Shown here: piece after piece, positions 1 to 34,814 of the stretch | How the letters are laid out: each line of letters opens with the position of its first letter | How positions within the stretch are numbered: the first letter of the stretch is position 1 | Origin: Candidatus Methylobacter titanis | Lineage (GTDB): Bacteria > Pseudomonadota > Gammaproteobacteria > Methylococcales > Methylomonadaceae | NCBI GenBank assembly: GCA_029946125.1 | Contig: JAQSDX010000039.1 | Span: forward strand, 1 to 34,814 | Direction: 5' to 3' | DNA: 34,814 nt | The notes under the pieces: generated by a model | Seen by the model: only the letters and a program-made list of their open reading frames with translations | Databases searched by the model: none | What the model was told of the DNA's origin: nothing | Translations under genes and position numbers: made by a program

Positions 1-217
1 CGATTGAATATACTGACCGGGCGACTAAAGTCGCCGCCACAACCGGACGGGGCATATTGGCCCCCGTTGTTTACGTTTCATGCCTACTGTGTACGCTCAG
101 GCTGGCATTAAATCGTCAACAACGGAGTTGCAAACCCCGCCCACTTGGAGTGGAAATACTTTCACAGCGTCTTGAGATTGAAAACCAACGCAAACTGATA
201 CTTAGATAGAGATTATT

Positions 218-1447
218 TTAATGCCCAACTTCTACCTTAGTACCTTTAGCCTGACCGATTTCAGCTAAGGTTTGATTAAACCAGCCTGTATTCAAATCAA
301 AAGGCTTGCCGCCTTTGATACGGGGAAATTCAATCGCACGCAGTACAAATCCTTTATCGTCATCATGACCGATAACGCCGGACTCACGACGGAAAGCGCA
401 CTCGACGGCGAGATCGGCACAGGACTTGATCAGGCGAATGTCTTCAACATTGGCAGCAGATGCACGGGCAAAATAACCGGATTTTTGTACCAGCGTTTTT
501 TCCGCACCGATCATTTCGGCAAACTGGTCGCCAAACCATTTACCCGGATTAACGGCGTCAAGCTTGACATGACCGAACGCATCGCGCGGCACTTCCTGTC
601 CTTTGGCTTGCATTTCGGCAACGATAGACTCAACGCCGGCGCCTTCCGAGACGAAGATATTGACGCAATCGACTTTGTCCATCACCGCACGCAGACGCGT
701 CGCTTCGGCAGCCAAATCGATAGCCATTTCAGGAATAAAAACGCCATGCACTTCATAAGTGGCGCGATCCAAACCCAGTTCAGGCAACCATTCGGCGCGA
801 TCCAACAATTTACGGTATTCCACAGCGGTAGCCGCAGTCAGCCAGCCGCAACTGCGTCCCATCACTTCATGGACAATCAGCATACGCGGATTGGCATTGT
901 TTTCGGCAACCACATTCCAGAAGTAACTAGCGCCCTGCTCGGCTGCCGTCCATGCGCCTAGCGATTGCTTGATCGGAAATATGTCATTGTCGACGGTTTT
1001 AGGCAGACCGATAACGGTAAGACCATAGTCGTTTTTCGCTAGGAAAGCGGCAAGATCTGCGGCAGCGGTATTGGTATCGTCACCGCCGATCGTGTGCAGA
1101 ATATCGACGCCGTCTTTAACCAGTTGGTCGGCTGCCACTTTTTGCGGATCCTGACCTTCTTGTACCAATCCGCGTTTAATGCAGTCTTTAACGTTAGTCA
1201 GTTTGACGCGGCTGTTGCCGATCGCCGAACCGCCAAAACGATGTAAAAGACCGGCTTTTTCACGAATTTCCGGGGTGACCGTATAAAAATCGCCCAGAAG
1301 CAGGCCTTTATAGCCGCTACGATAACAGATGATTTCGATGCTGGGATCGATTTCAGTATAACGCTCGATAAGGCTGCCGATGGCTGAGTTTAAGCAGGGG
1401 GCCAAGCCCCCTGCGGTAAGAATTGCGACTTTTTTAGGTTTGTTCAT
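218..1447 (-). CDS. pfp: Pyrophosphate-dependent 6-phosphofructokinase
   Basis: Interconverts fructose-6-phosphate and fructose-1,6-bisphosphate using pyrophosphate instead of ATP, a reversible glycolytic step used by ribulose-monophosphate-pathway methanotrophs. Counting from the ATG at 1447 (409 aa), the protein shows the N-terminal TAGGLAPCLN phosphate loop, GGDDTN at 121-126 (a second Asp where ATP enzymes have Gly), and PKTVDND at 149-155 with catalytic Asp153; Lys150 is the residue typical of PPi enzymes. E194 and MGR at 196-198 are the sugar-phosphate binding segment. The frame opens 12 nt earlier at a TTG, but the ATG is the better start; neither has a strong ribosome binding site. 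It sits beside fbp, the enzyme for the opposing reaction. Confidence 0.95.
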   Translation of the reverse strand: MNKPKKVAILTAGGLAPCLNSAIGSLIERYTEIDPSIEIICYRSGYKGLLLGDFYTVTPEIREKAGLLHRFGGSAIGNSRVKLTNVKDCIKRGLVQEGQDPQKVAADQLVKDGVDILHTIGGDDTNTAAADLAAFLAKNDYGLTVIGLPKTVDNDIFPIKQSLGAWTAAEQGASYFWNVVAENNANPRMLIVHEVMGRSCGWLTAATAVEYRKLLDRAEWLPELGLDRATYEVHGVFIPEMAIDLAAEATRLRAVMDKVDCVNIFVSEGAGVESIVAEMQAKGQEVPRDAFGHVKLDAVNPGKWFGDQFAEMIGAEKTLVQKSGYFARASAANVEDIRLIKSCADLAVECAFRRESGVIGHDDDKGFVLRAIEFPRIKGGKPFDLNTGWFNQTLAEIGQAKGTKVEVGH

Positions 1448-1529
1448 GGAAAAACTCAAAGGTGAAATTAAGGAAACGAAATTTTATCATACAGGGCGGC
1501 TGTTTTTTAGTCTTTCGCACCGTTGTTAG

Positions 1530-1576
1530 CAACGCTGGAGCGTTGCCGTATGCATTCCCACGCTGGAGCGTGGGAA
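1530..1576. repeat. Two adjacent dispersed palindromes
   Basis: CAACGCT-GG-AGCGTTG (1530-1545) is followed by TTCCCACGCT-GG-AGCGTGGGAA (1555-1576), both perfect hairpins with the same core. Related hairpins occur at 12390-12415 and 17452-17476, so this is a dispersed intergenic repeat family. There is no T-tract, so it is not a standard terminator. Confidence 0.8.
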
Positions 1577-1628
1577 CGATGACCATACGAATACTTTCAC
1601 AGTCTCCGTAGTGGAACGATAGACGATT

Positions 1629-1656
1629 TTTAGCCTTTAGCCTTTAACCTTTAGCC
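1629..1656. repeat. Four tandem heptamers TTTAGCC
   Basis: Four head-to-tail 7-nt units (third one TTTAACC) span the end of fbp. The last unit and part of the third encode the C-terminal residues and stop codon of fbp, so the tract looks like a duplication of the gene's own end. Confidence 0.7.
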
Positions 1657-2651
1657 AAATGATACCCGACAATCCGTTCGACCTCGTTTTTCGATCCCAA
1701 GATAACCGGAACCCGCTGATGCAGCCCTGTGGGATTCATGTCGAGAATGCGCTCGCGTCCGGTAGAGCAGACACCGCCCGCTTGCTCGACAATAAATGCC
1801 ATCGGATTGGCTTCGTACATCAGACGCAGTTTTCCGGCTCTTGACGGATCGCGCAAATCATACGGGTACATAAAAATCCCGCCACGCGTGAGTATCCGGT
1901 AAACCTCAGCCACCATAGACGCAATCCAGCGCATATTGAAATCTTTTTCGCGCACACCTTCGGTACCCTGCAAACATTCCTCGATATAACGCTGTACCGG
2001 AGGTTCCCAAAACCGCTGGTTCGACATATTGATGGCAAATTCACTGGTCTCAGCAGGAATCGTCATAGCGGGATGAGTCAGGATAAATTCGCCAATATCC
2101 TGATCCAGAGTAAAGCCGTTAACCCCATGTCCGGTGGTTAAAACCATCATTGTTGACGGACCGTAAAGCACAAAACCGGCGCAAACCTGCTCGGAACCCT
2201 TGCGTAAAAAATCCTCCATCGTTGGTTCCGCACCTTCACGGCAACGCAATATAGAAAATATGGTACCTACCGCCAAGTTGACATCAATATTTGAAGAACC
2301 GTCTAACGGATCGAACAACGCCAGATACTTGCCTTTGGGGTACTGCGAGGGAATGGGGATGATGCCATCGATTTCTTCCGATGCCATGCCTGCCAAATGG
2401 CCGGTCCAGTTCAGCGCCTCCACCATAATGTCATTAGTAATGATGTCCAGTTTCTTTTGCACTTCACCTTGTACATTCTCGGATTCTGCGCTACCCAGCA
2501 CGCCGACCAGATTGCCCCGATTGACCAAATGCGAAATTTTCTTACACGCGGTAACCACATCGTTAAGCAACAAAGTAAACGTTCCCGATACCCCCGGCAA
2601 CCCGCGCTGCTGTTCGATGATAAACTGGGTCAAAGTAACATGATTAGTCAT
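1644..2651 (-). CDS. fbp: Class I fructose-1,6-bisphosphatase
   Basis: Hydrolyses fructose-1,6-bisphosphate to fructose-6-phosphate in gluconeogenesis and sugar-phosphate regeneration. The 335-aa length is normal for bacterial class I enzymes. Visible motifs: [13 protein letters not shown] at 62-74, SEE at 91-93, and the metal-binding DPLDGSSN at 114-121. The ATG at 2651 is preceded by a GGAG about 12 nt upstream. The gene lies directly downstream of nothing on its own strand and upstream of pfp (gap about 200 nt with repeats), so the two opposing enzymes may or may not be cotranscribed. Identity is secure. Confidence 0.96.
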
Positions 2652-2874
2652 TCTTTATCGCTCCGATGGTAGGTTGTCTTATTCAAAAATACTGTTAATC
2701 ATCACATGCAGCTGCTGTGTACGCGAGGTTCAGCAACAATAACGCCTTGTCGAACAAAACTGCTATCTGTTTGCATATTGTAAATCATAAACAGCGGAAG
2801 TACCGAAATCAGAAAGGAAGCGATACAAGAGCACGCAGGTCATAACCATCCCCTAAGTCCAAAAGCAAATAACG

Positions 2875-2880
2875 TATAAT
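2875..2880 (+). promoter_or_regulatory. Putative -10 box for arfB
   Basis: A consensus TATAAT lies 40 nt before the arfB start; no convincing -35 hexamer is seen at the usual distance. The remainder of the fbp-arfB intergenic region (2652-2919) shows no other recognisable feature. Confidence 0.45.
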
Positions 2881-2919
2881 CGCTCAGCGCCGCCCAATTA
2901 ACAAAAGAGCATCACATCA

Positions 2920-3336
2920 ATGTTGCAAATATCCAACCAAGTCAGTATCCCGGACCATGAGATTGAAGTTCATGCGATTCGTGCACAGGGAGCTGGCGGG
3001 CAGAATGTCAATAAAGTTTCAACCGCTGTTCATTTACGCTTTGATATTAATGCGTCATCATTACCCGAGTTTTACAAAGAAAAACTATTAGTTTTAAATG
3101 ATCAGCGCATTTTAAAAGAAGGCGTCATTGTGATCAAGGCACAGCAGTATCGCACCCAGGAAAAAAACAAAGAAGACGCCCTCAGTCGGCTACAGGCATT
3201 AATTCAAAGTGTGGCGATAATACACAAAAAGCGCAAAGCCACCCAGCCTACCAAAGGATCAAAATTGAGGCGTTTGGACAGCAAAACTAAACAGGGTCGG
3301 CTTAAAGCACTAAGAGGAAATATTAATGATCATTAA
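2920..3336 (+). CDS. arfB: Alternative ribosome-rescue factor ArfB (peptidyl-tRNA hydrolase-like)
   Basis: Rescues ribosomes stalled on non-stop mRNA by hydrolysing peptidyl-tRNA, acting independently of tmRNA. The 138-aa protein has the release-factor GGQ motif at residues 26-28 within GAGGQNVNK, and a basic C-terminal tail rich in Lys/Arg that in the family inserts in the empty mRNA channel. It lacks the codon-recognition domains of RF1/RF2, which separates ArfB from true release factors. A TATAAT lies 40 nt upstream of the ATG, so it probably begins its own transcript, with the small unknown gene following 35 nt downstream. Confidence 0.93.
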   Translation: MLQISNQVSIPDHEIEVHAIRAQGAGGQNVNKVSTAVHLRFDINASSLPEFYKEKLLVLNDQRILKEGVIVIKAQQYRTQEKNKEDALSRLQALIQSVAIIHKKRKATQPTKGSKLRRLDSKTKQGRLKALRGNINDH

Positions 3337-3371
3337 CCTGATGCCCCATCAACACACGCGGAAAAATAACC

Positions 3372-3848
3372 ATGTTGGTTTTGCAAATAATCATCAAACA
3401 ATGGGATAAAAGTCAACGAACGGCAACGCATGTTTTGGAGCGCGCCAATATTCCAGACCGGCACCCCATCATCTTTCCGCCCGCTTTTTATGCTGTCAAT
3501 AAGCACTGCGTAATAGATCGGCACGGCGATGATAGACAAGGCGGCCGCTTAAAATATGCATCATTAGCCGACGGAAAAATTCAATTTGACCGGTTTCAAC
3601 TGAATTTAGACGATAAAGTCATTGGGTATTCTGGCCGCACTCAATCCGATAAAACGCCTAGCGTAATCGGATCACTGGATAATCAATGGGTACAATGCAA
3701 ATATACCGACAGACACAGCGTCTTCGAGAGCGACTTTTATTATTGGCTGTATGAAGAAGTGACGCTAAATGCTATTTATCTCCGTGAATTTAAGGACAAA
3801 ATTTTTATGGATACTGAACCTGCGCTTGTTTTTGAAAATTTTCAATGA
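3372..3848 (+). CDS. Hypothetical protein, 158 aa
   Basis: I do not recognise this protein. It is soluble-looking, with no signal peptide or membrane segment, and is rich in Asp, Tyr and Phe in its C-terminal half. The ATG at 3372 lies 36 nt after arfB stops, on the same strand, suggesting cotranscription. No Cys pairs, nucleotide-binding loops or repeats are visible. Codon use resembles the neighbours and no competing long frame exists on the other strand, so I take it as a real gene, but conservation cannot be judged here. Confidence 0.65.
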   Translation: MLVLQIIIKQWDKSQRTATHVLERANIPDRHPIIFPPAFYAVNKHCVIDRHGDDRQGGRLKYASLADGKIQFDRFQLNLDDKVIGYSGRTQSDKTPSVIGSLDNQWVQCKYTDRHSVFESDFYYWLYEEVTLNAIYLREFKDKIFMDTEPALVFENFQ

Positions 3849-3913
3849 TTCGCAAACCAAGGACAGGGTCGATCTGATTTTGATTAAGCTAGGTGCAGTT
3901 TGCAGGCTCATTG

Positions 3914-3919
3914 TATAAT
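3914..3919 (+). promoter_or_regulatory. Putative -10 box for pssA
   Basis: Consensus TATAAT located 52 nt upstream of the pssA ATG; the -35 region is not well matched, so the promoter strength is uncertain. Confidence 0.45.
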
Positions 3920-3970
3920 TTGACGCTATGTTTTTTACTGACTTCCTAAAACCTAAGGATTGATTGCAAT

Positions 3971-4711
3971 ATGCTTCCAGAAAAACGCTTAACTCGTCGT
4001 CGTGGAATTTATTTACTGCCTAATTTGTTTACCACGGGAGCCCTGTTTTCCGGTTTCTATGCGATTACTTCAGCAATGGGCGGGCGCTACGAAACCGCTG
4101 TTATCGCCATTTTTGTCGCGATGATTCTGGACGGTCTGGATGGTCGGGTGGCAAGGTTAACTCATACGCAAAGCGAATTCGGCGCTCAATACGACAGTCT
4201 TTCAGACATGGTTTCATTTGGCGCAGCACCCGCTTTGGTGATGTATTTATGGGCGTTTTCGAGCCTCGGTAAAGTGGGTCTGTTTGCTGCTTTTGTCCAT
4301 ACGGCGGGCGGTGCATTAAGACTGGCGCGCTTTAATACTCAGCTGCAAACAGCCGATAAGAATTATTTCCAGGGACTCCCCAGCCCTGCCGCCGCCGCGA
4401 TTCTTGCCGGATTCATCTGGATATGTCTGGAGTATAAATACGACATCGAACTATTCAAATATTTTGCGCTGGTGTTAACGATCAGCACCGGCTTGCTAAT
4501 GGTCAGTAATTTTCGTTATTCCAGCTTTAAAAGCATCGATTTAAAAGGCAAAGTGCCTTTTATTGTCGCGATTGCCGTGATGCTGGGGATCGCTTTTGTG
4601 ATGGCGCAGCCGCAAACAATGTTGTTCCTGTTGTTTTTAGGCTATGCGATTTCAGGCCCGGTAATTACCTTGGTCATGCGCAGACGCAAGCTGCAGGAGC
4701 GTAAAGCGTAA
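3971..4711 (+). CDS. pssA: CDP-diacylglycerol-serine O-phosphatidyltransferase
   Basis: Transfers the phosphatidyl group from CDP-diacylglycerol to serine, giving phosphatidylserine for phosphatidylethanolamine synthesis at the inner membrane. The CDP-alcohol phosphatidyltransferase signature is complete: Asp54-Gly, Asp57-Gly, Ala61-Arg62, Gly71, Asp75 and Asp79 with the family's spacing. About six to eight hydrophobic helices follow through residue 235, ending in a basic tail. At 246 aa it is the integral-membrane type II form found in many bacteria, not the larger peripheral E. coli form. It precedes leuA but with a 243-nt gap, so independent transcription is likely. Confidence 0.94.
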   Translation: MLPEKRLTRRRGIYLLPNLFTTGALFSGFYAITSAMGGRYETAVIAIFVAMILDGLDGRVARLTHTQSEFGAQYDSLSDMVSFGAAPALVMYLWAFSSLGKVGLFAAFVHTAGGALRLARFNTQLQTADKNYFQGLPSPAAAAILAGFIWICLEYKYDIELFKYFALVLTISTGLLMVSNFRYSSFKSIDLKGKVPFIVAIAVMLGIAFVMAQPQTMLFLLFLGYAISGPVITLVMRRRKLQERKA

Positions 4712-4754
4712 AATCTGCTTGAGGCCGCACAGCCATTGGCGTATAGTCACGACC

Positions 4755-4862
4755 ATGTTTATTCAAATAATCCCTGCATTTCAAATCCCGCTTTCCGGCA
4801 CACTTGCTGCCGGAACTGCCTTGCGTGCGTGGCTATACCTGCCTTTAAGATACCTGCCCTGA
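4755..4862 (+). CDS. Candidate leader peptide upstream of leuA
   Basis: A 35-codon frame starting at ATG 4755 and ending 92 nt before leuA. It contains seven Leu and four Ile codons, with four of the Leu codons in the last nine sense codons. Leader peptides rich in the end product are known to control leuA by attenuation in other gammaproteobacteria. Against it: no good ribosome binding site precedes the ATG and Leu codons are not consecutive. Treat as a hypothesis. Confidence 0.3.
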   Translation: MFIQIIPAFQIPLSGTLAAGTALRAWLYLPLRYLP

Positions 4863-4912
4863 TGGGCAATCAATCTATTTCCATTTAATACTTATACCCC
4901 CTTATTTCCCTA

Positions 4913-4954
4913 TATCGATGTAACCGTCGATAGCTCTCCATCGATGGAGTTTTT
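4913..4954 (+). promoter_or_regulatory. Possible RNA switch at the leuA ribosome binding site
   Basis: TATCGA (4913-4918) can pair with TCGATA (4927-4932). A second perfect palindrome CTCCATCGATGGAG (4936-4949) contains the leuA ribosome binding site GGAG and is followed by five T residues ending at the ATG. ATCGATG (4914-4920) can instead pair with CATCGAT (4939-4945), giving mutually exclusive structures. This resembles an attenuator or a hairpin hiding the ribosome binding site. Confidence 0.4.
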
Positions 4955-6499
4955 ATGAATGACAAATTAATAATATTCGACACAACCTTGCGCGATGGCG
5001 AGCAAAGCCCCGGCGCATCCATGACTCGCGAGGAAAAAGTCAGAATTGCCAAGGCCTTGGAGCGTTTAAAGGTTGATGTGATTGAGGCCGGTTTTCCTGC
5101 AGCCAGTCCCGGCGATTTTGAAGCCGTACAAGCCGTAGCCAACATCATAAAAGACAGCGTGGTATGCGGACTGGCCAGAGCGCTGGACAAGGATATAGAC
5201 CGTGCGGGCGAAGCGCTAAAAGGCGCTAACCGGGCGCGAATTCATACCTTCATCGCCACCTCACCGATCCATATGCAAATGAAGTTGCAGATGCAGCCGG
5301 AACAGGTGATCGAATATGCGGTCAGGGCGGTCAAACGCGCACGGCAATATACCGATGATGTCGAATTTTCTCCGGAAGATGCCGGACGCTCGGATGAAGA
5401 CTTTTTGTGTCGGATATTGGAGGCGGTTATCGATGCCGGAGCCACGACGCTGAATATTCCCGATACCGTAGGGTACAGCGTTCCCGATCAATTCGGCGCG
5501 ACTATTGCGAATCTGATCCGTCGCATCCCCAATTCGGATAAGGCAATTTTTTCGGTGCATTGCCACAATGACCTGGGGCTTGCTGTGGCCAATTCCTTAT
5601 CGGCGGTCATGAACGGCGCACGGCAGGTTGAATGCACGATTAACGGCTTGGGTGAACGCGCCGGCAATGCCTCTCTGGAAGAAGTGGTCATGGCTGTGCG
5701 TACCCGTAAGGATGTATTTACCTGCCAAACCGGCATAGACACCCGCGAGATTTTGACCTGCTCAAAGTTGGTATCGTCAATCACCGGTTTTCCTGTACAG
5801 CCCAACAAAGCCATCGTCGGCGCCAACGCCTTTGCCCATGAGGCGGGCATCCATCAGGACGGCGTATTAAAAAGCCGCGAGACCTATGAAATCATGCGCG
5901 CCGAAGATGTCGGCTGGACGGCTAACCGCATGGTGCTGGGCAAACATTCAGGCCGGAATGCGTTTAAGAGCCGCATCAGCGAACTGGGCTTTGAGTTCGG
6001 CTCGGAAGAAGAGTTGAACGAGGCCTTTGCCCGCTTTAAGCAACTGGCCGATAAAAAGCACGAAATCTTTGACGAAGATTTGCAAACATTGATCTCGGAA
6101 GCCGGTTTTGAGGCGGAAGATGAGCATGTCAAACTGATCGCCCTCAAAGTGTGTTCGGAAACCGGCGAAATACCCAACGCAACCGTTACCTTACGTGTCG
6201 ACAATAAAGAAGTCACCGGTAATGCCGAAGGCGGCGGCGCTGTAGATGCCAGTTTAAAAGCCATAGAAAAACTGGTACAGTCCGAAGCCACACTGGAACT
6301 TTATTCGGTTAACAGTATCAGCAACGGCACCGATGCTCAGGGCGAAGTCACTATTCGTCTTGAAAAAGCGGGCAGGATTGTTAACGGTTTGGGTGCTGAT
6401 ACCGATATTGTGATTGCGTCTGCCAAAGCTTATATTAATGCGCTGAATAAGCTGCACAGCCCCGATCAACGCCGACATCCTCAAAAAGGGGATGTTTGA
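4955..6499 (+). CDS. leuA: 2-isopropylmalate synthase
   Basis: Condenses 2-oxoisovalerate with acetyl-CoA, the first committed step of leucine synthesis. The 514-aa protein has the catalytic TIM barrel starting with [10 protein letters not shown] (11-20, Arg13-Asp14), metal-binding His202 and His204 in HCHND, and the signature [10 protein letters not shown] at 231-240. The C-terminal part from about residue 390 is the LeuA regulatory domain through which leucine inhibits the enzyme. Full length for the proteobacterial type. The ATG follows a GGAG embedded in a palindrome. udg starts 20 nt downstream, so the two are probably cotranscribed. Confidence 0.97.
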
Positions 6500-6518
6500 A
6501 TTAAGGTGGTAAAAGGTT

Positions 6519-7178
6519 TTGGATAACGCAACGCGTCTGCAATACCTCGAAGCAATGGGCATTGATGTCTGGCTGCCCAAAGCCGATAACCTGCTAGCGC
6601 CGAACGTTATCGCTGAATCGGCCGACAACTGGGAAGTCTTGCAAGCTGAAGTCGCTCCATGCACGCGGTGTAATTTGTGTAACACTCGCACCCAAACTGT
6701 TTTTGGCTCAGGCAATAAAAACGCCGACTGGATGATAGTCGGCGAAGCGCCCGGACAAAGCGAAGATCGGCAAGGCTTGCCTTTTGTCGGCAAGGCGGGT
6801 CAATTGCTGACGGAAATGCTAAGAGCCATCGACCTTGACCGGGAACAAGTCTTTATAACCAATGTCGTCAAGTGCAGACCTCCCGATAACCGAGAACCCA
6901 AGCCCATCGAAGTTGAAACCTGCAAAACTTATTTGCTGCGACAACACGCACTAATCAAACCGAAAATCATTCTGGCTTTAGGCCATGTTGCCGCGCTGGC
7001 CTTGTTAGACACCGATGAGCCGATAGCCGAACTAAGAGGCAAAATACACACTTTAAATGATACGCCGGTTGTTGTAACCTATCACCCGGCGCACTTATTA
7101 AGATCATTACTGGACAAGCATAAAGCCTGGGCAGATCTAAAATTCGCGATGCAAATAATTAGAAACCATCAAAGGTAG
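6519..7178 (+). CDS. Family 4 uracil-DNA glycosylase (Fe-S)
   Basis: Removes uracil from DNA to start base-excision repair. The 219-aa protein has the family 4 motif GEAPGQSED (75-83), the four Cys expected for the 4Fe-4S cluster (Cys48, Cys51, Cys119, Cys135) and the C-terminal HPAH motif (189-192) followed by LLR. The frame starts at a TTG (6519) preceded by AAGG-containing sequence; an ATG 12 codons in (6555) is the alternative. It lies between leuA and rimI; udg and rimI are separated by three nucleotides, so translation is likely coupled. Confidence 0.9.
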
Positions 7179-7181
7179 GTC

Positions 7182-7721
7182 ATGTGGGGAACATTAGAAA
7201 AAATAAAAGACTTTATGATTTATGATGCGGATAGAGAATTCTACGCCAAAATATTTCCCGATTCGGTAGGCCGGAAAGATTTAATGCGTTTGAGAAAAAT
7301 GCGCAGCTCCGATTTACCCGGCGTCATGGCCATTGAAAGGGCCAACTATCACGCCCCCTGGGGAGAGGACATTTTCAGGGATTGCTTTAAAGCTAACTAT
7401 AGCTGCTGGGTCTGTGAAGAGAATGATACGGTGCTGGGTTACAGCATACTTTCGATCAGTGTAGGCGAAGCACATGTGTTAAATATTTGTGTGGCGGCTG
7501 CCGAACAGGGACAAGGGATAGGCCGTAAAATGCTGCAAAACCTTATCGAAACCGCCAGAGGCCGGGCAGAAACCATGTTCCTTGAAGTCAGGCCGTCCAA
7601 TACCGCTGCCATCGCCCTTTATGAGGACATGGGTTTCAACGAAATCGGCATCAGAAAAGGCTATTATCCTGCAGAAAACGGCCGCGAAGATGCGCTAATG
7701 CTGGCGTTGCAGATATTTTAA
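7182..7721 (+). CDS. rimI: Ribosomal protein S18-alanine N-acetyltransferase
   Basis: GNAT-fold enzyme that acetylates the N-terminal alanine of ribosomal protein S18 after Met removal. The acetyl-CoA binding loop QGQGIGR is at 109-115, preceded by the conserved strand LNICV and followed by a C-terminal ALYEDMGF segment typical of RimI. The 7182 start has a strong AAGGTAGG ribosome binding site just after the udg stop, giving a 179-aa product about 30 residues longer than usual. The ATG at 7284 (with GGAAAG upstream) would give the usual 145-aa form. An intrinsic terminator follows the stop. Confidence 0.88.
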   Translation: MWGTLEKIKDFMIYDADREFYAKIFPDSVGRKDLMRLRKMRSSDLPGVMAIERANYHAPWGEDIFRDCFKANYSCWVCEENDTVLGYSILSISVGEAHVLNICVAAAEQGQGIGRKMLQNLIETARGRAETMFLEVRPSNTAAIALYEDMGFNEIGIRKGYYPAENGREDALMLALQIF

Positions 7722-7729
7722 AACTGTAG

Positions 7730-7754
7730 GGGCGACTGGCTGGTCGCCCTTTTT
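7730..7754 (+). terminator. Intrinsic terminator of leuA-udg-rimI
   Basis: GGGCGAC (7730-7736) pairs with GTCGCCC (7743-7749) and is followed at once by five T residues. It begins nine nt after the rimI stop. suhB converges from the other side. Confidence 0.85.
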
Positions 7755-7761
7755 GACATAA

Positions 7762-8556
7762 CTATTTCAAATTATCAGTCACATACGGCTCGATAAGCTG
7801 GTACATGATCTGATGCATTTTTGGGCTAGCAGCAATCACGTTGCCTGACTCCAGATACTTATCATTGAAAGAAAAATCGGTAATGACACCGCCTGCTTCC
7901 TTTATCAATAAAAGACCGGCGGCCATATCCCACTCCATCAGGCCTATTTCCCAAAAACCATCCAAGCGACCGGCAGCCACATAGGCCAAATCCAGCGCCG
8001 CAGAACCTGCGCGGCGAATGCCGGCCGAATCAACGGCTATTGAACGGAACATTTTTAAATAAGCATCCATGTGCAAATCGGTTTTAAACGGAAAGCCGGT
8101 GCCGATTAATGCACCTTTCAAACTGTTCTGATTGGTCACCCGAAGACGACGGCTGTTTAACATGGCCCCTCCACCGCGTTTGGCGGTGAATAACTCATCG
8201 CGTAACGGGTCGTAAACGACGCCGATTTCAATCTTGCCTTTATGCTTTAGAGCAATGGAAACAGCGTATTGTGGAAAACCGTGCAGAAAGTTGGTAGTGC
8301 CGTCCAGCGGATCAATAATCCAGACAAAATCGTTACCCTGATGCTCGCCGCTTTCTTCTGCCAGGATGCTGTGCTCGGGATAAGCCGTCTTGATAATGTT
8401 GATGATTTCCCGTTCGGCCATACGATCGACCTCACTGGCATAATCGTTTTTACCTTTTTGGTCGACCTTGAGGTGACCGATATTATCTGATGAGCGGAGG
8501 ATCAAGTCGCCGGCGCTTCTTGCGGCACGGACGGCAGTATTTAACATGGGTTGCAT
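7762..8556 (-). CDS. suhB: Inositol-1-monophosphatase family protein SuhB
   Basis: Hydrolyses inositol monophosphate; SuhB homologues also act as a Nus-complex factor in rRNA transcription. Metal-binding Glu68-Glu69, the DPLDGTTNF motif at 82-90 and the C-terminal WDMAAGLLL motif are all present. The frame is open to 8622, but the start at 8556 (MQPMLN) aligns with the known SuhB N-terminus (MHPMLN in E. coli) and gives 264 aa, close to E. coli's 267. It diverges from trmJ, as suhB and trmJ do in other gammaproteobacteria, which supports both calls. Confidence 0.94.
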   Translation of the reverse strand: MQPMLNTAVRAARSAGDLILRSSDNIGHLKVDQKGKNDYASEVDRMAEREIINIIKTAYPEHSILAEESGEHQGNDFVWIIDPLDGTTNFLHGFPQYAVSIALKHKGKIEIGVVYDPLRDELFTAKRGGGAMLNSRRLRVTNQNSLKGALIGTGFPFKTDLHMDAYLKMFRSIAVDSAGIRRAGSAALDLAYVAAGRLDGFWEIGLMEWDMAAGLLLIKEAGGVITDFSFNDKYLESGNVIAASPKMHQIMYQLIEPYVTDNLK

Positions 8557-8667
8557 AGGCGGATTTATATAAGCATAGACGATTGCAAAGGGGCAATGGT
8601 CGAAAACCCCATATAATACCAAATATTTTGCTAAACTTAGGCTCTTTTTTTAACTAAGGACATCGCC

Positions 8668-9408
8668 TTGCTGTCTACTATAAAAATAGTACTGGTCGAA
8701 ACAACGCATCCGGGGAATATAGGTGCCGTTGCCCGTGCCATGAAAAACATGAAAATGCACAACCTTTATCTGGTTTCGCCAAAGATATTTCCCAGTGCCG
8801 ACGCCACTTCCAGGGCTTCAGGTGCAGATGATGTGTTGGCTGGCGCAATTGTTTGCCAGAGCTTGCAAGAAGCCATTGCCGATTGCCAGCTAGTGATTGG
8901 CGCCAGCGCCCGAGGTCGAACCATCAGCTGGCCGGAATTGTCACCGAGAGAATGCGCGGAAAAAGTGTTAGTGCATGAACCCGGCAACAACGTCGCTATC
9001 GTTTTCGGCCGGGAAAATTCAGGCCTGAAAAACCATGAACTGGATCTGTGTCACTTTTTGCTGCGCATCCCCTGTAACAGCGAATACAGTTCTTTAAACA
9101 TTGCTGCCGCCGTGCAGGTTGTTTGTTATGAATTATTTGTCACATCCGGGCAAGCCGCCGAAGAACAAATCCAGGTCGGCGATAAAGATGAAGACCCTTT
9201 GGCTACAGCAACGCAAATGGAGTCTTTCTATGTGCACATGGCTGAAGCATTAACCGATATAGGCTTTATGCATCCGGCCAAATCAAAATCTATTATGCGG
9301 CGTTTGCGCCGGATTTATAACCGGGTGCAAATGAACACCAAGGAGCTAGATATTCTCAGAGGCATCTTGAGAATGTCTCAAGGCCACAAGAGGAGTAACG
9401 ATGTTTAA
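8668..9408 (+). CDS. trmJ: tRNA (cytidine/uridine-2'-O)-methyltransferase TrmJ
   Basis: SPOUT methyltransferase that 2'-O-methylates position 32 of the tRNA anticodon loop. The trefoil-knot motifs are visible: [12 protein letters not shown] near 13-24, VFGRENSGL at 112-120 and SLNIAAAVQ at 142-150. The 246-aa length is normal for TrmJ. The start is a TTG at 8668 with an AAGGA ribosome binding site seven nt upstream; no ATG precedes the conserved first strand. The end overlaps cysE by eight nt, so translation of the two is coupled, and iscR follows. The trmJ-cysE-iscR order is recurrent in gammaproteobacteria. Confidence 0.94.
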
Positions 9409-10150
9409 CCGACTGAAAGAAGACATTGCCTGCGTCTTTGACCGCGATCCGGCGGCGCAAACAGCCTTTGAAGTGATGACGACTTACCCCGGATTTCATG
9501 CCATTTTAATTCATCGACTCAGTCATTTTTTCTGGCTAGCCGAATTCAGATGGCTGGCACGGTTTATTGCCCATATCGGCCGATGGCTAACGGGGATTGA
9601 AATTCACCCGGGCGCCATCATCGGCAGGCGTTTTTTTATTGATCACGGCATGGGCGTAGTGATCGGCGAAACAGCCGTTATAGGTGACGACTGCACCTTG
9701 TATCATGGCGTCACCTTAGGCGGAACCAGTTGGGATAAAGGCAAGCGTCATCCGACCTTGCATAATGGCGTAGTGATAGGTGCAGGGGCAAAAGTTTTAG
9801 GGCCTATTGATATTGGTGAAAACGCTCGGATCGGATCAAACTCAGTGGTCTTAAAACCGGTACCGCCGGGTGCAACCGCCGTTGGAATCCCCGCTCACAT
9901 CGTCGATCCTAACAGTAAATCCGCCACCGCCGAGCGTGACAAGATTGCCTATAAAATGGGTTTTCATGCCTACGGAGCAACAACTGACGTGGCCGATCCC
10001 ATTGCCTACGCGATTAATCACATGCTGGATCATATTCAAGCGATGGACAAGCAGATAGAAACTCTACAAAAAGCGCTTAATGATGCAGGTATTCAATACA
10101 AAGAGTCCTCAATCCCTAAACTGAACGGTTGCGAAATTGAGGATGAATAG
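9401..10150 (+). CDS. cysE: Serine O-acetyltransferase
   Basis: Makes O-acetylserine from serine and acetyl-CoA, the precursor into which sulfide is incorporated to form cysteine. The left-handed beta-helix hexapeptides run from about 67 to 165. Catalytic/substrate residues are seen at Asp81-His82, GETAVIG (89-95) and [10 protein letters not shown] (101-110). At 249 aa it is a short form missing part of the N-terminal helical region of E. coli CysE. It overlaps trmJ by eight nt. Cysteine made by this pathway feeds the desulfurase encoded downstream, giving the trmJ-cysE-isc cluster a shared sulfur theme. Confidence 0.95.
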
Positions 10151-10307
10151 AGATTCAATGGTTAAGGCTCAATGGTCAAGACAAAAGGTGAAGAAGCATT
10201 ATCAGGGATTAAGCTGATAAATATAATATTTGCATTTATTGCGAATCACCCCACTTTGAATCTTGGACCCTACTCCTTGTACTTTTCTCCTGCGCGCCAA
10301 GGCCATA

Positions 10308-10339
10308 ATAGTTGACTAATTTACTAGGTTAAGTATAGT
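10308..10339 (+). promoter_or_regulatory. iscR promoter with IscR type 1 site
   Basis: A -35 TTGACT (10312-10317) and -10 TATAGT (10334-10339) are 16 nt apart, 37 nt before the iscR GTG. The left half of the known type 1 IscR motif, ATAGTTGACT (10308-10317), and its A/T centre AATTT match well; the right half is weak. The site covers the -35 box, consistent with autorepression by Fe-S-loaded IscR. Confidence 0.65.
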
Positions 10340-10375
10340 AACAATATCTTAACGGTATTTATAGAGGATACTATT

Positions 10376-10849
10376 GTGCGCTTAACTACTAAAGGTCGCT
10401 ATGCGGTCACTGCAATGCTCGACTTGGCTTTTCACAGTCAAATCAAGCCAGTAACATTGACTGATATTGCGACTCGTCAAACTATTTCCTTATCTTATCT
10501 GGAACAACTGTTTGCCCGCTTACGCCGGGCAGGCATGGTAAAAGGTGTCCGCGGACCTGGCGGCGGTTACAAACTGTGTCGTAAAACCAGCGATATTAAT
10601 ATTGCCGAGATTATCACCGCTGTCGATGAATCGCTTGATTCAACTAAATGTGGCGGCGAAGCCAACTGCCAGAAAGAGCAAGCCTGTTTAACACATGACC
10701 TGTGGGTGGGATTGAGTGAACAGATTAGAGATTATTTGGAGGATATTTCTTTAGCCGACCTATTAGAAAAAAATCAGGTTCAAGACGTCGCCAAAAGACA
10801 GGATCACAATGCGCAGCACACTATTGAAATTTATCGTCATCCCGACTAA
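10376..10849 (+). CDS. iscR: Fe-S cluster assembly regulator IscR (Rrf2 family)
   Basis: Winged-helix repressor that senses Fe-S cluster supply and controls the isc genes. The N-terminal Rrf2 DNA-binding domain runs from LTTKGRYAVTAMLDLA to GPGGGYKL (61-67). The three cluster ligands fall at Cys92, Cys98 and Cys104, the same numbers as in E. coli IscR, with His107 following. It starts with GTG at 10376, the only start matching the conserved N-terminus, preceded by a weak AGAGGA ribosome binding site. It heads the iscR-iscS-iscA cluster. The 157-aa length is normal. Confidence 0.95.
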   Translation: MRLTTKGRYAVTAMLDLAFHSQIKPVTLTDIATRQTISLSYLEQLFARLRRAGMVKGVRGPGGGYKLCRKTSDINIAEIITAVDESLDSTKCGGEANCQKEQACLTHDLWVGLSEQIRDYLEDISLADLLEKNQVQDVAKRQDHNAQHTIEIYRHPD

Positions 10850-10910
10850 TGCTTGCGCCGCGACTGTTCCCGACAGTCTTGCGGCATACACACCATCCCT
10901 GGCGATATAA

Positions 10911-12014
10911 ATGATTTACTTTGATCATAACGCGACCACACCGATAGATGATCGCGTTTTCGACGCTATGCTGCCTTTCCTGAAAACATTCTACGGAAAT
11001 CCTTCCAGCTTATATCGCCACGGCAGAGCCTGTCGTAGCGCTATCGATGCTGCGCGTGAACAGCTTGCAGCTCTGATTGGCGTCCAACCGGGGCAAATTA
11101 TTTTTACCAGCGGCGGCACCGAAGCCAACAATCTGGCTTTGGCAACGCTGGCTCCTCAGGCCGGACTCGCGGTTTCAGCCACTGAACATCCTTCAGTTAT
11201 TGAGCCTGCCCTGCATCTGCAAAGTATGGGACATCCGCTGACCCTACTTGATGTTGATGCAAACGGACGGATTCCGCAGGATGCTATCGACGAAGTGATT
11301 TCGCTAAAACCTAGTCTGGTTTCGATAATGCTGGCCAATAACGAAACCGGCGCAATACAGAATATCGAACACTATGCCGACCAGCTAAAAGCGCACGGCA
11401 TCAAGGTTCATACCGATGCCGTGCAGGCGCTGGGAAAAATCCCGGTCGATTTCAATCGGCTCGGCGCGCATTTGATGTCGCTGTCCAGTCATAAAATCTA
11501 CGGACCAAAAGGCTGCGGCGCGCTAGTCTTTGAAAAATCTGTAGCCATAAAACCCATCTTGTTAGGTGGCGGACAGGAACAAGGGTTCAGAGCAGGGACT
11601 GAAAATGTCGCCGCTATCGTCGGTTTTGGTAAGGCGGCAGAACTTGCCAAATTAGAACTTGCCGAACGCCAGGCACATTTGCTAAAACTGAGGACGCTGC
11701 TGGAACATGGTTTAAGAGCTATGCCCGGCCTGACAGTTTTTGCAGAGCAGGCAGAACGATTACCCAATACCGTGCAGGTAGGCATCCACGGTATCGATGG
11801 TGAAATGCTGCTGATGCAGCTGGATCAAAAAGGCATTGCCGTATCTAGCGGCTCAGCCTGCGCCAGCGGTATCAGAGAAGCCAGTCCGGTTTTGGTTGCC
11901 ATGGGCATTGATCCTGCCCAAGCAAAAAGCGCAATTCGCATCAGTTTAGGCAAAGCCAACACTGAAGCTGAAGTCATTGAATTTATTAAACAAGTAAACT
12001 CCTTAACAAGATAA
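10911..12014 (+). CDS. iscS: Cysteine desulfurase (IscS/NifS type)
   Basis: PLP enzyme that takes sulfur from cysteine as a persulfide for Fe-S clusters and tRNA thiolation. PLP-binding Lys195 lies in SSHKIYGPKG and the persulfide-forming Cys317 in VSSGSACASG; the cofactor-pocket motif GGTEANN is at 68-74 and NNETGAIQ at 143-150. At 367 aa it is shorter than E. coli IscS (404), lacking the C-terminal extension that binds IscU, and is closer to NifS/IscS-like group forms. No iscU follows. The symbol is by position in the cluster; the biochemical call is firm. Confidence 0.92.
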   Translation: MIYFDHNATTPIDDRVFDAMLPFLKTFYGNPSSLYRHGRACRSAIDAAREQLAALIGVQPGQIIFTSGGTEANNLALATLAPQAGLAVSATEHPSVIEPALHLQSMGHPLTLLDVDANGRIPQDAIDEVISLKPSLVSIMLANNETGAIQNIEHYADQLKAHGIKVHTDAVQALGKIPVDFNRLGAHLMSLSSHKIYGPKGCGALVFEKSVAIKPILLGGGQEQGFRAGTENVAAIVGFGKAAELAKLELAERQAHLLKLRTLLEHGLRAMPGLTVFAEQAERLPNTVQVGIHGIDGEMLLMQLDQKGIAVSSGSACASGIREASPVLVAMGIDPAQAKSAIRISLGKANTEAEVIEFIKQVNSLTR

Positions 12015-12023
12015 AGAGGTTGT

Positions 12024-12347
12024 ATGTCTGTCTCATTAACTGAAAGTGCCGCTAGGCAAATCAAAAAACAACTGGAAAAACGCGGTAAAGGCTTAGGCTT
12101 AAAGCTGGGCGTAAAGCAATCCGGTTGCTCTGGATATGCTTATACGATTGATTACGCCGATACGCTGAATGAAGGCGATGCGGTGTTTGAAAATTTCGCC
12201 GTAAAAGTCATCGTAGCCGCAAACGACCTGGAATTTGTCGACGGTATAGAACTGGATTATCGCCGGGAAGGCATTAACGAAGCCTTCCAGTTCAACAACC
12301 CGAATGTAAAAGGCACCTGCGGCTGCGGCGAGAGCTTTTCTGTTTGA
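12024..12347 (+). CDS. iscA: Iron-sulfur cluster assembly/carrier protein IscA
   Basis: A-type carrier that receives and passes on Fe-S clusters to target enzymes. The 107-aa length and the ligands Cys35, Cys99 and Cys101 (in the C-terminal CGCGESF) are the same as in E. coli IscA. It starts nine nt after iscS ends, with an AAAGAGG ribosome binding site, so it belongs to the iscR-iscS-iscA transcript. hscB, hscA, fdx and iscU, normally found with it, are absent here; rsmA converges downstream. Confidence 0.95.
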   Translation: MSVSLTESAARQIKKQLEKRGKGLGLKLGVKQSGCSGYAYTIDYADTLNEGDAVFENFAVKVIVAANDLEFVDGIELDYRREGINEAFQFNNPNVKGTCGCGESFSV

Positions 12348-12389
12348 AAAGAATTTTCACCACCAAGGATATGAAGAAAAATTAGCGCC

Positions 12390-12415
12390 GGTTCCCAAGC
12401 TGAAGCTTGGGAACC
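12390..12415. repeat. Dispersed palindrome between iscA and rsmA
   Basis: Perfect hairpin with 12-bp arms GGTTCCCAAGCT / AGCTTGGGAACC and a GA loop, between two convergent genes. It belongs to the family seen at 1555 and 17452. It could end transcription from both sides but lacks a T-tract. Confidence 0.75.
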
Positions 12416-12432
12416 CTAGTACGCGATGCTTA

Positions 12433-13215
12433 CTACAGGTCCTGCAGCAGATTACTCAAGCTTGCAAACTCGGCCAGCGTAATGCTTTCGGCCCTTAATA
12501 TCGGGTTTATACCCAAGGCGACAATTTCTTCCTCGGCAATGAGTTTTTTCAGCGAATTACGCAAGGTTTTGCGCCGCTGAGAAAACGCCTGCGTGACCAC
12601 CCGATTGAGCTTTGCCATATCATTCACCACAACAGGCGGTTGTAGATGCGGCACCAATCTGACGATAGCAGACGTTACCTGCGGGGCCGGGTCGAAGCTT
12701 TCCGGCGGCACTTCGAATAACATCTCAGTTTCGCAAAAATATTGCATCATGACGCTAAGCCTGCCGTACTTTTTACTGCCGGGAGATGCGCAAATCCGGT
12801 CAACCACTTCCTTTTGCAGCATGAAATGCATATCTTCAATGCAATAAGCGTTATCCAGCAAATGGAACATCAGCGGCGTTGAAATGTTATAGGGCAAATT
12901 GCCGATAATGCGCAGTTTTTTACCTTCATCAGCCAGCGCCGAAAAATCAAACTTTAACGCATCGGCGCTGTGAATTTGCAGCTTAGGATAGTGCTTGAAC
13001 TTCTCCCTGAGCAAAACCACCAGATCCCTATCAAGCTCAACTACGTCCAACCGCACTTTTTCGTTCAGTAACGGCTCGGTCAATGCACCCTGCCCCGGCC
13101 CTATCTCAACCCAATGTTGGTCAGGAATAGCCTGAATGCTGGAGATAATATTGTAAATAATATTGTGGTCATGAAGAAAATTCTGACCGAAGCGCTTGCG
13201 CGGAGTATGTGCCAT
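12433..13215 (-). CDS. rsmA: 16S rRNA (adenine1518/1519-N6)-dimethyltransferase
   Basis: Dimethylates two adjacent adenines in helix 45 of 16S rRNA during 30S maturation. The 260-aa protein shows the family start FGQNFLHD (9-16), S-adenosylmethionine motif I EIGPGQG (37-43), acidic loop VVELD, and catalytic motif IV NLPYN (106-110), which is specific for N6-adenine methylation. It starts nine nt after pdxA ends, in the classic pdxA-rsmA gene pair of gammaproteobacteria. The older name is ksgA. Confidence 0.96.
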   Translation of the reverse strand: MAHTPRKRFGQNFLHDHNIIYNIISSIQAIPDQHWVEIGPGQGALTEPLLNEKVRLDVVELDRDLVVLLREKFKHYPKLQIHSADALKFDFSALADEGKKLRIIGNLPYNISTPLMFHLLDNAYCIEDMHFMLQKEVVDRICASPGSKKYGRLSVMMQYFCETEMLFEVPPESFDPAPQVTSAIVRLVPHLQPPVVVNDMAKLNRVVTQAFSQRRKTLRNSLKKLIAEEEIVALGINPILRAESITLAEFASLSNLLQDL

Positions 13216-13224
13216 TTTATTTGT

Positions 13225-14214
13225 TTATTGCGTAATCAGGGTTAATGCAGTTTGCAAGGCAAACTGAAGACTGCCTAAATCGGCCTTACCGCTGCCGGCA
13301 AGATCCAGCGCCGTGCCGTGGTCAACCGAAGTGCGGATAACCGGTAGCCCCAGCGTAATATTGACAGCTTTCCCGAATCCGATATATTTAAGCACCGGCA
13401 GACCCTGATCGTGATACATCGCCAATACCGCATCTGCCGTAGCCAGATACTTGTCGGTGAACAGCGTGTCAGCCGGTAACGGCCCATGCAGATTCAAGCC
13501 CTGTTTGCGAAAGCTGTCAAGTACCGGTTCGATAATGTCGATTTCTTCCCTACCCAAATGACCGTTTTCACCGGCATGCGGATTAAGCCCGCACACCAGT
13601 ATTTTAGGGAAATCTATGCCGAAGCGTGTTCTCAGTTCGTGATCCAGCACCCGAATAACCGCTCGTAAGCGGGTACGGGTAATGGCTGAACTGACTTCCG
13701 ACAGCGGCAGATGCGTCGTCACCAACGCCACCCGCAAACCCGGCGTTGCCAGCATCATCACCGGATGTCCGCCGGTAATGTCGGCAATAAATTCGGTATG
13801 TCCGCTAAAAGGCAGACCCGCATCGTTGATAACACCCTTGTGGACTGGACCGGTGACCATCGCATCAAAAACCGCATCCATGCAGCCTCTGGTCGCTTTG
13901 GTGATGGTTTTCAACACATAACGGCTATTGGCCGGATTCAATTGTCCGCACTGAACCGGCTCTGGCAGTTCCACCGGCAATACCGTCAAGCATCCGGCAG
14001 TCTGGGCCGCAGCAGGCGAAGAGCTGTCAAACTCTTTTATCTGTAGCGGTAAACCTAACTGTGCGGCGCGCTCTGCCAATAATTTCGGGCTGGCTATAAC
14101 GATGATTTCGCAGGGTAAATCCTGCTGTGCAAGCTGAATACAAAGGTCGGGACCTATGCCGGCGGGTTCTCCGGGAGTTAATGCGATACGCGGTACGGGT
14201 AGCCTGGTGGTCAT
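13225..14214 (-). CDS. pdxA: 4-hydroxythreonine-4-phosphate dehydrogenase
   Basis: NAD-dependent oxidation of 4-phosphohydroxythreonine, giving the aminoketone substrate for PdxJ in pyridoxal phosphate synthesis. The 329-aa protein has [10 protein letters not shown] (13-22), the [10 protein letters not shown] segment, the metal-binding GHTEF motif and the HDQGLPVLK motif of PdxA near residue 270. ATG at 14214. It is immediately followed by rsmA on the same strand. PLP made by this route is the cofactor of the nearby desulfurase, though nothing shows shared regulation. Confidence 0.96.
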
Positions 14215-14405
14215 CTGAAAGCTAAGATCAAAAAACAGTGATTTTACAGCATAACTATCGGGATGATTTCAAAAAAACGCTAATTTTGATGATAAAACCA
14301 TAAATGGCCTGACCGAGGAGGCCAACCAGTTACGCTTGATGCAAAAAACTTACCGGCAGTTTACGGTGGATTGTTTTTTATCGGCAGTGAAATCATGCCT
14401 GGAGA

Positions 14406-14482
14406 TGGCGGAGCGAACGGGGCTCGAACCCGTGACCACCGACGTGACAGGCCGGTATTCTAACCAACTGAACTACCGCTCC
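14406..14482 (-). tRNA. tRNA-Asp (GTC anticodon)
   Basis: Read on the minus strand, the 77-nt sequence starts GGAGCGGTAGTTCAG and ends CGCTCCGCCA, forming a seven-bp acceptor stem, D arm, anticodon arm CCTGTCACG with GTC, and T arm GGGTTCGAGCC. The CCA end is encoded. It closely follows the E. coli tRNA-Asp pattern. The flanks 14215-14405 (toward pdxA) and 14483-14569 (toward the receptor gene) hold no other feature I can recognise. Confidence 0.97.
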
Positions 14483-14569
14483 GCAGTTCGAGCCGCGTAT
14501 TCTATAAGATTACGCGCATTCGTCAAGCCTATTCTTTGATAGGCGATAAAAAACTATCGGCATTCAACC

Positions 14570-16642
14570 TTAATAACTCACTCGAATACCTATCTCAGCA
14601 CTGCGTCCCGGTTCTGGAGCGAAATTACGCAGATACGAGGTGGAATTGCGGATATTTTCATTCAGCATGTTCTTGCCTTTTGCAAACAGCAGCATTTCCG
14701 AATCGCCCAAGCTCGCCAAGCGGTACTGGGCACCCAAATTGAGCAACAAATAAGACGCGGTACTGGTCTCATTTTCGCCTGCATGGGTTTGCGCCTCACC
14801 TCTAGTCAACCGGGCATGAGTTGACCAATCACTTTTCTCGTAGCTGAGTTGTAAACCATAGCGTAGCGGCGGCATACGCGGCACATTATTGCCCTGTTCA
14901 AAGGTGCCGCGCGTGTAGTCGCCGAATAAGGTCAGATCGACCGCACCGTAACGGTTTTGCATCAGCGGGAACACGGTTTGGGCTTCAAAGCCTTTAAAGA
15001 CAGCCGCTGCCTGCTGAGTGTTCAGCAACGGAAAGCACTCATCGCAATCAATACCGGAGCGTTGAAAAACGCCATCATCTTTATTAAATAATTGATCGGA
15101 AGATCGCTGCTGGTAAATATAATCGCCCACCCAGTTATGAAACAGGTTAAGGTCGGCTGTCATCCAGTCCGCGTTAAAGCGATAGCCCAAGTCAATATTA
15201 TTGGACGTTTCTGTGGTTAAATTGGCATTGCCTTGTTCATAGCTGCGCGTCGCATGATGAAAACCATCAGCAAACAATTCCTGCACCTGCGGCGCACGTT
15301 GTGAATGGGTAAAGCCCAGACTCATCTGGTGCTGGTCGTTAATATCCCATAACGCTGAGGCGGAACCGCTCACCGGTATATGAGAAACGCTAGCCAAACC
15401 CTCAGGATCAATCGTTTGCCACTCAACACGCCCGCCCAATTCATAGGTTACCGGGCCATTTTCGAGAGACTCCACGACAAAAATGCCGTAAGAATTAGTG
15501 TTTGATTTTGGTATAACTTTACCTTCTTCGCCTAAACCTACAAATTGGCTGTTAAGGGATTGAAAGCCGGTTACGCCTTTAATCGCGCCGATAGGTTGAT
15601 GCTCAAGTTCGAGGCGGCTTTCAAACGATTCATTCAAAAAAGTGGTGCCGGCAACACCACCCTCCATTTCCACATGCTTATAGTCGGTATAACCGAATTT
15701 CATCCGAACTTCTTCGGCAAAAGCGAACGGCTTATTGAGTTGCCCCTTGAAATCATATTTGGTTTGAGTTAAATCGACGTTTACCGGCGCTTCGCCATGG
15801 CCATCCGGCGGAATACCGTAGTTTTTTTCCAGACTGTTGATCGACGCACCGGCTAAACCGGCATCACCTATCATCGATAAACCGACGGAGCCACCGCGTG
15901 AACGGGCATGGGTGTTATCAATCAATCCTGATGAATTTTGCAATTCACCGGCTGGCAGGCTGTTAAAGCTGGGATCATGTAAGCGGACGGCCGTTTCATC
16001 AATCGCCGTTCCGCCAATATGAGTATTGCCTTGATCACGATAAAAGCCATCGACATGATAGGCAAAACCGTTTTTGCCGCCTTCGAGTTTAAGTGCGCTG
16101 GACGTTTCATTGGTTGCCGAATCATAACGTTGCTCACCGGCTCCGCCGATCAGCTTGTCGGGAACCTGTTCGGGAATCCGGTTGTCGATCACGTTGACCA
16201 CGCCGCCGATAGCGCCGCTGCCATACAGCAGCGTCGAGGGTCCGCGTAACAGTTCAATCCGTTCGGCCAGAATCGGATCAACCCCGTTGGCATGATCCGG
16301 GCTTAATGACGACACGTCATTATTGCCCAGGCTATTCTGCATGACTCGCACCCTGGGCCCGGATTGCCCACGAATGACCGGCGTACCGACCCCGGAGCCG
16401 AATGATTGACTGGTAACGCCAAGTTCATTCTTTAGGGTATCGCCGATGGTTGTGCCCACGCTGATGCGTAACTGGTCGCCAGTCAACACCGTCACCGGTT
16501 TGGCCGATTTTGCCGTGGTATGCTTGATACCCGAGCTAATAACAACCATCTCATCCAGTTGCTGGACATCATTGTCAGCCGCACTGGCGTTAGCGCCTAA
16601 GACCCCGGTCGATAAGAAAATGATGGCAAGTTTTTTATTCAT
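14570..16642 (-). CDS. TonB-dependent outer-membrane receptor, ZnuD-like (zinc uptake)
   Basis: A 690-aa outer-membrane barrel that probably imports zinc. It has a signal peptide (about 1-21, ending ANASA), a TonB-box-like segment DEMVVISSG near 30, a plug domain with VIRGQSGPRVRVMQNSLG, and ends in IGIRVSY with the terminal aromatic residue needed for barrel assembly. The plug sequence, including NNDVSSLSPDH, is typical of ZnuD receptors. A loop carries DCDECF, a Cys pair that could bind metal or form a disulfide. A Zur box lies 66 nt upstream and the Zur gene is directly upstream, supporting a zinc role over siderophore uptake. Confidence 0.88.
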   Translation of the reverse strand: MNKKLAIIFLSTGVLGANASAADNDVQQLDEMVVISSGIKHTTAKSAKPVTVLTGDQLRISVGTTIGDTLKNELGVTSQSFGSGVGTPVIRGQSGPRVRVMQNSLGNNDVSSLSPDHANGVDPILAERIELLRGPSTLLYGSGAIGGVVNVIDNRIPEQVPDKLIGGAGEQRYDSATNETSSALKLEGGKNGFAYHVDGFYRDQGNTHIGGTAIDETAVRLHDPSFNSLPAGELQNSSGLIDNTHARSRGGSVGLSMIGDAGLAGASINSLEKNYGIPPDGHGEAPVNVDLTQTKYDFKGQLNKPFAFAEEVRMKFGYTDYKHVEMEGGVAGTTFLNESFESRLELEHQPIGAIKGVTGFQSLNSQFVGLGEEGKVIPKSNTNSYGIFVVESLENGPVTYELGGRVEWQTIDPEGLASVSHIPVSGSASALWDINDQHQMSLGFTHSQRAPQVQELFADGFHHATRSYEQGNANLTTETSNNIDLGYRFNADWMTADLNLFHNWVGDYIYQQRSSDQLFNKDDGVFQRSGIDCDECFPLLNTQQAAAVFKGFEAQTVFPLMQNRYGAVDLTLFGDYTRGTFEQGNNVPRMPPLRYGLQLSYEKSDWSTHARLTRGEAQTHAGENETSTASYLLLNLGAQYRLASLGDSEMLLFAKGKNMLNENIRNSTSYLRNFAPEPGRSAEIGIRVSY

Positions 16643-16708
16643 AGTTTTTTAATCGTGTTTCCTGAAAAATATCATCCACTAACCGAATTAAAACGGCATC
16701 TTGAATAA

Positions 16709-16723
16709 TGTTATAACATAACA
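16709..16723. promoter_or_regulatory. Zur box upstream of the ZnuD-like receptor gene
   Basis: TGTTATA-A-CATAACA matches the gammaproteobacterial Zur core TGTTATAnTATAACA with one mismatch. It is 66 nt before the receptor start and 39 nt after the zur stop, placing the receptor under zinc repression. Confidence 0.8.
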
Positions 16724-16761
16724 ACCAGTAAGCCTGACTGCCTTTAAAAAAGCAGTCAGGA

Positions 16762-17277
16762 TCAGTGTTGCTCTCCAGCCATGGTTTGCGCGCATTTTAC
16801 GCATATCCCGTGAATTTCGAGAGCCTTGCTGTGGACAATGAAATCGGCCTGTTTGATTTCCTGAGATAGCGCCTGCATGACTTCCGGTGCTGAGCGCTCT
16901 TCCACTTCCTGACAGTTATTGCAGATCAATAACAACTGCTCATGCTGATGGGCGGAACAACGGCAACCGACAAAGGCATTGAGGCTCTCGACCCGGTGAA
17001 TCAGGCCCTGTTCGATCAAAAAATCCAGGGCGCGATAAATCGTCGCCGGTTTTGCCGCATCCATCTGCGGCTTGAGCCGATCCAATAATTCGTAAGCTTT
17101 AACGGCTTTATGATTTTCCCAGATCAATTCCAGCACTTGATGGCGTATCGGCGTTAATTGCACCCCGCGTACTACGCACAAATGCTCGGCAGTGCCTAAT
17201 GCCTCGCTGACACATTTTTTATGATCGTGTTCCGATGCATAGGAGTCATCATGGCTTGCTTGGGCGGGTGTGTTCAT
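16762..17277 (-). CDS. zur: Zinc uptake regulator Zur (Fur family)
   Basis: Zinc-sensing repressor. The 171-aa protein has the winged-helix region with AKPATIYRALDFLIEQGLIH in its DNA-reading part, and two structural-zinc pairs, Cys119/Cys122 and Cys159/Cys162. CRCSAHQHE (105-113) supplies regulatory ligands. Zur is favoured over Fur because of the CxxC pairs, the ZnuD-like neighbour and the perfect Zur boxes. It has a His/Asp-rich N-terminal tail of about 20 residues. A Zur box lies 28 nt upstream of the start, implying autoregulation. Confidence 0.9.
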   Translation of the reverse strand: MNTPAQASHDDSYASEHDHKKCVSEALGTAEHLCVVRGVQLTPIRHQVLELIWENHKAVKAYELLDRLKPQMDAAKPATIYRALDFLIEQGLIHRVESLNAFVGCRCSAHQHEQLLLICNNCQEVEERSAPEVMQALSQEIKQADFIVHSKALEIHGICVKCAQTMAGEQH

Positions 17278-17304
17278 TGCAAAAACCGTTTAGCTAAAGT
17301 TAAG

Positions 17305-17319
17305 TGTTATATTATAACA
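17305..17319. promoter_or_regulatory. Zur box upstream of zur
   Basis: TGTTATA-T-TATAACA is a perfect palindrome around one base and matches the known Zur consensus core completely. It is centred 35 nt upstream of the zur start codon. The rest of 17278-17561 holds only dispersed repeats. Confidence 0.88.
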
Positions 17320-17451
17320 TTCGTCTTGGTTTTTCAACACAAATTGCTACGTTAGAGAGCTTAGTGAGAGCATTATCCGAATCGAACTGAAAAAATTATT
17401 TACCACAGAGAACACGAAGGACACGGAGAAAATAACAGCATTAATAGCTCC

Positions 17452-17476
17452 GGTTCCCACCCGGAGCGTGGGAACC
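17452..17476. repeat. Dispersed palindrome
   Basis: GGTTCCCAC / GTGGGAACC arms around a CCGGAGC centre, the third copy of the family seen at 1555 and 12390. It lies between zur and rimO. Confidence 0.7.
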
Positions 17477-17485
17477 AGGCAAAAA

Positions 17486-17505
17486 GCGCGAATAAATTCG
17501 CGCCC
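17486..17505. repeat. Dispersed 20-nt repeat, copy 1
   Basis: GCGCGAATAAATTCGCGCCC, itself partly palindromic, recurs in inverted orientation at 23515-23534 with 19 of 20 bases identical. Confidence 0.7.
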
Positions 17506-17561
17506 GCAAAACGATCATAACGGGTACCCTAAAGGCCGTGAATTACCCTGACCTAAAGGCC

Positions 17562-18872
17562 TTAAACCAAGCGCCCCCACAAATCATAGTCATCGGCTTC
17601 TTCCAGCTCGACATCGACAAAATCGCCGACTTTCAAATGCGTCGCACCATCGATAAACACCTGTCCGTCGATTTCCGGCGCATCGGCTTTGCTTCGTGCC
17701 ACCGCGCCCTCTTCGACCACTTCATCGATCAGTACGGTTTCGATTCGGCCTATGCGTTGCTGCAAACGCGCCGCGCTGATTTCTGCCTGATGCGCCATAA
17801 ATCGCGCCAGGCGTTCCTGTTTGACTTCTTCCGGAACCGGGTCAGGCAAGTCATTAGCCACCGCGCCTTTGACCGGCGAATAAGCAAAGCAGCCGACTCT
17901 GTCCATTTGCGCTTCACTCATGAAGTCCAGCAACTGTTCGAATTCCTGCTCGGTTTCGCCCGGAAAGCCGACGATAAAGGTGCTGCGCAAAGTTATATCG
18001 GGACAGATTTCACGCCAGGCTTTAATGCGCTCCAGATTATTCTCGCTGGCTGCCGGGCGTTTCATTAGTTTAAGAATACGGCTGTTGGCGTGTTGAAACG
18101 GTATGTCCAGATAAGGCAGGATTTTGCCCTCGGCCATTAACGGGATCACTTCATCCACATGCGGATACGGGTACACATAATGCATCCTGACCCAGATGCC
18201 CAAGTCGCCCAGCGCCTCGGCTAAATCGTAAAAACGGGTTTTAACCGAACGACCTTTCCAGTACTTGCTTTGATATTTTAAATCCAAGCCATAGGCGCTG
18301 GTATCTTGCGACACCACCAGCAATTCCTTTACCCCGGCATTAGCCAGACGTTGGGCTTCCAGCATCACATCATCAATCGGCCTGCTGACCAGATCGCCGC
18401 GCATCGACGGGATAATACAGAAGGTACAACGATGATTGCAGCCTTCGGAAATCTTCAAATAGGCATAATGCCGGGGCGTCAGTTTGATGCCTTGCGGCGG
18501 AACCAGACTGATAAACGGATCATGCGGAGGCGGCAAATGCTCATGCACAGCAGCCACAACTTCTTCCAGGGCATGAGCGCCGGTCACTTTTAACACTTGC
18601 GGATGACGCGCCCTGATTTCATCTTCCCTGGAGCCCAAACAGCCGGTCACGATGACCTTGCCGTTTTGGGCCAGCGCTTCGCCAATGCTGTCCAGCGATT
18701 CTTCAACCGCCGCATCAATAAAGCCGCAGGTATTCACCACGACTAAATCGGCGTCCTGATAAGTCGGCGAAATGATGTAACCCTCTGAACGCAGCTTGGT
18801 TAATATTCTTTCGCTATCGACCAGGGCTTTGGGGCAACCCAAACTAATAAAACCAATTTGTGGGGCAGTCAT
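17562..18872 (-). CDS. rimO: Ribosomal protein S12 methylthiotransferase
   Basis: Radical SAM enzyme that adds a methylthio group to an aspartate of ribosomal protein S12. The N-terminal MTTase domain contributes Cys13, Cys49 and Cys78 for the auxiliary cluster; the radical SAM cluster motif CxxxCxxC is Cys145, Cys149, Cys152. A TRAM domain closes the 436-aa protein (from about 375). The start [14 protein letters not shown] is the RimO form, and distinguishes it from the tRNA-modifying MiaB. Starts at ATG 18872. Confidence 0.96.
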
Positions 18873-18932
18873 TTAAATCTCAGTTAATGGTAAAGCGCGT
18901 TAGTTTATAGGAGTGGTCGCTTGAATAAAAAT

Positions 18933-19802
18933 TTAAAATACGGTATTCGTCTTAATCGCGCTCGGATGACGAATCAGCATCGATAAATGCCCCTTGCTTT
19001 TGCTCAGCCAGCCGCGCACTTCGACGGTTTTTCCCAAATAGCTATTCACATCGGGAAATAAATCCAGCCATTTGCGCTCGATACGCGCTTCAAATGCGTC
19101 GGAAAACTCCAGATAAACCGACTTTCGAGTCGTACGAACATTAACCACCTTCCCTAGCAAACGCGTCCAGCCCGGATGTCCGGCTTCGGTAAGACGGCTG
19201 ACCGGTCTTACGGCATATTCAGGCCGCCCCCAAATGCCGAGCTTGGCAAGCTCGGCCTGATCCTGAGCTTTAACCAACTCATTGACATAAAGCAGATTAG
19301 GCGGATAAATACTGACCGCAGCCAACCCCGCCTCGACCAGTTGCAAATTTATATGCTGCTTTGTTTCGGTGAATAAATGCGCCAGGGTTCTGCCGTATTT
19401 ATCGGTTTTTTCCGCGCTGATTTCGAGGCGGACTTTGGTGTTTTTCAGTGTATCGATCAACCACTGCTTGGCCTCGTCGCCGCCCGCATCGGCCGGTTTA
19501 TCCCGATGCTGAACCTCGGGCGTATTGATGCCCAAAAAGCGGATTTTGCGCCCATCCTCCAGCACTACGGTATCGCCATCGTAAACCGTTTTGACCCGGT
19601 AAAAATCATGGCCCGGTTTTATATCGAGTTTTTTTGCCTCGGCAACCGGACACCCAGTCGCATCGGTTCCCGACCGATTGCGACACTTCCACCCTCCCTG
19701 GCGGTCGGAAAAATGCTTGCTGCCGTCCGCATTCTGCCATTGATAAATTTCCGCGTTAACCCAGCCGGGCAAACATAACCATAAAACCAGTAAAATTCTC
19801 AT
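18933..19802 (-). CDS. Exported thermonuclease-family protein with DUF4124 domain
   Basis: Signal peptide at about 1-17 (cut after WVNA), then a DUF4124-like module (EIYQWQNADGSKHFSD) and a staphylococcal-nuclease fold at about 66-205. Catalytic residues of the nuclease family are in place: Asp75 and Asp77 in YDGDTVV, Arg88, Glu96 in GINTPE, and Arg138 in KYGRTLA. It should cut DNA or RNA in a calcium-dependent manner in the periplasm or outside the cell. The C-terminal 80 residues have an OB-like appearance (VVNVRTTRKSVYLEFSD). Cellular role unknown. Confidence 0.85.
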   Translation of the reverse strand: MRILLVLWLCLPGWVNAEIYQWQNADGSKHFSDRQGGWKCRNRSGTDATGCPVAEAKKLDIKPGHDFYRVKTVYDGDTVVLEDGRKIRFLGINTPEVQHRDKPADAGGDEAKQWLIDTLKNTKVRLEISAEKTDKYGRTLAHLFTETKQHINLQLVEAGLAAVSIYPPNLLYVNELVKAQDQAELAKLGIWGRPEYAVRPVSRLTEAGHPGWTRLLGKVVNVRTTRKSVYLEFSDAFEARIERKWLDLFPDVNSYLGKTVEVRGWLSKSKGHLSMLIRHPSAIKTNTVF

Positions 19803-19866
19803 GAGTCTGTCTGTGTAATGATTAAGGTGACAATCTAGCTAAAACAGGAGGGTCTATCTGTTGTCT

Positions 19867-19909
19867 GGAGTGCAGGCTTCGCCTGTTATGCAAGCAAAGC
19901 TTGCACTCC
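19867..19909. repeat. Imperfect intergenic hairpin repeat
   Basis: GGAGTGCA (19867-19874) pairs with TGCACTCC (19902-19909), and the arms extend inward to about 19 nt with three mismatches around a short loop. It lies between the glutamate dehydrogenase and nuclease genes. No T-tract follows. Confidence 0.65.
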
Positions 19910-19967
19910 TGCTCAATCCCATTCGGAGCCAGCTTCGTTTTTACAATGGATACTTTCAAGCATAACC

Positions 19968-22900
19968 TTATACATCACCATAAACTAAATGCTCCAGCTC
20001 CTTAGTCAGGGCGATATAGGGAAACAAGTTAACCTGCAACCTGTTGTTAATTTCCTGATAAATCCGCCGGTACCGGTTGATTTTTTGTTGTTGATCTTGC
20101 TGTTCGAAGTAATCGGTACAAGTTTCAATTTTGTTTGCCAGCATGGCCTTAAGCACACGTCCTGTGACTCGCTTCATATCTTCTTGCACTTCATTCAGTA
20201 CTTTTCGCTCCCAATAATCGTGCATAGGCATCTTTGCCAACTGTTCATTGATCGCTACCAAGCCCAGATAACCGGTGATTTCATTGAACAGTTTCAGGGT
20301 GGCGACAAAATCCCGCGAGGTTTCGGCGGATAATGAAACAATCAGCGGAAAATCATTGAGACTGGATATAAACACCAGGCGTAGCGCCAGCGGCTCGGGA
20401 ATACCGTCTTGCCGATGTTGCGCCAGTTGCTCGGCAAATCCGGTGTGCTCACTGTTAAAATACTGTTCATAGGCTTTTAAATGACGGCTATAACAATTGA
20501 CAGTCTGTTCATTCGGCCGGATTTTTCTCCCCTGCATCAAAGCCCAACGACAAAAACCGACCAGCGTATTTTCCAGCTGCATCAATAACCGGTATTGCTT
20601 ATCGGCGGCTATGTTATTGTCCAGCTCACCAACCGCCTGCCGCAATGCGTCGCCGTTTAAAACCCGATCGAAGGTCAGATAACAGGTAACATGATCCAGG
20701 ATGTTTTCGCTGTCAACATCCAAACTTAAAAATCCGCATCCGGCCTGATTGATGATTTTATTGCTAATTAAGGTTGCTTTAATTTCATGGGCCAAGGGGT
20801 GAGCAGACAGATAGTTTGGATACTGTTTGCTAACCAACTCAGGAAAATAAGCCTGTAAATAACAGTTACAGCATTCTTCCTGCAATAAGGCGGATTGCTC
20901 CTGTATCAACTGGGTCAGGTACATTTTGCTGGCGGCCATCAATACGGCAAATTCGGGCCGGGTTATCATTTGTCCGGGTCGGGACATGACTTCTTTAGTT
21001 TGCGGAAAGCAGGCAACCGCCCTATCGAAAAAACCGGCTGCTTCCAAACGTTCTGCCAGCTGCAAATAAACAGCCGAATCTTCTGTGCAACGTAATTGTT
21101 CCAAAGATAAACAAAGACTTTGGTCTATATTATCGGCCAACACCAACCGGCAAACATCCTGGGTCATACTGATAAATAACGGCTGATAATCAGCAATCAG
21201 ATTTTTCTTTTGCAGACCGACCAGAAAGATTTTTAAATTCACTTCATGATCGGACGTATCGACGCCCGCCGAATTATCGACCGCATCGGTGTTAATGCGC
21301 CCTCCCCTCAAACTGTATTCGATACGCGCTTTTTGGGTGAAGCCCAAATTAGCGCCTTCGCCGACCACACTGGCACCCAGATCGACTGCATTCACCCGCA
21401 CATTATCATTTGCCCGGTCACCTACTTCTTTGTGTCTTTCGCTGCTGGCTTTTACGTAAGTGCCGATACCGCCCAGCCATAATAATTCCACCGGAGCCAG
21501 CAGCAAGTAACGAATCAGGGATTCGCCATCCAGCGATTTGTAACGTAGACCTAACCATTTTTTCAACTCAGGAGATAGCGGAATATCTTTGGCCGATCTT
21601 AGATAAACACCGCCGCCTGCTGAAATCAGCGTACGCTCATAATCATTCCAACTGGAGCCCGGCAACTCGAACAATCGTTTGCGTTCATTAAAAGCAGCCT
21701 CGCTATCGGACGGATTAGGATCGATAAAAATATGCTGTCCGCTAAAAGCCGCCTTTAGCCGGATAAACGGCGACAACAACATGCCGTTACCGAACACATC
21801 GCCATCCATGCTGCCGATACCGACGACAGTAAAGGCTTCGTTTTGTATGTCTTTGCCTACAGGACGTAGGTAAGGGGCGTGAGCAGGAGCGGAAGCTTTG
21901 CCTACAGGACGTAGGTAAGGGGCGTGAGCAGGAGCGGAAGTCTTGGCAATTTCACGAAAATGGCGTTTTACACATTCCCAAGCACCGCGCGCCGTAATAC
22001 CCAGCGCTTTATGGTCATAACCATAAGAGCCGCCGCTGGCAAAGGCATCGCCCAGCCAGAACTGATATTCTGCCGAAACGGCATTGGCAATATCGGAAAA
22101 CTGCGCGGTGCCTTTATCGGCCGCCACGACCAGATAGGGATCTGGATCATCGTAACTCACGATGTTATGCGGCTTGACGATCTTGTCGTCGATATAATTG
22201 TCGGTTAAATCCAGCAAACCGCGTATCAAGGTGAGATAGGCTTTTTTGCCTGCCTCCCTCGTTGCCAAACTGGAAGACTTTGAACCATTCTTTTTAACAA
22301 CAAATCCGCCCTTGGCACCGGTCGGGATAATCAGCGCATTTTTACTAACCTGGGTTTGCATCAACCCCAGAATTTCGGTTCTGAAATCATCGGGACGATC
22401 CGACCAACGGATACCGCCACGGGAAATCTTACCGCTACGTAAATGTATGCCTTCCATATCGACCGCATGAACATAAATCTCATTTTGCGGCTTGGGTGAT
22501 GGCATATCGATAATGCCCAGACTGTTAATTTTAAAGGCGATGAAATAGTCCGCCAAACCGCGACGCAGATGAAAATTACAGCGCATGGTCGCATCAATCA
22601 GGTTAAACAGGGTACGCAAAATGCGGTCATCATTAATATCGGAAACCGAGTCGATGCTTTCCAGCAAGTGCAATCGTAGCGGAAATACAACCTGCTCTTC
22701 CCTGATCGCCGGATCATCCCAATCAGGATTCAGCCTAAAGCGCAGTTCAAAGTAATTAAACAAGCCTAGCGCAACCGGCGGATTATTAAGCAAAGCATGA
22801 TGTACGCTGGCGCGGGTCGTTTGGTGTCCCAGTTGTAAATAATAATTTCGGTAAGCCCTGAGCACATCGATTTCCTGCCAAGTCATGCCGGTCAGAACAC

Positions 22901-23405
22901 ACAGCTTGTTCAGCGCATCGTTTTCGACCTTCCCATCCATCATCACTTGAATGGTTTCCAGCATCCGACTTCTTAACTGGGTGAATGAAGCGTACTGGCT
23001 TTTTGCCGCCTTGATGATGAAGCTTTTGATAAACAAGGTAATGCCATCGACCGTAACCGAAAACTGCACCTGATCCACCACCCTTAAATGCATGTTTTCC
23101 AGAACCGGAATATATTCGTCCAGATAACGGGGTTGTCGACCATAAAAATGCAGCCGATAATGATCGACTCTCTTGCAGGGATTAAGCAGGCTAATGCGTT
23201 GCTCGTGTGACGCTAAGATCCGCTCAAGGTTCAGCATATCTTTTAGCGCATAACGCGGCGAAACCAACGCCCGATATTCGGCTGAAAACGCGGCATGGTA
23301 TTTTTGCCACAGTTGCCGGCCGATTGCTGCGCCCAAAGCTCTGTCAGCGATACGCTGTAAGGCAATCGGCCAATTTTGGGTTTGTCTTCTCAATGGCTTA
23401 TCCAC
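19968..23405 (-). CDS. gdhB: NAD-dependent glutamate dehydrogenase, large type (short N-terminus)
   Basis: Oxidatively deaminates glutamate to 2-oxoglutarate using NAD. Motifs of the large-GDH catalytic core are clear: SGKISRGGIRWSDR, TGAKGGFVVKK, and the NAD-binding VGIGSMDGDVFGNGML. Usual family length is about 1600 aa; this one has 1145, lacking roughly the first 450-500 residues, although the C-terminal part is present. It starts at a GTG (23405) right after an in-frame stop, without a clear ribosome binding site. Residues about 489-518, just before the NAD-binding domain, are an extra perfect double 15-residue repeat not expected in the family. It could be a degraded gene or a real 115-kDa-type enzyme. 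Confidence 0.85.
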   Translation of the reverse strand: MDKPLRRQTQNWPIALQRIADRALGAAIGRQLWQKYHAAFSAEYRALVSPRYALKDMLNLERILASHEQRISLLNPCKRVDHYRLHFYGRQPRYLDEYIPVLENMHLRVVDQVQFSVTVDGITLFIKSFIIKAAKSQYASFTQLRSRMLETIQVMMDGKVENDALNKLCVLTGMTWQEIDVLRAYRNYYLQLGHQTTRASVHHALLNNPPVALGLFNYFELRFRLNPDWDDPAIREEQVVFPLRLHLLESIDSVSDINDDRILRTLFNLIDATMRCNFHLRRGLADYFIAFKINSLGIIDMPSPKPQNEIYVHAVDMEGIHLRSGKISRGGIRWSDRPDDFRTEILGLMQTQVSKNALIIPTGAKGGFVVKKNGSKSSSLATREAGKKAYLTLIRGLLDLTDNYIDDKIVKPHNIVSYDDPDPYLVVAADKGTAQFSDIANAVSAEYQFWLGDAFASGGSYGYDHKALGITARGAWECVKRHFREIAKTSAPAHAPYLRPVGKASAPAHAPYLRPVGKDIQNEAFTVVGIGSMDGDVFGNGMLLSPFIRLKAAFSGQHIFIDPNPSDSEAAFNERKRLFELPGSSWNDYERTLISAGGGVYLRSAKDIPLSPELKKWLGLRYKSLDGESLIRYLLLAPVELLWLGGIGTYVKASSERHKEVGDRANDNVRVNAVDLGASVVGEGANLGFTQKARIEYSLRGGRINTDAVDNSAGVDTSDHEVNLKIFLVGLQKKNLIADYQPLFISMTQDVCRLVLADNIDQSLCLSLEQLRCTEDSAVYLQLAERLEAAGFFDRAVACFPQTKEVMSRPGQMITRPEFAVLMAASKMYLTQLIQEQSALLQEECCNCYLQAYFPELVSKQYPNYLSAHPLAHEIKATLISNKIINQAGCGFLSLDVDSENILDHVTCYLTFDRVLNGDALRQAVGELDNNIAADKQYRLLMQLENTLVGFCRWALMQGRKIRPNEQTVNCYSRHLKAYEQYFNSEHTGFAEQLAQHRQDGIPEPLALRLVFISSLNDFPLIVSLSAETSRDFVATLKLFNEITGYLGLVAINEQLAKMPMHDYWERKVLNEVQEDMKRVTGRVLKAMLANKIETCTDYFEQQDQQQKINRYRRIYQEINNRLQVNLFPYIALTKELEHLVYGDV
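21851..21940 (-). repeat. Perfect 45-bp tandem duplication inside the glutamate dehydrogenase gene
   Basis: Copies at 21851-21895 and 21896-21940 are identical over 45 bp. Each contains the small inverted repeat CCTAC-AGGAC-GTAGG and encodes 15 residues reading SAPAHAPYLRPVGK plus Ala or Asp. The reading frame is kept. Confidence 0.95.
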
Positions 23406-23514
23406 CTGTCACTATTCAGCATTAAAAAAAACACTCGAACCGCTCCATGCATCGCCTAAAGCGCGTACCTTGAGTGTTCTACCCCATCCGTCGTTAATGG
23501 ATTTAATCTATCGT

Positions 23515-23534
23515 GGGCGCAAATTTATTCGCGC
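23515..23534. repeat. Dispersed 20-nt repeat, copy 2
   Basis: GGGCGCAAATTTATTCGCGC, inverted relative to 17486-17505 with one mismatch, between the glutamate dehydrogenase start and the end of the RsbW-like gene. Confidence 0.65.
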
Positions 23535-23541
23535 AGTAGAG

Positions 23542-23967
23542 TCAACTCAGATATTTTATAATTTCCAACACATTACAATCGCCCTGCCGGGTATAGGTAA
23601 CCGAATCCATCAAAGTACGGATAAAAAATATACCCATACCGCCTTCTTGAGGATGCTCAAAATCCGGTAACGGCACCGATTCCAGATCAAAGCCTTGGCC
23701 GTGATCGTACACCTTGATATTCAGCTCATTTTCATGGATATGAATAGATATTCTGACGGTGTCTTTCGGGTTGTCAAAGTGTGCATGTTTGATCGCGTTA
23801 ACTGTCGCTTCCGTTAACACCAGATTTAAATGATAAGCCAACGCTTCCCGGTCACCGGAGTAATCATCCAATTCTTTCGCGATATGTTCACCGATACTTC
23901 CGATCAAATCCAGATATTTGGTCTGCGTCGGAATGATTACCTCTACCTGAATAACCGAATTACACAT
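23542..23967 (-). CDS. RsbW-like anti-sigma factor / serine-protein kinase (HATPase)
   Basis: A 141-aa GHKL ATPase domain. Visible boxes: N box LTEATVNAIKHAH, G1 DHGQGFD and G2 GGMGIFFI. Proteins of this kind bind a sigma factor or other partner and phosphorylate a STAS antagonist. The STAS gene lies nine nt upstream on the same strand, so kinase and substrate are made together. No sigma factor or phosphatase (RsbU/SpoIIE-like) is in the window, so the controlled output is unknown. Confidence 0.88.
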   Translation of the reverse strand: MCNSVIQVEVIIPTQTKYLDLIGSIGEHIAKELDDYSGDREALAYHLNLVLTEATVNAIKHAHFDNPKDTVRISIHIHENELNIKVYDHGQGFDLESVPLPDFEHPQEGGMGIFFIRTLMDSVTYTRQGDCNVLEIIKYLS

Positions 23968-23976
23968 ACATAACCT

Positions 23977-24315
23977 CTATGTTTCACTATCAAAAACTTC
24001 ATTTAAATCGGCATAGATTTCAAATATCCTGTTTAAGCGGGTCAACTCAAACATCGATAACACCTGTTGCTGCAAGTTAGTTATAACCAACTTGCCCGAC
24101 TTGGCCGCTGCATTTTTATGGCCCGACAGTAAAGCGCCCAAACCGGAGCTATCAATAAAACGGACTTGTTCCAGCTGGACAATAATATTGATTTCACCCT
24201 GCTCTATCAGACGCAAAATGGTTTCCTTTAATTCACCTGAATTATGCGCATCTATCCTTTCTTCCTTAATAAAAAGGACAGTACAACCATTTGTTTTTTG
24301 CAGAGTTAAATTCAT
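23977..24315 (-). CDS. Anti-sigma factor antagonist, STAS domain
   Basis: A single 112-aa STAS domain like SpoIIAA/RsbV. The phosphorylation motif is intact: Asp55-Ser56-Ser57-Gly58-Leu-Gly in RFIDSSGLGALL, Ser56 being the expected phosphosite by comparison with RsbV. It is the likely substrate of the adjacent RsbW-like kinase and would release the kinase's bound partner when unphosphorylated. It is the first gene of a two-gene unit; the promoter was not clearly seen. The deleted IS605-type element ends about 60 nt upstream. Confidence 0.9.
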   Translation of the reverse strand: MNLTLQKTNGCTVLFIKEERIDAHNSGELKETILRLIEQGEINIIVQLEQVRFIDSSGLGALLSGHKNAAAKSGKLVITNLQQQVLSMFELTRLNRIFEIYADLNEVFDSET

Positions 24316-24373
24316 TGGTTTTTCTTGAAAGTAATAAATAGTTAAATAAAACCTGTAGTCGAATCATAGCACC

Positions 24374-25118
24374 TTGACATCCTCCCCAGCTAAAGCAAAG
24401 AGATTCCTAGTTGCCTAAGAGTGAGTAGGTATCGCTACTGCTCACTGGTTTCTGCTGCTGACGGCATTGTTGCACCGTTCACTTCACAGACTAGCCCCGT
24501 CAGCCCGACGGTTGTTTCCCTGCTAAAAGCGCATGGCCTTTAGCCAATACATTCATTGCGCCAACCAGGTCGGCGTTCTCGCTGAATCCGCATTCCACAC
24601 AAACAAATTCAGCTTGTGTCAGTCGGTTTTCTTTAGCGACATGAAGGCAACTTGGACAAATTTGACTGGGCTGGCCTTTTTTCTTGAATACAGGCATGCG
24701 CTTTAATGGCTGGTTTTTGTCAAACGCATCCTTAAAAGCCGTCTCCAAATCTTTAAGTTTTTGTTGTATGGCTTGAGAGGGGAGTTCTTTTAAGAAACTG
24801 TATTCATCGGATTGTTTCCACAGCGTTGCCCAAAAGTTAAGCTCCTGATACCACATCAACGGCTCTTTATGCTCAAGACGATCAAGATTTAACGCCAGTG
24901 CTTTATTCCAGACAAAGCGACTTCCACCAGCAAAGTTAGCTAATTGCCGGCTAACTTGTGGCGTCACTTTGAGCTGAAACTTAAAGGCTTTGCGTATTGT
25001 CTTTTTCATGGTGTTATCCTAGCACAAGTTGTAATTGGCCTATGCAAATCAATCAAGACATTCAACACATTTGTGTAGATACCTATACCCTGAACGGCGG
25101 GGTTTTACGCTACTCGTG
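24374..25118 (-). mobile_element. IS200/IS605-family element, internally deleted
   Basis: A tnpB remnant flanked by sequence typical of this family: the right end (about 24374-24410, CTTTGCTTTAGCTGGGGAGG on the minus strand) with hairpin potential, and a left end around 25085-25118 (CCCCGCCGTTCAGGGTAT on the minus strand). No tnpA is present. The boundaries are approximate, drawn from resemblance to family ends and not from a target-site check. It cannot move by itself but could be mobilised by a related TnpA. Confidence 0.65.
24500..25009 (-). pseudogene. tnpB: tnpB with central deletion (169 aa left)
   Basis: Residues 1-112 are the N-terminal part of TnpB (start KAFKFQLKVTP, then RFVWNKALALN and FKDAFDKNQPLKRMPVFKKKG). 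The sequence then jumps to the C-terminal zinc ribbon (Cys118, Cys121, Cys137, Cys140) and RuvC-III Asp147 in ENAD. About 200 residues holding the RuvC-I and RuvC-II catalytic acids are missing, with the frame preserved at the junction. The product cannot be an RNA-guided nuclease. TnpB is the ancestor family of Cas12, but its place beside a type I-F locus is probably chance. Confidence 0.88.
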
Positions 25119-25274
25119 AATAAGCAATTTTAGAAATCTATTATCCTAGAAAAATCAATTAGCTGGCTATAATGGTAATTATTCACACCGCCTATAAGAA
25201 CCCATCTCCTTGGCACAAACATGATAGACTTTTTACAGCCATGTAAGGCAGAAGAGGATAAATTGGTGGGAGCC

Positions 25275-25397
25275 ATGAATCACATTTACCTAAAACGGCA
25301 TGATCCAGACAAGAACCTGCACTGGTTTTACCAGATGTTTGTTACGCCGGGCATTCGATTACTGAATGCGAGAATCGGGCAGAGCCGATTAAATTGA
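25275..25397 (+). pseudogene. Relic of a WGR-domain protein
   Basis: A 40-codon frame whose start (YLKRHDPDKNLHWFYQMF) resembles the beginning of small bacterial WGR-domain proteins. After VTPG the similarity breaks: fragments resembling the core VREWGRIG appear in two frames, ending in a stop. It looks like a frameshifted, truncated remnant. The stretch 25010-25498 holds otherwise only the IS left end and the cas1 leader region. Confidence 0.45.
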
Positions 25398-25498
25398 AAA
25401 CATCACATTTAAAAATTGAGTCCACGACTTTCTGATTTTCAAATTCAGATTAAAAAGCAGTGTCTATCAATTTTTAATCACAATAAGGAAAGTGGTTA

Positions 25499-26440
25499 AT
25501 GGAACAATTGTCAGATTTAAAAGCTATATTGCATTCTAAACGAGCCAATATTTTTTACCTGGAAAAATGCCGGGTCATGCAAAAAGATGGTCGCGTACTC
25601 TATCTCACCGAAGAACAAAACGAAAAACAATACTGGAATATTCCCATTGCCAATACCACCTGTATTTTATTAGGAACAGGCACATCCATTACTCAAGCCG
25701 CAGTGAGAATGCTCGCATCAGCTGGTGTGTTAATTGGTTTTAGTGGCGGCGGCGGAACCCCATTGATAGCCGCCAACGAAATAGAATGGCTCTCACCGCA
25801 AAGTGAATACCGACCGACAGAATATGTGCAAGGCTGGATGTCTTTTTGGTTTGATGATGTCAAACGCTTGAAAGTTGCTAAGCGTTTTCAACAATGTCGC
25901 CTGGATTATTTACACCGTGTTTGGCATAAAGATAAAGACTTGCAAAATGCAGGTTTTTATATCGGTGATGTTGATACTGAACGCGCGTTAGCATTATTTT
26001 CATCACAAATAGAGTCATGCTTAAGCACAGCTGCTTTGCTACTCATTGAAGCTCAATTAACTAAAAGCCTGTATAAAATTGCCGCTAACAGGACAAAACA
26101 GCCGGGCTTTGTTCGTGAACATGACAGCGAAGATGACGCCAATGCTTTTTTAAATCATGGAAATTACTTAGCGTATGGGTTAGCGGCTACTACGTTATGG
26201 GTGTTAGGCATACCCCACGGCTTCGCTGTGATGCATGGAAAAACTAGGCGAGGCGCGTTAGTGTTTGATGTCGCCGATTTAGTAAAAGATACGTTAATTT
26301 TGCCCTGGGCGTTCATTTGCGCCAAAGAACAAATGAGCGAACAGGGATTTCGCCAGCAGTGCCTGCAAAATTTTACCCAGCATAAAGCTTTGGATTTCAT
26401 GTTTGAGACAGTTAAAACCTTGAGCCTGGAGAGCCATTAA
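25499..26440 (+). CDS. cas1: CRISPR-associated endonuclease Cas1, type I-F
   Basis: Integrase that inserts new spacers, acting with the Cas2 part of Cas2-3. The 313-aa protein has the I-F-type N-terminus (LKAILHSKRANIFYLEKC) and metal ligands Glu184, His246, Asp257 and Asp260 (MHGKTRRGALVFDVAD). ATG at 25499 follows an AAGGAAAG ribosome binding site. It is two nt from cas2-3, so the two are cotranscribed and translationally close, as usual for I-F. All catalytic residues are present, so adaptation should be functional. Confidence 0.97.
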   Translation: MEQLSDLKAILHSKRANIFYLEKCRVMQKDGRVLYLTEEQNEKQYWNIPIANTTCILLGTGTSITQAAVRMLASAGVLIGFSGGGGTPLIAANEIEWLSPQSEYRPTEYVQGWMSFWFDDVKRLKVAKRFQQCRLDYLHRVWHKDKDLQNAGFYIGDVDTERALALFSSQIESCLSTAALLLIEAQLTKSLYKIAANRTKQPGFVREHDSEDDANAFLNHGNYLAYGLAATTLWVLGIPHGFAVMHGKTRRGALVFDVADLVKDTLILPWAFICAKEQMSEQGFRQQCLQNFTQHKALDFMFETVKTLSLESH

Positions 26441-26442
26441 TT

Positions 26443-29400
26443 ATGATGGTCACTTTTGTTTCTCAATGTGAAAAAAATGCACTAACTAAAACCCGCCGCA
26501 TCTTGGATGCCTTTGCTAATCGTATTGGTGATAATACCTGGCAAACACTGATTACCAACGACGGCTTGAATGCGGTTAAAAAACTGCTGCGCAAAACGGC
26601 CTCAAAAAATACTGCAGTCTCTTGTCATTGGTTACGCAGTCGCAGTCGTAGCGATCTGGTCTGGATAGTCGGTAATCGCAAAAAATTCAATCCGCAGGGT
26701 ATCGTACCTGTCAACACCACTCGTAAGACCATCATTAACAGCCAATGGGAAAACGACTGGCACTTGCTACCGTTGATTAAAGCCTTAACGGCATTAGCGG
26801 CGTTGTTTCATGATTGGGGTAAAGCCTCACAGTGCTTTCAAGCCAAATTACAACCTAAAAAATCAGCCAAAATAATCGGTGATCCATTGCGTCATGAATG
26901 GGTGTCTTGTTTATTGCTTCATGCTTTTGTCAATAGTGAGGACGATGAGCAATGGTTATCTCGGTTGGCGGCAGGGGAATTCGATCAGCAGCAACTAACC
27001 GAACAAGTTGCCAAAAACCGTCCTGAACCTTTGCAAGGTCTACCGAAGATTGCCGGTTTAATTGCCTGGTTGGTGTTGACGCATCACCGCTTACCCTTAC
27101 CTGCAAATGGTTCAAATAATTTCAATCGCCTTAAAGGTTGGTCCGACGCCCCTGACTTTGCAGAATTACTCAGTATGATCAACGCTGATTTTGGTTACGC
27201 CAATCAAAGTACCCCAGCACAAATTAAAACCTGCCTGATTTTCCCAAAAGGTTTGCCCAACCAATCAGTGCAGTGGTTAAAACAAGCTAAAAAATGGGCA
27301 GTGAAATTACAGGCGGGTATGCCGCTACTGGAACACGCCATCAAGAACGGCAGTTACCGGCTGATTTTGCATCATGCCCGCCTGAGTTTGATGCTGGGTG
27401 ATCATCATTATTCTTCGCAAGACGCCGATAAAAATTGGCGTAACGGCCTGAAGCTGTTTGCCAATACCGATAATTCAGGCAATCTAAAACAGGTATTGGA
27501 TGAGCATTTGATCGGCGTTGCTAGATATGCACTGATTAACGCTCATTCATTGCCCGCTTTTGAAAGTGAACAACCGCGTATTTACGACGTAAAAAAACTG
27601 AAGAAAAAAAGTACCCACAAAAATTTTCGCTGGCAAGACACCGCTGTTCAAAAAATCAAAGCGTGGAAAGTGGTGGAGAGTTTATCTGATCCTCGCTATG
27701 GCTTTTTTGCCGTCAATATGGCCAGTACCGGGTGCGGAAAGACCTTGGCCAATGCCAAAATCATGCAAGCTTTATCCAAGGATGGCGACAGCTTGCGTTA
27801 CTCGCTGGCGTTGGGTTTACGTACGTTAACCTTGCAAACGGGCAAAGAATATAAACAGCGTATCGGTTTAAATGAAACAGAATTAGCGGTGATGATAGGT
27901 TCACGCGCTGTGCAGGAATTGTTTCAGCAAAACCAACAAGTGCAAGCCGCAGACGACAATAACGCAGCGACAGGGTCAGAATCGACAGAGGAATTATGGG
28001 ACGATAACGATATTGACTTTGATCTCCCTGAAAACGCATCCAGTGTGTTAGATACCTTATGGACCGATAGAAGCGGGAAGATCGATAAACGAAAACAGAA
28101 ATTCTTATACGCCCCGGTGTTAGCTTGCACTATTGACCATCTAATGGCGGCTACCGAAACCAAGCGCGGCGGACGTTATATTCTGCCAAGCTTACGGTTG
28201 ATGTCCGCAGATTTAGTCATTGATGAAATCGATGACTTTGATGGTCCCGACCTGATTGCCATCGGCCGTCTCATTCATTTAGCCGGTATGCTGGGGCGTA
28301 AAGTGATGATTTCCTCGGCGACCATTCCACCTAATTTAGCCGAAGGTTATTTCAACGCTTACCAGGAAGGCTGGCGGTTGTTTGCTCAAACTCGTGATGT
28401 TAAAAATCAAATCGGCTGCGCCTGGATTGATGAGTTTACTACGCAAATTAACACCATAAAGGCCATGGGCATCAGCGACAGTCGACAGACTTACCAAAAA
28501 ACGCATCAACAGTTTATTACCAAACGCTGTAAGCAACTACAAACACAAGTTGCCAAACGCATTGCCGAAATCGTCACTTGTACGCAACAAGACAGCGAAC
28601 AAGATTATTTTGCTACCCTACAGCAAGCTGTCATCAGCCAGCATCAGCGTCATGCGCAACCCGACGAACAGAGTGGTAAACAAGTATCGTTCGGCGTGGT
28701 GCGCATAGCCAACATATCGCCCTGCATTCTGCTGACTCAGTATTTAGCCGAGGCTCAATGGCCGGACACTATCGATATTCGCGTCATGGCGTATCACAGT
28801 CAGCAAGTATTATTGCTACGCAGCGAGCAAGAAAAACATCTTGATACGGTACTTAAACGCAAAGATCCCCAAGCCGTATTTAACAATCCACTGATACGCC
28901 AGCATCTGCATGACAGCCCTGCTGATAACATGATTTTTATACTGGTCGCCACGCCTGTAGAAGAAGTCGGTCGGGACCATGATTTTGATTGGGCAGTCGT
29001 CGAACCATCCTCTTATCGTTCCATTATTCAGTTAGGGGGTAGAGTATTAAGGCATCGTGACATTACCCCAAAAACCGCCAACATGGCGTTAATGCAGTTC
29101 AACTTAAAAGCCCTGAAAAAACAGGATTTAGCCTACTGCCGTCCTGGTTATGAAAGCGAACAGCTGCGCTTAAGCAGTCATGACCTAACAGAACTGATTC
29201 CCAGCGTACAATTGGCAAGTATCAATGCCGTGCCGCGCATACAGCACAATCCCACGCCAATACCTGATAAAAACCTGGCGGATTTGGAACAAGTCAGTAT
29301 TCAACGCTTATTAACCGCCTATGACAGCAAAGGCCCGCAAGCCTTGCAAGGTTGGCTAAGCGAATGCTGGTGGCTGACTGCGTTGCCACAACGCTTAAGC

Positions 29401-29739
29401 CCATTTCGTCAACAAAACGGTCAGCAAAACCTTTATCTCATACCGGGTGAGAAGAACGATTGGCTGTTAGTTGAGAAAACGCCCAAAGGCGGCACAAACC
29501 CGATAGAAGTGTCGTACAAAATAAAACATGACCATAACTTGCCCGCGTGGCATAAAAAATTGTGGCTGTATCGTGATTACGGTGCATTGTTGGAGCAGCA
29601 AGTTGAGCGCAGCGGCTTATCCTTATCTCACGCCGCGTTGCGTTACGGGGAAATCAACGTACCTGTGTATGGAGACGATTTGCTAACCGGTTCAGGCTTT
29701 GACTATTCCGACCAGTTAGGACTGTGTAAAAAGACCTAA
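26443..29739 (+). CDS. cas3: Type I-F Cas2-3 fusion: helicase-nuclease
   Basis: Effector nuclease-helicase recruited by the Csy complex, fused to Cas2 for adaptation. Order in the 1098-aa protein: Cas2-like domain (1 to about 95, with HWLRSRSRSDLVWIVGN), HD nuclease (His123-Asp124 in LFHDWGKAS), superfamily 2 helicase with Walker A STGCGKT (428-434) and DEID box (594-597), then the C-terminal domain. Length is normal for I-F. A second ATG follows the first at once. The end is separated from the next cas gene, csy1, by 1.2 kb that holds a toxin-antitoxin operon and a mini-CRISPR, an unusual break in the I-F gene order. Confidence 0.97.
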   Translation: MMVTFVSQCEKNALTKTRRILDAFANRIGDNTWQTLITNDGLNAVKKLLRKTASKNTAVSCHWLRSRSRSDLVWIVGNRKKFNPQGIVPVNTTRKTIINSQWENDWHLLPLIKALTALAALFHDWGKASQCFQAKLQPKKSAKIIGDPLRHEWVSCLLLHAFVNSEDDEQWLSRLAAGEFDQQQLTEQVAKNRPEPLQGLPKIAGLIAWLVLTHHRLPLPANGSNNFNRLKGWSDAPDFAELLSMINADFGYANQSTPAQIKTCLIFPKGLPNQSVQWLKQAKKWAVKLQAGMPLLEHAIKNGSYRLILHHARLSLMLGDHHYSSQDADKNWRNGLKLFANTDNSGNLKQVLDEHLIGVARYALINAHSLPAFESEQPRIYDVKKLKKKSTHKNFRWQDTAVQKIKAWKVVESLSDPRYGFFAVNMASTGCGKTLANAKIMQALSKDGDSLRYSLALGLRTLTLQTGKEYKQRIGLNETELAVMIGSRAVQELFQQNQQVQAADDNNAATGSESTEELWDDNDIDFDLPENASSVLDTLWTDRSGKIDKRKQKFLYAPVLACTIDHLMAATETKRGGRYILPSLRLMSADLVIDEIDDFDGPDLIAIGRLIHLAGMLGRKVMISSATIPPNLAEGYFNAYQEGWRLFAQTRDVKNQIGCAWIDEFTTQINTIKAMGISDSRQTYQKTHQQFITKRCKQLQTQVAKRIAEIVTCTQQDSEQDYFATLQQAVISQHQRHAQPDEQSGKQVSFGVVRIANISPCILLTQYLAEAQWPDTIDIRVMAYHSQQVLLLRSEQEKHLDTVLKRKDPQAVFNNPLIRQHLHDSPADNMIFILVATPVEEVGRDHDFDWAVVEPSSYRSIIQLGGRVLRHRDITPKTANMALMQFNLKALKKQDLAYCRPGYESEQLRLSSHDLTELIPSVQLASINAVPRIQHNPTPIPDKNLADLEQVSIQRLLTAYDSKGPQALQGWLSECWWLTALPQRLSPFRQQNGQQNLYLIPGEKNDWLLVEKTPKGGTNPIEVSYKIKHDHNLPAWHKKLWLYRDYGALLEQQVERSGLSLSHAALRYGEINVPVYGDDLLTGSGFDYSDQLGLCKKT

Positions 29740-29769
29740 GGCAAGACGCAAAAATAAACCGCTACTTTT

Positions 29770-29846
29770 GTAGGATGTGCTGAACGGCAGTGAAGCGCAT
29801 CATTCGTGATTGAGCGATGCGCTTCACTGCGTTCAGCACATCCTAC
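29770..29846. repeat. Long inverted repeat between cas2-3 and the toxin gene
   Basis: Arms at 29770-29801 and 29816-29846 are complementary over 31 bp with one extra G in the left arm, leaving a 14-nt loop. It lies between two convergent genes and could act as a bidirectional stop for transcription. It resembles dispersed palindromic repeats of proteobacterial genomes, but no second copy is in this window. Confidence 0.85.
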
Positions 29847-29881
29847 GGAGGTATTTTATTTATTGCGAGTTACCTAAACAA

Positions 29882-30367
29882 TTACAGCAAGCTTTTCATC
29901 GCTGAAAAAGGCAGAACCAAACGATTCTTGCTGGCTGACAGCGGCTTGAAGCCAAACTTTTGATAAAAACCAGCCGCTTTTTCATCTTTGGCATCGACTA
30001 TCATGCCTAACGTGCCGATTTTTTCGGCGGCTTCTGTGGTGATGCTGAACGCATGAAAAATCAGGGCATCGCCATAACCGTGGCCTTGATAAGACAAATC
30101 GACCGCCAAACGGCCTAATAACAAAAAAGGTGCATCAGAGTAACCGCCTAATTTGGCGTTATCAGGCAGCTGATCGGTAGGCACAGAATGAGCGCAGATC
30201 GAATAATAACCGATAATCTGTTGCTGTTCCGCCAACACATAAACCCGCGTTAAACCGCGTTTCTGATCCTGATTAGCAAATTGTTGCAGATACAAATTGA
30301 GCGCAACCACTCCACAATCAAAGCTTTTTCGCTGATGTTTTTTGGGGTCTAAACGCTCAAATTTCAT
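29882..30367 (-). CDS. GNAT-family toxin (TacT/AtaT-like)
   Basis: Acetyltransferase of the toxin group that blocks translation by acetylating the amino acid on charged tRNA. The 161-aa protein has the acetyl-CoA loop QGHGYG (94-99) after LLLGRLAVD, and the likely catalytic Tyr135 in FYQKFGF. The N-terminal FDCGVVALNLYLQQFANQD is the standard signature of the DUF1778-paired toxins. Its ATG lies inside the end of the antitoxin gene (11-nt overlap), ensuring coupled synthesis. Converges on cas2-3. The specific tRNA target cannot be told from sequence. Confidence 0.92.
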   Translation of the reverse strand: MKFERLDPKKHQRKSFDCGVVALNLYLQQFANQDQKRGLTRVYVLAEQQQIIGYYSICAHSVPTDQLPDNAKLGGYSDAPFLLLGRLAVDLSYQGHGYGDALIFHAFSITTEAAEKIGTLGMIVDAKDEKAAGFYQKFGFKPLSASKNRLVLPFSAMKSLL

Positions 30368-30650
30368 TATCAGCGATTATCTTTTGATAAGTTATCGCGG
30401 CTTTTTTCATACGTTCAGTGGGTTCAGTGGGGTTATCGAGCATAGAGAAAAATAGTTGCCAATCATCGGGATTAAAGCGGGTTTTTTCATGTTCTGAAAT
30501 AATCGCCGCTGCTTTTTCCCGAATGCTTAGTCGAATAAATTTACTTCTATCCAGTTCAACATAGCTTCTGGCTTGTTCAAGTAATTGCAATGTCACCGCA
30601 TCCATGCGAATTTTCAGGACATCTTGTTGTTTGTTTGTTTCGATAGACAT
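30357..30650 (-). CDS. DUF1778 antitoxin (TacA-like, ribbon-helix-helix)
   Basis: Partner of the GNAT toxin. The frame is open to 30689, but the ATG at 30650, with GGAG upstream, gives the expected 97-aa protein. The N-terminal LKIRMDAVTLQLLEQARSYV is the ribbon-helix-helix DNA-binding part, followed by FIRLSIREKA. The C-terminal half (FNPDDWQLFFSMLDNP) is the segment that wraps the toxin in this family. The pair is expected to repress its own promoter, which has several GTGG-type half sites overlapping the -10 box. Confidence 0.92.
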   Translation of the reverse strand: MSIETNKQQDVLKIRMDAVTLQLLEQARSYVELDRSKFIRLSIREKAAAIISEHEKTRFNPDDWQLFFSMLDNPTEPTERMKKAAITYQKIIADNEI

Positions 30651-30658
30651 AAACCACT

Positions 30659-30689
30659 CCACTTTTGATAGTGGGGATATTGTACCCAC
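30659..30689 (-). promoter_or_regulatory. Toxin-antitoxin promoter and operator palindromes
   Basis: On the minus strand a -10 TACAAT (30679-30684) sits between the arms of GTGGG...CCCAC (30671-30689). A second inverted repeat, CCACT...AGTGG (30659-30674), overlaps it, and a further GTGGG occurs at 30715-30719. Repeated half-sites over a promoter are typical of ribbon-helix-helix autoregulation. The -35 is not obvious. Confidence 0.55.
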
Positions 30690-30727
30690 GAATAAGCAAA
30701 AAATCGCCTATTTTGTGGGCACATTAG

Positions 30728-30808
30728 TGAATAAGCTACCTGTGCGGCAGTGAACTAAAAAATACAACATTAGTAAAACATTTCTAAGCTGCCATTTCGG
30801 CAGTAATG
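30728..30808 (-). CRISPR. Two-repeat degenerate type I-F mini-CRISPR (CreR/CreA-like RNA gene)
   Basis: Read on the minus strand: repeat 1 (30808-30781), a 25-nt spacer (30780-30756), repeat 2 (30755-30728). Against the known type I-F repeat, they match at about 22 and 23 of 28 positions. Repeat 1 keeps the Csy4 stem CTGCC-GAAAT-GGCAG and the exact 5' handle CTTAGAAA; repeat 2 keeps GTTCACTGCC and the stem (with one G-U pair) but its handle has decayed to CTTATTCA. Csy4 cleavage would give a 53-nt RNA (30788-30736). The spacer is seven nt shorter than normal. Its target is the csy1 promoter region. The promoter of the RNA is unclear; a TATAGACTAT at 30820-30811 is a candidate -10 region. Confidence 0.87.
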
Positions 30809-30828
30809 TAATAGTCTATAGAGTATTT

Positions 30829-30855
30829 TCTTAAAAACAACTTTAATTAAACAGG
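30829..30855 (-). promoter_or_regulatory. Predicted Csy-complex operator: protospacer plus CC PAM for the mini-CRISPR spacer
   Basis: On the minus strand a CC PAM (30855-30854) is followed by a 25-nt site (30853-30829). It matches the mini-CRISPR spacer at positions 1-5, 7, 9-11, 13-17, 19-21 and 25. Mismatches are 6, 8, 12, 18 and 22-24; of these 6, 12, 18 and 24 are the positions that do not pair in type I complexes. The site adjoins the -35 box of csy1 and covers the region expected to drive the mini-CRISPR. Confidence 0.82.
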
Positions 30856-30884
30856 TTGATTAAAAACATAGCTTACATTACACT
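30856..30884 (+). promoter_or_regulatory. Predicted promoter of the csy1-csy4 operon
   Basis: -35 TTGATT (30856-30861), 17-nt spacing, -10 TACACT (30879-30884). Transcription would start near 30891, giving a leader of about 26 nt before the csy1 ATG with ribosome binding site AGGA at 30907-30910. The PAM of the predicted Csy operator touches the -35 box. Confidence 0.6.
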
Positions 30885-30916
30885 CCATCTCGCCCCTTTA
30901 TAAAACAGGAAGTGCC

Positions 30917-32167
30917 ATGTTAGACCCCGCCATCGCGACATTTTTAGCCGAACGCCAAGCCACTTGGCTAAAAGACAAACTCAAACCGTGTAAAACAGAA
31001 GCTGAGCAGCAGGACGTTGAAAGTACAGCCAAGGAAAAGTTTTCGTTAGCAAACTGGCTACCTGATGCCGCCAAACGCGCCGGACAATTAGCCATGGTTA
31101 GCCACCCCGGAAAATTTACACACCCCAGCACCAAAACCAGCGCCATTATCGCCAAATGCCAACCAAAACCTGACGGTTTCTTACGCACGGGTAACGCCCA
31201 CGCTGATTTTGATGTCTTTGGAAATGCCGCCGCACTGGATGTGTATAAATTCCTGTCGTTAGAATTAACCAATGGGCAAAGCGTGTTAGCCCATCTTGAA
31301 CAAGATAGCGAAACGATTAAAGCGCAATTTACCTTACCCAATATTCTATTCACTGAATTACAACAAGACTTATTAGCCATCAAGCAAGCTTCCTGCACCG
31401 TTAAAACCTCTGAAAAAATCAAACAAGTGTATTTTCCAGTTGATGACGATTATCACCTGCTATCAATACTCACCCCGTCTGGCTTGATGTTCAAACTAAA
31501 ACAACGCATTAACGAATTCCGTTTTTCCGAAGCCGCAAAACAAGCCCGCAAAGATCGCCACGATCAAAAATACAGCGAACTAGGCTTTGACGATATTTAC
31601 GGTCTCACTGTTATCGGCTTCGGTGGCACAAAACCACAAAACATTAGCGTACTGAATAATCAAAACGGTGGTACAGCTTATTTGTTGCCATCAATGCCGC
31701 CACCGTTAAAACCGCGTGGTCTACAAATCCCCAAAAACGATTTTTTTAACAATAGTCTGTACTACAAAAACTACCAAGATAGCTTTAAATCTTTACATAA
31801 GCTCCTAGTGACTGAGCACAACAATCTCAACATCCGCGAAGGACGTGACAAATGGCTGGTCTCTATCATCGAACAAGCCTTGAATGACCAAATTATTGAA
31901 AAACTCTGGCAACTGCGTCAACTGGACACGGGTTGGTCAGCAAACACCGCATTAGAACAACATCAAAAAATCTGGCTGGATAATACTAATGCCGAACAAC
32001 GCGAAGCTGAGGATGATTGGTTGAACAAAGTCGTCGCCGATTTTGCCCGATGGATCGTTTACGCTTACATAAAAATTATAGGTAAAGAAAAAGCCATCCT
32101 GTTGGGTGACGACGAATTGAACCATATCAAACAACTGATTGCAGCCTATCAGGAGGACTTACGATGA
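30917..32167 (+). CDS. csy1: Type I-F Csy1 (Cas8f), large subunit
   Basis: Large subunit of the type I-F crRNA-guided surveillance (Csy) complex; it recognises the CC/GG PAM and contacts the crRNA 5' handle together with Csy2. The 416-aa protein has the family start (FLAERQATWLKDKLK), the motif ATFSHPGKFTHP-like stretch seen here as MVSHPGKFTHPSTK near 60-73, and FGNAAALDVYKFLSL. Length is in the usual range (about 430). First gene of the effector operon; its stop overlaps the csy2 start by four nt. Its promoter is the predicted target of the mini-CRISPR RNA. Confidence 0.96.
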   Translation: MLDPAIATFLAERQATWLKDKLKPCKTEAEQQDVESTAKEKFSLANWLPDAAKRAGQLAMVSHPGKFTHPSTKTSAIIAKCQPKPDGFLRTGNAHADFDVFGNAAALDVYKFLSLELTNGQSVLAHLEQDSETIKAQFTLPNILFTELQQDLLAIKQASCTVKTSEKIKQVYFPVDDDYHLLSILTPSGLMFKLKQRINEFRFSEAAKQARKDRHDQKYSELGFDDIYGLTVIGFGGTKPQNISVLNNQNGGTAYLLPSMPPPLKPRGLQIPKNDFFNNSLYYKNYQDSFKSLHKLLVTEHNNLNIREGRDKWLVSIIEQALNDQIIEKLWQLRQLDTGWSANTALEQHQKIWLDNTNAEQREAEDDWLNKVVADFARWIVYAYIKIIGKEKAILLGDDELNHIKQLIAAYQEDLR

Positions 32168-33042
32168 GATGCATCCTGTTGTTGCCCAAGTTGGAAATTC
32201 ACAACGCCAATGCCTTATCCAGTCCGTATACCATTGGTTTTCCTGCCATGACTGCCTGGCTAGGCGCAGTTCATGCACTCCAACGGCGGCTTAATCAAGC
32301 CGGTCATCCAGAACTGCGCTTTACCCGTGCAGGTGTCGTTTGTCATGACATTAAACTGCATACTCACCAAGGTCGGGGCGATTATGTACAGTCAATCATC
32401 GGCACGGGCAATCCATTGGATAAAAACGGCGGTCGACCTTCGTTTATTGAAGAAGCCCGTTGCGATCTCACCGTCTCTTTGCTGATTGAATATGACAGTT
32501 TAGCGCGTAGCGTCACCGCCGATGGCTACATTAAAGCAGTAGAAAAGCAACTACACCTTATCAAATGGGCGAGTGGCGACTTAGTGCATTACGCCGAACC
32601 GCAACTTAAAGCCATAGACGATGCAAAATCCCTGCGACAACTGACTCGGCAACTCATGCCCAGTTATACCCTCATTGAACGTCGCGACTTGATGACCGAA
32701 GCCATGCAAGACGGTCAAGATGCCATCGATGCCCTGCTCGACTATCTAACAGTACAACACCGCAGCCAACTAAATGACGACAACATCGAATGGACGGCAA
32801 ACCGAAAAACCAAAGGCTGGCTGGTGCCAATAGCCAACGGCTTTCAGGGTATTAGTGAACTGGGCATAGCCGAAAACCAGCGTGACCCCGACACCCTGCA
32901 CCGTTTTGCCGAAAGTCTGGTGACGCTAGGCGAATTTATCATGCCCTACCGCGTTAAACACCTGGACGAACTGCTATGGCACAGCCACTACAATGCAGAC
33001 AACAATCTTTATCTCATTCAACAAAACCCACGTAACGCTTAA
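32164..33042 (+). CDS. csy2: Type I-F Csy2 (Cas5f)
   Basis: Cas5-like subunit that caps the crRNA 5' end and forms a dimer with Csy1. The 292-aa protein begins LLLPKLEIHNANALSSPYTI, the Csy2 signature with GFPAMTAWLGAVHAL after it. Somewhat shorter than the Pseudomonas protein (about 327). The start ATG overlaps the csy1 stop codon, so the two are translated in a coupled way. csy3 starts 14 nt downstream. Confidence 0.96.
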   Translation: MRCILLLPKLEIHNANALSSPYTIGFPAMTAWLGAVHALQRRLNQAGHPELRFTRAGVVCHDIKLHTHQGRGDYVQSIIGTGNPLDKNGGRPSFIEEARCDLTVSLLIEYDSLARSVTADGYIKAVEKQLHLIKWASGDLVHYAEPQLKAIDDAKSLRQLTRQLMPSYTLIERRDLMTEAMQDGQDAIDALLDYLTVQHRSQLNDDNIEWTANRKTKGWLVPIANGFQGISELGIAENQRDPDTLHRFAESLVTLGEFIMPYRVKHLDELLWHSHYNADNNLYLIQQNPRNA

Positions 33043-33056
33043 TAAGGAATACCCTG

Positions 33057-34103
33057 ATGGCTACAAAAGATACAATTAAACCCGCTTCCGTACTTGCCTT
33101 TGAAAAAAAACTCGTCCCTTCCGATGGCCGTTTTTACGGCACAACGTGGGAGCAAAGAACCCAAGCCGCCACACCACTCAAACTCCAGGAAAAATCGGTG
33201 CGCGGCACTATTTCCAACCGACTTAAAAAAGCCCTGCAAGACGATCCCGCGAAACTGGATGCCGAAGTCGATAAACCGAATTTGCAAACCGTCGATAGTT
33301 GCGCCTTAGGCAGCGAGCAAGACACCCTAAAACTCAGCTTTACCTTAAAAATCCTTAGCGGCGTGGAAACTCCTTCCGCCTGCAACAGCGTTGAATTTAA
33401 CGCTAGCTACGCGCAAGCAGCTAAAACCTACATCGAAACCGAAGGCTTTACCGAACTCGCCCACCGCTACGCCACCAATATCGCCAACGCCCGCTTTTTA
33501 TGGCGCAATCGAGTCGGAGCAGATCGAATAGAAGTCGTCGTTAACGTGCTCAATCAGGATGATGAGTCAAGCTGGATCTTTGATGCCAAAGATAAAACAA
33601 TCGGCATTAAAAATTTTACTAACACCCATCCCGACATAACCGCCCTAGCCGTAAAAATCGCTGATGCGCTATCGGGGAAACGCGAATTTTTACTCTTGGA
33701 AATCAATGCCTATGCCCAAGTAGGCAGCGCTCAAGATGTTTATCCCAGTGAAGAATTGGTGTTAGATAAGGGCAATAGTAAATCTAAAAAAAGCAAAATC
33801 CTCTACCATATCGACAGCATTGCCAGCATGCACTCGCAAAAAATAGGCAACGCCCTACGCACCATCGACACCTGGTATCCGCAACCCGAAGCAGACGACA
33901 GCATCGGTCCTATTGCTATCGAAGTCTATGGAGCGGTTACCAATCTTGGCAAAGCCTACCGCAGCCCCAAAGACAAAGCCGATTTTTACACCCTGTTTGA
34001 TAAATTTGCCCGTGGCGAGATCCTGGCGAAAAAACAAGACGAGCATTACGTCATGGCGGTATTGGTACGTGGCGGCGTGTTTGGTGAAAGTGGAAAGGAT
34101 TAA
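33057..34103 (+). CDS. csy3: Type I-F Csy3 (Cas7f), backbone subunit
   Basis: RNA-binding backbone subunit, present in six copies on a normal 32-nt spacer crRNA; its thumbs kink the crRNA so that each sixth base is flipped out of pairing with DNA. The 348-aa protein has the family N-terminus KPASVLAFEKKLVPSDGRFY and the conserved SVRGTISNRLK and ARFLWRNRVGAD segments, and a complete C-terminus. Lies 14 nt after csy2 and three nt before csy4. The flipped-base rule it imposes fits the mismatch pattern of the mini-CRISPR target. Confidence 0.97.
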   Translation: MATKDTIKPASVLAFEKKLVPSDGRFYGTTWEQRTQAATPLKLQEKSVRGTISNRLKKALQDDPAKLDAEVDKPNLQTVDSCALGSEQDTLKLSFTLKILSGVETPSACNSVEFNASYAQAAKTYIETEGFTELAHRYATNIANARFLWRNRVGADRIEVVVNVLNQDDESSWIFDAKDKTIGIKNFTNTHPDITALAVKIADALSGKREFLLLEINAYAQVGSAQDVYPSEELVLDKGNSKSKKSKILYHIDSIASMHSQKIGNALRTIDTWYPQPEADDSIGPIAIEVYGAVTNLGKAYRSPKDKADFYTLFDKFARGEILAKKQDEHYVMAVLVRGGVFGESGKD

Positions 34104-34106
34104 GTC

Positions 34107-34685
34107 ATGAAATGTTACTTGGACATTACATTACTCCCCAGTGCTGATATTGATCGTCACTTTTTATGGGAAAAAGTTTATCAACAAATTCATTTGGGGC
34201 TTGTCGAAATACAGGATGGTAACGGTAAAATTCCCCTCGGTATTGCTTTGCCGGACTACAGTGCAGAAAAGCATCAACTCGGTAACAAACTGCGGCTACT
34301 GGCCGAAACCGAAGCCCAGCTTGAACGTTTTAATGCTAAACAATGGCTAAGCCGTCTGAGCGATTATGTACATCTGACCGGTATACGCAACGTCCCTGAT
34401 CGCATTAAAACCCATGCTTGCTATTACCGTATTCAACCAAAAAGCAGCAACGCGAGATTGGCAAGGCGCAAGGCAAAACGGGAAAATATCAGCGTTGAAC
34501 AAGCGCTGTCGGCACTCGAAAAATTCCCGGAGCAGCGTAGCAATGCGCCTTATGTCTGGATTAAAAGCTTAAGTAACGGAGAAAAATTTCGTTTGTTTTT
34601 AGGCTATGTTGAAGTTTCTGAACCCGTTAACGCAGGTTTTAATGCGTATGGATTAAGCCGGCAAAGCAGCGTCCCTATTTTTTGA
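34107..34685 (+). CDS. csy4: Type I-F Csy4 (Cas6f), crRNA-processing endoribonuclease
   Basis: Cuts pre-crRNA at the base of the repeat hairpin and stays bound to it. The 192-aa protein has His29 at the same number as the catalytic His of Pseudomonas Csy4, Ser154/Ser156 near the second catalytic position, an Arg-rich helix (about 117-125, RLARRKAKR) for the RNA major groove, and the terminal YGLS motif. It should accept the CTGCC/GGCAG stems of the mini-CRISPR repeats. Last gene of the effector operon. Confidence 0.96.
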   Translation: MKCYLDITLLPSADIDRHFLWEKVYQQIHLGLVEIQDGNGKIPLGIALPDYSAEKHQLGNKLRLLAETEAQLERFNAKQWLSRLSDYVHLTGIRNVPDRIKTHACYYRIQPKSSNARLARRKAKRENISVEQALSALEKFPEQRSNAPYVWIKSLSNGEKFRLFLGYVEVSEPVNAGFNAYGLSRQSSVPIF

Positions 34686-34814
34686 CCATTGATTAGGCAG
34701 TCCATTTAAAAAAGATTAAAATCAATAACTTATTTTAGGCGTGTTTTTCGATGGTAAAAACAGAAAAATATGCCTAAGCTATTGATGTAATTTTATTATG
34801 TTAGTTAAATTTTG
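34686..34814 (+). other. AT-rich region after csy4, possible CRISPR leader
   Basis: 129 nt of AT-rich sequence with no gene and no repeat. In type I-F loci the main array usually starts a short way past csy4, so this may be the leader; the window stops before any repeat appears. Confidence 0.4.

What the first reader, a model, noticed from the sequence alone, without database searches (positions are those of the whole stretch)
30829..30855. Mini-CRISPR spacer targets the csy1 promoter with mismatches on the six-base flip-out rhythm
The 25-nt spacer aligns to 30853-30829 next to a correct CC PAM, directly abutting the csy1 -35 box. Eighteen of 25 positions match. Mismatches are 6, 8, 12, 18, 22, 23 and 24. 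In type I complexes every sixth base is flipped out, so mismatches at 6, 12, 18 and 24 cost nothing; at the pairing positions the match is 18 of 21, with all but one of the first 21 correct. Partial pairing of this kind should allow binding without efficient Cas2-3 cleavage, so the Csy complex would repress its own operon and rise again when crRNA is scarce or anti-CRISPRs block it. The site also covers the likely promoter region of the mini-CRISPR itself, giving possible dual feedback.
Basis: partly seen in the sequence, partly recalled or inferred. Interest (0 to 1): 0.95.

Follow-up and report, generated by a model that had tools for sequence, protein, structure and literature searches.

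The report
CRISPR mini-array aimed at csy1 promoter
A tiny two-repeat CRISPR beside a type I-F CRISPR-Cas operon carries a guide that pairs, with tolerated mismatches, to that operon's own promoter, so the defence complex very probably throttles its own production; this is a known kind of self-regulation, here supported by dozens of related loci.

Summary
Observation confirmed. The mini-CRISPR (minus strand; repeats 30808-30781 and 30755-30728, 25-nt spacer between) matches 30853-30829 at 18 of 25 positions beside a CC PAM. It is the best of 3,845 CC-flanked sites in the window; 1 of 3,000 shuffled spacers did as well at the pairing positions.

The decisive test is comparative. Of 66 mini-like candidates in fetched loci, 54 have a CC-flanked best match nearby. 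Spacers change between lineages together with the promoter: a CC best match in 51 of 54 own pairings, 14 of 394 swapped. In the 54, positions 1-5 never mismatch (0 of 270), while 6, 12 and 18 match about as chance gives.

This is a type I-F member of the known CreR/regulatory mini-array class: Csy autorepression without cleavage.

Two features I did not find in print, though the main papers were not readable: targets carry A at flipped positions 6 and 12 (81 of 108 versus 252 of 808 elsewhere), and guide lengths cluster near 20 and 26 nt. Repression itself is untested.

The parts
30781..30808 (-). 5' repeat of the mini-CRISPR, degenerate at its start, intact CTTAGAAA end
   Evidence: Rfam CRISPR-DR4 match; repeat scan
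30756..30780 (-). 25-nt regulatory spacer
   Evidence: lies between the two repeats; matches the csy1 promoter
30728..30755 (-). 3' repeat of the mini-CRISPR
   Evidence: Rfam CRISPR-DR4 match; repeat scan
30829..30853 (-). target site (protospacer-like) in the csy1 promoter region
   Evidence: 18 of 25 matches, first of 3,845 CC-flanked sites
30854..30855 (-). CC PAM
   Evidence: sequence; CC in the best match of 54 of 66 candidates elsewhere
30856..30861 (+). likely csy1 -35 box TTGATT
   Evidence: by eye and by conservation of TTGA/TTGT 0-2 nt after the GG in 39 of 54 pairs; not called by the scan
30917..32167 (+). csy1 (cas8f), first gene of the presumed regulated operon
   Evidence: PF09611, TIGR02564
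32164..33042 (+). csy2
   Evidence: PF09614, TIGR02565
33057..34103 (+). csy3 (cas7f)
   Evidence: PF09615, TIGR02566
34107..34685 (+). csy4 (cas6f), the expected processing enzyme
   Evidence: PF09618, TIGR02563
26443..29739 (+). cas2-3, the nuclease that a short R-loop should not trigger
   Evidence: TIGR02562, PF21384

Best explanation
A type I-F regulatory mini-array of the CreR kind. Its transcript is cut by Csy4 into a guide with a 25-nt spacer. The Csy complex loaded with it binds the csy1 promoter beside a CC PAM just upstream of the -35 box and blocks transcription of csy1-4. Pairing ends near position 21, below the R-loop length that licenses Cas2/3, so it represses without cutting. 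Ordinary crRNAs compete for Csy and anti-CRISPRs disable it, so either should relieve repression. Shown here: the array, target, PAM, conservation and co-variation. Inferred: transcription, processing, binding, repression and the competition logic.
For: Exact site and shuffles. In the first set, 40 of 40 distinct mini-CRISPRs have a CC-flanked best match (in L013 one of two tied) within about 1.2 kb, 38 of them antisense to csy1. Enlarged set: 54 of 66 candidates; unique best match with CC in 51 of 58, against 8 of 136 for ordinary array units. Swapped pairings 14 of 394 against own 51 of 54. Mismatches in the 54: positions 1-5 0 each, 6 36, 7 1, 12 32, 13 1, 18 36 of 53; 6 and 12 against the rest of 1-14, 68 of 108 against 25 of 648, Fisher 4e-47. 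The 14 pairs added after the first profile repeat it: positions 1-5 0 of 70, position 6 10 of 14, position 12 11 of 14 (difference). Where a gene lies between promoter and csy1 (L048) the target lies beyond it. csy1-4 and cas2-3 are complete. R-loop checkpoint in a I-F1 system (PMC7296934 passages); mismatches at every sixth position tolerated by the P. aeruginosa I-F complex in human cells (PMC7305327 passages).
Against: No transcript or binding data. Neither the csy1 nor the mini-CRISPR promoter is called by the consensus scan. The predicted fold of the 85-nt transcript is not unusual (z -1.5) and pairs the two repeats with each other rather than forming two hairpins. Mini-CRISPRs are not universal: a simple rule finds one in 55 of 126 csy1 loci, a count with duplicate records. 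L189 looks like a mini-array and has no such target.
Confidence: 0.9

Rival explanations
1. CreTA-like: the mini-CRISPR RNA is an antitoxin that keeps the neighbouring TacA/TacT-like genes repressed and so makes the cell dependent on Csy.
For: A TacA1-like antitoxin and a GNAT toxin-like gene sit directly downstream of the mini-CRISPR on the same strand. Homologues of the pair lie in L033/L113, L038/L116, L115, L011 and L127, and in L012 with only the toxin's tail aligned.
Against: None of the six best CC-flanked sites of the window is at the TacA promoter; the one strong site is at csy1. The toxin already has a protein antitoxin. Only 4 of the 54 distinct pairs (window, L033, L011, L038) have a homologue of the pair in the fetched DNA (flanks are short). 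L127 has the pair but no mini-CRISPR by my detectors.
Confidence: 0.04
2. A degenerate leftover array whose spacer once came from self DNA and is now inert.
For: The repeats are diverged, and L004 and L012 show only one recognisable repeat upstream of csy1.
Against: Positions 1-5 are unbroken in all 54 CC-flanked pairs while spacers differ between lineages, and positions 6, 12 and 18 have drifted to the level of chance. Inert remnants should lose pairing positions as fast as the others.
Confidence: 0.03
3. The similarity reflects an AT-rich promoter or a protein operator copied into the spacer, with no RNA guidance.
For: Region and spacer are AT-rich; an imperfect palindrome lies over the target (I5). 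23 of 3,000 shuffled spacers reach 18 of 25 if no PAM is asked for.
Against: The five-plus-one rhythm starts at a CC, the register of the Csy complex. Ordinary spacers and swapped pairs do not show it.
Confidence: 0.03

Closest known systems
CreR (cas-regulating RNA) mini-CRISPRs, described for types I-B, I-E and V-A (reviews PMC13131331 and PMC12737573, passages; primary paper Liu et al. 2023 recalled, not read)
   Same: Mini-CRISPR-derived guide partly complementary to the cas promoter; autorepression of Cas
   Different: Type I-F here: Csy complex, CC PAM, free positions at 6, 12 and 18
crRNA-like mini-arrays of Shmakov et al. 2023, NAR gkad495 (seen only as a reference entry; not held; content recalled: a type I-F1 mini-array shown to act as a regulatory guide, cas8 promoters as common targets)
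   Same: As far as I recall the same kind in the same subtype
   Different: This locus; the base preference and length classes, which I could not check against that paper
CreTA of Acinetobacter type I-F (PMC10097628, passages)
   Same: I-F effector, 20-nt guide portion, 17 of 20 paired with mismatches at 6, 11 and 18
   Different: Target there controls an RNA toxin gene; here csy1
Racr, phage solitary-repeat anti-CRISPR RNAs (PMC10651486, passages)
   Same: Repeat-derived RNA processed by Cas6f
   Different: Here two repeats beside cas genes, with a spacer aimed at the cas promoter

Membership tests
CreR / cas-regulating mini-array | Two CRISPR repeats flanking one spacer, apart from an ordinary array, at the cas operon | tested here: met
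CreR / cas-regulating mini-array | Spacer with partial complementarity to the cas promoter beside a fitting PAM | tested here: met
   54 of 66 candidates elsewhere have a CC-flanked best match nearby
CreR / cas-regulating mini-array | Guide and target co-vary between lineages | tested here: met
   CC best match in 51 of 54 own pairings, 14 of 394 swapped
CreR / cas-regulating mini-array | Complete cognate effector and processing enzyme | tested here: met
   csy1-4
CreR / cas-regulating mini-array | RNA expressed and processed; cas promoter repressed | not testable with these tools
   needs RNA and reporter experiments
CreTA | Guide targets the promoter of a toxin gene | tested here: not met
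   the six best CC-flanked sites of the window do not include the TacAT promoter
Ordinary immune array | Spacers of about 32 nt between near-identical repeats | tested here: not met
   25-nt spacer, diverged repeats; array-like units in fetched loci are 32 nt in 211 of 242
Racr | Solitary repeat without a spacer-repeat unit | tested here: not met
   two repeats beside cas genes
Racr | Carried by a phage or other mobile element | not tested
   prophage context of the window was not examined

The most novel reading that the evidence does not exclude
Regulatory Csy guides follow a protein-imposed grammar beyond base pairing. The target prefers A on the guide-like strand, that is T on the bound strand, at flipped-out positions 6 and 12 and more weakly 18, although the guide base there is free. 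Guide lengths fall about one or two Csy3 pitches below 32 nt (near 26 and 20, with single cases of 14-15), giving complexes too short to license Cas2/3. If so, target bases that never pair are still read, and non-cutting guides can be told from immune ones by length and register alone.
Probability: 0.5. Interest if true: 0.72.

Novelty: new member of a known kind. Interest (0 to 1): 0.52.

Why it matters
It adds a well-supported type I-F autoregulation locus in a probable methanotroph and shows the flip-out register, known from structures and mismatch assays, in natural evolution: 54 guide-target pairs act as a mismatch experiment run by selection. If the base preference at unpaired positions and the length classes hold, they give direct, cheap predictions for Csy binding without cleavage, help to recognise regulatory guides in genomes, and bear on the design of non-cutting guides.

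Tried and rejected
Promoter or UP-element origin of the A preference. In csy1 promoters without a detected mini-CRISPR (44 of 101 had a usable TTG-type promoter) A at the equivalent positions was 34 of 88 against 205 of 660, p 0.18. At 914 other CC sites within 150-170 nt of the targets the A fraction is 0.26 at position 6 and 0.28 at 12. In 233 ordinary spacers it is 129 of 466 against 1036 of 3495, p 0.42. Results that cut the other way or stay open: in the 13 same-strand pairs whose -35 starts 1 or 2 nt after the GG, A at the PAM-anchored places is 16 of 26 and at the -35-anchored places 11 of 26, too few to decide, and in the 4 pairs with offset 1 it is only 3 of 8. The preference was noticed after looking at 40 pairs; the 14 pairs added later show it in 21 of 28 (difference).

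Selection for mismatch at 6, 12 and 18: rejected; observed match 0.35, 0.47, 0.33 against 0.39, 0.38, 0.36 expected from column composition in the 40 pairs.

A strict 6-nt period of guide lengths: not claimed. Lengths are 15-21 in 35 pairs (18-21 in 34), 24-27 in 18 and 32 in one, none at 22-23 or 28-31, but a period of 7 fits nearly as well in a circular test (R 0.62 against 0.66). I claim only two classes about 6 nt apart. A 14-nt case (L122) comes from a looser detector.

Dropped rows: 12 of 66 mini-like candidates without CC. I judge 11 as array fragments, wrong-frame, wrong-strand or duplicate detections (L013 plus strand, L026, L045 twice, L084 twice, L092 twice, L137, L139, L143 second frame) and one, L189, as a possible true exception. 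Ties were resolved in favour of CC; with that rule ordinary array units give CC in 26 of 242, with unique best only 8 of 136. 'Mini' and 'array' were split by repeat difference (more than 4 of 28), a cut chosen by me. Fetched loci were capped per search, and named and unnamed records overlap; counts of distinct pairs remove identical spacer plus repeat only, so rows are related; in 18 clusters A at 6 and 12 is 27 of 36 against 95 of 270, p 7e-6.

Strict pattern searches in class and phylum gave few hits (7 of 369 and 4 of 398 genomes); the pattern does not match the window's own diverged repeats. The RNA fold did not give two hairpins.

Full report
What is there. The window holds type I-F cas1, cas2-3, csy1, csy2, csy3 and csy4. 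Between cas2-3 and csy1, on the minus strand, lie a TacA/TacT-like pair and a two-repeat mini-CRISPR. The contig ends 129 bases after csy4; a near-canonical repeat lies close to the end of another contig, C78:35430-35456 of 35485, so the main array is probably broken by the assembly (inference). Two genomes of the same genus handle carry csy1 on contigs whose lengths equal those of Methylobacter tundripaludum OWC-G53F and Candidatus Methylobacter oryzae records, so the host is probably a Methylobacter-like methanotroph (inference).

Check of the observation. Spacer and target are as described: 18 of 25 with mismatches 6, 8, 12, 18, 22, 23, 24, PAM CC. Of 3,000 shuffled spacers 1 reaches the observed 18 pairing positions at a CC-flanked site of 30810-30936, 6 reach 18 of 25 there, and 23 reach 18 of 25 without a PAM; in the window the site is first of 3,845 CC-flanked sites. 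In the genome one further CC-flanked site lies within 2 mismatches of the masked pattern, and the reversed control also gave one hit; I did not follow it.

Relatives. Csy1 searches hit 40 of 200 relatives, 62 of 237 family members, 371 stretches in the named collection of which the best 80 were kept, and 29 of 216, 33 of 197 and 6 of 151 genomes of three further families. Only part of the hits was fetched (at most 30 loci a search), and some named and unnamed loci are the same record. A simple detector found a mini-CRISPR within 1.2 kb upstream of csy1 in 55 of the first 126 loci, 40 distinct. For each spacer I took the best match of its first 18 bases on both strands, leaving out the mini-CRISPR. 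In 40 of 40 the best match, in L013 one of two tied, has a CC PAM; 38 lie antisense to csy1, 29 of these 38 within 54 to 83 bases of its start. With more loci there were 66 mini-like candidates; 54 have a CC-flanked best match and 12 do not (listed under Tried and rejected). Unique best matches carry CC in 51 of 58 candidates and in 8 of 136 ordinary array units of the fetched loci. When spacers are tried on another lineage's region the CC best match falls from 51 of 54 to 14 of 394. So spacer and promoter change together. The nearest relative found with a mini-CRISPR (L033/L113, Csy1 68-71% identical) has a different spacer that fits its own promoter. Two loci outside the stricter rule also fit, L115 and L122; L189 does not.

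The rhythm. Mismatches per position over 54 pairs: 1-5 none; 6 36; 7 1; 8 3; 9 3; 10 6; 11 6; 12 32; 13 1; 14 5; 15 5; of 53 pairs: 16 11, 17 13, 18 36. Positions 6 and 12 against the rest of 1-14: 68 of 108 against 25 of 648. The 14 pairs added after the first count repeat it. In the first 40 pairs the match rate at 6, 12 and 18 is near what column composition gives, so these positions look free rather than selected to mismatch. This agrees with the five-plus-one pairing of the I-F complex and tolerated mismatches at every sixth position (PMC7305327, passages). A type I-E ChIP study found position 6 matched in 45% of off-target sites, above chance (PMC5904413, passage), which the present set does not show.

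Two further regularities. First, the target has A on the guide-like strand at position 6 in 43 of 54 and at 12 in 38 of 54, together 81 of 108 against 252 of 808 at the other positions of 1-17 (Fisher 4e-18), and at 18 in 29 of 53. The guide itself shows a slight A excess there (42 of 108 against 235 of 808) and is clearly poorer in T (32 of 108 against 425 of 808). The target preference survives clustering (27 of 36 against 95 of 270) and is present in the 28 pairs whose TTGA/TTGT does not start directly at the GG or whose target is on the other strand (37 of 56 against 122 of 420), though the 4 pairs with offset 1 show only 3 of 8. It is absent from other CC sites nearby, from csy1 promoters without a detected mini-CRISPR and from ordinary spacers. 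The simplest reading is that the bound strand favours T where the base is flipped out; a promoter constraint peculiar to these loci is not excluded. Second, guide lengths are 15-21 in 35 pairs (34 of them 18-21), 24-27 in 18, and 32 in one; none at 22-23 or 28-31. At position 17 long guides mismatch in 2 of 18 and short ones in 11 of 34. About 20 and 26 are 32 minus two or one Csy3 pitch of 6 nt (inference from the known pitch).

Mechanism. The guide would be cut by Csy4, loaded into a shorter Csy complex and placed just upstream of the csy1 -35 box; TTGA or TTGT starts 0-2 nt after the PAM's GG in 39 of 54 pairs. In a I-F1 system R-loops of 26 bp or shorter do not start Cas2/3 cleavage (PMC7296934, passages), so a 25-nt guide should bind and not cut. 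In CreR systems ordinary crRNAs compete with the regulatory RNA and anti-CRISPRs relieve repression (PMC12737573, passages); CreR autorepression by partial promoter complementarity is also stated in PMC13131331 (passage). For the present locus all of this is inference: I have no expression or binding data.

Scarce ordinary crRNA should strengthen, not relieve, repression. The second feedback on the mini-CRISPR promoter is possible here (45 nt from target start to first repeat) but that distance runs from 23 to 274 nt over 51 pairs. The consensus scan calls neither promoter.

Known or new. CreR and related mini-arrays are published. I recall that a type I-F1 mini-array was shown to work as a regulatory guide (Shmakov et al. 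2023, seen only as a reference entry; not held). Ten paper searches and the passages read showed me no statement of the base preference or the length classes; this is weak, as the two main papers could not be read. I file the locus as a new member of a known kind.

Noticed in passing
window 29882-30689 (minus): TacA1-like antitoxin and GNAT toxin-like pair between cas2-3 and csy1; homologues lie in L033/L113, L038/L116, L115, L011, L127 and in part L012. Not among the best targets of the mini-CRISPR.
   Followed up: partly
L048, about 0.9 kb upstream of csy1: A 285-residue open frame, HAD-like by eye (no family search), lies between the targeted promoter and csy1; the mini-CRISPR and its target lie beyond it, at -964 and -903.
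   Followed up: partly
L072, L090, L197: The CC-flanked target lies on the strand opposite to the mini-CRISPR; position 6 of the target is A in 3 of 3.
   Followed up: no
L004 and L012: One recognisable repeat each near csy1 and no second one found, perhaps decaying mini-CRISPRs.
   Followed up: no
window 30827-30866: Imperfect palindrome over the target (I5); CAAC...GTTG also seen by eye in L011 and L012. Could be a protein operator.
   Followed up: no
window 24500-25009 (minus): A 169-aa TnpB-like open frame near cas1, matching the N-terminal part and the TNB domain of TnpB models, perhaps internally shortened.
   Followed up: no
own genome C66:7616-7638: A second CC-flanked site with 2 mismatches to the masked spacer pattern; may be chance, as the reversed control also hit once.
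   Followed up: no
54 guide-target pairs: TA dinucleotide steps in the target start at position 5 in 28 of 54 and at position 11 in 26 of 54, more than at any other position of 1-19.
   Followed up: partly
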